Shown piece by piece: positions 1 to 52,280 of a stretch of 52,280 bases of DNA. Every line of letters begins with the position of its first letter. Positions within the stretch are counted from its first letter, which is position 1. This DNA is from an uncultured Lachnospiraceae bacterium (GTDB lineage Bacteria; Bacillota; Clostridia; Lachnospirales; Lachnospiraceae), in assembly GCA_902793685.1 (NCBI GenBank), contig CADBEN010000015.1, positions 1 through 52,280 of the forward strand, given 5' to 3'. Both the position numbers and the translations under genes were made by a program. The notes beneath the pieces are model-generated. The model was not told where the DNA came from, did not search any database, and saw nothing but the letters and a program-made list of their open reading frames with translations.

Positions 1-113
1 GTTTCCGCGCTTCCTGAGTTACAGGCGTATCCGCCGTCATTCAGTCCGCCGCCTAAAGCGGCAATGGAAGCACGCGAATTTATTCGTGTGAGGCTTCACC
101 AGGAAGCGATGTG
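1..113. other. Left-edge non-coding stretch
   Basis: No coding region is visible. It holds a small inverted repeat near 70-95 (CACGCGAAT and ATTCGTGTG arms), just past the stop of the leftward ADP-ribosylglycohydrolase gene. No T-run follows it, so I do not call it a terminator. Confidence 0.3.
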
Positions 114-917
114 TTATGTCAGCGCAGTCTTCTGCGCGGTGAAGGCGTCCGCCACTGACCGCATGTCCTCCGGCAGCCGGTTCCTGGCTTCCTTCACAAT
201 CTCCTCCGGGATCCCGTAATACGCCTCCGCGATGGCCCCCGCGATGGCTGCCTGGGTGTCCGCATCGCCCCCGAGGGACACCGCGTTCCGGACGACGCTC
301 TCGTAGCTGTCTCCTTCAAAGAAACACCGGATGGCTTCCGGGACAGACTTCTGACAGCTCACCTCAAAGTGATAGTGGGGCCGGATCTCTGCAAGGCTTC
401 CGGAGAAGTCATACCCGTACTCGTCCTCGATGACCTTCCGGATCTCATCCTTCGTCTTTCCCTTCCGGGCCATATAGATTGCAGCCGCCGTCGCCTGGGC
501 TCCCTTCACACCTTCCGGATGGTCATGGGTGACGTCCGCCGTCGCCCGCGCCAGCTCCTTCACCTGGTCAGCATCGTCCGCGAGCCATCCCACGGAAGAG
601 ACCCGCATGGCGGAACCGTTTCCGAAACTGCCGTAAGGCTGCGGGTCCCGCTTGTCCAGCCAGTGGTAAAAGGTGCCGCCGAAGCCTGCGTCGTGGTACT
701 TTCTGCCCCATCTCTGCATGGACTTCACAACAGCTGCCCGGACCGCTGCCAGGTCGGAAAGATCCGCCGTCTCCATCAGTGCCTCTGCCACTGCGACAGT
801 CATCACCGTGTCGTCCGTAAAATGAGATCTTCTGCTGAACAGAGGAAACTCCGTGGTCTTGATGCTGTTGAATTCATACACCGATCCGATCATGTCTCCT
901 GCGATTGCTCCGTACAT
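114..917 (-). CDS. ADP-ribosylglycohydrolase family protein (DraG-like)
   Basis: Predicted to hydrolyse ADP-ribose from modified proteins or small molecules in the cytoplasm, using two Mg or Mn ions. At 267 aa it is the usual length of a single-domain DraG/ARH enzyme. The N-terminus has the family GAIAGDMIGS stretch. The two metal-binding acidic clusters are visible: FTDDT at about residues 33-37 and GGDADTQAA near residues 217-225. The ATG follows a GAGAGGTG site. It lies 124 bp downstream of a GNAT gene on the same strand, with a hairpin between them. The substrate cannot be told from sequence, and no partner ADP-ribosyltransferase is visible nearby. Confidence 0.9.
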   Translation of the reverse strand: MYGAIAGDMIGSVYEFNSIKTTEFPLFSRRSHFTDDTVMTVAVAEALMETADLSDLAAVRAAVVKSMQRWGRKYHDAGFGGTFYHWLDKRDPQPYGSFGNGSAMRVSSVGWLADDADQVKELARATADVTHDHPEGVKGAQATAAAIYMARKGKTKDEIRKVIEDEYGYDFSGSLAEIRPHYHFEVSCQKSVPEAIRCFFEGDSYESVVRNAVSLGGDADTQAAIAGAIAEAYYGIPEEIVKEARNRLPEDMRSVADAFTAQKTALT

Positions 918-945
918 CTCTGCACCTCTCTTTCTGAATGCTCTG

Positions 946-973
946 TCTCAGCGGGAGACCGCCACCGCTGAGA
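946..973. repeat. CTCAGCGG hairpin
   Basis: The arms TCTCAGCGG and CCGCTGAGA pair perfectly around a 10-nt loop. It lies in the 5' untranslated region of the ADP-ribosylglycohydrolase gene. It resembles the CTCAGTGGG hairpins at 21071, 22192 and 42422 and may be a diverged member of the same dispersed family. Confidence 0.5.
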
Positions 974-1041
974 TATCCTCTTTGTTGTACCAAGCATATC
1001 ACCGGGACCGGATCAAAGGGTCGCCCGGCAGGGGACTTCCA

Positions 1042-1563
1042 TCAGCCGATCCACTTTTCCAAAAGTACGAGATTCACGCCGGGGATCCCGTTGAACACCG
1101 TCGGAACGACGTCGATCTCCCGGTATCCGAGGCTTCTGTACATGGCCCGGGCCGGCAGGTTCCTCTCATTCGTGTCGATCCGCAGCTCCGTGCAGCCGGT
1201 TTCCGCGGCATAGGCTTCATAAAAACCGGCGAACTTTCTTCCGAGTCCTCTCCGTTTGGCGCGCGGAGAAATGACAAGGGTATGCAGGACGCAGACCTGG
1301 TCCTCCGGCACTTCGTGCTCCCAGGGCGCTCCCGCATAGACATCGACCTGGATGCGGTTGATGATCCCGGCCCCGAGGATCTCTCCGTCCTCTTCCAGGA
1401 CAAACAGATCCCCGCGACCAAGGGCTGCCTCCGCAGTCGCCCGGACCGGGTAGATGCCCCGGAGCCAGCCGATGGTGGTGGTCCCCTCTTCCTCTGCCTG
1501 ATGCAGTTCGTCGTAGATCTTCTCCACCGCGTCAATGTCCGATGCCGCTGCTTTTCTGATCAT
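1042..1563 (-). CDS. GNAT family N-acetyltransferase
   Basis: A 173-residue Gcn5-related acetyltransferase that would move the acetyl group of acetyl-CoA onto an amine. The acetyl-CoA pyrophosphate loop is visible as RAKRRGLGRKF (residues about 101-111), preceded by the beta-4 strand VLHTLVISP. The C-terminal strand-helix NERNLPARAMYRSLGY is typical of the fold. The ATG is preceded by a GGAGGG site. The gene diverges from the threonine-aldolase-like gene across a 224-bp region holding two palindromes. The acceptor is unknown. Confidence 0.88.
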   Translation of the reverse strand: MIRKAAASDIDAVEKIYDELHQAEEEGTTTIGWLRGIYPVRATAEAALGRGDLFVLEEDGEILGAGIINRIQVDVYAGAPWEHEVPEDQVCVLHTLVISPRAKRRGLGRKFAGFYEAYAAETGCTELRIDTNERNLPARAMYRSLGYREIDVVPTVFNGIPGVNLVLLEKWIG

Positions 1564-1624
1564 AATAAAACCCTCCGCTGGAATTCGCTGACCGCATGCA
1601 GGTACGGCGGTCCGGCTTTCTCAT

Positions 1625-1681
1625 ACCCTTTCGGGTGCAGTCTGCTCTTTTATATCATTTCCACACCCTTTAGGGTATAAT
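1625..1681 (+). promoter_or_regulatory. Paired ACCCTTT(A/C)GGGT palindromes over a -10 box
   Basis: ACCCTTTCGGGT (1625-1636) and ACCCTTTAGGGT (1665-1676) are 12-bp palindromes whose starts are exactly 40 bp apart, about four helical turns. The second abuts TATAAT (1676-1681), a good -10 box for the rightward threonine-aldolase gene. The -35 region is weak. The layout suggests a dimeric regulator binding two sites on one DNA face; its identity is unknown. Confidence 0.5.
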
Positions 1682-1787
1682 TTTTGGAGGATTTCTGCCA
1701 GTGATTTTCAGGCAGCCCCGGAGAAATACCGGGGATCTTACGAAATATTTCTTTTGACCAGTCACGACGTCAGGAAAGGACGCAAAA

Positions 1788-2828
1788 ATGAACCGCAAGA
1801 ACAGACTGTATTTTTCTTCAGACTACATGGCGGGCGCGCATCCGGCGATCCTTGCGCGCCTGACCGAGATGAACATGGTGCATTCCGCCGGCTACGGAAC
1901 GGACACCTTCTCCGAGGCGGCAAGGGCGAAGATCCGCGCCGCCTGCAATGCCCCGGAAGCGGACGTGTATTTCCTGGTGGGCGGCACCCAGACCAACGCC
2001 GTCATGATCGGCACGATGCTTCGCCCCTATCAGGGGGTGATCGCGGCAGAGAGCGGCCACGTCAGCGTGCACGAGGCCGGCGCCATAGAGTTCGGCGGCC
2101 ACAAGGTCCTGACGCTCCCGCAGAAGGACGGAAAGCTCACGGCTGCTGCCATCCGGAGCTGTCTTGACAGCTATTGGGCGGACGCAAACCACGAGCACAT
2201 GGTGATGCCCGGAATGGTCTATCTCTCCCAGCCCACGGAATTCGGCACCCTGTATTCCCTTGCGGAGCTCCGGGAGATCCGCGAAGTATGCCGTACCGGC
2301 GGAATTTCTCTGTACGTGGACGGTGCGAGACTGGCCTACGCCCTGGCCTGCCCGGAAAACGACGTGACGCTTCCGGACCTTGCCGCCCTCTGCGATGCCT
2401 TCTATATCGGCGGTACCAAGTGCGGGGCCCTCTTCGGGGAGGCTGTGGTCATCCCGAAGCATGACTTCATCCCCCACCTCTTCACCATGATCAAGCAGAA
2501 CGGAGCCCTGCTGGCCAAGGGCTTCGTTGCGGGCATCCAGTTTGAAACCCTCTTTACCGATGACCTGTACGGGAAGATCGGCAGGAACGCCATCGACGCT
2601 GCAGACCGGATCCGCAGGGCGCTGGCGGAGAAGGGCTATTCCTTTGCCTTCCCGTCCCCCACCAACCAGATATTCATCACCCTCACGAAAGAACGGGCCG
2701 CCGCGCTGTCTGAGGCGGTGGAGATGGGGTTCTGGGAAAACGTCGGCGACAGCCATGTGATCATGCGCATCGCCACCAGCTGGGCAACGCAGGCGGACGA
2801 TGTCGACCGGCTGATCGAAATGCTCTGA
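1788..2828 (+). CDS. Low-specificity threonine aldolase-like PLP enzyme (beta-eliminating lyase family)
   Basis: A 346-residue fold-type I PLP enzyme, expected to cleave L-threonine or allo-threonine to glycine and acetaldehyde. The PLP lysine is the K of GGTKCGALFGEA (about residue 212). The upstream VDGARLAYAL supplies the cofactor-binding Asp and substrate Arg, and VGGTQTNA is the phosphate-binding turn. The length matches bacterial LtaE. The ATG follows AGGAAAGGA. The leader carries two adjacent hairpins at about 1697-1733 (CTGCC/GGCAG and CCCCGG/CCGGGG). The gene stands alone and is followed by GC-rich hairpins. Other beta-eliminating lyases share the fold, so the exact substrate is inferred. 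Confidence 0.85.
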   Translation: MNRKNRLYFSSDYMAGAHPAILARLTEMNMVHSAGYGTDTFSEAARAKIRAACNAPEADVYFLVGGTQTNAVMIGTMLRPYQGVIAAESGHVSVHEAGAIEFGGHKVLTLPQKDGKLTAAAIRSCLDSYWADANHEHMVMPGMVYLSQPTEFGTLYSLAELREIREVCRTGGISLYVDGARLAYALACPENDVTLPDLAALCDAFYIGGTKCGALFGEAVVIPKHDFIPHLFTMIKQNGALLAKGFVAGIQFETLFTDDLYGKIGRNAIDAADRIRRALAEKGYSFAFPSPTNQIFITLTKERAAALSEAVEMGFWENVGDSHVIMRIATSWATQADDVDRLIEML

Positions 2829-2890
2829 GCTGTCGGGCCCCTTCGCGGCCCCGCGCTGTCGTTCAGCACCTCAGACTCGGGCCGCTTCGC
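2829..2890. other. GC-rich hairpins after the aldolase gene
   Basis: Two similar GGGCC-CTTCGC-type inverted repeats (about 2836-2852 and 2879-2894) follow the aldolase stop codon. They may slow or stop transcription, but no U-tract follows either, so this is a weak call. Confidence 0.3.
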
Positions 2891-2900
2891 GACCCTTACT

Positions 2901-2940
2901 TTACATAGTTTTTACATAGCGCTCCTCATTCCTTTTACAG
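2901..2940 (+). promoter_or_regulatory. Pho-box-like direct repeats before the phosphate transporter
   Basis: TTACAT occurs at 2901-2906 and 2912-2917, exactly 11 bp apart, and TTACAG lies at 2935-2940, about two further turns away. PhoB/PhoP regulators bind such tandem repeats with 11-bp periodicity. The repeats precede a Na/Pi cotransporter that is followed by a PhoB/PhoR-type pair. A possible -10, TACGAT, is at 2949-2954, with no consensus -35, as expected for an activated promoter. Confidence 0.6.
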
Positions 2941-2991
2941 GGCTGTGCTACGATACCAACAGTCTTTGAAGAATGAATAAGGAGCTTTTTT

Positions 2992-4626
2992 ATGACTGTA
3001 TTCGAATTTTTTACGCTGCTTGGCGGTGTAGGCCTGTTTCTGTACGGAATGAGTATGATGTCCTCCGGTCTCAAGCTGGCCGCCGGCAATAAGCTTCGCT
3101 CCATTCTGGAGCGCGCCACCGCGAACCGCTTTGTCGCGGTGATCGTCGGGGTCCTGGTGACCCTTCTGGTCCAGAGTTCCTCCGCCACGGACATGATGGT
3201 CATCAGCTTTGTCAACTCCGGTCTGATGACGCTGTCCCAGGCCATCGGCGTGGTCATGGGCGCCAACATCGGTACCACCGTCACCGCCCAGATCACAGCT
3301 TTCAACCTGGGCGCCTACGCCCCCCTGATCCTCTTCACCGGCGCGGTGATCCAGCTGTTTGTAAAAAACAGCACCGTCAAACACATCGGGACCGTCATCC
3401 TCGGCTTCGGAATGCTGTTCTTCGGGATCTCGGTCATCAAGTCCGCCATCGTCCCGCTCTCTCAGAGCAAGGCATTCATCTCTTTCCTGTCGACTCTGGA
3501 GAATCCTGCCGCGGCGGTTCTCTTCGGTGTGCTTTTTACCGCGCTGCTGCAGAGTTCCTCTTCCTCCGTCGTCATTTTTCAGACCTTTGCAGTCCAGGGG
3601 CTTATCAGCTATCATATGACTGTATATCTGGTGATCGGCGCCGCCATCGGCTCCGTCACCCCGAACCTTCTGGCGTCTCTGACCACCAACCGGAACGGCA
3701 AGCGGAGCGCCGTGCTGAACCTTCTGTTCAACCTGATCCGCGCCGCCCTGATGCTGGTCCTGATCCATGTCTTCCCGGGCTTCACGGAGATGATCTGCAA
3801 CCTCACGCCGGGCGACATCGGCCACCAGGTGGCAAACACCCACACGATCTTCGCGATCCTGTCGGTGATCCTGGAATTCCCCTTTGCGGAAGCCATCGTG
3901 GCCATGTCCCGGAAGGTGATCCCGGTGCTTCCGGAGGAGAACCGCGCAGTGGAAGACCGGAAGCTCCGCTATCTCGTGGAGACCGGCGATCTGCCTTCCT
4001 CCGTGGCGATCCAGCAGGCAAAGCTGGAGCTGATCCGCATGGGAAAGATTGCCCGGGACAGCCTGGCGGACGCGGTCCGCTGCTTCTTCGAGCTGGATGA
4101 TCGTCTCGCGGAGGAGGTCCTGGAGCGGGAAGACACCGTGGACATCCTGACGGAAAAGATCCAGGACCGGCTGATCTCCTTCCGTTCCATGGATTATTCC
4201 CGAAGCGAAGTCAACCGCCTGTCCCAGCTCATGCTGGTATCCTCTGACATGGAGCGGATCTCCGACTATGCGGAGAACATCGCGGAATATGAGGCCGCCT
4301 ACAAGGAGCGGAAGGCTTCCATGTCCGACACCGCCCGGGAAGAGCTGAAGACCCTGGCCGAAGCGTCGCTCCGTTCCATCGACTTCGCCCTCCGGATCTT
4401 CTCGGACGAAAACTACCGGGATCTTCCGGAAGCGGACCGGCTGGAACAGGCCGTGGACGATCTGCAGACCAGCTGTGAGAACGCCCACATCGAACGCCTT
4501 ATGGAGGAACGCTGCGATCCTGTGGCCGGCGTCCTTTTCACCGACATGATCAACGACCTGGAGCGCTGCTCCGACCATGCCATCAACATTGCCTACGCCC
4601 TCTCCGGTCAGAACGAGCCCGACTGA
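2992..4626 (+). CDS. Na+/phosphate cotransporter with PhoU-like tail
   Basis: A 544-residue NptA/YjbB-type protein that would import inorganic phosphate with sodium. The N-terminal half (about residues 1-300) has two related membrane repeats, each with the signature glutamine-serine cluster: QSSSATDMM near residues 61-69 and QSSSSSVVI near 187-195. GANIGTTVTAQ follows the first. The C-terminal part (about 350-540) is a cytosolic helical PhoU-like domain with acidic repeats. The ATG follows AAGGAG. The Pho-box-like repeats upstream and the phosphate two-component genes downstream argue for induction on phosphate starvation. Confidence 0.93.
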   Translation: MTVFEFFTLLGGVGLFLYGMSMMSSGLKLAAGNKLRSILERATANRFVAVIVGVLVTLLVQSSSATDMMVISFVNSGLMTLSQAIGVVMGANIGTTVTAQITAFNLGAYAPLILFTGAVIQLFVKNSTVKHIGTVILGFGMLFFGISVIKSAIVPLSQSKAFISFLSTLENPAAAVLFGVLFTALLQSSSSSVVIFQTFAVQGLISYHMTVYLVIGAAIGSVTPNLLASLTTNRNGKRSAVLNLLFNLIRAALMLVLIHVFPGFTEMICNLTPGDIGHQVANTHTIFAILSVILEFPFAEAIVAMSRKVIPVLPEENRAVEDRKLRYLVETGDLPSSVAIQQAKLELIRMGKIARDSLADAVRCFFELDDRLAEEVLEREDTVDILTEKIQDRLISFRSMDYSRSEVNRLSQLMLVSSDMERISDYAENIAEYEAAYKERKASMSDTAREELKTLAEASLRSIDFALRIFSDENYRDLPEADRLEQAVDDLQTSCENAHIERLMEERCDPVAGVLFTDMINDLERCSDHAINIAYALSGQNEPD

Positions 4627-4721
4627 ACCCCCGCTGACTTATGTTCCCGCCGGAATGCAGCGGCTGAACCTCCGCCGGCCCGGTAACGGCCGGATCACGG
4701 CGGCCGGAAGAAAGGAGTCCC

Positions 4722-5390
4722 ATGGCACTCATCTACATCGTCGAAGACGACCCCGGCATCCGGGAGATCGAGACCATCGCCCTGAAAAACAGCAATTATA
4801 CCGTGGCGGCCTTCGACCGGGCCTCTGCATTTTTCTCCCGCATGGAAGACATCCTTCCGGACCTGGTGCTTCTGGACCTCATGCTTCCGGATCAGGACGG
4901 CTTCGCGATCATACGGCAGATCCGGAAAACTCCGCTGACCGCGAAGATCCCCGTGATCATGGTGACTGCCCGGACCACGGAGATGGACCTGGTGAAGGGG
5001 CTGGACAGCGGCGCGGACGATTATATCCGGAAGCCTTTTTCCGTCATGGAGCTCCTCTCCCGGATCCGGGCCCTCTTAAGGCGCACCGCGGAGAACACGC
5101 CGAAGCTTCTGGAGATCGGTGAGATCCGGATGGACCAGGAGCGTCACACCGTGTTCGCCGGAGAGACGCCGGTGGAGCTTACCTATAAGGAATATGAACT
5201 GCTTCGTCTCCTGATGGTCAATTCCCCCGCTGTCCTGTCCCGCGAAGCCATCATGCAGAGCGTCTGGGACACGGACTATGAAGGAGAGACCCGCACCGTG
5301 GACATGCACATCAAGACGCTGCGGCAGAAGCTCGGCCCCAGCGGAGGCCGGATCGGCACCGTGAGAAATGTAGGATACGTACTGGCATGA
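4722..5390 (+). CDS. PhoB/OmpR-family response regulator
   Basis: A 222-residue two-domain regulator. The receiver domain has the acidic pocket E8-D9-D10, phosphoacceptor D52 (in LLDLMLPD) and K104 of the KPF motif. The winged-helix DNA-binding domain covers about residues 125-222 and ends in the usual TVRNVGYVL. The ATG is preceded by AAAGGAG. Its stop overlaps the start of the kinase gene by 4 bp, so the two are translationally coupled. Following a phosphate transporter with 11-bp repeats upstream, it is best read as a PhoB/PhoP-type phosphate regulator. Confidence 0.93.
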   Translation: MALIYIVEDDPGIREIETIALKNSNYTVAAFDRASAFFSRMEDILPDLVLLDLMLPDQDGFAIIRQIRKTPLTAKIPVIMVTARTTEMDLVKGLDSGADDYIRKPFSVMELLSRIRALLRRTAENTPKLLEIGEIRMDQERHTVFAGETPVELTYKEYELLRLLMVNSPAVLSREAIMQSVWDTDYEGETRTVDMHIKTLRQKLGPSGGRIGTVRNVGYVLA

Positions 5391-6736
5391 AACAGAAGAT
5401 CAACCGCGGGCTCACCCTGATCACCCTGATCGCGGTCCTCTCCGCCACCATCGGCATTACCCTGGTGTACTACAGCCTGTTCCAGACCCGGGTCAAGCAG
5501 GACCTGGCCCTTTATACACGACTTCTGGCTGACACCGGCGTCTTCCAGTCCGCCCATGCCGGCGCGGGGGATGGCAGCTCCTACACGGAAAACACCGCGC
5601 TGGAGGAGCTGAAGCGCGACAATCCCAGAATCACCTGGATCTCCTCGGACGGCACCGTCCTCTATGACAACGGGGCCGATGTTTCCGGCCTCCCGAATCA
5701 TCTGGACCGCCCGGAGATCCGCGACGCCATCCTGCACGGATCCGGCGAGAGCGTGCGCCGCTCCGACACCTTCAATCTCAATACCTTCTACTGCGCGCTG
5801 CTCCTGGAGGACGGGACCATTCTCAGGACCTCCACCGAAGCCAGCTCCATCACCAGTGTTTTTGTCCGCGCCCTGCCGGTCATCGCCGGCATCAGCGCGG
5901 TCTTTCTGGTGGTCTGCGTCCTTCTCGGCAATCTTCTGACCACCCAGCTCCTGAAGCCCCTGAACGTGATGGCGGAAAACCTGGACGGCCCCATTGAGTC
6001 CCTGGTCTACCCGGAGCTGCAGCCCTTTGCCGACAAGATCCGTGCCCAGCATGAAAACATCCTGGAATCGGCTTCGCTCCGTCAGGACTTCACTGCCAAT
6101 GTCTCCCACGAACTGAAGACGCCCCTGACTGCCATCTCCGGCTATGCGGAGCTCATCGAGACCGGTCTCGCCGGCGGGGACCAGGTGACCCATATGGCGG
6201 AACAGATCCGCCACAACGCGGACCGTCTCCTGTCCCTGATCAACGACATCATCCGCCTGTCCGAGCTGGATCACCAGGAGATCCCCAGGAAGTTCAGAAA
6301 CATCGACCTCCACTCTCTGGCGGAGGAATGCTGCGGGAATCTTTCCGTCAGCGCGGAAAAACGGCATCTGACCCTCTCCTGCGAGGGCAGCTCCGCCATC
6401 GTGACTGCGGACCGCGACCTTCTGAAGGAGCTCATCGAAAACCTGATCCAGAACGCCATCCAGTACAACCGCGAAAACGGAACCATCCTGGTCCGGACCG
6501 GACAGAAACACGGCCGCCCCTTCCTCTCCGTGCAGGACAGCGGCATCGGCATCCCGAAGGAGGATCAGGAGCGGATCTTCGAGCGCTTTTACAGGGTCGA
6601 CAAAAGCCGGTCCCGGGAAACCGGAGGGACCGGCCTTGGCCTTGCGATCGTAAAACATATTGCGGAGATCCACGAGGCGAAGATCTCTGTGGACAGCGAC
6701 CTCGGAAAGGGGACCTGCATCACTGTACAGTTCTGA
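5387..6736 (+). CDS. PhoR-type sensor histidine kinase
   Basis: A 449-residue membrane kinase, partner of the regulator just upstream (ATGA overlap). Membrane helix 1 is at about residues 9-32, an extracytoplasmic domain at 33-158, and helix 2 at 159-184. The dimerisation/phosphoacceptor helix has SHELKTPLTAI with H241. The ATP-binding domain shows the N box (NAIQYN), G1 box (DSGIGIPKED), F box (FERFYRVDKSRS) and G2 box (GGTGLGLAIVKHI). No clear HAMP or PAS domain is visible between helix 2 and the histidine. Phosphate sensing is inferred from gene order. Confidence 0.92.
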   Translation: MKQKINRGLTLITLIAVLSATIGITLVYYSLFQTRVKQDLALYTRLLADTGVFQSAHAGAGDGSSYTENTALEELKRDNPRITWISSDGTVLYDNGADVSGLPNHLDRPEIRDAILHGSGESVRRSDTFNLNTFYCALLLEDGTILRTSTEASSITSVFVRALPVIAGISAVFLVVCVLLGNLLTTQLLKPLNVMAENLDGPIESLVYPELQPFADKIRAQHENILESASLRQDFTANVSHELKTPLTAISGYAELIETGLAGGDQVTHMAEQIRHNADRLLSLINDIIRLSELDHQEIPRKFRNIDLHSLAEECCGNLSVSAEKRHLTLSCEGSSAIVTADRDLLKELIENLIQNAIQYNRENGTILVRTGQKHGRPFLSVQDSGIGIPKEDQERIFERFYRVDKSRSRETGGTGLGLAIVKHIAEIHEAKISVDSDLGKGTCITVQF

Positions 6737-6751
6737 GATTCAGGCCTCCCG

Positions 6752-6779
6752 GGGAACGGTCTTTCCCGTTCGCTTCTCA
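6752..6779. repeat. Direct repeat flanking mnmA, copy 1
   Basis: A 28-bp sequence that matches 7858-7885 at 26 of 28 positions. This copy spans the mnmA stop codon and the convergent 40-bp gap to the PhoR-type gene. The other copy is the coding 3' end of nifU. The repeats therefore bracket mnmA in direct orientation, 1106 bp apart. Confidence 0.7.
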
Positions 6780-7844
6780 GCGCTTCGGGAGAATGATCCC
6801 GCCTCCGATCACACAATCCTCTTCATCGTAAAACACGGCGGACTGGCCGGGAGCAGCTGCTCTCACCGGTCCGCCGAATGTTATTTTTGCCCTTTCTGCG
6901 TCCAGCATTTCGAGACATGCCGCCTGGGCGCCGTGGTGATAACGCACTTTCACCGCACAGGGTATCTTTTCTCCCGCCTTTGGCGTGGGAATGCTCAGGA
7001 AATTCAGGCTGCCGCAGCAGAGTTCCTTACTGTACAGGGATGCTTCGTCTCCTACCACGATCTCATTCCGGTCCGCGCGGATCTCCCGGATATATGCGGG
7101 GTATCCCAGCGGAAGCCCGAGCCCTTTTCGCTGCCCTACAGTATAGTGGATAATCCCCCGGTGCTTTCCGAGGATGTTCCCTTCCCCGTCGACGAAAAAA
7201 CCTTCGCCGGGGACTTTCTCCCCTGCCTGCTTCTCAATATACTCTGCGTAATTTCCGTCCGGAACAAAACAGAGCTCCTGCGAATCCGGCTTTGCCGCCG
7301 ACGGAAGCCCCGCCTGCGCCGCGATCTCCCGCACCTGGTCCTTCGTAAGATCACCCAGCGGCATCACCGTTGCCGCCAGCTGCTCCTGGCTCAGACGGTA
7401 CAGCATGTAAGTCTGATCCTTTTCCGCGTGCCGGGCCTTCTTCACGGTGTATCTTCCATTCGGCTTCCGCACAATGGAAGCGTAGTGGCCCGTCGCCACA
7501 TAATCCGCCTTCATGACCTTCGCGGCATAGAGGAGTTTTTCCCACTTGATCTCCCGGTTGCAGAAAACACAGGGATTCGGAGTGATCCCGCCGAGATAGT
7601 CCCGGACGAAAGGATCGATGACGGATCTCTGAAACTCGGAAATGCAGTTCAGCGCGTAATAGGGTATATGCAGCTTCCAGGCAGTCTTTCTCGCGTCATC
7701 GATCTCGCAGCAGCGGCTTTCTTTTCCATCTTCCGACACCCATGTCCGCAGGGTGACTCCGGACACCTCGTGCCCCGCCTGCTGAAGCAGATACGCCGCG
7801 ACGGCGCTGTCCACCCCTCCGGACATTCCTACCAATACTTTCAG
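6777..7844 (-). CDS. mnmA: tRNA-specific 2-thiouridylase MnmA
   Basis: Thiolates U34 of the Lys, Glu and Gln tRNAs, taking sulfur relayed from a cysteine desulfurase such as NifS upstream. The PP-loop ATP site is GMSGGVDSAVAA at the N-terminus. The two catalytic cysteines are the first Cys of NPCVFCN and the Cys of SQELCFVPDG. The family start lies at a CTG (7842-7844): initiating there gives about 355 aa beginning KVLVGM, with AAGGCGG six bases upstream, two bases after the nifU stop. An in-frame ATG at 7886 would add 14 arginine-rich residues and overlap nifU by 41 bp; a TTG at 7835 is the third option. Confidence 0.9.
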   Translation of the reverse strand: MKVLVGMSGGVDSAVAAYLLQQAGHEVSGVTLRTWVSEDGKESRCCEIDDARKTAWKLHIPYYALNCISEFQRSVIDPFVRDYLGGITPNPCVFCNREIKWEKLLYAAKVMKADYVATGHYASIVRKPNGRYTVKKARHAEKDQTYMLYRLSQEQLAATVMPLGDLTKDQVREIAAQAGLPSAAKPDSQELCFVPDGNYAEYIEKQAGEKVPGEGFFVDGEGNILGKHRGIIHYTVGQRKGLGLPLGYPAYIREIRADRNEIVVGDEASLYSKELCCGSLNFLSIPTPKAGEKIPCAVKVRYHHGAQAACLEMLDAERAKITFGGPVRAAAPGQSAVFYDEEDCVIGGGIILPKR

Positions 7845-7845
7845 C

Positions 7846-8241
7846 TTATTCCGCCTTGGGAATGGTCTTTCCCGTTCTCTTCTCATAATCCTGCAGCGCG
7901 GACTGGATTGCCTCCTCCGCCAGCACGGAACAGTGCATCTTGTACGCGGGCAGACCGTCCAGCGCCTCCGCCACTGCCTTGTTGGTCAGTTTCATGGCAT
8001 CCGCCACCGGCTTTCCCTTGATCAGTTCCGTCGCCATGGAGCTGGAAGCGATGGCGCTGCCGCAGCCGAAGGTCTCAAACTTTACGTCCTGGACGATATC
8101 GTCCTCGATCTTCAGATACATCTTCATGATGTCGCCGCACTTCGCATTGCCGACTTCTCCGATCCCGTTCGCATCTTCGATCACACCGACATTCCGGGGA
8201 TTCCGGAAATGATCCATTACTTTCTCACTGTATAAAGCCAT
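7846..8241 (-). CDS. nifU: NifU/IscU-type Fe-S cluster scaffold
   Basis: A 131-residue scaffold on which [Fe-S] clusters are built from NifS sulfur. The three cluster-binding cysteines are present: C35 (NAKCGD), C60 (FGCGSA) and C103 (MHCSVLA); positions are within about one residue. Length and the N-terminal ALYSEKVMDHFRNPRN stretch match the short IscU-type NifU of Clostridia, which lacks the C-terminal Nfu domain. It sits 12 bp behind nifS and directly before mnmA. Its last codons form one copy of the 28-bp direct repeat. Confidence 0.95.
   Translation of the reverse strand: MALYSEKVMDHFRNPRNVGVIEDANGIGEVGNAKCGDIMKMYLKIEDDIVQDVKFETFGCGSAIASSSMATELIKGKPVADAMKLTNKAVAEALDGLPAYKMHCSVLAEEAIQSALQDYEKRTGKTIPKAE
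7858..7885. repeat. Direct repeat flanking mnmA, copy 2
   Basis: This is the 3' coding end of nifU and the partner of 6752-6779 (26/28 identical, same orientation). It also covers the region upstream of the mnmA start. Confidence 0.7.
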
Positions 8242-8253
8242 TTGACTGCCTCC

Positions 8254-9438
8254 TTAAAGAATAAACTTTGCTTTTCCGGACATCAGGTCTCTCCAGACCG
8301 GAGAGAAGCTGCGGAGATATTCCACAACATCCTTCACCGCGCGGATGATCTCGTCCACCTCTGCCTCGGTGTTCTCTTCCATGATGCTCAGCCGGAGAGA
8401 ACCGTGGGCCACATCGTGCACTCTGCCGATGGCAAGCAGGACATGGCTCGGATCCAGAGACCCGGACGTGCATGCACTGCCGGAGGATGCCTGGATCCCC
8501 TTGTCGTCCAGAAGCAGGAGCAGGGACTCTCCCTCAATTCCCTCGAAGCAGAAATTCACATTTCCCGGAAGACGCTTCTCCCGGTCTCCGTTCAGGGCGG
8601 AGTGCGGGATCTCGGAAAGGCCGTCGATCAGGCGGTTCCTGAGCTTCGTGACATACTCGGTGTTCTCCTCCATCTTCGCGCTGATCTCCTTCAGAGCCGT
8701 GGCCATGGCGCAGATGCCGGGCACATTCTCGGTGCCTGCGCGCTTTCCGCGCTCCTGTGCGCCGCCCTCGATGAGGTTCGTGATCGGAACGCCCTTTCTC
8801 ACATAGAGGAATCCCACGCCCTTCGGCCCGTGGAACTTATGGGCGGAAGAGGACAGCATGTCGATGTTGTCGTCCGCCACATTGACCGGGAGGTGTCCGA
8901 TGGCCTGGACCGCGTCCGTGTGGAAGAGGACCTTCTTTTCGCGGCAGACCGCGCCGATCTCCCGGATGGGCTGGATCGTGCCGATCTCATTATTCGCGAA
9001 CATGATGGTGACGAGACAGGTATCTTCCCGGATGGCAGCCGCGACCTCCTCCGGAAGGACGATCCCGTTTTCATGAACGTCCAGGAGGGTGATGTCGAAG
9101 CCTTCTTTTCTCAGCTTTTCCAGCGTGTGCAGCACTGCGTGATGTTCAAAGGCAGTGGAGATGATGTGCATCTTCCCCTTCTTTTTCCCAAGGGCTGCTG
9201 CGGAGAGGATCGCCTGATTGTCGGCCTCGCTTCCGCCGGAGGTGAAGATGATCTCCTGCGGCTGTGCTCCGATCACTGCCGCGACCGTTTCTCTGGCCTC
9301 TTCCAGCGCTTCCTTTGCTTTCTGTCCATGGCCGTAGAGACTGGAGGGATTCCCCCAGACCTCCTCCATCATGGCGGTCATTGTCCGGATCGCCGCCGGG
9401 CTCATCTTTGTAGTGGCGGCGTTGTCTGCGTAAATCAT
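8254..9438 (-). CDS. nifS: Cysteine desulfurase (NifS/IscS type)
   Basis: A 394-residue PLP enzyme that strips sulfur from L-cysteine and passes a persulfide to NifU and MnmA. The N-terminus reads MIYADNAATTKM, typical of the family. The PLP lysine is in SSSAHKFHGPKG, and the mobile catalytic loop cysteine is in SSGSACTSGSLDPSH, the group I arrangement. The start at 9438 is chosen because AAAGGAG lies 9 bases upstream; the frame stays open to 9501, but that extension is charged and non-conserved. It heads nifS-nifU-mnmA and is divergent from the Rrf2 regulator, with a consensus promoter at 9532-9560. Confidence 0.95.
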   Translation of the reverse strand: MIYADNAATTKMSPAAIRTMTAMMEEVWGNPSSLYGHGQKAKEALEEARETVAAVIGAQPQEIIFTSGGSEADNQAILSAAALGKKKGKMHIISTAFEHHAVLHTLEKLRKEGFDITLLDVHENGIVLPEEVAAAIREDTCLVTIMFANNEIGTIQPIREIGAVCREKKVLFHTDAVQAIGHLPVNVADDNIDMLSSSAHKFHGPKGVGFLYVRKGVPITNLIEGGAQERGKRAGTENVPGICAMATALKEISAKMEENTEYVTKLRNRLIDGLSEIPHSALNGDREKRLPGNVNFCFEGIEGESLLLLLDDKGIQASSGSACTSGSLDPSHVLLAIGRVHDVAHGSLRLSIMEENTEAEVDEIIRAVKDVVEYLRSFSPVWRDLMSGKAKFIL

Positions 9439-9531
9439 ATGGAACTGCTCCTTTCTGCGGATCTGCTCCTTTTCAGGGATCCTTTCCTTTTTGCGGATCA
9501 TTGCTGTTTTCTTTTGATCAGCTCAATGCGA

Positions 9532-9560
9532 ATTATATATACATTTACCTACTATGTCAA
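9532..9560 (-). promoter_or_regulatory. Consensus promoter of nifS-nifU-mnmA
   Basis: Read leftwards, TTGACA (9560-9555) is followed after exactly 17 bp by TATAAT (9537-9532), a perfect sigma-A promoter. The -35 box lies inside the CCTACT/ATAGG palindrome at 9547-9565, so a bound Rrf2 protein would block it. Confidence 0.8.
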
Positions 9561-9565
9561 TAGGT
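9547..9565. promoter_or_regulatory. Rrf2-type operator 1 (nifS side)
   Basis: The sequence ACCTACTATGTCAATAGGT has inverted ends (ACCTA and TAGGT), the CCTAnnn-nATAGG shape typical of Rrf2-family sites in Firmicutes. It covers the -35 of the nifS promoter. A second site lies at 9590-9605 and a 15/19 match at 19322-19340. Confidence 0.65.
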
Positions 9566-9573
9566 TTTAAGGC

Positions 9574-9605
9574 TTGATTTACCTATTCGCCTACTGTATA
9601 ATAGG
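9574..9605 (+). promoter_or_regulatory. Promoter and operator 2 of the Rrf2 regulator
   Basis: TTGATT (9574-9579) and TATAAT (9597-9602) are 17 bp apart and drive the rightward regulator gene. A second palindrome, CCTACTGTATAATAGG (9590-9605), sits over the -10, which would give autorepression. Confidence 0.7.
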
Positions 9606-9669
9606 GGAAAATCCCGGACCTGTAAAAGCTCCGGCGGTCAAAAGCAACAATGATGAAAGGCGGCGCACT

Positions 9670-10068
9670 ATGATTTCTACAAGAGGAAGGTATGCCATCC
9701 GTGTCCTGATCGATCTTGCTGAAAACGATAACGGAAAATTCATCCCGCTGAAGGACGTGGCGGAACGGCAGGGGATCTCCAAGAAATACCTTGAGATCAT
9801 CGTCAAGGACATGGTCGCCGGCGCCCTTCTGATCGGCGCCAGCGGAAAGGGCGGCGGTTACAAGCTGTGCCGGAAACCGGAACAGTACAATATCGGCGAG
9901 GTGCTGGAGCTCATGGAGGGGCCTCTGGCCCCGGTGGCCTGTCTGGCAGACTGCGCGGAACCGTGCCCGAAGGCCAAGGACTGCGCGACCCTTCCCATGT
10001 GGGCGGAATATGACAAACTGACCCACGACTTCTTCTACAGCAAACGCCTCAGCGATCTGATCCAGTAA
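9670..10068 (+). CDS. Rrf2-family regulator, IscR/CymR-like
   Basis: A 132-residue winged-helix regulator. The N-terminal MISTRGRYAIRVLIDLA and the recognition region with QGISKKYLEIIVKDM are typical of Rrf2 proteins. The C-terminal half carries four cysteines, C91, C95, C99 and C105 (CLADCAEPCPKAKDC). The C99/C105 spacing matches that of IscR cluster ligands, so an Fe-S cluster is plausible. CymR, which instead senses cysteine through CysK, is a close alternative, and cysK is the next gene. The start at 9670 follows GAAAGGCGG. Divergence from nifS and two operator-like palindromes support control of Fe-S/cysteine genes and of itself. Confidence 0.88.
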   Translation: MISTRGRYAIRVLIDLAENDNGKFIPLKDVAERQGISKKYLEIIVKDMVAGALLIGASGKGGGYKLCRKPEQYNIGEVLELMEGPLAPVACLADCAEPCPKAKDCATLPMWAEYDKLTHDFFYSKRLSDLIQ

Positions 10069-10261
10069 TGTAAAAAGGATCCGGAATCCCGAATGAAAGG
10101 ATTCCGAATCCTGAAAGAACCCATAATCCCAGATGAAAGGATCCTGGATCCGGGAATGCGAGAGGGCGGCTGATTCCGAAGAGGAACAATGGTTCTTTTC
10201 AGGAACCAGCCGCAAGAGGATCTGCTGGCAGCTGCACGGTTTAACCGATAAGCGCCATGGC
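10069..10261. repeat. Two 27-bp imperfect direct repeats and a hairpin
   Basis: The convergent gap between the rrf2 and cysK genes holds two related units at 10085-10111 and 10125-10151, 40 bp apart, each with a GATGAAAGGAT-like core. A long inverted repeat with GCGGCTG/CAGCCGC arms follows at about 10166-10214. No gene with a ribosome-binding site is visible. Confidence 0.4.
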
Positions 10262-11194
10262 TTATTCGGTGAACAGTGCGGTGGAATAGTAGCGGTCTCC
10301 GCTGTCAGGCAGCAGCGCCACGATCACTTTTCCTTTGTTTTCAGGTCTCTTGGCCAGCTCAATGGCACCGTAGAGGGCTGCGCCGGAGGAAATACCGACG
10401 GAGATGCCCTCCTTCTTTGCCAGAAGCTTTGCAGTCTCGAAGGCTTTCTGGTTGGGCGCCTTGAAAACCTCGTCATAGACCTTGGTGTTCAGGACGTCCG
10501 GGACAAAGCCGGCGCCGATCCCCTGGATCTTATGTGCGCCGCTTCTTCCCTCGGAGAGGACCGGGGAATCCTCCGGCTCCAGCGCAACTACCTTGACCGC
10601 CGGATTCTGCTCCTTCAGATACTCTCCGGTGCCGGTGACCGTTCCGCCGGTGCCGACGCCTGCGATAAAGATATCGACCTTTCCGTCCGTGTCCTTCCAG
10701 ATCTCCGGGCCTGTCGTTGCCTTGTGGATCGCCGGGTTTGCCGGGTTTACGAACTGTCCGGGAATGAAGCTGCCCGGAATCTCCTTCGCCAGCTCTTCCG
10801 CCTTTGCGATGGCACCCTTCATGCCCTTGGCGCCTTCCGTCAGGACCAGTTCAGCGCCGTACGCCTTCAGAATGTTTCTGCGCTCCACGCTCATGGTCTC
10901 CGGCATCGTCAGGATGATCCGGTAGCCCTTAGCGGCTGCGATGGAGGCGAGGCCTATACCGGTGTTGCCCGAGGTGGGTTCAATGATGACAGATCCCTCC
11001 TTCAGAAGACCCTTAGCTTCCGCATCCTCGATCATGGCCTTCGCGATACGGTCCTTGACGCTTCCTGCAGGATTAAAGTATTCCAGCTTTACCAGGATCG
11101 TTGCCTCCAGTCCAAGCTGCTTCTCAATATTTACGACCTCGACCAGCGGGGTATTCCCGATCAGTTCTGTTGCTCCCTTATAGATCTTTGCCAT
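10262..11194 (-). CDS. cysK: Cysteine synthase A (O-acetylserine sulfhydrylase)
   Basis: A 310-residue PLP enzyme that makes L-cysteine from O-acetylserine and sulfide. The PLP lysine is K47 in NPAGSVKDR. The TSGNTG substrate loop and the [10 protein letters not shown] phosphate-binding loop are intact. It ends in the usual [12 protein letters not shown]. The gene lies 29 bp after metY on the same strand, so both probably share the LysR-type promoter at 12584-12655. The serine acetyltransferase that supplies its substrate is encoded at 23691. The stop codon lies in a CCGATAAGC/GCTTATTCGG hairpin that could end the transcript. Confidence 0.96.
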
Positions 11195-11223
11195 TGTTCT
11201 GTCCTCCCTCTGTATGCTGATAT

Positions 11224-12504
11224 TCAGATCGCTGCGAATCCGTTCTCGAGATCCGCGATAATGTCGTCGATGTGCTCCGTCCCGATGGAGAGGCGGATGG
11301 TGTTTCTCCTGATTCCCTGGTCCAGAAGTTCCTCTTCCGACAGCTGGGAATGGGTCGTGGATGCCGGATGGATCACCAGGCTCTTCACGTCCGCCACGTT
11401 TGCCAGCAGGGAGAAGATCTTCAGATTGTCGATGAACTTCCAGGCTTCGTCCTGTCCACCCTTGACCTCAAAGGTAAAGATGGATGCGCCGCCGTTCGGG
11501 AAATACTTCTCGTAAAGCGCATGGTCCGGATGATCCGGCAGAGACGGGTGATTCACCTTTTCAACCTTCGGATGATTCTTCAGATACTCCACGACCTTCT
11601 TCGTGTTCTCCGCATGGCGCTCCAGTCTCAGGGAGAGGGTTTCCACACCCTGCAGAAGAAGGAATGCGTTGAATGGGGAGATCGTCGCTCCGGTATCTCT
11701 CAGAAGGATGGCCCGGATGTAGGTCACGAATGCAGCCGCTCCGACAGCGTCATAGAAGGAGATGCCGTGATAGCTGGGATTCGGATCAGCGATGTTCGGA
11801 TACTTCCCGCTGGCTTTCCAGTTGAACTTTCCGGATTCGACGATTATGCCGCCGAGGGTGGTGCCGTGTCCGCCGATGAACTTGGTCGCGGAATGGACTA
11901 CGATGTCCGCGCCGTGTTCAATGGGCCGGATCAGGTAAGGCGTTCCGAAGGTATTGTCGACCACCACCGGAAGTCCGTGCCTGTGGGCGATGTCGGCGAC
12001 TGCGTCAATGTCCGGGATATCGCTGTTCGGATTTCCGAGGGTCTCAAGGTAGATCGCCCGGGTGTTGTCCTGAATGGCCGCTTCCACTTCCTCCAGGTTG
12101 TGGGCATCCACGAAGGTCGTCGTGATCCCGTACTGGGGAAGGGTGTGGGCCAGAAGATTGTAGCTGCCGCCGTAGATGGTCTTCTGTGCCACGATGTGGC
12201 CGCCGTTGGCTGCCAGAGCTTCGATGGTGTAGGAGATCGCTGCCGCGCCGGAGGCAAGAGCCAGGGCTGCGCTTCCGCCTTCCAGAGCTGCGAGTCTCTT
12301 TTCCAGAACATCCTGGGTGGAGTTCGTCAGTCTTCCGTAGATATTTCCCGCATCGGCCAGGCCGAACCGGTCCGCCGCATGTTTGCTGTTGTGGAAAACA
12401 TAAGATGTGGTCTGATAGATCGGGACGGCACGCGCATCGGTCGCCGGATCCGCCTGTTCCTGTCCTACATGAAGCTGTAAGGTCTCAAATCTGTATTCGC
12501 TCAT
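11224..12504 (-). CDS. metY: O-acetylhomoserine sulfhydrylase (MetY)
   Basis: A 426-residue Cys/Met-metabolism PLP enzyme that makes homocysteine from O-acetylhomoserine and sulfide. The N-terminal [20 protein letters not shown] and the [12 protein letters not shown] strand are characteristic of MetY rather than of cystathionine lyases. The PLP lysine is in [13 protein letters not shown]. The long insertion with [19 protein letters not shown] is also typical. The start at 12504 follows a run of GGAGG; the longer open frame overlaps the regulatory block. It heads a two-gene unit with cysK. Confidence 0.94.
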
Positions 12505-12583
12505 CGTATCCTCCTCTTCTTCCTCTCTTTTCGGATAATCCCCTCTTGTCTGTTCCTCTATGTTTTTCCCTTTCTGTGGTTCT

Positions 12584-12655
12584 ATCCTACCACCTGCGTA
12601 TTTGTCTGAAAAATCGTTTGCCCTGATCGTCCGTGATAAGCGGAGGTTATTGCAG
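12584..12655 (-). promoter_or_regulatory. LysR-type activated promoter of metY-cysK
   Basis: A 48-bp block (12608-12655) matches 18158-18205 at 44 of 48 positions. Read leftwards it begins with the inverted repeat ATAACCTCCGCTTAT, centred roughly 66 bp before the predicted start of transcription, and ends at a poor -35 (TTTTCA). After 17 bp comes TAGGAT (-10). This is the classic LysR recognition and activation layout. Confidence 0.7.
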
Positions 12656-12683
12656 GACCGGCCCCTGCTTTGCCCGCGGATCA

Positions 12684-13427
12684 TCATTCTCTGCTGTAGG
12701 AGAAGGATTTCAGGAACTTTTTCAAGCGCTCCGTCTGAGGATGTTCAAAAAAACTCTCCGGATCACCCTCTTCAATGATCCTGCCCCCGTCGATGAATAT
12801 CATCCGGTCCGCCACTGCTCTGGCAAAGGCCATTTCATGGGTTACGATCACCATGGTCCTTCCCTCTCTGGCAAGGGCGATCACCACCTCCAGCACCTCC
12901 CGGACCATCTCGGGATCCAGCGCGGCCGTGATCTCATCCAGCAGAAGGACCTCCGGATGCATCATCAGAGCCCGCACAATGGCGACTCTCTGTTTCTGTC
13001 CTCCGGACAGCTGACGAGGGTAGCTGTCCTTTCTTGACAGAAGACCGACCCTTTCCAGCATCTCCCGCGCTTCTTCTTCCGCCTCTCTGCGATCCTTCTT
13101 TTTTACCCTGACCGGGGCCAGAGTCATATTCTGCAGCACGGTTTTATGCGGAAACAGCTCATAGCTCTGAAAGACCATTCCGATCCGCTGCCGCACCAGG
13201 TTCAGCTTTCCCCTGCAGGGATTGATCAGTTCGCCGTCCAGAAGCACCTTTCCCTCCTGAATCTCTTCCAGCGCGTTCATACACCGGAGAAAGGTGCTCT
13301 TTCCGCAGCCGGAAGGACCTACGATCACAACGACCTCGCCCTTTTTTACGCTCAGGTCCACATGGTCCAGTACCGGCATGTCCCCGTATCGTTTGGACAG
13401 ATTCTGAATTCTGAGGATTTCCTCCAT
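12684..13427 (-). CDS. Polar amino acid ABC transporter ATPase (GlnQ/TcyC type)
   Basis: A 247-residue ATPase that powers the two polar-amino-acid permeases encoded just upstream. Walker A is GPSGCGKST, followed by the Q-loop [11 protein letters not shown], signature LSGGQKQR, Walker [14 protein letters not shown] and the H-loop VTHEMAF. The family motif [14 protein letters not shown] is at the C-terminus. The ATG is one base from the upstream permease stop. It ends the transporter operon; the metY promoter follows. Substrate by context: cystine or another sulfur amino acid. Confidence 0.93.
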
Positions 13428-13428
13428 T

Positions 13429-14097
13429 TTAGTTCTCCCACCTTGTTTCCAGATATTTTGAGAGCATGCTGACAGGCCAGCAGACGGCAAAATAAAGAAG
13501 AAACACTGCCGCGTACACACCGAAAGCCGCATTGGGCGAGCTTTTCCGGTTCGCTTCAATGATCTGCTGCCCCACCTTCAGCACCTCGACGATGCCGATC
13601 ATCATTACCAGGCTGGTGGTCTTGATCATCCGGGTGATGAGGTTGATGGAAAGGGGAAGCATTCTCCGGATGATCTGGGGAATGATCACATGGATATAGG
13701 TCTGGGCGGTGGTGAGCCCCAGGGAAAGGCTGCTCTCATACTGGATCGCAGGAATACCTGTCAGCGCGCCCCGGACCTGATCCGCCATCTCCGCAGTTCC
13801 CCAGAGCGAAAAGACAATAATGGACGCTGTCTGCGCCGTCATATTGATCCCCAGCGCTTTCGTGGTGCCGAAATATACCAGGAACAGAAGCACCATCTGC
13901 GGCATGATCCGGACAAATTCCAGATAAATGCGCGTGATGACGGTGACCGCCGGTTTTTTCAATGCCATGAGACTCCCCAGAACAACGCCGGCGGCAATGC
14001 TGATCCCCACGGAGATCATGCTGATCTTCAGCGCTGTCAGAAGTCCCTGCAGCAGCCGGATCAGATTGCTTCCCTTCAACAGAACTTCAAATCCCAT
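13429..14097 (-). CDS. Polar amino acid ABC permease, second subunit
   Basis: A 222-residue HisM/TcyB-type permease with about five membrane helices. The coupling-loop EAA motif is visible as the conserved G in [21 protein letters not shown]. The early [16 protein letters not shown] and the [15 protein letters not shown] segment are family hallmarks. The start at 14097 follows the previous stop by four bases. It probably pairs with the 219-residue permease as a heterodimer. Gene order places it in the sulfur amino acid uptake operon. Confidence 0.92.
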
Positions 14098-14101
14098 CTT
14101 T

Positions 14102-14761
14102 TTATGCTCCAAACATTTTATATCGTACTTTCTTTTCGAGGAGACTTCCCAGCATGGAGACCGGAAGCAGCATAACGGCATAAAAAACCACCAGAAGAAA
14201 CAGCGCTTCCGTCGTATTATAGTAAAGTCCGATCAGATCCTTCGCCGTAAACATCAGGTCCATCAGGCTGATTGCGGAAAACACGCTGGTCTCTTTCAGG
14301 AGGAAAATCACATTGGCCACGATGGCCGGGGCGCTCAGGGAAAAAGCTTCCGGGAGAATGACGTAAAAAAACAGCTGCGTTTCCGTCATGCCGAGCGCCA
14401 GGGCACTTTCCGTCTGGGCCGGGGACACTGCATCCAGCCCGCTTCTGAAGCCTTCCGCCATATAACTGCCCCCGAGCAACCCGAGCCCCACAAAACCGCA
14501 GATCTCCGCGGGGATCCTGATTCCCGCCTTCGGAAGTCCGAAATAGATAAAAAACAGCTGCACCAGCAGCGGGGTGTTCCGGAACAGCTCCACATAGATC
14601 CCTGCGATCTGTGAAAATCCCGGGATCCGGAAATGCATGAAAAAAGCACAGACGATCCCCAGGATCAGGGCGATCCCGATCCCGATCAGGCCCGTCCTGA
14701 CGGTGAGCCGGAAGGCATCAATGTATCTTGGCAGGTAGGAATGTATGACTTCCCAGTTCAT
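14102..14761 (-). CDS. Polar amino acid ABC permease, first subunit
   Basis: A 219-residue HisM/TcyB-type permease with about five membrane helices. It has the RNTPLLVQLFFIYFGLP stretch and the EAA-loop ESALALGMTETQLFFYVILPEA. Its ATG overlaps the metI stop by 4 bp, so a methionine-type permease and a polar-amino-acid permease are translationally coupled. It would form a heterodimer with the product of the next gene. Confidence 0.92.
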   Translation of the reverse strand: MNWEVIHSYLPRYIDAFRLTVRTGLIGIGIALILGIVCAFFMHFRIPGFSQIAGIYVELFRNTPLLVQLFFIYFGLPKAGIRIPAEICGFVGLGLLGGSYMAEGFRSGLDAVSPAQTESALALGMTETQLFFYVILPEAFSLSAPAIVANVIFLLKETSVFSAISLMDLMFTAKDLIGLYYNTTEALFLLVVFYAVMLLPVSMLGSLLEKKVRYKMFGA

Positions 14762-15432
14762 CCTTTTGCTTCCTTCCGTTTCCTGTGGTCCTGCCTGACA
14801 GCGATGAAGGTTCCCGTCATCTGGATGATCTGGAAAATAACGATCAGCAGAATCACGGTAATGAACATGATGTCTGTCTGCCAGCGGTAATATCCGTATC
14901 TCACGGCGATATCTCCCAGTCCGCCCCCGCCGACGGTTCCGGACATGGCGGAGTATCCCAGAAGGAGACCGGTCGTAATGGTAAACCCGGTGATCAGGGC
15001 GGTCCTTGCCTCCGTGAGAAGTACTTTGAAGATGATCTGGACATTGTCCGCGCCCATCGACTTTGCCGCTTCAATGACACCGGCATCCACCTCGTTCAGG
15101 GCGGATTCCACCACCCTCGCGATGTAGGGTGCCGCGCAGACGACCAGCGGGACAATGGTCGCTGTGGATCCGTAGCTTTTTCCGACGATCAGCCGGGTGA
15201 AGGGGATCAGCAGAATGAGAAGGATCAGAAAGGGAATGCTGCGGATGATATTGCAGACAAAATCCCCCGCCCGGTAAATGACCCGGTTCGGGGCAAGCCC
15301 GTTCTCTCCTGTGGTATATAAAAGGATCCCCAGCGGAAGACCGGCCAGATATCCGATGATCACGGATCCGAAGGTCATATACAGGGTATCCCGGGTCCCT
15401 TCGATCAGCATGCCGATAACCTGTTCATTCAT
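14758..15432 (-). CDS. metI: Methionine ABC transporter permease MetI
   Basis: A 224-residue permease of the MetI family with about five membrane helices. Diagnostic segments are TRDTLYMTFGSVIIGYLAGLP, IIRSIPFLILLILLIPFTR and the EAA loop VIEAAKSMGADNVQIIFKVLL. GTVGGGGLGDIAVRYGYYR is the typical C-terminal loop. The ATG overlaps the metN stop by 8 bp. Two copies should pair with the upstream MetN. Confidence 0.94.
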   Translation of the reverse strand: MNEQVIGMLIEGTRDTLYMTFGSVIIGYLAGLPLGILLYTTGENGLAPNRVIYRAGDFVCNIIRSIPFLILLILLIPFTRLIVGKSYGSTATIVPLVVCAAPYIARVVESALNEVDAGVIEAAKSMGADNVQIIFKVLLTEARTALITGFTITTGLLLGYSAMSGTVGGGGLGDIAVRYGYYRWQTDIMFITVILLIVIFQIIQMTGTFIAVRQDHRKRKEAKG

Positions 15433-16252
15433 ATTTCACCTCCCCGGGGCCGCTCTTCCATGGATACCTCTTCTGTACGCTCTCCGGCGGCCTGTTTTTC
15501 CGGATCCCTTCCGGAAGCGAGGAGATCAGTTCCCGGGCAGCATCGGATCTCGGAGACGCAAAGATCTCTCCCACATCGCCCTCTTCCACCAGACGGCCGC
15601 CGTCAATAATGGCGACCTTCTGACAGATCTCCGTGACCACCGACATCTGATGCGTGATGATAAGGATGGTGATCCCCAGCTTTTCATGTATTTCCTTCAG
15701 GAGATCAAGGATCGCTTTCGTCGTCTGCGGATCCAGGGCGCTCGTCGCCTCGTCGCAAAGCAGGATCCGGGGCTCTGTCGCCAGTGCTCTGGCAATGGCG
15801 ACTCTCTGCTTCTGACCGCCGGACAGCTGGGAAGGATAAGCGGTCTCCTTGTCCTCCAGATTGACAAGCCGCAGAAGTTCCCGCGCGCGGTCCCGCGCCA
15901 CTTTTTTCTTCACCCCGGTGATCTCCAGCGGAAAGCAGATGTTTCCGATCACGTTTCTCTGCTCCAGAAGATTGAAGTTCTGGAAAATCATGCCGATCTC
16001 ACGGCGCTTTTTCCGAAGTTCCCGCTCCGTCAGGCTGCCGAGATCGACGCCGTCCACCAGAACGATCCCGTCCGACGGTTTTTCCAGATAATTGACGGAG
16101 CGGACCAATGTGCTTTTCCCTGCCCCGGACATGCCGATGATCCCGTAGATCTCCCCTTTCTCAACGGTCAGGCTGATATCCCTCAGCGCTTCCAGCGTAT
16201 GCCCGTCGACCGTAAACCGTTTGGACAGATGTCTGATCTCAATTACACTCAT
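15425..16252 (-). CDS. metN: Methionine ABC transporter ATPase MetN, short form without NIL domain
   Basis: A 275-residue ATPase. Walker A is GMSGAGKST (residues 40-48), the Q-loop FQNFNLLEQRN, the signature LSGGQKQR (143-150), and Walker B LLCDEATSALDP. EVTEICQ-like and GDVGEIFASP stretches are MetN-like. Usual MetN proteins are about 340 residues because of a C-terminal NIL domain that binds methionine and shuts the transporter. Here the chain ends about 25 residues after the ATPase fold, so that feedback site is missing. The start at 16252 is the first ATG of the conserved SVIEIRHLSK; the longer frame overlaps the upstream gene. Confidence 0.92.
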   Translation of the reverse strand: MSVIEIRHLSKRFTVDGHTLEALRDISLTVEKGEIYGIIGMSGAGKSTLVRSVNYLEKPSDGIVLVDGVDLGSLTERELRKKRREIGMIFQNFNLLEQRNVIGNICFPLEITGVKKKVARDRARELLRLVNLEDKETAYPSQLSGGQKQRVAIARALATEPRILLCDEATSALDPQTTKAILDLLKEIHEKLGITILIITHQMSVVTEICQKVAIIDGGRLVEEGDVGEIFASPRSDAARELISSLPEGIRKNRPPESVQKRYPWKSGPGEVKYE

Positions 16253-16265
16253 TTTTTCTCCGCTT

Positions 16266-16303
16266 TCAAAACGGGCGGAGGATCCGGAGATCCTCCCGCC
16301 CGT
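16266..16303 (-). terminator. Hairpin between the receptor gene and metN
   Basis: On the minus strand ACGGGCGGGAGGATC and GATCCTCCGCCCGT form a strong stem followed by TTTTG. It lies in the 58-bp gap after the binding-protein gene. Partial termination or mRNA protection here would give more receptor than membrane subunits, as is common in ABC operons. Confidence 0.6.
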
Positions 16304-16310
16304 ACCCTTC

Positions 16311-18056
16311 TTACTTTTCAAAAAACACGACTGCCCCGTCATAGGTGTCTTCAATAAACTTCCTGATCTCATCGGAGCGCAGCACCGAGACCAGCGCGCG
16401 GATCTTATCGCTGTTCTCATTTCCCTCGTAAACCGCAATGATATTGACGTAGGTCTTCGCGGCGATCGAGTCGCTTCCCTCATAGGCAATGGAATCTCTG
16501 CCCACGGAATACCCTGCCTCCAGGGCGTAGTTTCCGTTCAGGACCACGAACTCCACTTCCTTGACCACGCGGGCGACCTGCGCTGCCTCCAGTTCCACGA
16601 ATTCGATCTTATACGGATTTTCCGCAATGTCATTGACTGTGGCAGTCAGTCCTGCCCCGTCCTTCAGAGTGATGATCCCGTTGTCCTGCAGCAGCAGAAG
16701 TGCTCTCGCCTCATTGGTCGTATCATTCGGGATCGCGATATGGTCTCCTTCCGCAATGTCATCCAGACTGGCTTTGGTTCCCGGATAGATACCGAAGGGC
16801 TCATAGTGAATATCCCCCGCATCCACAAGATGGGTTCCCTGCTCATCATTAAAGCTGTTCAGGTACGGAATATGCTGCATGTAATTTGCGTCAAACTCTC
16901 CGGATTCCACCACGAGATTCGGCTGGACATAATCTTCAAACTCCACGACATCCAGATTGTAGTCGTATTCTTTGAGGATCTCCGCTGCCTTTGCCAAGAT
17001 CTCCGCGTGAGGAACCGGGGATGCCGCGATCTTAATGGTCTCTCCGTTGCCCGGGACGATCTCCGCTGCCTCCTCCGCCGCAGCGCTTCCGGCCGCAGCC
17101 GCTTCGCCGGCCTTTCCGCCTTCCACCACAAGGGTCTCCCTGTAATCCGCTCCGTAGGTCTCCGTCAGCGTCGCGTCGTAGGCCGCGTGGAAGAACTGTT
17201 CCTCTCCAAGCTTCACGATCTCCTCATTCAGCCATTCCAGCAGGGAAGCGTTCCCCTTGGAGACCGCCGGGGCAATGGTATCCTGGCTTCCCAGGGAGGG
17301 AATGCCCACCACATAGCCCGGATTTTCGATGGCGTACGCGATCACCTCGGTATTGTCATTTGCCCATGCAGCGCCTGTTCCGTTCTCAAAGGAAGTCTTG
17401 GCCGATGCATAGGTATCGAATTTCTGAAGCCTGATCTCCGGATTGTTCTTTTCAAGATAGGTCTCCGCCGTCGTTCCTGAGATTACGATCACCTGGTCAT
17501 CGGCCGTGATCTGGGAGAGATCCGTGATCACCCGATCCTCCGGAGACACCACGCCGAGGGCCACATTCATATAGGGAAGGGCAAAATCGACTTTCTCGGC
17601 TCTTTCCTCAGTTACGGTGAAGTTCGCGAGGATAATGTCGACCTTCCCGGTCTCAAGATATTCAACTCTGTTTGCTGCTTCCGTGGAAACATAATTGATC
17701 TCAACGCCCAGATCCTTTCCGATCCTTTCGGCAAAGTACACATCATATCCCTGATAAACGCCGTTTTCATCCACATATCCAAAGGGGTTCTTGTCTGAGA
17801 AAACACCGATGTTTACGGTACCGCTCTTCTGGATCTCCTCCAGTGTCCGGTAGATTTTTCCGGCATCCTCCGCCTTTGTTTCCTGCGAACTCTGCTCCTG
17901 CGCCTGCTGCTCTGTCTGAGCCTGTTCCTGCGTCTTAGCCTGTTCCTGTGTCTGAGGAGCCGCCTCCTTTGCGGATCCGCATCCCGTAAGAGCCATTGCG
18001 GCAATTCCTGCGGCCAGCAGACCATTCAGCAGCCAAACCTGATTTTTCTTTTTCAT
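16311..18056 (-). CDS. Two-receptor lipoprotein: SBP_bac_3 domain fused to NlpA/MetQ domain
   Basis: A 581-residue lipoprotein holding two unrelated ABC receptor domains. The signal peptide ends at the lipobox LTGC (C26). A Q/E-rich tether covers 31-62. Residues about 67-312 are a family 3 polar amino acid receptor (IGVFSDKNPFGYVDENG, YDVYFAERIG, LPYMNVALGVV). An Ala/Glu-rich linker spans about 313-336. Residues about 339-581 are a MetQ/NlpA receptor (ASPVPHAEILAKAAEIL, YMQHIPYLNSFN, IPNDTTNEARALLLL, LNGNYALEAG). The following genes encode membrane parts of both transporter types. The start at 18056 follows GGAGGG. A fusion by sequencing error is unlikely because one frame is open through both domains. 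Confidence 0.93.
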   Translation of the reverse strand: MKKKNQVWLLNGLLAAGIAAMALTGCGSAKEAAPQTQEQAKTQEQAQTEQQAQEQSSQETKAEDAGKIYRTLEEIQKSGTVNIGVFSDKNPFGYVDENGVYQGYDVYFAERIGKDLGVEINYVSTEAANRVEYLETGKVDIILANFTVTEERAEKVDFALPYMNVALGVVSPEDRVITDLSQITADDQVIVISGTTAETYLEKNNPEIRLQKFDTYASAKTSFENGTGAAWANDNTEVIAYAIENPGYVVGIPSLGSQDTIAPAVSKGNASLLEWLNEEIVKLGEEQFFHAAYDATLTETYGADYRETLVVEGGKAGEAAAAGSAAAEEAAEIVPGNGETIKIAASPVPHAEILAKAAEILKEYDYNLDVVEFEDYVQPNLVVESGEFDANYMQHIPYLNSFNDEQGTHLVDAGDIHYEPFGIYPGTKASLDDIAEGDHIAIPNDTTNEARALLLLQDNGIITLKDGAGLTATVNDIAENPYKIEFVELEAAQVARVVKEVEFVVLNGNYALEAGYSVGRDSIAYEGSDSIAAKTYVNIIAVYEGNENSDKIRALVSVLRSDEIRKFIEDTYDGAVVFFEK

Positions 18057-18133
18057 ATTTTCCCTCCTGCTCCTGCCTGTGCCGGAATTTTGTAATCCTG
18101 ATCCTGCCGGCGTCAGCAATTTTTGTGATTCCT

Positions 18134-18205
18134 ATCTTAACATCCACCGTTTTTCCCGAAAAATCGTTTGCTCTGATCGTCCGTGAAAAGCAGCGGTTAT
18201 TGCAG
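18134..18205 (-). promoter_or_regulatory. LysR-type activated promoter of the transporter operon
   Basis: This holds the second copy of the 48-bp block (18158-18205) and the same promoter architecture as metY: poor -35 TTTTCG (18162-18157), 17 bp, TAAGAT -10 (18139-18134). The distance from block to start codon is 102 bp here and 104 bp at metY. The lysR gene ends about 140 bp upstream. Confidence 0.7.
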
Positions 18206-18260
18206 CGGGAGGCCGTTTACGAAAACACTCGCCGGTGCATGACCCCGGACTTGACGGGAC

Positions 18261-18301
18261 AAAAACGCCGCGCCGGTTGAATGAAATCAACCGGCGCGGC
18301 G
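18261..18301 (-). terminator. Terminator of the lysR gene
   Basis: On the minus strand a 15-bp GC-rich stem (CGCCGCGCCGGTTGA with its complement) and a 6-nt loop are followed by TTTTTG. It separates lysR from the transporter operon. Confidence 0.85.
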
Positions 18302-18342
18302 CCTGTCTTCAGCCACTGTATTCGATTCCGCTTCTTGCTGTT

Positions 18343-19254
18343 TCAGTCTTCCAGTTCCTTGAATTTCAGCAGTTCTTCCACATATATTTCCCCGTATGCG
18401 GACATCGCGCTGCCTTTTCTGACGATGTAGCCGATGATCAGCGGATCCTCTTCCTTCAGCTTGATCGAGACCAGCCCCTGCAGGAGTGCATCGTCCCCGG
18501 AAAGCATCCCGGAACCGATGGAATAACCGTGGAGCTCTGCGATCAGCTCCATCGTGGTGGCCCGGTCGTCCGACTTGATCAGCTTTTTGAAATCATAGTC
18601 GGCCATGGCTTCTTCCGGGAGATAAAAGTTGCTGTCGTCGCTCTGGTCAAACAGGATGCATGGATAGTCCGACAGCTCCTCAATCGAGATCTCGGTCCTC
18701 TCCGCAAAGGGATGTCCTTTCCATACGTAGGCATAGGTCTCTCTCTGCATGAGCGGGGTAAACTCCAGCCCGTATTCCCGGATCAGTTTCTTGATGATCT
18801 TCTCGCTGGCGCCCGAAAAGGAGATGATCCCGACCTCGCTTTTCAGGCTCCGGACGTCTTCCAGGACCTCCATGGTCTTCGTCTCATGGATGGAAAACAC
18901 ATATTTTTCCGGATCGCTTCTCCGGATCACCTCTGAGAATGCCCGGATGGCGATGTTGTAATGCTGCGCGGACACGGAAAAGTGCTCTTTTCCGCGGTCC
19001 CTGGACAGATACCGGTCCTCCAGGATCTCATACTGGGCGGCAGCCTTTTTCGCATAGTTCAGGAACTCTCTTCCACTGTCCGTGACGGTGATCCCCTTAT
19101 TGGTCCGCTCAAAGATCAGGATCCCCAGTTCTTCCTCCAGCTCCTTGATACTGGCGGAAAGCGCAGGCTGGGAAATGAAAAGCTTCGTCGCCGCTTCCCG
19201 GATCGAGGAAGAACGCGCGACCTCCAGGACGTATTTGATCTGTGTGATATTCAT
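18343..19254 (-). CDS. LysR-family regulator of the sulfur amino acid genes
   Basis: A 303-residue LysR-type regulator. The N-terminal winged helix covers residues 1-60, with the helix-turn-helix SIREAATKLFISQPALSASI followed by ELEEELGILIFERTNKG. The rest is the two-lobed effector domain, the part that would sense a sulfur metabolite by analogy with CysB/CmbR-type regulators. The ATG at 19254 has GGAGG ten bases upstream; a TTG at 19260 is too close to that site. Its own promoter overlaps a copy of the Rrf2-type site. Twin LysR-like sites upstream of metY and of the transporter operon make it the likely activator of both. Confidence 0.9.
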   Translation of the reverse strand: MNITQIKYVLEVARSSSIREAATKLFISQPALSASIKELEEELGILIFERTNKGITVTDSGREFLNYAKKAAAQYEILEDRYLSRDRGKEHFSVSAQHYNIAIRAFSEVIRRSDPEKYVFSIHETKTMEVLEDVRSLKSEVGIISFSGASEKIIKKLIREYGLEFTPLMQRETYAYVWKGHPFAERTEISIEELSDYPCILFDQSDDSNFYLPEEAMADYDFKKLIKSDDRATTMELIAELHGYSIGSGMLSGDDALLQGLVSIKLKEEDPLIIGYIVRKGSAMSAYGEIYVEELLKFKELED

Positions 19255-19321
19255 AGGCAAAATTCCTCCACAGAACCGGCATTCCGGATACTGTCTTCAG
19301 AATTTTACATTAATCCCATTT

Positions 19322-19340
19322 GCCTACTTAGTCAATGGGT
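19322..19340. promoter_or_regulatory. Rrf2-type operator copy on the lysR promoter
   Basis: This site matches the operator at 9547-9565 at 15 of 19 positions. Read leftwards, its TTGACT serves as a -35, followed after 17 bp by TAATGT, so the geometry copies the nifS promoter. It suggests that the Rrf2 protein controls lysR. Confidence 0.55.
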
Positions 19341-19378
19341 TTAACTTGACCGGAGTCCCATCTCCGACCAAGTTAAAC
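19339..19378. repeat. 40-bp inverted repeat (GTTTAACTTG arms)
   Basis: Arms of 16-17 bp (GTTTAACTTGaCCGGAG and its near complement) enclose a short loop containing AGTCCCAT. No U-tract follows on either strand. Its size, GTTTA/TAAAC ends and GGAGTC loop edge resemble the hairpins at 21071 and 42422. It may end the lipoprotein transcript or serve as a protein-binding palindrome upstream of lysR. Confidence 0.55.
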
Positions 19379-19401
19379 TGCTCCGATACAGGAGAAAACT
19401 A

Positions 19402-20385
19402 TCACGGCTTTGCAAAATATCCGTTAAGGATCCGGCTGGTCTTCAGAGAATCATCGGGCAACAGGATGTCCAGTTCTTCAAGGCCTTCTTTCATTTCCTC
19501 GCGTCCTGCAGACGCTGCAGGGAAAGCGTCCTCTTTGAAGGCAAGCTCTGTTATAAAGAGCTCTTCCCCGGAACCCGGTTCAGGAACGGTCCAGATCTCG
19601 ATCTGCACCTTCTTTCCAAGGTATTTTCCTGTATAGCGCCGGAAAAAGACAGGGCCCGCCATCTGTGCGGTTTCCATCTGCTCAATGCCCCAGTTCTCTG
19701 ATTTCCAGTTCTTCTCTTCCTGCGGCATATTCTGCTTCAGCATTTCCACCGCGTCCGCGGACTTCAGATCCTCGATTCCATCGCATCCTTCCGCGTCACC
19801 GGTTCTCTCCGTAGAAAGACTCAGTGTCATTCCGATGTAATTCCATTCGATCTCCGGTTCCCAGACTTCTCCTGACAGGTCGAAACCTTCCGATTCTGCG
19901 CGCTGCATAGCAGCGCCGATATCATCATCCGGCACCGGATACCGCTTTTTGTAAGTCAGTTCAAAGCCTTTTGCGGCTTTTCCTTCCTTCATGCGCACAC
20001 GGTTGATCCAGCCCTCATTCAGGAACGTCATCTCCGGGGTCTCAAAATATGCGAGTCCGTAGGTCTTGATCTTTTTCTCGCCCGTCTGAAAAAGCTCCTG
20101 GTATTCCTGCTTCAATTCCCGGTTCTCATCCAGGACCTTGTCTTCCTGCAGCTGAAAATGGATCTCAAAAGATTCGGGCATTTTTCCGGCCTCCTCTCCC
20201 GCAAGGGCAGTTGCTTCTTCCTGAGTAGTTTCCGCTGCTGTGCCGGTCTCTTCTGTGCTCGTCGCCTCTGTTGCCTGCGCAGTCTCCGGTGCCGGTGTGG
20301 TTTTCACAGCCTGGCTGCTTGTACCGCCGCACCCGCAGAGCATCAGCATTGCCATAATTACCGCTGCTTTCTGTCTGATTCTCAT
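19402..20385 (-). CDS. Lipoprotein with a CYTH-like domain
   Basis: A 327-residue lipoprotein (signal peptide with lipobox LCGC, lipidated on C19) with a Thr/Ala/Glu-rich tether to about residue 68. The remainder has a CYTH-like pattern: an opening strand FEIHFQL where CYTH enzymes carry ExExK, then LAYFETPEMTFLNEGWINRVR, corresponding to the YxDTPxxxLxxxGxxLRxR region, then FELTYKKR and EPEIEWNYIGMTLSLS. The catalytic ExExK is not conserved, so a binding or structural role is possible. It overlaps the cytosolic CYTH gene upstream by 4 bp. The family assignment is my inference from motif order. Confidence 0.6.
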   Translation of the reverse strand: MRIRQKAAVIMAMLMLCGCGGTSSQAVKTTPAPETAQATEATSTEETGTAAETTQEEATALAGEEAGKMPESFEIHFQLQEDKVLDENRELKQEYQELFQTGEKKIKTYGLAYFETPEMTFLNEGWINRVRMKEGKAAKGFELTYKKRYPVPDDDIGAAMQRAESEGFDLSGEVWEPEIEWNYIGMTLSLSTERTGDAEGCDGIEDLKSADAVEMLKQNMPQEEKNWKSENWGIEQMETAQMAGPVFFRRYTGKYLGKKVQIEIWTVPEPGSGEELFITELAFKEDAFPAASAGREEMKEGLEELDILLPDDSLKTSRILNGYFAKP

Positions 20386-20963
20386 TCTGTTCTCCTTCCC
20401 TGCTGTAGCATACTTAAATAGGATCTCGTCACGGTGTCGCCCATCTGATATCCCAGTTCTCCGAGAAGCTCCTCCAGCTTCTGTAAAACCTTCCCGTTTT
20501 CTGTTTCCTCGTCCGCCATGATCTCCAGCTCCAGGAAATCCCCCAGACCCTCGACCCGGTCTAAGGCAGCCGTGATCTCTTCCCGACGGTATTCCGTCCG
20601 CTCTTTGACGACCTCCGGCAGGACCGGGGAAAACCCGAGGGCTGCAAGGATCCGCCGTCCGGTCTCCGCCTGCCCGACTTCCGTCTCCAGTTCCTGCCGG
20701 GTCATGCTGACCTGATCCATCCGCGGTCCCTTGAAATTCAGTTCCGCAGTGACAATGCCCTTCATCAGATCCTCTGTTTCCCGGATCCGCAGGGCTTTGC
20801 CTCCTCCCCGGATTTCCCCGGCTTCATTGTCAAAATATGTGTCCCGCTGACGGAAGCGGGCAGCCTTGCGGAAACCCATGCTGCAGAGCACTTCAGCGAT
20901 CCGGCCCGTTTCTTCTGTTTTTTCCTGCCGTCTCAGCGGCAGTTTGATCTCCACTTCGATCAT
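20382..20963 (-). CDS. CYTH-domain protein (class IV adenylate cyclase/triphosphatase type)
   Basis: A 193-residue cytosolic protein with the defining ExExK motif as EVEIK at residues 3-7. It has the YFDNEAGEIRGGGKALRIRE region, the LNFKGP strand, and alternating charged residues on later strands (ELETEV, EYRREE, DFLELEIM), which line the tunnel in this fold. Such proteins act on triphosphates (cAMP synthesis, thiamine triphosphate or inorganic triphosphate hydrolysis); the substrate is not predictable. The ATG follows GAGAGG. It is the first gene of a pair with the CYTH-like lipoprotein. Confidence 0.85.
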   Translation of the reverse strand: MIEVEIKLPLRRQEKTEETGRIAEVLCSMGFRKAARFRQRDTYFDNEAGEIRGGGKALRIRETEDLMKGIVTAELNFKGPRMDQVSMTRQELETEVGQAETGRRILAALGFSPVLPEVVKERTEYRREEITAALDRVEGLGDFLELEIMADEETENGKVLQKLEELLGELGYQMGDTVTRSYLSMLQQGRRTE

Positions 20964-20980
20964 GGTCTGTACCTCTCATT

Positions 20981-21055
20981 CAAGTCCCGCTCGCGGGACT
21001 TGCGCGCCGCGCGCGGGTTGCCGTCAGGCAACTCTTACCGCATCGCGCGCGTGCG
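20981..21055. repeat. Cluster of GC-rich palindromes
   Basis: Consecutive inverted repeats fill the gap upstream of the CYTH gene: CAAGTCCCGC/GCGGGACTTG at 20981-21002, GCGCGCCGCGCGC, GTTGCC/GGCAAC and GCGCGCGTGCGC. The first resembles GTCCCGCAAGCGGGAC at 46625-46640. They precede the dispersed hairpin at 21071. The function is unknown. Confidence 0.45.
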
Positions 21056-21058
21056 CAT

Positions 21059-21108
21059 CCCCGCGGAGCGTTTATCTCAGTGGGGGTCTTCTCCCACTGA
21101 GATAAATC
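21059..21108. repeat. Dispersed GTTTATCTCAGTGGG hairpin, copy A
   Basis: TTTATCTCAGTGGG and its exact complement pair around a GGTCTTC loop (21071-21106). With the flanking CCGCGGAGC, about 50 bp matches 42412-42459 with only about five differences. It lies upstream of the secreted LprI-domain gene, whose likely -10 (TATACT) is at 21147-21152. Confidence 0.7.
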
Positions 21109-21238
21109 TTAATTGTCTTATTTCAGACTAACTTAGTTCTGCGTGCTATACTGAATTATATTCCGCCGGTGGAGTTTGCGCGCCGGGATATCGTTTTTGA
21201 TCTTCAGGAACCATCCAAAACCAAGGAGGTACATCGCA

Positions 21239-22174
21239 ATGAAGAAATCTGTTCTCCGCATGCTGACTGCTGCAGCAGCAGCTGCCGCACTCACGATTCT
21301 TTCCGCTTCCGCCGCCTTTGCGGCGCAGAACTTCTCCTATGCTGACCTGAAGGGCCTTGAATTCTCCTTCTCCAGCGGTGTCGGCGCCTGGGAGACCATG
21401 CTGGGAATCATGCCGGACGGGACCTTCTCCGGCACCTTCCACGACGCAGATTTGGGAGACAATGGTGTGGGCTATCCGGACGGAACGATCCATTCCAGCA
21501 CGTTTACCGGCAAGTTCAGCGCACCGGTAAAGGTCGACGATTACACCTACGCAGCGAAGCTTGAAAGCATTTCCTACATGAAGACCCCCGGGACTCAGGA
21601 GATTATCGACGGTGTCCTTTATGATTATACGGGAGTCTACGGACTGGAAAATCCGGACCGGATCCTCTTCTATCTCCCGGGCAAGCCGGTCTCGTCCCTT
21701 CCCGAAGGATACCGTTCCTGGGCTGAACCGGTCCTCTCTTCCGGCAGCGTGATGGTCCTGCCCTGCTACGGGTTGTACAACGAAGCACAGCAGGAAGGCT
21801 TCACCAGCTATTCCATCAGCGCTCACATGAAGGAAGACCTGGTATGGCTGGAAGATTATTCCGCAACCATCGATTACCAGCTGCAGAACGCCGATCTCAG
21901 CCAGACGGAACTTAACGAGCTTGCAGAACAGAAATACAAGGTCTGGGACAATGTCCTGAACTACATGTGGACTTACCTGAAGCTCACGCTTCCTGCGGAT
22001 CAGATGGCTGCCCTGACCAGGGACGAGGTCGCATGGATCAATTCCAAGGAAGCACAGGCGGCGGCTGCAGCAGCCGGTTTCCAGGGCGGAAGCATGTATC
22101 CGATGGTTTATTATCTCCAGGCTGCAGAACTTACCCGCCAGCGTGCTTACGTGCTCGTAAACTACGTAAAGTAA
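21239..22174 (+). CDS. Secreted protein with C-terminal LprI-like domain
   Basis: A 311-residue exported protein. The signal peptide runs to about residue 29, after the Ala-rich stretch ending in SAAFAA. Residues about 30-200 form a beta-rich domain that I do not recognise (VGAWETMLGIMPDGTFSGTF). Residues about 210-311 resemble the lysozyme-inhibitor LprI/DUF1311 domain: paired helices with LTRDEVAWINSKEAQ, then YYLQAAELTRQRAYVL. The ATG follows AAGGAGGT. It is a single gene with its own terminator. A role at the cell envelope is inferred. Confidence 0.8.
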   Translation: MKKSVLRMLTAAAAAAALTILSASAAFAAQNFSYADLKGLEFSFSSGVGAWETMLGIMPDGTFSGTFHDADLGDNGVGYPDGTIHSSTFTGKFSAPVKVDDYTYAAKLESISYMKTPGTQEIIDGVLYDYTGVYGLENPDRILFYLPGKPVSSLPEGYRSWAEPVLSSGSVMVLPCYGLYNEAQQEGFTSYSISAHMKEDLVWLEDYSATIDYQLQNADLSQTELNELAEQKYKVWDNVLNYMWTYLKLTLPADQMAALTRDEVAWINSKEAQAAAAAAGFQGGSMYPMVYYLQAAELTRQRAYVLVNYVK

Positions 22175-22191
22175 TTATATCAGGAACCAGC

Positions 22192-22221
22192 GTTTATCTC
22201 AGTGAGGTCTTATCCCACTGA
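22192..22221. repeat. Dispersed hairpin, copy B (degenerate)
   Basis: TTTATCTCAGTGAG-GTCTTATCCCACTGA repeats copy A with a shortened and mismatched right arm. It lies just after the LprI-domain gene, so that gene has one copy on each side. Confidence 0.6.
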
Positions 22222-22229
22222 AAAATAAT

Positions 22230-22265
22230 CGGGGTGCTGCTTCGGCAGCACCCCGTATTGTTTTA
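22230..22265 (+). terminator. Terminator of the LprI-domain gene
   Basis: The 11-bp stem CGGGGTGCTGC with a TTCG loop is followed by TATTGTTTT. It is a clear intrinsic terminator. Confidence 0.9.
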
Positions 22266-22293
22266 AAAAACACGATCCTCTTCTGACTCTAAG

Positions 22294-23634
22294 TCAGGCC
22301 TTCTCCTTCTTTCCGTCCATCATGACAGATACAGCCACACAGACTGCAAGCATGTACGGATAGAACAGGAACGGAATGATCTGCATGGCGCCGAGGCCGC
22401 TCAGGCCTGCCGCGATCAGAAGCTGTGCACCGTAGGGGATGATGCCCTGCATAATGCAGGAACAGGTATCCAGCAGGGATGCCGTCTTTCTGGGCTCGAT
22501 CCCGTATTCTTCGGTGATGGTCCGGGCGATGGGCGCCGCCATAACAATGGCGACCGTGTTGTTCGCTGTCGCGATGTCCATCGCCGCCGTCAGGAAGCAG
22601 ATACCGATCATTCCGCCGCGCCGGCTTGTGGTGCGCTTCCGGATAAACTCCAGGATCGCCTCAAAACCGCCGTTCTCCCGGATCAGGGCGCCGATGGATG
22701 CGACCAGGATCGTGACGATCATCGTCTCGAACATACCGTTGGTTCCGTTGCCCATGGCCGTGAATGCGGAGACATAGTCCAGCGTTCCGGTGAACGCACC
22801 TGCGATCAGGAACAGGACGATGCCGACGCCCAGAACGATAAACACGTTGATGCCGACGACTGCCAGAATGATGACGATAAAGTAAGGCGCTGCCTGGACC
22901 ACGCTGTATTCATACTGCGCGACCTCAGCCTTGCCGCTGCCCATAGAGATCAGTGCCAGCAGGATGATCGTCGCCAGGGCCGCCGGCAATGCGATCAGAA
23001 AGTTCTCCCGGAACTTGTCCTTCATGAGGACGCCCTGGGTCTTCGTCGCCGCGATGGTGGTGTCGGAAATGAAAGAGAGGTTGTCGCCGAACATTGCTCC
23101 GCCGACGACAGATGCCACACAGAGCGGACCTGAGGCCGCGCCGGAACTCGCGATCTCCGCCGCGATCGGAACCAGGACAGAGATCGTGCCGACACTGGTA
23201 CCCATCGCCATGGAAATAAAACTTCCGATGACAAAGAGTCCCGGAACCACGAAGGCCTTCGGAATGAAGGACAGCATCATGTTCGCCGTACTCTGGGCGC
23301 CGCCGGCCTGTTTCGCGATTCCGCTGAAAGCGCCCGCCAGCAGGAAGATGAACAGCATGATGGTGATGTTGTCGTCTCCGATGCCCTGGGCACAGACATG
23401 GATCTTCTGGTCAAAATCCAGCGACGGATTCTGTACGAACGCCACGATCAGCGCCAGCAGGAACGCCACGACGACAGACATGATATAGAAACCCATCTGC
23501 CCTTCGATCGGCCGGATGTACTCAAAATAGATGCCGGTTCCGAGATACAGGACCAGGAATACCGCGATGGGCAGAAGTGCCCTTCCGTTCGGCGCTTTTG
23601 CTCCCGCTCCGTTTGTATTTGGTTTTTCGTTCAT
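22294..23634 (-). CDS. NhaC-family Na+/H+ antiporter
   Basis: A 446-residue membrane protein with about 11-12 helices. Family stretches are GTSVGTISVLVPIA, GGAMFGDNLSFISDTTIAATKTQG and ANNTVAIVMAAPIA. It would exchange Na+ for H+; members such as MleN exchange malate and lactate with ions, so the substrate is open. It lies 56 bp after the serine acetyltransferase gene on the same strand and may be the last gene of that operon. Confidence 0.9.
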   Translation of the reverse strand: MNEKPNTNGAGAKAPNGRALLPIAVFLVLYLGTGIYFEYIRPIEGQMGFYIMSVVVAFLLALIVAFVQNPSLDFDQKIHVCAQGIGDDNITIMLFIFLLAGAFSGIAKQAGGAQSTANMMLSFIPKAFVVPGLFVIGSFISMAMGTSVGTISVLVPIAAEIASSGAASGPLCVASVVGGAMFGDNLSFISDTTIAATKTQGVLMKDKFRENFLIALPAALATIILLALISMGSGKAEVAQYEYSVVQAAPYFIVIILAVVGINVFIVLGVGIVLFLIAGAFTGTLDYVSAFTAMGNGTNGMFETMIVTILVASIGALIRENGGFEAILEFIRKRTTSRRGGMIGICFLTAAMDIATANNTVAIVMAAPIARTITEEYGIEPRKTASLLDTCSCIMQGIIPYGAQLLIAAGLSGLGAMQIIPFLFYPYMLAVCVAVSVMMDGKKEKA

Positions 23635-23690
23635 AGTTACCCCCCTGAATTTATTATTTCTCCGGCAGTCCCTGACGGGTCTGCCGGTGA

Positions 23691-24677
23691 TCAGAACCAG
23701 GTCGCGTCCGCGTCCAGCTTGCCCTCTCCGTCATTCACATGCTCTTCTTCGCCGGGACGGGTGACCATGAGATGCATCTCCTGGTTTTTGATGCTGACAC
23801 GGGCGCCGGGCGGAACCGGAGTCGTAATGAAGCAGTTGCCTCCGATGACGGCGCCTTTTCCGATGATGGTATCTCCGCCGAGGATCGACGCACCGGAATA
23901 GATGGTGCAGTTGTCCTCGATGGTGGGATGCCGCCGCACGCTCTTAAGACGCTGTCCGCCGCGGGTGGACAGCGCGCCGAGGGTGACACCCTGATACAGC
24001 TTCACATGCTCGCCGATCAGAGTCGTCTCTCCGATGACAATACCGGTACCGTGGTCAATGAAGAAGTACTTTCCGATGGTCGCTCCCGGGTTGATGTCGA
24101 TACCGGTGATGCTGTGGGCATACTCGGTCATGATGCGCGGAAGCAGCGGGATCTTCAGTTCATAAAGCTCATGGGCGATGCGGTACACAATGATCGCGTA
24201 CATACCCGGGTAGCAGATGATGACCTCGTCCTTCGAGAAGGCCGCCGGGTCGCCGTCATACTCCGCCTGCACGTCGGTATCCAGGTACTCGCGGATCCGG
24301 GGGATGGTCTCCAGAAACCGGAAGGTCAGGTCCTCCGCCTCTTCGTTGATCTCCTGCATGATCTCCGGAGTGTCTACTTCTTTTCCTTCGTTCTGCCGCT
24401 GATAGCGCAGAACGATGGCGATCTGCTTGATCAGATTGTAGACGGTGTCCTCGAGAAGCATGCTGACGTTATTCCGGACCGTATATACCCGGAAGGTCTT
24501 GTTCCGGAAATATCCGGGGAAAATGATGCGCTGAAGCTTGTTCAGCACCTCGATCACGGCCTCCTTATCCGGATGGAAAAAGGTCTTGATCTCGTCAATG
24601 GTGCGGCCTCCCCGGTAATCCTGCATGAGCATTTCCAGGGTCCCGTGAATCCTCTGGTTTCTTTCTTCGGGTGTCAC
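23691..24677 (-). CDS. Serine O-acetyltransferase (EpsC/CysE type)
   Basis: Makes O-acetylserine, the substrate of the CysK encoded at 10262. It is 328 residues, with an all-helical N-terminal domain to about residue 185 and then a left-handed beta-helix of hexapeptide repeats. The catalytic His/Asp region is FIDHGTGIVIGE, followed by VKLYQGVTLGALS, HPTIEDNCTIYSGASILGG and IGKGAVIGGN. This long form matches the EpsC-like enzymes of Clostridia. The start is GTG at 24677, two bases after the upstream stop, with AAGGAGGAGG before it. The C-terminal tail is acidic and ends in TWF; whether it binds CysK is unknown. Confidence 0.9.
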   Translation of the reverse strand: MTPEERNQRIHGTLEMLMQDYRGGRTIDEIKTFFHPDKEAVIEVLNKLQRIIFPGYFRNKTFRVYTVRNNVSMLLEDTVYNLIKQIAIVLRYQRQNEGKEVDTPEIMQEINEEAEDLTFRFLETIPRIREYLDTDVQAEYDGDPAAFSKDEVIICYPGMYAIIVYRIAHELYELKIPLLPRIMTEYAHSITGIDINPGATIGKYFFIDHGTGIVIGETTLIGEHVKLYQGVTLGALSTRGGQRLKSVRRHPTIEDNCTIYSGASILGGDTIIGKGAVIGGNCFITTPVPPGARVSIKNQEMHLMVTRPGEEEHVNDGEGKLDADATWF

Positions 24678-24678
24678 G

Positions 24679-25599
24679 TTACTCTTCCTCCTCCTTGAAG
24701 CCCTTCAGGAAAACGAGCACTTCGCGGATGCGGTCCACATGGTCCTCCAGGACTTCGCGCGAAGATTCGACGATTTCCGAGACTCTCTCAGCGCCGACCG
24801 CCCGGTCGAGGTCATCGACCGCATTTTCCAGAGCCTCATTCAGGATATCCGTCTCTTCCGACATACTGAAATCCGGTGCGTCTTCGCCGGCCTCGTCCGC
24901 TTCATCGGCAAAAGAATCCACCAGTTCCTCGTAGGTATAATCTGTCGCGTCACTAAAGTCCTCGCTCTCCGCCAGAACGTCCAGGATGATGTCCAGCGCC
25001 TCCGGGAATTCGTCGTCCGTGCAGGACAGAGCCTTCCGGATGGCGACCCGCTGCTTCTTGAAATAAGCTTCACATTCATCTATCAGCGCGGCAAACTCTT
25101 CATCCGTGAGTTCCTCCGCCTCTTCTTCCCCGCCGGCATCCTCTTTCTTGTCCTCTTCCGCACCCTCGATCACGTCATCGATGGCGTCGCTGATAGCGTT
25201 GACCATGGAATCAAACAGGCCGCCGGAGTCTTTCTTCTTCACGCCGTCAGCCCCGTAGGCGTCCGCCTCGTCCAGCTTCTGAAGGAGCTCCAGAAGGCTC
25301 TCTTCGTCATACAGACTGCTCTCGCCCTTCGGATTGCGCGCAGAATAGCGAGTGATGCCCTTCCGCCCGTTCATATAGTAGCCGTCCTCGGTAAAAACGA
25401 TGCCCCGCTGGGCTCCTCCGAAGATCGTTTCGTCCGTCAGGGCAAGCACATCCTCATAGCGGACTCCGTCCGCATAGGCTTTCCGGGCTCCGTCGACCTT
25501 CGATACCGGGATATCGTCCGCGATCCAGAAGGTATCTGCGGTAAAACCATCCGGGAGATATTTCTGAAGAATGGCGATCATCTTTTCTCTGCGTGTCAT
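24679..25599 (-). CDS. Acidic protein of unknown function
   Basis: A 306-residue soluble protein that I do not recognise. Residues 1-110 look folded (REKMIAILQKYLPDGF, GGAQRGIVFTEDGYYMNG). About 110-175 is very acidic and low in complexity. The C-terminal 130 residues are predicted helical and acidic, possibly coiled coil (VLEDHVDRIREVLVFLKGF). There is no signal peptide or membrane helix. The ATG follows GGAAGGAG. It sits between the methionine aminopeptidase and serine acetyltransferase genes with very small gaps, so it is probably cotranscribed with both. Confidence 0.7.
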   Translation of the reverse strand: MTRREKMIAILQKYLPDGFTADTFWIADDIPVSKVDGARKAYADGVRYEDVLALTDETIFGGAQRGIVFTEDGYYMNGRKGITRYSARNPKGESSLYDEESLLELLQKLDEADAYGADGVKKKDSGGLFDSMVNAISDAIDDVIEGAEEDKKEDAGGEEEAEELTDEEFAALIDECEAYFKKQRVAIRKALSCTDDEFPEALDIILDVLAESEDFSDATDYTYEELVDSFADEADEAGEDAPDFSMSEETDILNEALENAVDDLDRAVGAERVSEIVESSREVLEDHVDRIREVLVFLKGFKEEEE

Positions 25600-25630
25600 T
25601 TTCTGTTTCTCCTTCCGCGAACAGATCCGG

Positions 25631-26509
25631 TTACCAGGACAGCACCTCTGCGCCGTCCTCTGTGACAAGAACTTCTATTTCCCACTGGGCCGAGGGAAGT
25701 CCGTCCTCGGTATAAACGGTCCAGCCGTTTTTATCATCCGTAAAGATATCCGGCTTTCCCATATTGACCATGGGCTCTATGGTGAATACCATTCCCGGGA
25801 CCATCAGCATTCCGGTGCCCGGCTCCGGCAGGTAGCCGACCCAGGGCTCCTCGTGGAATGCCTTTCCGCAGCCGTGCCCGCCGATCTCGCGGACCACGGA
25901 GTACCCGTTTTTCACTGCGTGTTCATGCACCGCATTCCCCATGTCCCCGATGGGGGTCCACGGTTTCACTGCCTTCAGGCCGACCTCGACGCACTCCTTC
26001 GTGACGTCGACCAGCCGCTTCTTTTCCGGTGTCACTTCCCCGATGCAGTACATCCGGGAGGAATCGCTGAAATAACCGTCCAGGATCGTGGAGCAGTCCA
26101 CGTTGATGATGTCGCCCTCCCGCAGGATAATGTCCTTCGACGGGATGCCGTGGCAGACTTCATTGTTGATGGAAGTACAGACGCTCTTCGGGAAACCCTG
26201 ATAGTTGAGATCCGCCGGTATCCCGCCCATTTTCCGGGTCGTCTCCGCGACGATGTCGTCGATTTCCTGGGTGTTCATGCCCGCACAGATCTTTTCCCCG
26301 ATCTCATCCAGCACCGCCACGTTGATGACTGCACTTTTTCTGATCCCCTCAACGTCCTTCGGTGTCTTGATCAGCTCATGCCCCGGAATCTCGTACCCCT
26401 GCAGTTCGAAGCGGAAAAGCTTCTGATCAAAATCACTGTGGCAGAATTTGTACTTTTTCCCGCTTCCGCACCAGCAGGGTGAATTCCGTTCTATCTTTTT
26501 GTAGACCAT
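25631..26509 (-). CDS. map: Type I methionine aminopeptidase with N-terminal SEC-C motif
   Basis: Removes the initiator methionine from new proteins. It is 292 residues: residues 1-25 hold a SEC-C zinc motif (RNSPCWCGSGKKYKFCH), found in a longer class of MetAP, and the rest is the pita-bread catalytic domain. The metal ligands are visible in NVDCSTILDGYFSDSS (two Asp), GHGCGKAFHEEP (His), FTIEPMV (Glu) and SAQWEIEVLV (Glu). The start at 26509 gives the SEC-C motif its normal position. It is 19 bp after the WYL gene. Confidence 0.94.
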   Translation of the reverse strand: MVYKKIERNSPCWCGSGKKYKFCHSDFDQKLFRFELQGYEIPGHELIKTPKDVEGIRKSAVINVAVLDEIGEKICAGMNTQEIDDIVAETTRKMGGIPADLNYQGFPKSVCTSINNEVCHGIPSKDIILREGDIINVDCSTILDGYFSDSSRMYCIGEVTPEKKRLVDVTKECVEVGLKAVKPWTPIGDMGNAVHEHAVKNGYSVVREIGGHGCGKAFHEEPWVGYLPEPGTGMLMVPGMVFTIEPMVNMGKPDIFTDDKNGWTVYTEDGLPSAQWEIEVLVTEDGAEVLSW

Positions 26510-26528
26510 TGCCCTGTTTTTCCTTCTT

Positions 26529-27527
26529 TCACTTCGTATCTTCATATCCGGCGGCAAGCTCCGCCAGGTATTCTTTATACTGTTTCCGGATCTCCTCCGG
26601 ACCCTCGATCTTCATCGCAGGACCGATTCCCGTGACCCATCCGAAGAACTGATGGCTCACCGCCACCGGGACGTTCACGTGGAAATGGGAGTCATCCTCC
26701 GGAATCAGCATCACATCGTCCCCGAAGCGGTCGATGATGACGCCCGCGAGGGCGTTTTCGACCCGGAGCTGCACCACTGCATCCACCCCGCCGAACATCC
26801 CGAAGGTCTTCTTCGAGAAAGCCGCCAGGTCAAAATCCCGGAACTGCTCTTCCCCTTTCCGGATCTGTTTCGGAAGGATCTGCACGTCCTGCATCTTGTC
26901 GACCCGGTAATGCTTGATCTTCCCGGATTCTTCCTCATATCCGATGAGGTAGTAGTTTTCTTCCGCCCATGTCACAGCCCAGGGGCTGACGACATAAGGT
27001 TTTCCGTCCCTCTTCAGCCGGAGTTCCTTCCGCACCGTCCACTCGGAATAACGGAAACGGATCTCCCGGTTCCGGTGGATCGCCTCGTGGATACTGTCCA
27101 CGCTGTAAAAGATCTTCTCATTCTCAGTCTTTGCCCGGTTCACGATGAAGACCTGGCGCTGCAGCCCCTGTGCCGCTGCCCTGCTGCAGAGCTTCTCAAG
27201 CTTGCCGATCAGTTCCCGCGATTTCCGCTCCGTGATGAACTTTGAAGCCTGGACCGCATCGACCAGAAGCTTAAGCTCCGGGACTTCAAAATCCCGGGAG
27301 ACCAGCTTGCATCCCGGGCTGCTGCCGCGCTGCTTTACGATGTCGTAGCCGGCATCCGTCAATGCGTCGATGTCCCCGTAGACCGTTTTCCGGTCAGCAA
27401 TGATCCCGTACCGTCGTTCCAGTTCTCCGGTGATCGCGACGACGCTCATGACATGGTTCTCATCAGTCTCTTCGAGAAGGATCCGAAGCACGTACAGAAG
27501 CCTGAGCTTCTTTTCATATCCCGACAT
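26529..27527 (-). CDS. WYL-domain transcriptional regulator (YafY type)
   Basis: A 332-residue regulator. The N-terminal winged helix (about 1-80) has RKTVYGDIDALTDAGYDI, typical of the DeoR/HTH_11 group. The WYL ligand-binding domain covers about 140-230, here with the PYVVSPWAVTWAEENYYLIGY stretch, followed by a C-terminal WCX-like region. WYL proteins often sense nucleotides or nucleic acid; no ligand can be named here. It starts 13 bp after a small basic-protein gene and runs into map. Confidence 0.9.
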   Translation of the reverse strand: MSGYEKKLRLLYVLRILLEETDENHVMSVVAITGELERRYGIIADRKTVYGDIDALTDAGYDIVKQRGSSPGCKLVSRDFEVPELKLLVDAVQASKFITERKSRELIGKLEKLCSRAAAQGLQRQVFIVNRAKTENEKIFYSVDSIHEAIHRNREIRFRYSEWTVRKELRLKRDGKPYVVSPWAVTWAEENYYLIGYEEESGKIKHYRVDKMQDVQILPKQIRKGEEQFRDFDLAAFSKKTFGMFGGVDAVVQLRVENALAGVIIDRFGDDVMLIPEDDSHFHVNVPVAVSHQFFGWVTGIGPAMKIEGPEEIRKQYKEYLAELAAGYEDTK

Positions 27528-27540
27528 TGTCTTCCTCCGG

Positions 27541-27768
27541 TCAGAGCTGCAGAAAGCGTTCCACAGCGCCGCAGAGCAGCTGCTTCGCCTTGTCGGAATG
27601 CACCGCTCTGGAAACGGCGATGGCGATGCCGGCTTTCACGATCCCAAACTCCGCCTTTGTCATGGCCTTCGCGGCGAGCGCTGCTTTCCGGGCATCCTTT
27701 TTCGAAAGCTTCGGAGTTCCGGCTTTTCCGGTTCCGGAAGGTTTTTTCTTTTTGAAGATTCCGGGCAT
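27541..27768 (-). CDS. Small basic protein of unknown function
   Basis: A 75-residue protein with a strong GGGGAGG site before its ATG. The first 30 residues are rich in Lys (FKKKKPSGTGKAG), followed by an Ala-rich helix (ARKAALAAKAMTKAEFGIV). It looks like the first gene of the WYL-map-cysE unit. I do not recognise a family. Confidence 0.6.
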   Translation of the reverse strand: MPGIFKKKKPSGTGKAGTPKLSKKDARKAALAAKAMTKAEFGIVKAGIAIAVSRAVHSDKAKQLLCGAVERFLQL

Positions 27769-27902
27769 TGCGGTTCCTCCCCTGCAGTTCCTTTACTCTG
27801 AATGACAGTATAGCATGGAAACGGAACCACCGTAAAAAGTTTTCCTGATGCCGGCAGGAAATGTTACACTGGATACATTAAATGAGGAAAGGAGTACCCG
27901 GA

Positions 27903-28298
27903 ATGGAGCAGAAATCAAAGCGCACGGCAGCGGCGGCCATTGCCGCGGTCCTTCTGTTTTACGGAGCCGCCCAGATGCTCGGGATCACGGTCTGCCCGCT
28001 GCGTTCCGCCTTCGGCCTTTCCTGCCCCGGCTGCGGAATGACCAGGGCCTGGTGGGCCCTCCTGGCGGGAGACCTGCAGGGCGCATTTCACTATCATCCC
28101 CTGTTCTGGCTTCCCGTTCCGGCGCTTCTCCTGCTTGTGTTCGGGGACCGGCTTCCGGACCGCGTATTCCGGGGCCTTCTTTTCCTGATGCTGGCACTCT
28201 ATCTCACGGTCTATGGGATACGGCTGGCCGACCCCGCGGACGAGGTCGTCTGGTTCCATCCGGAGCGCGGCATGTTCCTGCATCTTTTTCATTTGTAA
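27903..28298 (+). CDS. DUF2752 membrane protein
   Basis: A 131-residue protein with three predicted membrane helices. The DUF2752 signature is plain: CPLRSAFGLSCPGCGMTRAW, then a helix and FHYHPLFWLPVP. The start is at 27903, after GGAAAGGAG; an ATG 21 bases upstream is less well placed. The conserved cysteines may form a small metal or disulfide site, but the function of the family is not established. It is divergent from the small basic-protein gene, and its stop overlaps the proC promoter. Confidence 0.85.
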   Translation: MEQKSKRTAAAAIAAVLLFYGAAQMLGITVCPLRSAFGLSCPGCGMTRAWWALLAGDLQGAFHYHPLFWLPVPALLLLVFGDRLPDRVFRGLLFLMLALYLTVYGIRLADPADEVVWFHPERGMFLHLFHL

Positions 28299-28321
28299 CT
28301 GATACCGATAACTGGTATGAT
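28293..28321 (+). promoter_or_regulatory. Promoter of proC
   Basis: TTGTAA (28293-28298), a 17-bp spacer and TATGAT (28316-28321) form a good sigma-A promoter that begins inside the end of the DUF2752 gene. A GCGGG/CCCGC hairpin follows in the leader. Confidence 0.6.
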
Positions 28322-28394
28322 GTACAGAAGAAATTGAGGAGATCCGCATGCGGGGTTTTTGATCCCGCGGCATATCTGCACAGGAGGATTCATC

Positions 28395-29204
28395 ATGAAG
28401 CTTGGATTTATCGGCTGCGGCAATATGGCAAACGCCATTATGGGCGGTGTGATAAGCAGCGGCCTTATGACCCCGGACGAGATCATCGGCTCTGACCCGC
28501 TGGAATCGGGAAGAAACCGTGCCTCCGGAGAGCACGGCATCCACGTTACAGCGTCAAACCTGGAAGTCGTCGAGAAGGCAGACACCCTTCTATTCGCCAT
28601 CAAACCACAGTATTACGACGGCATGCTCGCGGAGATCCGGGACGCGGTCCGTCCGGACCAGCTGATCATCAGCATCGCCGCGGGACGTACTCTGGACTAC
28701 CTGAACCAGGCCTTCGGAGACAAGCCCGTGAAGATCGTACGGCTTATGCCGAACACCCCCGCCATGGTCAATGCCGGCATGACGGCAGCCGCCCCCAACA
28801 CGAACGTGACCGAGGAAGAACTGGCCCGCGCGCTGGAGATCTGCGCATCCTTCGGGAAGGTCGAGGTCGTTCCGGAAAGCCTTTTTGACGTCGTGACCGG
28901 TGTCAGCGGCAGCGGTCCTGCCTACGTATTCATGTTCATTGAAGCCATGGCAGACGCTGCGGTGGAAGGCGGCATGCCCCGGGCCCAGGCCTACAAATTC
29001 GCGGCTCAGACTGTACTCGGCAGCGCAAAGATGGTTCTCGAGACCGGAAAGCATCCGGGAGAACTGAAGGACATGGTCACATCGCCCGCAGGAACCACCA
29101 TCGCAGCGGTCCGGGTCCTGGAAGAAAAGGGACTTCGCAGCGCTGTCATCGAAGGCACCCGCGCCTGCACGCTCCGCTCAGCGGAGATGCGGAAGGCGAA
29201 ATAA
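28395..29204 (+). CDS. proC: Pyrroline-5-carboxylate reductase
   Basis: The last step of proline synthesis, NAD(P)H-dependent reduction of pyrroline-5-carboxylate. It is 269 residues, the normal length. The Rossmann nucleotide site is GFIGCGNMANAIMGG at the start, and the family signature is VSGSGPAYVFMFIEAMADAAV. The RLMPNTPAMVNAGM stretch is conserved. The ATG follows AGGAGG. It lies 20 bp before dapA, so the two are probably cotranscribed. Confidence 0.96.
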   Translation: MKLGFIGCGNMANAIMGGVISSGLMTPDEIIGSDPLESGRNRASGEHGIHVTASNLEVVEKADTLLFAIKPQYYDGMLAEIRDAVRPDQLIISIAAGRTLDYLNQAFGDKPVKIVRLMPNTPAMVNAGMTAAAPNTNVTEEELARALEICASFGKVEVVPESLFDVVTGVSGSGPAYVFMFIEAMADAAVEGGMPRAQAYKFAAQTVLGSAKMVLETGKHPGELKDMVTSPAGTTIAAVRVLEEKGLRSAVIEGTRACTLRSAEMRKAK

Positions 29205-29224
29205 TTATAATCAGGAGGTCGTTC

Positions 29225-30112
29225 ATGGAATTCAAGAACATCAAAGGAAGTATCGTAGCGCTGATCACTCCTTTCAAGGAAGACGGAAGCGTCAATTTTG
29301 ACGCACTGGAGAAGCTGGTCGAGCGCCAGATCGAAGGCGGCACCGCCGCGATCCTGTCCCTGGGAACCACCGGCGAGTATCCGACCATGTCTCACGAAGA
29401 GGACGACGAGGTCGTAGCCTGCACGATCAAGGCTGTTGCGGGACGTGTTCCGGTTATCGTGGGATCCGGCTCCAACTGCACCGCGACCCAGATCAAAAAG
29501 AGCATCGATTATGAGAAAATGGGCGCTGATGCCCTGCTCCTCATCTCCCCGTATTACAACAAGGCGAACGAGGAAGGCATGTACCGCCACTTTGCGGAGA
29601 CTGCGGACAAGGTCAGCATTCCCTGCATCCTCTACAATGTTCCCGGCCGCACCGGCTGCTCCATCCCGATCTCTGTCGTGGAACGGCTCTCAAAGCATCC
29701 GAACATTGTTGCCATCAAGGAAGCTTCCGGGAACATGGGCTACGCCATGGAAGTCGCACAGTTCTGCGGGCCGGATTTCGCCATGTACTCCGGTGACGAC
29801 GACATCAACATCCCGATCTATGCCGCCGGCGGAAGCGGAACCATCTCCGTCTTCGCGAACCTCCTCCCGAAAGAGAGCGCTGAGATCGCGGCGAAGTGGT
29901 TTGCGGGTGATACGGCGGGCGCACTGGAAGAGCACCTGCACTATCTGCAGCTCATGAAAAAGCTGTTTATCGAAGTGAACCCCATCCCGATCAAGGCCGC
30001 AATGAACTACATGGGCCTGAACGCCGGACCGTGCCGCCTGCCGCTGGCTGGCCTGAGCGAAAAGAGCGCTGCAGTCCTGAAGGCGGAAATGACAAAGCTC
30101 GGACTCATCTGA
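29225..30112 (+). CDS. dapA: 4-hydroxy-tetrahydrodipicolinate synthase
   Basis: Condenses aspartate semialdehyde with pyruvate in lysine and cell-wall diaminopimelate synthesis. It is a 295-residue TIM barrel. The Schiff-base lysine is in IVAIKEASGN, the catalytic tyrosine in LYNVPGRTGC, and the GTTGEYPTMS loop is the substrate signature. The ATG follows AGGAGGTCG. A sialic-acid lyase of the same family is unlikely given the GTTGE motif and length. Confidence 0.95.
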   Translation: MEFKNIKGSIVALITPFKEDGSVNFDALEKLVERQIEGGTAAILSLGTTGEYPTMSHEEDDEVVACTIKAVAGRVPVIVGSGSNCTATQIKKSIDYEKMGADALLLISPYYNKANEEGMYRHFAETADKVSIPCILYNVPGRTGCSIPISVVERLSKHPNIVAIKEASGNMGYAMEVAQFCGPDFAMYSGDDDINIPIYAAGGSGTISVFANLLPKESAEIAAKWFAGDTAGALEEHLHYLQLMKKLFIEVNPIPIKAAMNYMGLNAGPCRLPLAGLSEKSAAVLKAEMTKLGLI

Positions 30113-30161
30113 TCCCCGGAGACATCTGATTCCAGGATTTATCCTGACCCGGAGGTTTGCC

Positions 30162-31412
30162 ATGCGCGCAAAAGGGGCGGAATTCACTCCGGAAATGCGA
30201 AAGACACATACGATCTATCTTCCGAACATGCTGCCGTACCACGGCAGCATGCTTTGTGCTGCCTTCCGTTCCGCCGGTTACCGGCTGGCGGTGGTTCCGG
30301 ACGCTGAGAAATATCCCCGGGAGACCTTCACGACCGTATCCCAGGACTATTGTTCCCCCGGAATCCACATTATCGGGAACATTCTGGCACTGGTCCAGGA
30401 CCCGGAGACGGATCCGGATCACATCGCTTTTCTGGAACCCCAGAGCGGCGGGATCTGTAAAGCCGGGAATCTCTATCATGCCATCATCAACAGCCTTCGG
30501 CGCAGCGGTTATCCGCAGATTCCCGTGATCAGTCTGAACCCTCATTCCCTGGAACGGCACCGCGGGTTCCGTCTGACTCTCCCGCTCCTCCGGAGCGCGG
30601 TCTCCGCCATTATTTTCAGCGATCTTCTGATGCTTCTCACCCTGCAGACCCGTCCCTGCGAGACGGTTCCGGGAAGCACCGACCGCCTGCACCGCCGGTG
30701 GGAACGCCGGCTCTGCCATGCGCTGGAACAAGGGCGCCTGACTCCGCCGCCCGTATCTCTGGTGCGGAGGATCCTGGCCTCCTACCGGAGCCTTCCGGTC
30801 CGGCGCACCTCTCCGCCGAAGCGGCGCGTGACCGTCACCGGAGAGATCTACTCGAAATTCTCCCCTTCCGGGAACCAGCACCTGGAGCAGTTTCTCCGGG
30901 AGCAGAATACAGAGTACCGCCTGGGAAGCTTTTTAAACTACCTGATCTACTGTGTATACACGGAACGCAAGGTCCGCGCGGTCGGCAGACCTGCAGGTCA
31001 TTTGCGAAGACATGCTGCAGTCTTCCATCTTCGCCAGACAGCCTGGCGCTTCACGGAATGGTATCTCTGCCGCCTGCAGCGGCGCATTGCCCGGGAAGTC
31101 CGTTCCGCCGGTTTTGTCTGTGATGCCTGTTTCCCTGAGATGGAACGTTATGTACAGGGGATCATCAGCACAGATTACAACATCGGAGACGGATGGCTTG
31201 TGGCTGCGGAAGCCGCCGACGGCATCCGCAAGGGTTATGACCGTGTGCTTCTCTGTCATCCCTTCACCTGCCTCGTAAGCCATGTCGGCAGCCGGGGGGT
31301 GATCCGGAAACTGAAGGCCGCTTACCCGGAAGCCCGCATCACTTCGATCGAGTACGACTATTACGGATCAAAAGCCATGCGGGACAGCCGCATCCTTATG
31401 GGAATCTCCTGA
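30162..31412 (+). CDS. 2-hydroxyacyl-CoA dehydratase/DUF2229-type protein, stand-alone
   Basis: A 416-residue soluble protein matching the C-terminal section of large CoA-dehydratase activator-related proteins. Visible blocks are PYHGSMLCAAFRSAGY, DYCSPGIHIIGNI, QSGGICKAGN, IPVISLN and GEIYSKFSPSGNQHLEQFL, with late cysteines in FVCDACFPEMER. These cysteines probably bind a [4Fe-4S] cluster. The usual activator ATPase domain is absent from the chain and from the neighbourhood, so the reaction is unclear. The ATG follows GGAGG. The stop overlaps the next gene (TGATG). Confidence 0.8.
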   Translation: MRAKGAEFTPEMRKTHTIYLPNMLPYHGSMLCAAFRSAGYRLAVVPDAEKYPRETFTTVSQDYCSPGIHIIGNILALVQDPETDPDHIAFLEPQSGGICKAGNLYHAIINSLRRSGYPQIPVISLNPHSLERHRGFRLTLPLLRSAVSAIIFSDLLMLLTLQTRPCETVPGSTDRLHRRWERRLCHALEQGRLTPPPVSLVRRILASYRSLPVRRTSPPKRRVTVTGEIYSKFSPSGNQHLEQFLREQNTEYRLGSFLNYLIYCVYTERKVRAVGRPAGHLRRHAAVFHLRQTAWRFTEWYLCRLQRRIAREVRSAGFVCDACFPEMERYVQGIISTDYNIGDGWLVAAEAADGIRKGYDRVLLCHPFTCLVSHVGSRGVIRKLKAAYPEARITSIEYDYYGSKAMRDSRILMGIS

Positions 31413-32107
31413 TGAAATCATATACGATCCTGAAATCATTTCCGGCTCTGCTCTATGCCGCGCTGCAGATGCCGGCGCCGTCTGCCCGGAGGGCATTGCA
31501 CTACCGTAAAAACCTGGAAGCACTGAAACATATGCCGCCGGGCCTGATCGAAAACCAGCATACCGTCTTCTGGGACGGGGTACACTACGGATACTGCCCG
31601 CTCTTTCACAGGGACTTTCCGGCCTCGAAAAACTTCTGCGGACCTGCCGCTGTCTATAATGCCTGTCTTCTCCTCGGCCTGCCCGCCGGTCCGGTCCGGC
31701 TTGCCGCGCTGCTCCGGCATTTTGAGCGGAAGGGGATCGCCCTGCGGGGCTATGCCGGGACCGCTCCCTCAGCGCTCTGCCGTTATTTCCGGGAACTCGG
31801 CTGCCGCACTGAAACACTTTTCGGGGACGATGCACTCCGCCCGGAGGCTTTCGGCAAAGAATACCGTATCTTCCTTGCAACAGTTCTTAAGGACCGGAAC
31901 CGCATCACAAAAGGCCTGCATTCCGTCTGTATTTCCGCAGACCCCTGCGGCTTCCGGATCCACAACGCCTCCTGCGGACACGTAACAGTCTTCCCGACAC
32001 TTCCGGATGCCATCCGGAATGCGGGACATGACGGCTCCCGGCGGCCGCCCTGTTCCTTACCGGTCTCCGTCACCGCCATCGCCGGGGCCGCCCGGAAAAA
32101 GCGCTGA
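31412..32107 (+). CDS. Papain-like/C39-like cysteine protein
   Basis: A 231-residue protein translationally coupled to the dehydratase-like gene. It carries the nucleophile-type motif NFCGPAAVYNACLLLG near residue 73, then GLHSVCIS and FRIHNAS near the C-terminus, a Cys-His-Asn/Asp order expected for papain-like or C39-like folds. There is no signal peptide. The start ATG overlaps the previous stop. Whether it is a protease or a binding relative is unknown; the pairing with a CoA-dehydratase-like protein is odd. The C-terminal tail is basic. Confidence 0.6.
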   Translation: MKSYTILKSFPALLYAALQMPAPSARRALHYRKNLEALKHMPPGLIENQHTVFWDGVHYGYCPLFHRDFPASKNFCGPAAVYNACLLLGLPAGPVRLAALLRHFERKGIALRGYAGTAPSALCRYFRELGCRTETLFGDDALRPEAFGKEYRIFLATVLKDRNRITKGLHSVCISADPCGFRIHNASCGHVTVFPTLPDAIRNAGHDGSRRPPCSLPVSVTAIAGAARKKR

Positions 32108-32187
32108 AGTCATCCGCATCATTTTTAAAGAAAGAATGCGCACCGCGGTATTATCATTTCCGCGCACTGCATGAGAGATAAGAAACC

Positions 32188-33159
32188 ATGAACCGAATGG
32201 ACAGCAAAACTCTGAAAATCACCACAGGGGCGATGATCGTCGCGATCTTCGCTATTCTGCTTCTCCTGAACCGGCAGACAGCCGGCTTCTTTGAGGAGCT
32301 GTTCGTCTACCTTCTGCCGATCCCGATGGTCGCCTATTCCGCGAAATACGGAGGGAAAAGCGGTATTCCGGTGTTTGTCGCCATGGCGCTCTTCTCCTTC
32401 CTCTTCGGCACACTGCTGACCGTCTTCTACGCGATCTCCGGCGCTCTCCTGGGTCTCATCTTCGGGACCTGCATCTACCATAAGGTCGACAGCGCAAAGA
32501 CCCTGGTCATCGTCATGCTCCTTTCCGCGGTGTTCAATGTCCTCAGCACCGTTGCCCTGGCGGGCGTCTTCGGCTACGACCTTACCGCAGAGATCCGGGA
32601 AATGCAGAACCAGATGAGCCTGATTTCCGAGAAAGCCGGCACTGCTGTCCCGGAAATGATGCTGAGCCTTGACTTCATGAAACGGATGTTCATTATGTCG
32701 ATGGTCTTTTTCGGCATGGTCCAGGGCTTTCTGATCTACGAGATCAGTCTCCTGATCCTGCGGCGCCTCCGCTTCCCGGTACAGCCGCCCCGGTCCGTGT
32801 TTCTCTATTATCCCCCGAAGTGGAGCGGAACACTGACACTGTTTCTGTTCTTTGTCTATGACTTCACCTTCCTGAATCCGGCAATGGATGAAAATCTCAG
32901 GAATGTATTTCAGATCGTCGGCATCTGCGGATATATGTATCTGGTGGTTTTCGGCATGCTCGCCCTGATTTTGGCGATCCGCATCTGGGTGACCCGGAAC
33001 CCTCTGCTCATCGGTCTTCTCGGCATGCTCGCTCTGTTCATCCTTCCGCAGGCACTCATGCTCCTCGGCGTCATGTACATTTCCTTTTCGCTTCACCGCC
33101 AGCTGCTGGAAGCCCTGGAGCGCAAAAACCGGAATGGCAGGAAGCCTCAGGAGAACTGA
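32188..33159 (+). CDS. DUF2232 (YybS-like) membrane protein
   Basis: A 323-residue integral membrane protein with about eight helices. An N-terminal block (TGAMIVAIFAILLLLN, YLLPIPMVAYSAKYG) and a C-terminal block with paired helices match the DUF2232 layout. A hydrophilic loop with EIREMQNQMSLISEKAG lies in the middle. The start used is the ATG at 32188; another in frame at 32197 is possible. The function is unknown; relatives are often near sporulation or ribosomal protein genes, which is not the case here. Confidence 0.8.
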   Translation: MNRMDSKTLKITTGAMIVAIFAILLLLNRQTAGFFEELFVYLLPIPMVAYSAKYGGKSGIPVFVAMALFSFLFGTLLTVFYAISGALLGLIFGTCIYHKVDSAKTLVIVMLLSAVFNVLSTVALAGVFGYDLTAEIREMQNQMSLISEKAGTAVPEMMLSLDFMKRMFIMSMVFFGMVQGFLIYEISLLILRRLRFPVQPPRSVFLYYPPKWSGTLTLFLFFVYDFTFLNPAMDENLRNVFQIVGICGYMYLVVFGMLALILAIRIWVTRNPLLIGLLGMLALFILPQALMLLGVMYISFSLHRQLLEALERKNRNGRKPQEN

Positions 33160-33239
33160 CGCGGTCAGTGACCGGGCGCTCCGCTCCTGAGCACGGGTTT
33201 CAGAATCGTAAAAACAGCATATTCTCAGGACAACGCATA

Positions 33240-33293
33240 CAGCGGATTTCCGGAAGAGGCATATTTTGTACTTCCGGAAGCCCGCTGTTTTGC
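33240..33293 (+). terminator. Hairpin after the DUF2232 gene
   Basis: CAGCGG-TTTCCGGAAG pairs with CTTCCGGAAG-CCGCTG around a 14-nt loop, followed by TTTTG. It is a probable terminator. Confidence 0.65.
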
Positions 33294-33378
33294 TGCCGTT
33301 ATTTAGGATAATCCCTTCGTAAAGCAAAGCGGGCCGGCAAAAGGATCCGGCTCCGGAATCACGAAGGAGGTCCCCGAT

Positions 33379-33636
33379 ATGAATCTCAATGAATATACTG
33401 CCCTGTTTCTGTTCTGCCTGACCCTCTCTCCGCTGATGCTGGTCCTCGCCGGGAGCCCCGCAGGGCTCCTGATCATCTGGGGTTATTTCTTTTACAAAAT
33501 CGGCGCTGCCGCGTTCCGCCGGCACCGCGAAGATCTCTGGTACCATTCCCGGAAAGAGGCAGCTTCCAACAGGATCCGAATGGAGCGGATCTTCCGCCGC
33601 ACCCGGCATAATTATGGTTCTGCTTTCTTCTCCTGA
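33379..33636 (+). CDS. Small membrane protein of unknown function
   Basis: An 85-residue protein with AAGGAGG before its ATG. Residues about 8-45 form one or two membrane helices (LFLFCLTLSPLMLVLAG, LLIIWGYFFYKIG), followed by a basic cytosolic tail rich in Arg and His. I do not recognise a family. Confidence 0.65.
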   Translation: MNLNEYTALFLFCLTLSPLMLVLAGSPAGLLIIWGYFFYKIGAAAFRRHREDLWYHSRKEAASNRIRMERIFRRTRHNYGSAFFS

Positions 33637-33642
33637 GGAAAA

Positions 33643-34061
33643 GTGTGGTATCATGAAATCATGAATGGAAGATGGTATTACTGCGATGCAAACGGTGCAG
33701 TGGCCAAAAACCGCTGGATCGGCGACTATTACGTCGGCGGGGACGGCACCATGGCTGTAAATACCTGGATCGGTGCTTATTATGTCGGTGCAGACGGCAG
33801 ATGGGTGCCGGGCCAGTCTTCAGGCGGTTCCGGCCAGACGGCGCAGGCAGGAATTCCTGGATCTACAGCATCCCGGTAAATGTAAATGCTGAGACTTATG
33901 CGGGATCCACTGCGCGTTATAATCTGAACGGCTACAGCCAGTTCACGATCTACGCATCCACCAATGACGTCGTGACCGCCGGCGGCGATGTCCTCTTCCA
34001 CGCCAACGCCTCCGGCTGGAATGTGGACTGGTCCAGGGCAGAGACTGTCAACGTCTGGTGA
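33643..34061 (+). pseudogene. Broken cell-wall-binding repeat gene
   Basis: The first frame encodes three Trp/Tyr/Gly wall-binding repeats (GRWYYCDANGAVAKN, WIGDYYVGGDGTM, WIGAYYVGADGRW) but has no signal peptide, so the 5' part is missing. Near 33852 the frame shifts: one missing A in GGAAT restores a fluent reading into NSWIYSIPVNVNAETYAGST and onward to 34061. The downstream part looks like a folded beta domain. The gene is a paralogue of the intact wall-binding gene at 36341. A sequencing error could explain the frameshift but not the missing signal peptide. Confidence 0.65.
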
Positions 34062-34102
34062 TCCTGCATCATACAACCGTTTTCTGAAAGGAGTCCTGAT
34101 CC

Positions 34103-34594
34103 ATGAAAGCATTTTCCCCGGATGCCCTGTCGGTATTCGGAACCAACTGGGCCCTGCTGACCGCCGGCACGCCGGAACATTTCAATACCATGACCATCGG
34201 CTGGTGCGGCATCGGCCGTATGTGGAACAAGCCCTCCTCCACCGTCTACGTCCGCGAGAGCCGTTACACACTGGAGTTCATGAACGAAAACGACTACTTC
34301 ACTGTCAGCATATATCCGAAGGAATATCTTCCGGATCTTCAGATCCTCGGCAAGTATTCCGGACGGGACTGCGACAAGGTCGGAATGACCCGTCTGACCC
34401 CGCAGGCTGTAGAGAACAGCATGACCTTCGCCGAGGCATCCGTCACCCTGGTCTGCCGTAAAATGTACCGGCAGTTCATGGACGCAGATGCCATGCCGAA
34501 GGATGTCCTGGACACCTTCTACAAGGACGGGGACATCCACTACATGTTCATCGGAGAAGTAGTGGACGTGATCGAGAATGCGCCCGTAAACTGA
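34103..34594 (+). CDS. Flavin reductase family protein
   Basis: A 163-residue FMN-binding split-barrel protein. The start is MKAFSPDALSVFGTNWALLT, and the FMN-contact stretch is FNTMTIGWCGIGRMWNKP, followed by VYVRESRYTLEFM and FTVSIYP. Such proteins bind FMN and reduce it or use it on small substrates. Its ATG follows AAAGGAG. The specific role is unknown; it is a single gene ending at a strong terminator. Confidence 0.88.
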   Translation: MKAFSPDALSVFGTNWALLTAGTPEHFNTMTIGWCGIGRMWNKPSSTVYVRESRYTLEFMNENDYFTVSIYPKEYLPDLQILGKYSGRDCDKVGMTRLTPQAVENSMTFAEASVTLVCRKMYRQFMDADAMPKDVLDTFYKDGDIHYMFIGEVVDVIENAPVN

Positions 34595-34648
34595 TTCCCG
34601 GGCTCCATATTACGTCCCGGATTCCCGTTAATAATCCCGGATTCCCGT

Positions 34649-34694
34649 AAAAAAACCGGCCGCATCAGGAATTCCCTGATGCGGCCGGTTTTTA
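34649..34694. terminator. Bidirectional terminator
   Basis: A near-perfect stem with AACCGGCCGCATCAGG arms is flanked by A7 on the left and T5 on the right. It serves the rightward flavin reductase and the leftward XRE-HD gene, whose stop codon it overlaps. Confidence 0.9.
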
Positions 34695-35540
34695 CTTGCG
34701 GTTTACCAGCACGTCGATCGAATTGATCACACTGCCGATGTGATATTTGATGAGGAAATACGCGTTCCGGTAAACGGGATAACGGGTCTGGGCTTCCTCC
34801 AGAAGCGGGAGGACGTAACTGCGGGTCTCCGCGATATACTCCCGGATCTTGCTGTCCGGAAACGCAAAGGTCATAAACGAAACATTGTTGCAGCGATCCA
34901 GAAGCTTTACGATCGTCGCCACGCGGTTTTTGATCAGACGGCTGTAATAGCGCTCCAGCGTTTCTTCCCGGCTTTCCCCCTCCATCGGAATCCTTGTCAG
35001 AAGGCGGACTGCTTCCCGGACTTCGTCCGATACCGGCAGTTCCTCCGGCGCGATATCACAATCCTCACATACATCATGCAGAAGTGCCGTTGCGATCACC
35101 TCATCCTCGTTGATCTCCAGTGATATCGCATGGCATGCAACATTCAGCGGATGCGTGATGTAAGGGATCGCGAAATCCCCCTTCCGGGTCTGGCCGTCGT
35201 GGCTGCTTTTCGCATACTTCAGGGCCATGAGCGTATTGTTCCAGTTTTTGGAACTCGCATGACTCTTGATGAAGTGATACATATGCTTTTCGCTGAAAAG
35301 ATGTTCCCCGACATTTCCCGGAGCAAAGTAGAACTGCGTTTCTCCGCGCAGCGCGGATTCAGGCATACCCAGAACGTCCGAAAGGGCGCTGAATCTGCCT
35401 TTACCCGGCTCGGTACTTCCATTTTCCCAGTTCCTGACAGCCTGTTCACTTACCCCCATAAGTTCGGCAAGACGAAGCTGCGTAATCCCGAGCTCTTTCC
35501 TTCTGGCGGCGATGATGTTCCCGACTTTGATGTCTGCCAT
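34692..35540 (-). CDS. XRE helix-turn-helix fused to a RelA/SpoT-type HD hydrolase domain
   Basis: A 282-residue fusion. Residues about 6-60 are an XRE DNA-binding domain (GITQLRLAELMGVSEQAVRN, then WENG). Residues about 100-270 match small (p)ppGpp hydrolases: H114 in SSHDGQTRKG, H130 in PYITHP, H155-D156 in LLHDVCED, and D215/N218-N219 in KLLDRCNN. All metal-binding positions of the hydrolase fold are present, while no synthetase domain is visible. The start at 35540 follows AGGAGGTCCG. A regulator that reads or removes alarmone is inferred; a different nucleotide substrate is possible. Confidence 0.82.
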   Translation of the reverse strand: MADIKVGNIIAARRKELGITQLRLAELMGVSEQAVRNWENGSTEPGKGRFSALSDVLGMPESALRGETQFYFAPGNVGEHLFSEKHMYHFIKSHASSKNWNNTLMALKYAKSSHDGQTRKGDFAIPYITHPLNVACHAISLEINEDEVIATALLHDVCEDCDIAPEELPVSDEVREAVRLLTRIPMEGESREETLERYYSRLIKNRVATIVKLLDRCNNVSFMTFAFPDSKIREYIAETRSYVLPLLEEAQTRYPVYRNAYFLIKYHIGSVINSIDVLVNRK

Positions 35541-35614
35541 TCGGACCTCCTGAACAAAACCAGTGAACCCGTACATTAAAAGAATAACACTTTTGGGGCC
35601 GGCAGGGGAGAATA

Positions 35615-35651
35615 TTTCCAAACTTCCCCTGAACTGTTATAATCAGTTTAA
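35615..35651 (+). promoter_or_regulatory. Promoter with PerR-box-like site before superoxide reductase
   Basis: TTTCCA (35615-35620), 17 bp, then TATAAT (35638-35643). The sequence TTATAATCAGTTTAA (35637-35651) matches 12 of 14 defined positions of the PerR box TTATAATnATTATAA and overlaps the -10. Repression by PerR, relieved by peroxide, is likely. Confidence 0.55.
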
Positions 35652-35729
35652 GCGGTCCCGTGTGTATTAAAGCATGCGGACCGGCAAATCTGATTCCGCT
35701 AAATATCATTATCACAGGAGGAAACTGCT

Positions 35730-36104
35730 ATGAAATTCTATAAATGCGAAGGCTGCGGAAAACTTGCTGTCCTGTTCAGAGAGTCCGCCTGTCCGACCAA
35801 ATGCTGCGGCGAGCCGATGGTTGAGGTCGTTCCGGGCACTGTCGATGCAGCGAGAGAAAAACACATTCCGGATGTCGCTGTCGAAGGAAACCTGGTAAAG
35901 GTCAAAGTCGGCTCTGTCGAACACCCGATGCTTGACGCCCACTACATTGAGTGGATCATCCTTGAGACCAATCAGGGCTTCCAGAAGAAGGATCTGAAGC
36001 CCGGCCAGGCTCCCGTTGCCGTCTTCGCGCTTGCGGAAGGCGAGACCCCGATTGCCGCTTACGAAAGCTGCAATCTCCACGGAATCTGGAAAGCAGACAT
36101 CTGA
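35730..36104 (+). CDS. Desulfoferrodoxin (superoxide reductase)
   Basis: A 124-residue two-iron protein that reduces superoxide to hydrogen peroxide without making oxygen. The N-terminal rubredoxin-like centre has C6, C9, C25 and C26. The catalytic centre has H45, H65, H71, C114 and H117, with the conserved Glu at position 43. The spacing matches two-centre desulfoferrodoxins. The ATG follows AGGAGG. Electrons would come from a rubredoxin such as the one at 51921. It is a single gene with its own promoter and terminator. Confidence 0.95.
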   Translation: MKFYKCEGCGKLAVLFRESACPTKCCGEPMVEVVPGTVDAAREKHIPDVAVEGNLVKVKVGSVEHPMLDAHYIEWIILETNQGFQKKDLKPGQAPVAVFALAEGETPIAAYESCNLHGIWKADI

Positions 36105-36133
36105 AGCCGGGGAACACTCTGACCGCTTCACAG

Positions 36134-36176
36134 GAAAAGCCTTTTCGGAACCATATTCCGGGAGGGCTTTTCTTTC
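36134..36176 (+). terminator. Terminator of the superoxide reductase gene
   Basis: GAAAAGCC and GGGCTTTTC pair with an inner GGAA/TTCC stem, followed by a T-rich stretch. Confidence 0.75.
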
Positions 36177-36340
36177 AGTTTTACGGCAGAACTGTCATTC
36201 CTGATTTGTCATGTTTTCACCATTGAGGCACTGCAAACGACAATGTTAAACTGTTTTTGCAGATATCGCCTCTTCTGCAGATACCGTTTCTGCAGATCCT
36301 GATTCTCAGGTCTGTACTGTTGCTGAAAGGAGAAAAAACC

Positions 36341-36883
36341 ATGAAAAAAAGAGTCTTTGCATTACTGCTCGCTGCAGTCATGCTTTCCATGCACCTGACC
36401 ACCTTCGCCGCCGGCTGGGAACAGCTCCAGTCCGGTGAGTGGATGTACTACAATGCCGACGGTTCCTATAAGACAGATACCTGGATCGGAAACTATTACG
36501 TGGATTCCTCCGGCTGCATGCTCCGGAACGGCTGGACCCCGGACGGATACTGGGTCGGCAACGACGGTGCCTGGGAGCCCCAGTGGGGACAGCGGCATGA
36601 CGACGTGGCGCCCTGGCCCGGCAAGCCGTACCGCGGGACCTACACCTACGTCTTCTACAGGGATGTGTACGGCGACGGTGTCGAGCACTGGTCTGCAAAG
36701 GAATCTATTTCCTTCTCAAGCCGTACCACGACCTATGAGATGTATCCGGTGGGCCGCAGCTATTACATGATGATGGACATCCTCAGCGGTGATGTTTACG
36801 GCAGCGTTTCCTTCTCTCCGGACAGGTCTGTCGCATACGTCAATCTTGGCGGCGTCCCCCAGCGCTGTGAAATCGAGTGGTAA
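36341..36883 (+). CDS. Secreted protein with cell-wall-binding repeats
   Basis: A 180-residue exported protein. The signal peptide MKKRVFALLLAAVMLSMHL ends near residue 24 (FAA). Residues 25-85 contain Trp/Tyr/Gly wall-binding repeats (SGEWMYYNADGSYKTD, WIGNYYVDSSGCML, GYWVGNDGAWEP). The C-terminal 95 residues form an unrecognised beta-rich domain (TYTYVFYRDVYGDGVEHWSA). The ATG follows AAAGGAG. It is the intact relative of the broken gene at 33643. It probably stays bound to the wall. Confidence 0.82.
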   Translation: MKKRVFALLLAAVMLSMHLTTFAAGWEQLQSGEWMYYNADGSYKTDTWIGNYYVDSSGCMLRNGWTPDGYWVGNDGAWEPQWGQRHDDVAPWPGKPYRGTYTYVFYRDVYGDGVEHWSAKESISFSSRTTTYEMYPVGRSYYMMMDILSGDVYGSVSFSPDRSVAYVNLGGVPQRCEIEW

Positions 36884-36900
36884 CAAAACAGGAGAACAGT

Positions 36901-37419
36901 ATGAATACTTTTTTTGAGCTTGCGAAAGCACGTTACTCCGTAAAGGGGTTCGACGGAAAACCGGTAGAACCGGAAAAACTGCAGCAGATCCTCGACGCGG
37001 GCAATGTCGCCCCCACCGCCAAGAACAACCAGCCGCAGCGCATCTACGTCATCCAGAGTGAAGATGCCTTGGCGAAGGCCAGGACCCTCACGCCCTGCAC
37101 TTACAAAGCCTCCACTGTCCTTCTCTTCACCTACAACAAGGACGAAGTCTTCCTGTATCCGGGTGCGGAAATGGTCTCCTCCGGTGCAGAAGACGTGTCG
37201 ATCGTCGCGACCCACATCATGCTGGAAGCGGCGGATCTCGGCGTCGGTTCCTGCTGGGTCAATTTCTTCGAACCTGCAAAGGCAAAAGAGCTCTTTAACC
37301 TTCCCGACAATGAAGTCCCGGTGCTCCTGATGCCTCTCGGATATCCGGCAGAAGGTATCGCCCCGCTGGAAAACCACATGAAGAAGAAAGCTCTGGACCA
37401 GACAGTGAAATACCTCTGA
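36901..37419 (+). CDS. Nitroreductase family protein
   Basis: A 172-residue FMN-dependent oxidoreductase. The N-terminal ARYSVKGFDGKPVEPEKLQQ is the FMN phosphate-binding block, and the middle has APTAKNNQPQ. ASIVATHIMLEAADLG-like sequence and SCWVNFF are also typical. The ATG at 36901 follows AGGAG, 18 bp after the preceding gene. It has no flavin-reductase partner and could use nitro compounds or quinones; the natural substrate is unknown. Confidence 0.9.
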   Translation: MNTFFELAKARYSVKGFDGKPVEPEKLQQILDAGNVAPTAKNNQPQRIYVIQSEDALAKARTLTPCTYKASTVLLFTYNKDEVFLYPGAEMVSSGAEDVSIVATHIMLEAADLGVGSCWVNFFEPAKAKELFNLPDNEVPVLLMPLGYPAEGIAPLENHMKKKALDQTVKYL

Positions 37420-37511
37420 TCCGAGGAAACCGGTCCCCGGTTCAGGCTTTCCGGTTCAGGTCTTCCGATTCCGTTCAATTCGGAAGCCGGACAGCTGCCC
37501 TGAAGAAATAC

Positions 37512-37550
37512 AATGCCCTGAGTCATCTGACTCAGGGCATTCTCTTTTTT
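37512..37550 (+). terminator. Terminator of the nitroreductase gene
   Basis: AATGCCCTGAGTCA and its exact complement form a 13-14-bp stem, followed by TCTCTTTTTT. Confidence 0.92.
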
Positions 37551-37582
37551 CATGTCAGTTCATTCAGATCAGTTCATTCAGG

Positions 37583-37684
37583 TCAGTCCTCAAAATACTC
37601 TCTGTAGTCGTTTTCACAGGAAAACAGGATGTACCTGCCGTCTACATATCCCATATAGCCTGCTTCCGTCGAATATCCTTTCAT
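37583..37684 (-). CDS. 33-residue GYMGYVDG-type small protein
   Basis: A very short gene with an ideal GGAGG site 7 bases before the ATG. It encodes 33 residues starting MKGYSTEAGYMGYVDG, followed by a hydrophobic strand with LFSCE and an acidic, tyrosine-rich end (DYREYFED). I recall similar 30-40-residue proteins in Lachnospiraceae, so it is likely real, but no function is known to me. It stands alone between the nitroreductase and the DUF2339-like gene. Confidence 0.7.
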   Translation of the reverse strand: MKGYSTEAGYMGYVDGRYILFSCENDYREYFED

Positions 37685-37835
37685 GTCCGCACCTCCAAAT
37701 CTGTGAGACCTTTCTGTTTCTTACAGTCTCATTCTACGAATTCTGAAGGTGCGAATTATTCTATTCCGGAAGTCCGTTTTTCTTCCCTTCCATTCGGCAT
37801 TCCGATCCGGTTCCATGCGTTCCGGAGTTTTCGAT

Positions 37836-40103
37836 TTACTGTATGCCGTCCTTCCCGGGCGTTTTACTTTGCTGCATGCCGGTCTGCCCGGAACTCCGGG
37901 TCTGCTGCATGCCGGCATTCCCGGTATTCCTGCTTTCTTTCTTCTCCAGCCGGATATAGATAAAGGAGATCAGCAGAGCCAGAAGACCCGCCGCAAGGAA
38001 GACTCCGACCCGCATGCCGCTGCTGAGATCGCCGAAATCATAGACAGCGATCTTTACACAGGCAAAGATCGCAAGTCCCAGCCCGTACAGGCGCAAACAG
38101 CGAAGCTTCATCCGGAATCCGAGCCCCACACAGGCGCAGGCCAGGGCGAGGAGAAGGATGCTGATCCAGACCGGCACCGGGATATCGATGACAAGGATCA
38201 TATACGTCAGGTAGACCGCGTAAAGGAGCCATCCCGGGACCGGGATCCGGAACTCCCTGCTGTCCGCCGGCGTCGTCTGCAGACCGACACTGATACCATT
38301 CCCCGGAACCTGATTTCCGGCCGGGACAGCTTCTTTCCCGGACCGGCCGGGAAGTCTCAGCTTCTCCCCGCAGAGCAGGAACACGGCAGCGCTGCCGATC
38401 ACAAGGAAAAGAACGTAGACCAGATGCAGGTCACAGTCCCTGAGACATTCATGGTGAAGCAGGATCAGAATCAGCATCACCTGCCCGTACAGGCACGTCA
38501 GACTGTCCCGTTTTTTCGGTATCCGCTGCAGGATCAGCGTGAGTACAAGAATGACTGCAGAACAGAGGAGGTGTTTGTAAAGACTCCCTTTGTACCCGAC
38601 GAAAACGGATCCCAGATAGTATTCATGGATCGCACATACGATGTACAGAGTCAGTGCAGCCGCATGGGCACTGAAATACCCGGGCTGGAAAAAGAACAGG
38701 ACAAAGCCGGCCAATGCCATGACGACCCAGAGATTCGGGACCGCTCCCATCCCCGCGGTCGATGCTGTCACAAAAGCCGCAATCGTGATGGCAAGGTGCA
38801 GCATGATCAGGCTGCTGCTTCCGTCCCGCCGCGCAATCAGCAGAGAGACCGCCATGGCCGTGATACAGACCGGGACAGCCACCACGCCTTCCTGCCCGGC
38901 AGCACAGATCATCATCCATATAATGATCAGAGTATAGGCGCCGCGGTACAACTCTCCGGAGCCGTGCTTCAGCGCAAGCACACCCGCTGCAGTGCCGGTG
39001 ACAAAGGGAATGGAGAACATCCCCGCCGTCATGAGACGCTCCCAGGTTTCATTACAGTCGGCAAACAGAAGGGAAATGAGGATCGTCAGTCCCACGATAA
39101 AGTGCCAGAGCAGCACCATCCCAAGCTTTTCCGGAGCGTTCTTCTTTCCCGGATTCTCCGCCTGTTCTCTTCCGAAAAGACGAATGCATTCCATCACGGT
39201 CAGGAACAGCACCACCGGCAGAAGATCCGCTGCTTCAAGGGTATAATGCCCGAACAGCGACCATTCCGAGCTCTGAAGCTGCAGGAAGATGGTAAAAGCC
39301 GCATAGGCGATCATGTGGATCCCGCTGCAGATCTCCCGGTTCCTCCGCACCGGCAGCAGGGCTGCCGCAAGGTTGATAAAGAAGGTCAGGAACGCGGCGA
39401 TCAGGCCCGGCGTCTCCTCTCCCGTCATGATCAACGCAGTATAGCTCCCCAGGAAGAGCACCAGCCGCAGCATCAGGGAATCACGGTGACGGCTCAGCCA
39501 CACCGCAAATCCGGAGATGATCAGTGTCACTGCAAGGACCGCAGGCCCGGGCAGTGTTTTCAGGGAATAGTAATTGATAAGCGCTGCTGCGTAGAGACCG
39601 GCCAGGCCCAGCGCTGAGGTAATCTCAGCGAAGCGCGGAAGCCGTTTGCGGATCCACAGTTCGGAAACCGCCGTCAGAGCTGCAAAAACCACAAACAGGA
39701 ACAGGCCCTGGGCCATCCCGCTGAGGAAGGATGCGCCGAAGATCATCAGGGCAGAAATAAGGAACAGGACGCCTATCACTGAAAGCACCGTCGCCGCGAT
39801 ATTGAACTCAATGCCTCCGGGCGTGCCGGCATTGCCCGCGTGCTGTTTCCGCTGCGCCGAAGCCGCGGCAGGCCTTCCTGTCTGCTGTCCGGGCGTCGGA
39901 GCCGCAGCTGAAGTTCCCGCCGGTGCGGGGCCTGCCGCCTGCAGTCCCCGGAGTTCCTTCCGGACTGCCTCCAGTTCAGCCGCCTGCCGGTCCAGGCGGG
40001 CAGAAAGTTCCCGGAGCTTCACATCTGGCTGCGGCGTCCCGCAGGACGCACAGAACCGCACTGCATCGGGCATCTGCCGCCCGCATTTCGCACAGTATTT
40101 CAT
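37836..40103 (-). CDS. Zinc-ribbon, DUF2339-like multi-pass membrane protein
   Basis: A 755-residue protein. Residues 1-28 form a zinc ribbon (YCAKCGRQMPDAVRFCASCG), and about 28-55 a coiled coil (LSARLDRQAAELEAVRKELR). Residues 56-95 are a Pro/Ala/Gln-rich linker, and about 100-720 hold some 18-20 membrane helices. The C-terminal 40 residues contain repeats of the type GMQQTRSSGQT. The layout matches DUF2339 proteins, whose function is not established. There is no partner gene; the ilvBN terminator lies just upstream. Confidence 0.78.
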   Translation of the reverse strand: MKYCAKCGRQMPDAVRFCASCGTPQPDVKLRELSARLDRQAAELEAVRKELRGLQAAGPAPAGTSAAAPTPGQQTGRPAAASAQRKQHAGNAGTPGGIEFNIAATVLSVIGVLFLISALMIFGASFLSGMAQGLFLFVVFAALTAVSELWIRKRLPRFAEITSALGLAGLYAAALINYYSLKTLPGPAVLAVTLIISGFAVWLSRHRDSLMLRLVLFLGSYTALIMTGEETPGLIAAFLTFFINLAAALLPVRRNREICSGIHMIAYAAFTIFLQLQSSEWSLFGHYTLEAADLLPVVLFLTVMECIRLFGREQAENPGKKNAPEKLGMVLLWHFIVGLTILISLLFADCNETWERLMTAGMFSIPFVTGTAAGVLALKHGSGELYRGAYTLIIIWMMICAAGQEGVVAVPVCITAMAVSLLIARRDGSSSLIMLHLAITIAAFVTASTAGMGAVPNLWVVMALAGFVLFFFQPGYFSAHAAALTLYIVCAIHEYYLGSVFVGYKGSLYKHLLCSAVILVLTLILQRIPKKRDSLTCLYGQVMLILILLHHECLRDCDLHLVYVLFLVIGSAAVFLLCGEKLRLPGRSGKEAVPAGNQVPGNGISVGLQTTPADSREFRIPVPGWLLYAVYLTYMILVIDIPVPVWISILLLALACACVGLGFRMKLRCLRLYGLGLAIFACVKIAVYDFGDLSSGMRVGVFLAAGLLALLISFIYIRLEKKESRNTGNAGMQQTRSSGQTGMQQSKTPGKDGIQ

Positions 40104-40137
40104 GAGTTCTCCTTTCGTTTCCTCCCACCCTGATTAT

Positions 40138-40179
40138 ATTAAAAAGAAACAGACCGGGACATAGACAGTTCCGGTCTGT
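40138..40179 (-). terminator. Terminator of ilvB-ilvN
   Basis: On the minus strand ACAGACCGG and CCGGTCTGT pair around a 13-nt loop, followed by TTCTTTTT. It lies between ilvN and the DUF2339-like gene. Confidence 0.75.
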
Positions 40180-40271
40180 TTGTACAAGAGTCTATTATTG
40201 GTCTCCGGTTTTGTTTTCCGAAGCTTCGTTTTCCGGTCTTTCCCGGCGGAGTCCGCCGCTTAACCCTCCGT

Positions 40272-40745
40272 TTACGCCCTCGTCATGGCGATGGTTCCCG
40301 TCCTCTGGACCTCCAGGATCCCGAAGGAACGGACCAGGTTGATAAACTCCTCCACCGTCTCCGGAGCCGCGTGCAGCTCGATCATCATGCTCTTCTGGGC
40401 CAGCTGCATGATCTTCGCGCCCATGACATTGCAGATCTCAATGAGACCGCCCCGGTTCGTCGGGGTGTAGGACACCCGGATCAGCATCATCTCCAGGGAG
40501 ATGCAGCGGCTCTCTTCCAGCCTGCGGACCTTAATGACGTCCACCTGCTTGTTCAGCTGTTTCTCGATCTGGTCGATGGTGCGCGTGTCTCCGGTAGAGA
40601 CGATCGTCATGCTGGACACGTCATGCTGCTCGGTCTCTCCCACTGCGAGGCTGTCGATATTGTAGCCGCGGCGCGCGAACAGTCCGGATACGCCGGAAAG
40701 GACACCGTCCTTGTTTTCCACCAGCACGGAAAAAATACCTTTCAT
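40272..40745 (-). CDS. ilvN: Acetolactate synthase small subunit
   Basis: The regulatory subunit of acetohydroxyacid synthase. It is 157 residues: an ACT domain at 1-75 (FSVLVENKDGVLSGVSGLFA with the RRGYNIDSL valine-binding region) and a C-terminal domain with MIELHAAPETVEEFINLVRS. The length matches the IlvH class. It lies 13 bp after ilvB on the same strand. Confidence 0.95.
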   Translation of the reverse strand: MKGIFSVLVENKDGVLSGVSGLFARRGYNIDSLAVGETEQHDVSSMTIVSTGDTRTIDQIEKQLNKQVDVIKVRRLEESRCISLEMMLIRVSYTPTNRGGLIEICNVMGAKIMQLAQKSMMIELHAAPETVEEFINLVRSFGILEVQRTGTIAMTRA

Positions 40746-40758
40746 CGCGTCCTCCTTT

Positions 40759-42381
40759 TCAGATCGTCAGATTCTCTTCCGCAATGTTGCAGACCATCAG
40801 CGCCGCGCGGTCCCAGGCCAGGAACTCCTCGATCATGCCCGGGAGCTGCTCGTTGGAGTTGCACTCCACATAGTCCATATTAAATGCGCCGGCAATGCAG
40901 TCAAAGCGCGGGTAGTCGTGAAGACGCACGCCGGAATACCTGCGTCCGCAGTTTTTCTCCTGATACTCGCGGACCAGGCCGAGATAACGGTTCCTGAGCA
41001 CCAGGACCTTGACCGCCACCTTGCACACGGCCGCGGTGGCCAGCTCGTTCATCGTCATCTGGAAGGCGCCGTCGCCGCAGACTGCCACCACCTGGGTATT
41101 CGGCGCGCAGATCTTGGCGCCGATGGCTGCGGGGATCGAGTAGCCCATGGTCCCCATGCCGCCGGTCGTCAGGAAACGGCCGTTCTTCATCACATAGTTG
41201 TCCGCAGACCAGAGCTGGTTCTGGCCGACGTCGGCCACGTAGATGGCGTCGTCGTCCATCTTCTCGGAAAGGGTCTGCACGAGAAGCATGGGGTTCACCA
41301 GACGGTTGCTCCACTTCCGCTGATCCACGGTGCTCTTCTTGATCTTCTCAAGTTCCCCGATCCAGCTGGAGGTGTCAATGTCGATCTTCGAATCAATCAG
41401 CGTGCGGAAGATATTCTTCACGTCGCCGACCAGCGGGAGTGTCGGGCCGAGGTTCTTGCCGATCTCCGCAGTGTCGATGTCGATATGGATGACCTTCAGG
41501 CTCCGTTCCAGGTTCTCCGGCTTCGGGACCGCACGGTCCGCGATCCGCGCGCCCACGACGATCAGAAGATCGCTGTTGGCGACAGCCCGGTTCGCATAAG
41601 GCTTTCCGTTGTTCCCCAGCATGCCGAAATACAGTGGGTGCGCCTTCGGCAGGACACCGATGCCCATCATGGTATGAACCAGCGGGATCTGGAACTTTTC
41701 GCAGAATTCCCGGACCACCGGCTCGCCGTTGCCCAGGATCACGCCGCCGCCTGCGACCAGCAGCGGTTTCTGTGCCTCGTTGATGGCCGCGATGACCTTG
41801 GCCATCTGCTGCGCGTTTCCCTTGGTATTCGGACGGTATCCGCGGATATTTACCTCCTCCGGATACACAAACTCCTTCCGCAGCTGTGCCATCTGGACAT
41901 CCCTCGGAATATCGATCAGCACCGGGCCCTGACGACCGGTGGAGGCGATGTAGAAAGCTTCCTTGAAGACCCGCGGGATATCGTCCGCGTTCTTCACCAG
42001 ATAGCTGTATTTCACGAAGGATTTCGTGGCGCCGCGCATGTCCGCCTCCTGGAACACGTCCTTGCCCAGGAGATGCGAATCCACCTGTCCGGTGATGGCG
42101 ATGATCGGGATACTGTCGGCATAAGCCGTAGCCAGTGCTGTGATGAGGTTTGTCGCGCCGGGGCCGGAGGAAGTCACGCATACGGCAGCCCTGCGGCTGA
42201 TGCGGGCGTACCCGCTGGCTTCGTGACCTGCGTTCTGTTCCTGTCTCGAAAGAATATGCTCGATCCGGCGGCTGTCGTACAGCGCGTCGTAAAACGGAGC
42301 GATCGCCACCCCCGGATAACCGAAGATCCGGGAGATCCCCTCCGCCTCAAGACATTTCACCATTGCCTGGGCACCATTCAT
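40759..42381 (-). CDS. ilvB: Acetolactate synthase large subunit
   Basis: The catalytic subunit of acetohydroxyacid synthase, first common step of valine, leucine and isoleucine synthesis. It is 540 residues with three thiamine-enzyme domains. The catalytic Glu is in RQEQNAGHEASGYAR, the central domain has the GNNGKPYANRAV region, and the TPP-Mg motif starts CGDGAFQMTMNELAT. The start at 42381 (MNGAQAM) follows AAAGGAG. It is slightly shorter than the roughly 560-570 residues of many homologues. The leader contains hairpin copy C and a terminator-like stem. Confidence 0.95.
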   Translation of the reverse strand: MNGAQAMVKCLEAEGISRIFGYPGVAIAPFYDALYDSRRIEHILSRQEQNAGHEASGYARISRRAAVCVTSSGPGATNLITALATAYADSIPIIAITGQVDSHLLGKDVFQEADMRGATKSFVKYSYLVKNADDIPRVFKEAFYIASTGRQGPVLIDIPRDVQMAQLRKEFVYPEEVNIRGYRPNTKGNAQQMAKVIAAINEAQKPLLVAGGGVILGNGEPVVREFCEKFQIPLVHTMMGIGVLPKAHPLYFGMLGNNGKPYANRAVANSDLLIVVGARIADRAVPKPENLERSLKVIHIDIDTAEIGKNLGPTLPLVGDVKNIFRTLIDSKIDIDTSSWIGELEKIKKSTVDQRKWSNRLVNPMLLVQTLSEKMDDDAIYVADVGQNQLWSADNYVMKNGRFLTTGGMGTMGYSIPAAIGAKICAPNTQVVAVCGDGAFQMTMNELATAAVCKVAVKVLVLRNRYLGLVREYQEKNCGRRYSGVRLHDYPRFDCIAGAFNMDYVECNSNEQLPGMIEEFLAWDRAALMVCNIAEENLTI

Positions 42382-42540
42382 AAATAATATCTCCTTTGTA
42401 AATATCAAATCCCGCGGAACGTTTATCCCAGTGGGAGTCTTCTCTCACTGAGATAAAAAAGCGCGCATTCCCGCAGCGCTCATATCTGTAAAAATTATAT
42501 TTAATCTGTATTTTCATATATGTCCGCCCAGATGTCAAGG
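42382..42540 (-). promoter_or_regulatory. ilvB leader: promoter, terminator-like stem and dispersed hairpin
   Basis: Read leftwards there is TTGACA at 42538-42533 (with no clean -10 at 17 bp), then AGCGC/GCGCGCT with a T6 run near 42482-42459. Next comes the dispersed hairpin (42457-42422), then the ribosome-binding site. The terminator-like stem before the start codon suggests attenuation. I see no T-box motif and no leader peptide rich in Leu, Val or Ile codons. Confidence 0.4.
42412..42459. repeat. Dispersed GTTTATCTCAGTGGG hairpin, copy C
   Basis: TTTATCCCAGTGGGAG and CTCTCACTGAGATAAA pair around a short loop. With the CCGCGGAAC flank it matches copy A (21059-21108) with about five differences, in the same + orientation. 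It lies in the ilvB leader. Confidence 0.7.
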
Positions 42541-42769
42541 AAACGCTTTTAATAAAACCGTAATTCCATCTTCAGATTCGGACCCCTTTCTCTTCAGCAA
42601 GATTTCAGCAAAGATGGCTAAAGTAAACCTCGTCAGCAGGAGAACACCGGTCCGGATCCGGGAGATCTTCCGGGCCCGAAAAATCTTCAGGATCCGAAAA
42701 ATCCATAAAAGGCATCCGGCCTTCCCGCTGTTCAATACCAAATTAAAACAACACAGGAGGACTTAATTA
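42541..42769. other. Upstream region of the secreted low-complexity protein
   Basis: No gene with a ribosome-binding site is visible. The stretch 42650-42710 has short direct repeats (GATCCGAAAAATC type). An AT-rich segment before the AGGAGG of the next gene probably holds its promoter, but I cannot assign -35/-10 boxes with confidence. Confidence 0.35.
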
Positions 42770-43483
42770 ATGAAAATTAACACAAAGAAACTTGCGGCAG
42801 GCCCTGTCATGGCGGCAGCCCTGCTCTGTGCAGTCAGTGTCGGTGTGAACGCGCCGGGCATCAGCAATGTGTACGCAGCTACAGTCACTGAAAGCACCGA
42901 AAACTCACAGGCGAAGCGGCCGGAAAAGGGATCACAGCGCGGACAGAACGGTGAAAAGCCCGAAGAGAAGGGCACCCGCTATGTCGGAAAGATCACTTCC
43001 CTGACCTCTTCCACCATCACCGTGGAACTGGGCGAGATGAAGCAGAGAGAAAAGCCTGCGGAGGGCACCTCCGGCACCAAGCCGGAAAAGCCCGCAGACG
43101 GCACCTCCGGCACCAGACGAAAGAAACCCGCAGACAGCACCGATGCCGCCACCGGCGCCACCAAAGACTCCACAAAGGAGAAGAAGGATCTCAATCCGGA
43201 GGATTTCATCACTCTGACCGGTGAGACGAAGACCATCACCGTCACCGATTCCACCAAGTTCCGCAGCCGCGGAAAGAAAAACGCGGATGGAACGGAAACT
43301 GCAGATACCGCCGGGGAATTCACCATTTCTGATCTGGCAGCCGGCGACTACATTACCTTCCTCGCGGACGAGGACGGCAGCATCCTGGAAGTCAGCAAGG
43401 GAATCGGAATGGGAGGCCGCGGCCGCCACGGCGGACCGCAGGATGACCGGAAGCAGAAAGAGACCACTGCGGCGGCGCAGTAA
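42770..43483 (+). CDS. Secreted low-complexity protein, DUF5666-like
   Basis: A 237-residue exported protein with a long signal peptide ending near residue 36 (VYA). Residues 40-67 are charged and disordered. A strand pair RYVGKITSLTSSTITVELGE resembles DUF5666-type beta domains and is interrupted by imperfect repeats of GTSGTKPEKPAD and related Lys/Pro/Thr segments (about 88-145). The fold resumes with DFITLTGETKTITVTDST and DLAAGDYITFLADEDGS. The C-terminal tail is Gly/Arg-rich. The ATG follows AGGAGG. The function is unknown. Confidence 0.7.
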   Translation: MKINTKKLAAGPVMAAALLCAVSVGVNAPGISNVYAATVTESTENSQAKRPEKGSQRGQNGEKPEEKGTRYVGKITSLTSSTITVELGEMKQREKPAEGTSGTKPEKPADGTSGTRRKKPADSTDAATGATKDSTKEKKDLNPEDFITLTGETKTITVTDSTKFRSRGKKNADGTETADTAGEFTISDLAAGDYITFLADEDGSILEVSKGIGMGGRGRHGGPQDDRKQKETTAAAQ

Positions 43484-43594
43484 CTCTCCCGTCTTCTTCC
43501 TCTTCCCCCGGTGCCCGGGACAGGTTATAATTTTATACAGAGTATCTGTGGCAGTTTTTCAACATCGACCGCCAGTCAGGAAAGGAGAAATACT

Positions 43595-44623
43595 ATGTCT
43601 GAAAATAAACCAGTCCCCGGCACCGGGGGAGATCATTACATTCCCTATTCAGAGCGTTCAGGCGCGGAATCCGTCGTCTTTTTTACCAGAAAGCGTACTC
43701 CGGAGGGGCTTGTCGCGATCTATGACCGCATCTCCTCGGTCCTGACCGGAAAGGTTGCGGTGAAGCTTCACACCGGAGAACCCAAAGGTCCCAACATCAT
43801 CCCCCGTCCCATGGTTCAGGAGCTGTTCAAGGAGCGTCTGAAGGATGCGGCGATCGTTGAGACAAATACCTACTATGACGGCGACCGGTATTATACGGAA
43901 GACCACAGAAAGACCCTGAAGGTCAACGGCTGGACCTTCGCGCCGGTGGACATCATGGATGAGGACGGCACTGCCATGCTTCCGGTCAAGGGCGGTAAAT
44001 GGTTCACGGAGATGTCCGTAGGAAAAAATCTGCTGAATTACGATTCCCTGCTGGCGCTGACTCATTTCAAGGGCCACGTTCAGGGCGGATTCGGCGGTTC
44101 CAACAAGAATATCGGCATCGGCTGTGCGGACGGACGCATCGGAAAGGCGATGATCCACACCACGCCCGGTCAGCCGAACCAGTGGGACATCGCGAAGGAA
44201 GAGTTCATGGAGCGCATCACGGAATCCACGAAAGCCACCATCGACCACTTTGCGGGACACGTAGCCTATATCAATGTACTCCGGAACATGTCAGTGTCCT
44301 GCGACTGTGAGGGCGTGGCAGCGGCTCCGGTCGTCACGCCGGACATCGGCATTGCGGCATCCCTGGACATTCTCGCGGTGGATCAGGCTTCCATGGATCT
44401 GGTCTATGCACTTCCGCTCCTCAGCCGCACGGATATTGTGGAACGGATCCAGTCCCGGCACGGACTGCGCCAGCTCACTTACATGAAAGAAATGGGCATG
44501 GGCAACGACCGGTACACGCTGATCGATATCGACAACGGCGACGCGGTCATCACGGCAGAGCAGGCGGTCGAGGGAATCAGCGGCAAATGGACTCCGGACC
44601 GCTACTCCAGGATCACGGTATAA
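43595..44623 (+). CDS. DUF362-domain protein
   Basis: A 342-residue cytosolic protein of the DUF362 family. Visible family blocks are VAVKLHTGEPKGPNIIPRP, NLLNYDSLLALTHFKGH, GFGGSNKNIGIGCADGRIGK and the C-terminal RIQSRHGLRQLTYMKEMGMG. The ferredoxin-type cysteine clusters found in some members are absent. The start at 43595 follows AAAGGAG. Only four bases separate it from the phosphodiesterase gene, so the two are cotranscribed. The biochemical role of the family is not settled. Confidence 0.88.
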   Translation: MSENKPVPGTGGDHYIPYSERSGAESVVFFTRKRTPEGLVAIYDRISSVLTGKVAVKLHTGEPKGPNIIPRPMVQELFKERLKDAAIVETNTYYDGDRYYTEDHRKTLKVNGWTFAPVDIMDEDGTAMLPVKGGKWFTEMSVGKNLLNYDSLLALTHFKGHVQGGFGGSNKNIGIGCADGRIGKAMIHTTPGQPNQWDIAKEEFMERITESTKATIDHFAGHVAYINVLRNMSVSCDCEGVAAAPVVTPDIGIAASLDILAVDQASMDLVYALPLLSRTDIVERIQSRHGLRQLTYMKEMGMGNDRYTLIDIDNGDAVITAEQAVEGISGKWTPDRYSRITV

Positions 44624-44627
44624 CGAT

Positions 44628-45173
44628 ATGTCGAAGTATCTTGTCTGTTCGGATATTCACGGAGAGATTGAAAATTTCCGCGAGGCGCTCCTTCAGGAGC
44701 TGCCACTGGACGGCGTTCTGATCGCCGGAGATCTGGAACTCAGGACCGGCGAGATCGAGAGCGTGATCTGGGAAGCCGTCCAGGAGACGGATCCCTCTGC
44801 GTCCACGATCCCGCCTTCCTATATCGTCGCGGGCAACAATGACGGATGGACTGCGCCGGAGCTTCCGAAAAAAATCATCACAAAGCTGGAAGGGCACACC
44901 ATCTTTCTCTGCCACGGCCACCGCTTCGGCGTTCCGCGCCTCAATACGCTGTGGGTCCAGGCAAAGAAGTCAGGGGCGGATATCGCGATCTTCGGACACA
45001 CCCACCGGTACCAGGACGCGGAGCACTTCGGCGTCCGCTTTCTGAATCCCGGGAAGCTGGGGTACAACTTTTCAGGTCTTCGTTCCACCTACATGATCCT
45101 GACGTTTTTACCGGACGGGAGCGTGAATGCGGAAAAACGCTTCCTGCCCGAACGGCCGGATCCTTATTTCTGA
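44628..45173 (+). CDS. YfcE/MJ0936-type metallophosphodiesterase
   Basis: A 181-residue phosphodiesterase. The di-metal ligands appear in order: SDIHG (residues 8-12), AGDLE, GNND, CHGHRFG and FGHTH. The length is that of the stand-alone YfcE family, which acts on phosphodiester model substrates; the physiological substrate is unknown. It is the second gene after the DUF362 gene and ends at a bidirectional terminator. Confidence 0.92.
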   Translation: MSKYLVCSDIHGEIENFREALLQELPLDGVLIAGDLELRTGEIESVIWEAVQETDPSASTIPPSYIVAGNNDGWTAPELPKKIITKLEGHTIFLCHGHRFGVPRLNTLWVQAKKSGADIAIFGHTHRYQDAEHFGVRFLNPGKLGYNFSGLRSTYMILTFLPDGSVNAEKRFLPERPDPYF

Positions 45174-45184
45174 AGCCGGAACAC

Positions 45185-45225
45185 AAAAAACCGGGAACCT
45201 GTTTGATCTCAGGTTCCCGGTTTTT
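45185..45225. terminator. Bidirectional terminator
   Basis: AAAAACCGGGAACCTG and its complement form a stem with an 8-nt loop and A/T runs at both ends. It serves the phosphodiesterase gene and the leftward wall-binding gene. Confidence 0.92.
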
Positions 45226-45251
45226 ATGTTCGCCTTATTTCATTTTCCGGA

Positions 45252-46088
45252 TCAGTGTACCCAGACACCGTTGCCGTCGACATAGTAGCCGTCCGGCGTG
45301 TAGCAGTTCGTATACATATCTCCGTTCGGTCCGCAGAAGTAGTAAACGCCGTTCCAGTTGATCCAGCCGGTACGCATATAGCCGTTCCCGTCGAAGCAGT
45401 ACCACTTGCCGTTGATCATCTGCCAGCAGTTCCGCGGATAGGTTCCGTTCGCATTGCGGTACCACCAGCCACGGTTGTCCCGGTTCCATCCGTTGACGAT
45501 CTGGGGCTGGCCAGGTCCGCCGGAAGAGGAGGAAGAAGAAGAGGATCCGCCGCCGGAGCCGCCGGAAGACTTGCCTTCAAACCACTTGGTGTCAGAATAA
45601 TCACCCCAGGAGCCGTGTTTGTTGTTGTGGACCAGACGGACACGGAACTTGTAGTCGCCGTCCTTCTTGATGTAACTGCTGAAATTATAGGACGTGCTGG
45701 TGGTCTTAACCAGTGCGACCTCGGTGCCGCCCCGCTTCAACTGGATCTGATACTTTTCTCCGCTTTCCCGCTGCTTGTCCCAATGCGCGGTCTTCCCGCT
45801 CCACCAGCAGTCGCCCCAGTAATCATCCGGCGTATAGGAAGAACTGGAGGAACTTGAGGATCTTTTCTTCGAAGAAGAGCTGGAATAATTATACTCGTTC
45901 TCATAGTAATTACTGCCGGCCCAGCCGCCCTCCTCAAGAGCCCAGCCGCTGGCTCTCGCGATATCCGCGGCATCTCCATACTGGTCGTCATATGCATCCG
46001 CCAGGGCAGAACCTGCAAAGACACCGCCGATGGCCAGAATCGCCGTCATCCCCAGCACACCGAGCATTTTTAAAGTAGCTTTTCTCAT
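45252..46088 (-). CDS. Secreted protein with Ser-rich linkers and cell-wall-binding repeats
   Basis: A 278-residue exported protein. The signal peptide ends near residue 31 (SALA). A poly-Ser stretch lies at about 69-86. Residues about 95-172 look like a small beta-sandwich domain (YQIQLKRGGTEVALVKTTST, YKFRVRLVHNN), fibronectin-III-like at a guess. A second Gly/Ser linker lies at about 175-193. Residues about 199-278 are wall-binding repeats (GWWYRNANGTYPRN, GKWYCFDGNGYMRTGW, GVYYFCGPNGDMYTN, GYYVDGNGVWVH). A degenerate copy of its 3' end follows upstream at 46150. Confidence 0.85.
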   Translation of the reverse strand: MRKATLKMLGVLGMTAILAIGGVFAGSALADAYDDQYGDAADIARASGWALEEGGWAGSNYYENEYNYSSSSSKKRSSSSSSSSYTPDDYWGDCWWSGKTAHWDKQRESGEKYQIQLKRGGTEVALVKTTSTSYNFSSYIKKDGDYKFRVRLVHNNKHGSWGDYSDTKWFEGKSSGGSGGGSSSSSSSSGGPGQPQIVNGWNRDNRGWWYRNANGTYPRNCWQMINGKWYCFDGNGYMRTGWINWNGVYYFCGPNGDMYTNCYTPDGYYVDGNGVWVH

Positions 46089-46149
46089 AGATTCATTCTC
46101 CTTTGCTTAATGCGGGCATCGCCTTGAAACATTCCGCCGGAAGTGATTC

Positions 46150-46363
46150 TCAGTGCACCCAGACGCCATTGCCGTCGACGTAATAGCCGTCCGGCGTGTA
46201 GCAGTTCGTGAACATGTCTCCGTTTGGTCCGCAGAAGTAGTAAACACCGTTCCAGTTGATCCAGCCGGTACGCATGTAACCGTTCCCGTCAAAGCAGTAC
46301 CACTTGCCGTTGATAAACTGCCAGCCCCACTACAGCGGCAATTTTCAAGATATGTCTGCTCAT
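46150..46363 (-). pseudogene. Degenerate tandem copy of the wall-binding gene
   Basis: The last 170 or so bases closely match the 3' end of the intact gene at 45252, down to the terminal VWVH and stop. The front starts with an ATG at 46363 and a signal-peptide-like MSRHILKIAAVVGLAV. It then runs out of frame into the repeat WQFINGKWYCFDGNG. The 214-bp total is not a multiple of three. An internal deletion joined a signal peptide to the wall-binding repeats with a frameshift. Confidence 0.7.
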
Positions 46364-46668
46364 CCCATACCCCTTTTCCAGTGATGTTTCCAGAACTCAT
46401 TTTCTGCAAATGCAATCACTCATTATCTTTTGATGTATCCATTATAATCCTATTCCCGAAATCCGCAAATGCCCTTTAGGAAGTTGTAATAATCATTTCT
46501 TTTTGTCAAACACCGCGTCCCGGTGCTTTCGTTTACCTCCTTCAGCAATATTTTTCTGTACGCTAGAATACAATCAGCCGTAAAGCCCTGCCTCTGCAGG
46601 GTCTGGAATCAACCCGGTGCAAGTCCCGCAAGCGGGACATAAATTATTTCAGAAAGGATAGCTTCTCC
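46364..46668 (+). promoter_or_regulatory. Non-coding leader of the MFS gene with stacked hairpins
   Basis: There is no gene here. Before the MFS start come CACCG/CGGTG (about 46510-46525), CCCTGC/GCAGGG (about 46587-46602) and GTCCCGC/GCGGGAC (about 46625-46640). The part GGAATCAACCCGGTGCAAGTCC loosely recalls the cobalamin-riboswitch core, but the CCACTG-type element is missing. A structured leader is likely; its ligand is unknown. Confidence 0.35.
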
Positions 46669-47835
46669 ATGTCCTCACAGGAAAATCGCGCGGCCGATGC
46701 TGCCGCGCCGGAGCCGGTCGCAAAGCATCCGGAATATACCTACACCATGATGATCTTTGACGGTCTGTGTGTCTCCGGCGCCTCCGTCGTCATCCCGCTG
46801 CTCCGGGATCACTACGGTCTGTCATATGATCTCGTGGGAACACTCCTCGCGCTGCTGAGCGTAGGGAATCTTCTCTCCTCCTTTATCTGCGGGTTCCTGC
46901 CGCGCCGCCTCGGGGTCCGGAAGACCGCCCTCATCTTCACCTCCGGTCTCTTTCTGGGTTATCTGATGCTGGTCCTGTTCCGGGCGCCTTTCATCATCTG
47001 CCTCGCCTTCCTGGTCATCGGCCTCGGCAAAGGAAGCACCATGAACAATGCCACGGTAGCCGCCGGATCCGGGACCGCGGACAAGACAAAAAGCACGAAT
47101 TTCATCAATGCGACCTTCGCCCTCGGCAGCCTGATGGTCCCTGTCCTCTATACTGCGGCAGGACGGCTGCCGGGCTGGAAAGGCCCGCTCTGTGCCTTTA
47201 CCTTTTTCGGCCTTGTCATCTGGATCATGTTCCACATGATCGGCCTCAGCAGCGTACGTCTGACGGGAAAGAACACAGAGGACCGCTCCTTCCTCAGAAG
47301 CCCCCATTTCTGGCTCTCTGTCGCCTTTCTTTTCTTCATCCAGTGTTCCGAGATCACTGTGGTGGGCTGGGTCGTCACATACTTTAAGGATGCCGGCATC
47401 CTAAGCGGCGCCCTCAGCAGCTGGACCGTCACGGTCTTCTGGCTGGCCATGCTGATCGGACGGCTTCTGATCGTCTTTGTGATCCCGCCGGAGAGTCCCC
47501 TGAGGACACTCCCGGTCATGTCCGCCGGCACCTGCGTGACGTATCTGCTGCTCCTGACCTCACAGTCGGGGATCACTGCGGTCGTCTTCCTCTTCCTGTA
47601 CGGCCTGACAGCTGCCGGTTTATATCCCACCGTCATCGCCCAGTCAGCGAAAAACATGAACAATGCTTCTGTCGGCGTCATGCTGCCCATCGGAGGTATC
47701 GGCGCCATCGTCACCCCCTATTTAGTGGGCGCGGTCGCAGCTAAGGCAGGCATCGAGGCCGGCATGGCCTGCCCCATGGTGGCTATCCTTCTTTCCTTTC
47801 TCTGCTCGCTGCTGCTCCGGAGAATGCCGGACTGA
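46669..47835 (+). CDS. MFS transporter
   Basis: A 388-residue major facilitator with 12 predicted helices. The loop 2-3 region has GFLPRRLGVRKTALIF, a variant of the GxxxDxxGRR motif. A central cytosolic loop with LTGKNTEDRSFLRSP separates the two six-helix halves. Residues 1-22 are hydrophilic. The ATG follows AGAAAGGA. The substrate cannot be predicted. It is a single gene with a long structured leader and a terminator behind it. Confidence 0.88.
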   Translation: MSSQENRAADAAAPEPVAKHPEYTYTMMIFDGLCVSGASVVIPLLRDHYGLSYDLVGTLLALLSVGNLLSSFICGFLPRRLGVRKTALIFTSGLFLGYLMLVLFRAPFIICLAFLVIGLGKGSTMNNATVAAGSGTADKTKSTNFINATFALGSLMVPVLYTAAGRLPGWKGPLCAFTFFGLVIWIMFHMIGLSSVRLTGKNTEDRSFLRSPHFWLSVAFLFFIQCSEITVVGWVVTYFKDAGILSGALSSWTVTVFWLAMLIGRLLIVFVIPPESPLRTLPVMSAGTCVTYLLLLTSQSGITAVVFLFLYGLTAAGLYPTVIAQSAKNMNNASVGVMLPIGGIGAIVTPYLVGAVAAKAGIEAGMACPMVAILLSFLCSLLLRRMPD

Positions 47836-47877
47836 CACACAGAATAACTTCTCCGGAGAGTACCCGGCTGACATTAA

Positions 47878-47899
47878 CGTGCAGGCCCGGCGCCTGCAC
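47878..47899. repeat. GTGCAGGC/GCCTGCAC hairpin
   Basis: A short perfect inverted repeat between the MFS stop codon and the terminator. It has no T-run of its own. Confidence 0.5.
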
Positions 47900-47913
47900 G
47901 ATCTTGCAGACTC

Positions 47914-47955
47914 AAAAACTGCCGCATCAGGATCATTCCTGACGCGGCAGTTTTT
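47914..47955. terminator. Bidirectional terminator
   Basis: AAAAACTGCCGCATCAGG and CCTGACGCGGCAGTTTTT pair with one mismatch. It ends the rightward MFS gene and the leftward dctP/yiaK chimera. Confidence 0.92.
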
Positions 47956-47957
47956 CT

Positions 47958-49472
47958 TTATGCTTTTCCTGCGGATTTCTTATGGTCGTTCGCGGCTTCC
48001 GAGGTGCCGATAAGGCTCTCGACCTCCTCGCCCTCCGGCGCGTCGTACATGCGCAGAAGCTCCTCCCATTTGTCCTCCAGGACCGGGACGCCGAGACGCC
48101 GGTTTTCTTCCATCACGCGGGTCTCCCGCTCTCCGGGATAGCGGATCTCTCCGCCCGGGACCACGGGCTCCGAAGCCTTCAGGTCTGCAATGATGGCATC
48201 CGCGATCCGGTCATTCTCCTCCACGGAACCGGCCCGCGACGGGTCGATGGCAATACATATCTGGGTGATGGCGATTTCGTCCCCCAGAGCGCCGATCTGG
48301 GCGACGGAATTCCCGCCGGACAGGATCGCGCCGATCAGGTCAAAGAGGATGGAAAGGCCGCTCCCTTTCCAGTATCCCGTCGGCAGGATGCGCCAGGTCT
48401 TCTCGATCTCGGAAGGATCCGTGGTCAGCTCGCCCTTCGTATCATAACCCGCCGCGAAGGGCATTTTTTCACCCTTCATCCGGGCGTTCTCCAGTGCACC
48501 GTAGGAGAACTGGGACATGGCGCAGTCCACTACGATGTGCTTCCCGTTGCTCCGGGGCACCGCGAAGACGATCGGATTGTTCCCGATGCGCCGGTCCTTC
48601 GCACCCCAGGCCGGCATGTTGGGCTGGGCATTGGTCCAGCAGATCCCGATCATGCCACGGTCCGCCGCCTGGAATCCGTAAGCCGCACCCCGCAGCCAGT
48701 GATTGTTGTTCCCCAGAGCCACCAGGCCGACACCGTACTGCTTCGCCAGGTCGCAGGCCCGGTCCATGGCCATCCGGCAGTTCAGCGGTCCGAAGCCCCG
48801 GTGTCCGTCCCAGCGCTCAAAGGCGCCGGAGCTGATCAGGACCTCCGGCTCCGCCCCCAGGCACCGCACCATATCTTCCATGTAATCGGCATCCTGCACG
48901 CGGATCTTCATTCCCTGAAGGTCCGTGATGTCCCGGATCGGCTGCTTCGAAGAATAGAAGCTTCTGGCCGCTGCGTCGTACCAGGACAGGCCCACGACCC
49001 CGGACCCCTCGAAGGACGCCATGATCTCCGCCCCGATCTCCCCGTCCAGGACCCGCCACATATGCTCCGCATCCTTGTAGAGATAGGGCATCTGGAGGAC
49101 GATGGCCTTGGGACTGCAGGCATTCAGAGAGGAGAGGGAGGCCCGGGCAAAATCGATTCCGCCGAACCGCACCTGCTCCACCGCCGCGTTCTCATCCCCA
49201 AGCTCTGCGTTGGCGTAGACCAGGATCTCGATCCGTCCTCCGCTTTCTTCCTTTACACGATCCGCAAAATAACGCGCGCCGGCCGTGGTGGGATAATCTC
49301 CGGTCTGATTCTCCGCATAAGTAAACACAAATTCCGGCGTCCGGCCTGTCTGCAGACCCGCGCGGCAGCCGGAGAGACACAGGACCAACCCGCAGAGGCA
49401 GACTGCCGCCGCAGCGTACCGCCTGCCCGTCACAGACCGGCCTGCCCCCGTTCTGTACCGCCTGCCCATCAT
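47958..49472 (-). pseudogene. DctP-YiaK chimera: half TRAP receptor joined to a truncated Ldh_2 dehydrogenase
   Basis: One 504-residue frame joins two incomplete proteins. Residues 1-36 are a lipoprotein signal (LSGC, C36). Residues about 41-210 are the first half of a DctP TRAP receptor (TTAGARYFADRVKEESGGR, MKIRVQDADYMEDMVRCLGA with the conserved Arg). From about 211 it becomes a YiaK/DlgD-type 2,3-diketogulonate reductase (SSGAFERWDGHRGFG, GLVALGNNNHWLRGAAYGFQ, ICWTNAQPNMPAWGAKDRRI, RILPTGYWKGSGLSI). Missing are the DctP C-terminal half, any DctQ/DctM, and the first 65-70 dehydrogenase residues with the catalytic SHG motif. It overlaps the regulator gene by 4 bp. It is probably a deletion product; an assembly join is also possible. 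Confidence 0.85.
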
Positions 49473-50302
49473 GTCTCCGCCTGCCGGTAATCCGACGGAC
49501 TTTTCCCGGTGACCCGGCGGAACACCTTCGCGAAATAATTGGGATCCGGATAACCGACCGCCTTTCCCGCCGCCCGAATGCTTATGGATCCGTTCCGCAG
49601 AAGCCCCTTTGCGCGTCCGATCCGGTATTCCGTAAGGTACGAAACGAAGCTTTTCCCGTAGACCTGTTTAAAACGCTTGCAGAAATAGGCCTCCGAATAG
49701 CTGAACCGTTCCGACATTTCCTGTACAGAGAGGTCTTCCATATAATGGGCTTCGATATACGCGTGTACCAGCCGCTGTCCCTGCGGGGCCTCTTGCTCCT
49801 TCTCCGGGCCGCCGGCCGCTTTCCGGTCCTCTTCCGGTCCTTCCGCGGCGTTCCCGGTCTCCCCCGGACCTTCCGCCGCCTTGCGGCTCTCCTCCGCTGC
49901 CTTTGCGGGATCCGGGGTGCCGCGGCCAAACTCCGCCATATCCAGCGCCTCGTCCACCACGGAGAACAGCTCTCTCTGGTCGTAGGGCTTCAGGATATAA
50001 TCCAGCGCATGGACAGTGATCGCCTTCCGCGCGTAGTCAAATTCGTCAAACGCCGTCAGGAAAATGATCGGCAGCCGGCGGTCCTTTTTCCGGATCATCT
50101 CCGCAGCCGCGAGACCGGTGATCCCGGGCATCTCGATGTCCAGGATCAGCACGTCGGGCTTCTCCCGCTCCCAGAGCTCCAGGACCTGCCTTCCGTTTTC
50201 CGCCTCCAGAATGCCGCAGGTTTCCCCGCAGTGAGCGCGAAGGCGCTTCGCGAGCACCCTCCGCTCGATCATTTCATCGTCCGCGACCAGAATCTTTGAC
50301 AT
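49469..50302 (-). CDS. YesN-type response regulator with AraC output domain
   Basis: A 277-residue regulator. The receiver domain has D8-D9, phosphoacceptor D55 (LILDIEMPG) and K105 (LKPYD). A disordered linker at about 130-175 carries near-repeats of KAAEGPGE/NAAEGPEE. The C-terminal AraC domain has two helix-turn-helices, ending in GYPDPNYFAKVFRRVTGKSP. It is two bases from the kinase gene upstream and overlaps the chimera gene downstream, so the three form one operon. YesN-type systems usually control sugar uptake, consistent with a TRAP/diketogulonate target. Confidence 0.92.
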   Translation of the reverse strand: MSKILVADDEMIERRVLAKRLRAHCGETCGILEAENGRQVLELWEREKPDVLILDIEMPGITGLAAAEMIRKKDRRLPIIFLTAFDEFDYARKAITVHALDYILKPYDQRELFSVVDEALDMAEFGRGTPDPAKAAEESRKAAEGPGETGNAAEGPEEDRKAAGGPEKEQEAPQGQRLVHAYIEAHYMEDLSVQEMSERFSYSEAYFCKRFKQVYGKSFVSYLTEYRIGRAKGLLRNGSISIRAAGKAVGYPDPNYFAKVFRRVTGKSPSDYRQAET

Positions 50303-50303
50303 C

Positions 50304-51830
50304 TCATTCCTCCTCCCTGTTCGGGATCGTGATCAGGATCGACGTTCCGCAGCCTTCCTCAGACCATATCTCAAACGTTCCGTCCGGATACAGATTCCGG
50401 ACTCGCTTGTAAATATTCCCGAGGCCGATGCCCAGGCCCGCCGCGGAGACGCCTCCCGCAGCAGCGCTCTGCTCTCCGCCCGTGCCTTCCAGACGTGTCA
50501 TCAGCTGCGCCAGCTGTTTTCTGGTCATCCCCAGGCCGTCATCCCGGATCGTGAGACGGATCCGGTCCGTCCCGTTTTCCGGCGCCAGATGCTCCGCCTT
50601 CACAGAGACGGTTCCGCCCTGCTCCATTTTTGAGATTCCGTGGATCACCGCATTTTCCACCAGCGGCTGGAGGGTAAAGGAAGGGATCCGGATGCGGTCC
50701 GTATCCCCGGGGACATCGACCTCGTAGTTCACCCGGCTCCCGAAACGCATCTTCTGGAGATACATATACTCCGAAACGATCTGAAGCTCCATGGTGAGAG
50801 GAACGATCTGTTCTTTGGTGCTGAGGTTGTAGCGGAACAGGGCCGCCAGCGCCTGTGTCATCTTCTCCGTGGTCTCCGCTTCCTCAAGCTCCGCCATGGA
50901 GCCGATCATGTTCAGCGTGTTGAACAGGAAATGCGGATTGATCTGGCTTTTCAGAAGCTCCATGCGGTTCTGTTCCAGAAGCTGCTCCGTGGCCAGACGA
51001 TCCATCTGCTCCTGGTGCAGAAGCTCTGCCATCTGGTTTTTTTCCTTCAGGGTGTTGATATAGTCTTCCGTAGCGTGCTTCATCAGATTAAAGGTGGTGC
51101 CCAGGTCGCCGATCTCGTCCCGGTTTTCCAACTCCACGTCCCCGCCGGAGAAATCATTCGCTGCGATCCGGCGCGCTTCCTCCGAGAGCTCCTGCACCGG
51201 TTCCGCGATGGACGCCGTCATCAGACGGCTGAAGTTCAGGATCACGATCATAATGGCGAGGGTCACATTCAGAAGAAGAAACGGCATCCGCCGCAGCGCA
51301 GGAACTTTGTTCGTATATGTACGGGATCCGGACACGACGGTCTGCTGGAGCAGGCGCCGCGCGTAGCCGGAGAGATAGCGCTGCATGCTGTAGACCTCAT
51401 ACAGCTTCCGGATATGATCTTCCGATCCCGGCTCTTCCGCCAGGACCTCGTCCCGCTGCGCTTCATAATGGTCGTAGGCATTCTGGATATTCCAGGTGCA
51501 GGCGCAGCGTTCCGCGCCGATGGCCGCATACCCAAAAGGAAGATTCCGGATGCTGTACTCAGTCTCCTCGATGGGTTTCAGCAGCGCCTGCCGGCTTCGG
51601 TCCGAGTGTTCCTCCATATGCGTATGAAGGGCACTGTCCTCCGACTCGATGGCGTCCAGCAGACGCTGGACCCGGAGATTCTCGTCGAGAATATTCCCGA
51701 AATCACTCATGGAAAAGCGCATAATGTAAAGATTGAAGCAGGTCGCGACGATGATCATCAGGAAGACCATGACCGCAAAGCTTCGCACCTTGTTGTTGAT
51801 CGGCATCTGATGCCAGAATTTCCGGAACAT
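50304..51830 (-). CDS. YesM-type sensor histidine kinase
   Basis: A 508-residue membrane kinase of the His_kinase/LytS-like group. Membrane helix 1 is at about 18-37, an extracytoplasmic helical domain at 38-183, and helix 2 at about 184-202. HAMP covers about 203-258, followed by a coiled coil. The phosphoacceptor is in QINPHFLFNTLNMIGS, near residue 299. The ATPase domain shows PLVENAVIHGI and DDGLGM, and its G2 box is GLGIGLGNIYKRV. A Gly/Ala-rich insertion (EQSAAAGGVSAAG) lies before G2. It pairs with the AraC-type regulator. Confidence 0.92.
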   Translation of the reverse strand: MFRKFWHQMPINNKVRSFAVMVFLMIIVATCFNLYIMRFSMSDFGNILDENLRVQRLLDAIESEDSALHTHMEEHSDRSRQALLKPIEETEYSIRNLPFGYAAIGAERCACTWNIQNAYDHYEAQRDEVLAEEPGSEDHIRKLYEVYSMQRYLSGYARRLLQQTVVSGSRTYTNKVPALRRMPFLLLNVTLAIMIVILNFSRLMTASIAEPVQELSEEARRIAANDFSGGDVELENRDEIGDLGTTFNLMKHATEDYINTLKEKNQMAELLHQEQMDRLATEQLLEQNRMELLKSQINPHFLFNTLNMIGSMAELEEAETTEKMTQALAALFRYNLSTKEQIVPLTMELQIVSEYMYLQKMRFGSRVNYEVDVPGDTDRIRIPSFTLQPLVENAVIHGISKMEQGGTVSVKAEHLAPENGTDRIRLTIRDDGLGMTRKQLAQLMTRLEGTGGEQSAAAGGVSAAGLGIGLGNIYKRVRNLYPDGTFEIWSEEGCGTSILITIPNREEE

Positions 51831-51861
51831 GGCTCCCTCCTTTCACATGCTTCAATAATAG

Positions 51862-51900
51862 AAAAAAACTCCGCTGCGGGCAAGCCGCCCCGGCGGAGTT
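51862..51900 (-). terminator. Terminator of the rubredoxin gene
   Basis: On the minus strand AACTCCGC and GCGGAGTT pair around a GC-rich inner region, followed by T7. It lies between rubredoxin and the YesM-type kinase. Confidence 0.8.
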
Positions 51901-51920
51901 CCTTTATAACTTTTATGAAC

Positions 51921-52082
51921 TTATTCTTCGGCCTTGAAAACTTCCTTTCCGTCTCCACAGAGCGGGCAGACCCAGTCCTCGGGCAGATCTTCGAATGCCG
52001 TGCCCGGATCGATTCCGTTCTCCGGATCACCCTCTTCAGGGTCATAGATGTAACCGCAGGTCTCACAAACATACTTGTCCAT
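51921..52082 (-). CDS. Rubredoxin
   Basis: A 53-residue electron carrier with one iron bound by four cysteines: C6 and C9 (CETCG) and C39 and C42 (CPLCG). The length and the [10 protein letters not shown] and [11 protein letters not shown] stretches are textbook rubredoxin. The ATG follows GGAGGAATTCC. It is a single gene with a strong terminator. It could donate electrons to the desulfoferrodoxin encoded at 35730 or to other peroxide-defence enzymes. Confidence 0.97.
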
Positions 52083-52280
52083 GGAATTCCTCCTGAATAG
52101 AAATTAATAATGAATCCGAATATTGCTTACTGCCAATCACAGCATAATATATACTGCCATGGTTTGTCTAACATAACGTGCATGGCTATTTTCAACTTTA
52201 TGGTTGATATTTATAAATCTCCGATATGTTCTCACATACCGGCTCTTTAATGGCACTAGCCTGATGCCTCTACCTGATCT
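52083..52280 (-). other. AT-rich right edge, rubredoxin upstream region
   Basis: No gene is visible. Read leftwards, TAGACA near 52175 and TATATTAT near 52150 could be a rubredoxin promoter with short spacing. The base composition is clearly more AT-rich than the rest of the window. Confidence 0.35.

Follow-up and report, generated by a model that had tools for sequence, protein, structure and literature searches.

The locus raises the question of whether a single lipoprotein can act as the receptor of two different ABC importers. ABC importers are usually described with one receptor, or several receptors, per transporter; the gene studied here encodes one receptor chain with two heads of different families and lies beside the genes of two transporters. 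It is located at positions 16311-18056 on the minus strand of the window, by which we mean the whole stretch of DNA that was analysed (52,280 nucleotides from an uncultured Lachnospiraceae bacterium), and it encodes 581 amino acids, with the ATG at 18056 and the stop codon at 16311-16313. The original prediction described a single open frame with one lipobox, a Q/E-rich tether, two full domains and an Ala-rich linker, and this description was confirmed. A signal peptide with a lipobox (residues 1-26, 17979-18056) is followed by the Q/E-rich tether (residues 27-69, 17850-17978), an SBP_bac_3 domain closest to L-cysteine receptors (residues about 70-313, 17118-17849), an Ala/Glu/Gly-rich linker (residues about 314-338, 17043-17117) and a MetQ/NlpA domain (residues about 339-581, 16314-17042). 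The lipobox cysteine after the signal peptide, C26, is invariant in 43 aligned fusions, as in a lipoprotein, and the product is predicted to be anchored to the membrane by lipid.

The two domains were examined by the Pfam search that the original prediction had called for, and both scored far above their cut-offs. SBP_bac_3 (PF00497) matched residues 82-291 (2e-27, 96 bits against a cut-off of 26.4), and Lipoprotein_9 (PF03180) matched residues 341-577 (4.5e-79, 265.4 bits against a cut-off of 27). The NCBIfam model TIGR00363 (MetQ/NlpA) gave 163.5 bits, below its cut-off of 228.85; judged by sequence, the MetQ half is a relative of these MetQ/NlpA proteins that lies outside the named subfamily model. 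No permease domain was found in the chain by Pfam, the permeases being separate genes. The AlphaFold2 model, based on the alignment of the 43 fusions, showed two folded halves (mean pLDDT 76.5, pTM 0.46), with pLDDT below 50 at residues 1-65, which include most of the tether, at residues 310-330 and at residues 377-381. These stretches and the pTM of 0.46 are as would be expected for two heads carried on flexible segments. The linker has a median length of 26 residues (13-42) and no cysteine over 89 distinct fusions, and is about 26 residues long in the window. Between the lipid cysteine and the start of the first domain, the tether spans a median of 23 residues (16-44) in the 87 readable fusions; that of the window has 44.

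An error of assembly or sequencing that joined two genes would produce such a frame, and this explanation is extremely improbable. A similarity scan (genome_contigs) gave 580 matching stretches, of which the best 80 were kept as related loci, and both halves lie in one frame in all 80, although this number gives no frequency because the ranking of the scan favours fusions. These loci come from other assemblies and include records without a metagenome-assembly label, namely Butyrivibrio sp. NC2002 and YAB3001 and the Lachnospiraceae bacteria G41, YSD2013 and XBB2008. The join was therefore ruled out as an artefact, for which nothing was found in favour, and homologues in which the two halves are always separate open reading frames, which would have spoken against the original prediction, are not what the scan returned.

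The survey of the architecture across Lachnospiraceae gave a frequency of another kind. Of 200 genomes drawn evenly from the family, that of the window among them, 109 had a match at E <= 1e-30, and at least 13 (window genome included) had the fusion among the matches listed; the remaining matches listed contain one half each and are up to about 75% identical. At the genus level the fusion was found in two of seven genomes (G000 and G1020). Among 391 genomes drawn from the class, it was complete in G180, G340 and the genome of the window and partial in G562; G340 and G562 belong to another family, f62. PF03180 itself was found in 213 of 398 genomes of the phylum; the part of these matches that is listed speaks neither for nor against fusions outside the class. 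Long-frame MetQ genes in G558, G773 and G993 were considered as further fusions and rejected; they are MetQs preceded by a chance open stretch. The two-headed receptor is widespread in Lachnospiraceae, a family of gut and rumen bacteria.

The genes behind the fusion, all on the minus strand, encode two importers. The fusion is followed by metN (15425-16252, a MetN-like ATPase of 275 amino acids), metI (14758-15432, permease), two SBP3-type permeases (A, EhuD-like, 14102-14761; B, GlnP-like, 13429-14097) and a GlnQ/TcyN-like ATPase (12684-13427). After a gap of 179 nt come metY (11224-12504), for an O-acetylhomoserine/O-acetylserine sulfhydrylase, and cysK (10262-11194), and a LysR-type regulator gene (18343-19254) lies upstream of the fusion. 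MetI reached 218.3 bits in PRK10782 (cut-off 212). The metN and metI genes overlap by 8 nt, and the start of the first SBP3-type permease gene runs 4 nt into the end of metI; at the gene level, the coupling of the two transporters is therefore close. The MetN scored 344.6 bits against the 499.7 of the model with a C-terminal NIL domain (TIGR02314), and no NIL match was found in it; The MetN of many relatives retains NIL, among them that of the fused locus L042 and that of L118. Its tail has 32 residues, as against about 94 in most fused loci, and short tails recur in several fused lineages. The NIL domain of E. coli MetN mediates inhibition by internal methionine. If it acts as in E. coli, this inhibition would be gone in the window's MetN.

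The ligands were approached through the nearest solved relatives. The SBP_bac_3 half is nearest by sequence to 2YJP and 1XT8 (about 234 bits each, E ~1e-68), as expected of a CjaA-type receptor. Their titles name a cysteine-binding protein of Campylobacter jejuni (1XT8) and an L-cysteine receptor of Neisseria gonorrhoeae (2YJP); by fold, 2YJP and 1XT8 rank fourth and seventh for the whole protein, behind MetQ-type chains. The cystine receptor 2YLN gave 47.5 bits with this half, and the NCBIfam cystine model PRK11260 gave 74 bits, below its cut-off of 312. According to PMC4178425, CjaA binds cysteine and its role in import was unproven; PMC7170509 treats 2YJP as an L-cysteine receptor and shows that cysteine and cystine are both ligands of E. 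coli FliY, so that the first half may accept cystine as well. The first half therefore probably binds L-cysteine, perhaps cystine also, by the evidence of these relatives.

With 4IB2, a Ruminococcus gnavus lipoprotein, the MetQ half shares 76% identity. The methionine contacts of Neisseria MetQ, as listed in PMC6739813, were transferred onto the fusion by spacing and correspond to Y376, M393, H395, Y398, R451, N509 and N538. The six contacts besides M393 show full conservation across the 89 fused rows and the 31 stand-alone rows, two gaps aside. At the position of the aromatic contact (F98 in Neisseria), F is present in 49 of the 78 fusions outside the group without metNI, in all 11 distinct fusions of that group and in 30 of the 31 stand-alone MetQs; the other 29 of the 78 have M (17), V (10), S (1) or I (1). 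The ligand may therefore have shifted in some members of the family, of which the fusion of the window (M393) is one. By the conserved contacts, the second half would probably bind methionine. The original prediction had proposed joint capture of cystine and methionine. Its methionine part finds support in the six of seven contacts kept, and its cystine part calls for correction, since the nearest solved relatives are L-cysteine receptors, which makes cysteine with methionine likelier than cystine with methionine.

The arrangement of the loci bears on which receptor serves which transporter. Among the best 80 of the 580 matching stretches, 62 loci have MetI and both permeases, 11 have the permeases without MetI (one of these, L108, has a metN fragment; L100, which is cut by the contig end, also lacks MetI) and seven end too early for the transporter content to be read. 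The window's gene order is the commonest (56 of these 80); the fusion lies between the two transporters in L093 and L105, which are among the 62, and in G340 and G1020. The fusion is the sole PF03180 protein (E <= 1e-15) in 35 of the 38 genomes in which metNI adjoins it, G607, G610 and G627 having further MetQs, and it is the only PF03180 match in the window's genome. In the 12 genomes without metNI beside the fusion, 11 have a second, stand-alone MetQ and a metI elsewhere, and in 10 of these 11 the stand-alone metQ lies in the same fetched stretch as the distant metI; the MetQ half is therefore dispensable for MetNI there. In the twelfth, G594, a metagenome assembly, no close metI was found in the genome, and at L108 (about 2275-2520) metN stops after about 80 codons behind an intact fusion, with metI missing. 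A MetNI encoded in the cluster thus has, in most cases, no recognisable receptor besides the fused MetQ, and a MetNI encoded elsewhere has a MetQ of its own, although the genomes counted are related and the counts are not independent.

A further case is G195, in which the fusion adjoins metNI and the operon of the cysteine-type permease is found on a different contig; the 13 kb read there showed no match to the SBP3 half. This case is suggestive only, because G195 has six SBP_bac_3 matches in all and other such proteins could serve the orphan permease. The same genome has a 973-residue open frame (G195:C2:249881-251698) with three SBP_bac_3 matches in a row. In G627 there are two fused genes (L199 and L200), whose halves are 88/83% and 81/77% identical to those of the window, and a third MetQ.

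In two split genomes of the same genus (G1018 and G072), each receptor lies beside its own transporter, as permease-permease-ATPase-receptor at one site and metN-metI-metQ at another. These operons show the starting material for the fusion.

The number of origins was analysed with trees of the two halves. FastTree trees of all distinct rows required at least six changes between fused and stand-alone states for the SBP3 halves (118 rows) and at least four for the MetQ halves (120 rows); some of the stand-alone rows branch within fused groups and may be splits. A single origin of the fused SBP3 halves was rejected by the AU test in 38 chosen rows (p 1.1e-36), comprising 15 of the 84 fused and 23 of the 34 stand-alone rows, the 11 omitted including five that nest among fused ones (L015-L018 and L116). 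The SBP3 half of G195 belongs to another SBP3 lineage. In a first test of the MetQ halves (16 fused and 21 stand-alone rows), a single origin had p 0.0225 when all fused rows were included; with the f62 type removed, p was 0.094 and a single origin was not rejected. For the second test, G1020 was added together with nine stand-alone MetQs closely related to that of the f62 type, and a single origin was rejected (p 6.1e-63; 39 rows, 14 fused and 25 stand-alone). Stand-alone MetQs of families f21 (69%) and f53 (64%) come closest to the MetQ half of G340, and the MetQ halves of G340, G562 and G1020 form one group with no more than 43-45% identity to that of the window. Locus L130 (G562), with only a partial SBP3 half in frame, entered the MetQ trees but not the SBP3 trees. 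On these trees a separate MetQ lineage of the f62 type is firm, and a separation of the G195 type from the main type in the MetQ halves is not. The placement of G1020 in the genus is unsure, because its genome is 82% complete and the fusion is on a 7.8-kb contig.

The three pairings of domain lineages could stem from independent fusions or from an exchange of domains after fusion; the two-headed form is retained under either route, and the fusion has probably been selected repeatedly. A stand-alone SBP3 receptor, L132 (G542, 7870-8955), falls among the fused rows at an open fork and has a 36-residue Ala/Ser-rich tail; it is possible that it is a later split of the fusion.

The best reading of these data, and one which we consider likely, is a two-headed, lipid-anchored sulfur amino acid receptor that feeds two transporters. 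The SBP_bac_3 half would bind L-cysteine (perhaps cystine) and pass the ligand to the permease pair and its ATPase (14761-12684), the MetQ half would bind methionine and pass it to MetNI (16252-14758), and the flexible tether and the 26-residue linker would let each half reach its own transporter in the membrane. We infer the ligands, the docking on both transporters and the transport from sequence and gene context. Within these terms, the original proposal of one tethered protein for two transporters finds support in the presence of both in the array, at 62 of the 80 kept loci (best 80 of 580), and in the fusion being the sole PF03180 protein in 35 of 38 genomes. More tentatively, the receptor might bridge or shuttle between both importers, possibly in one assembly with fixed stoichiometry, and might have been selected as such at least three separate times.

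It might be argued that both halves feed one transporter as in GlnPQ, the cysteine-type permease pair taking both ligands. Tandem domains on one permease provide a precedent (PMC8025302), and in the 11 of the 80 kept loci (best 80 of 580) with a permease and without MetI, the MetQ contacts are kept in all 11 distinct rows. We regard this as very unlikely, since metI is kept in the cluster at 62 of these 80 loci, MetNI would otherwise be without a MetQ in 35 of the 38 genomes, and MetQ and MetNI are an established pair. The MetQ half might instead bind another sulfur compound or act as a sensor, no longer being a methionine receptor. The loss of F at the aromatic contact in 29 of the 78 fusions outside the group without metNI is consistent with such a change; the six other mapped contacts are kept, however, and metNI is retained beside the fusion with no other MetQ in 35 of the 38 genomes, which makes a changed role rather improbable.

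The possibility that the fusion is a neutral by-product of joined operons, with no gain over separate receptors, is unlikely. Many relatives keep separate genes, and in the split genomes of the genus the cysteine-type operon ends with the receptor gene; joining such an operon to one in which metQ is first would yield the arrangement of G340 and G1020. Against a neutral origin stand the three different pairings of domain lineages and the persistence of the fusion with one transporter elsewhere, its contact residues being largely kept. Natural controls are available for the preferred reading of one receptor for two transporters, namely genomes with separate receptors, a fusion beside one transporter only and an orphan permease elsewhere. 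The coupling of different importers through a receptor is therefore directly testable.

Known systems were compared with the fusion. Both receptor domains of GlnPQ are of the SBP_bac_3 type, and those of OpuA are fused to the permease. According to PMC8025302 and PMC8092236, GlnPQ of Lactococcus and relatives carries tandem substrate-binding domains on one permease. The likeness lies in two receptor domains per chain, a short flexible linker (14 residues in GlnPQ, 26 in the fusion) and differing ligand preferences; the GlnPQ domains, however, are fused to the permease of one transporter, whereas the fusion, in which no receptor domain is joined to a permease, is a separate lipoprotein of two families with two transporters encoded. 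The gene context favours two transporters and not one permease for both domains. OpuA of Lactococcus is reported (PMC2861598 and PMC11065425) to have two substrate-binding domains per transporter, both for glycine betaine, on one transporter.

The fusion resembles MetNIQ in a MetI above the NCBIfam cut-off, a MetQ domain, six of seven mapped contacts and a predicted lipid anchor (PMC8416018 and PMC6739813); it differs in that the fused MetQ is anchored through the other head and that the window's MetN lacks NIL. Lipid anchoring matters for the contact between MetQ and MetNI, as PMC8416018 states. CjaA/Cj0982 (1XT8) and 2YJP are the closest solved proteins to the first half by sequence and among the best by fold, but their solved chains match only this half. 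Searches of open-licence papers for fused or shared receptors brought up no description of a receptor whose heads come from two families and serve two importers, which agrees with the original statement that no described example was known and is no proof of novelty.

A strong predicted RNA hairpin lies between the fusion and metN (16271-16303, minus strand; -27.5 kcal/mol for a 64-nt stretch, z -3.4). A hairpin of -15 kcal/mol or lower occurs within 110 nt after the fusion in 66 of 83 fusions, compared with 11 of 83 shuffled controls. Among the 76 fusions for which the hairpin reaches -10 kcal/mol or better, only 13 show at least four T within the 8 bases that follow, so that most of these hairpins are unlike typical terminators. 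In a promoter and terminator scan of the window, the minus-strand terminator matches lie inside genes and the hairpin at 16271-16303 is absent from them. A hairpin after the receptor gene in such operons fits an excess of receptor over the membrane parts, and by analogy the receptor may here be made in such excess.

A 74-nt element upstream of the fusion operon (18132-18205) contains a GTGATAAG-N5-CTTATCAC-like site (12/16), and a second copy, 80% identical, lies upstream of metY-cysK (12582-12655; site 13/16). No third copy of comparable length was found in the genome, the other matches being of 14-41 nt with E of 0.2 or more, and no Rfam family scored at the gathering threshold in the window. 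The GTGATAAG-N5-CTTATCAC inverted repeat is perfect in L033, and the window's 28-nt element (up to five mismatches) was found upstream of other fusions in L033 only, copies of the window locus aside. As a LysR-type site, the motif is supported in part: it scored at least 13/16 in 11 of the 83 regions upstream of fusions, 13 being also the best that 20 simple shuffles per region reached, and the mean was 10.3 against 9.7; an unrelated site of score 12 occurs at window position 40981. The element shared by the fusion operon and metY-cysK and the neighbouring LysR gene suggest that import and synthesis of sulfur amino acids may be under joint control. The two-headed receptor points to a common control of the supply of cysteine and methionine in anaerobes of the gut and rumen.

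Other sulfur genes are clustered in this window. A CysE-like serine O-acetyltransferase gene (23691-24677; 159 bits against a cut-off of 211) lies about 6 kb upstream of the operon, and genes for a cysteine desulfurase and a NifU-type scaffold, with an Rrf2 regulator, are found at 7846-10068.
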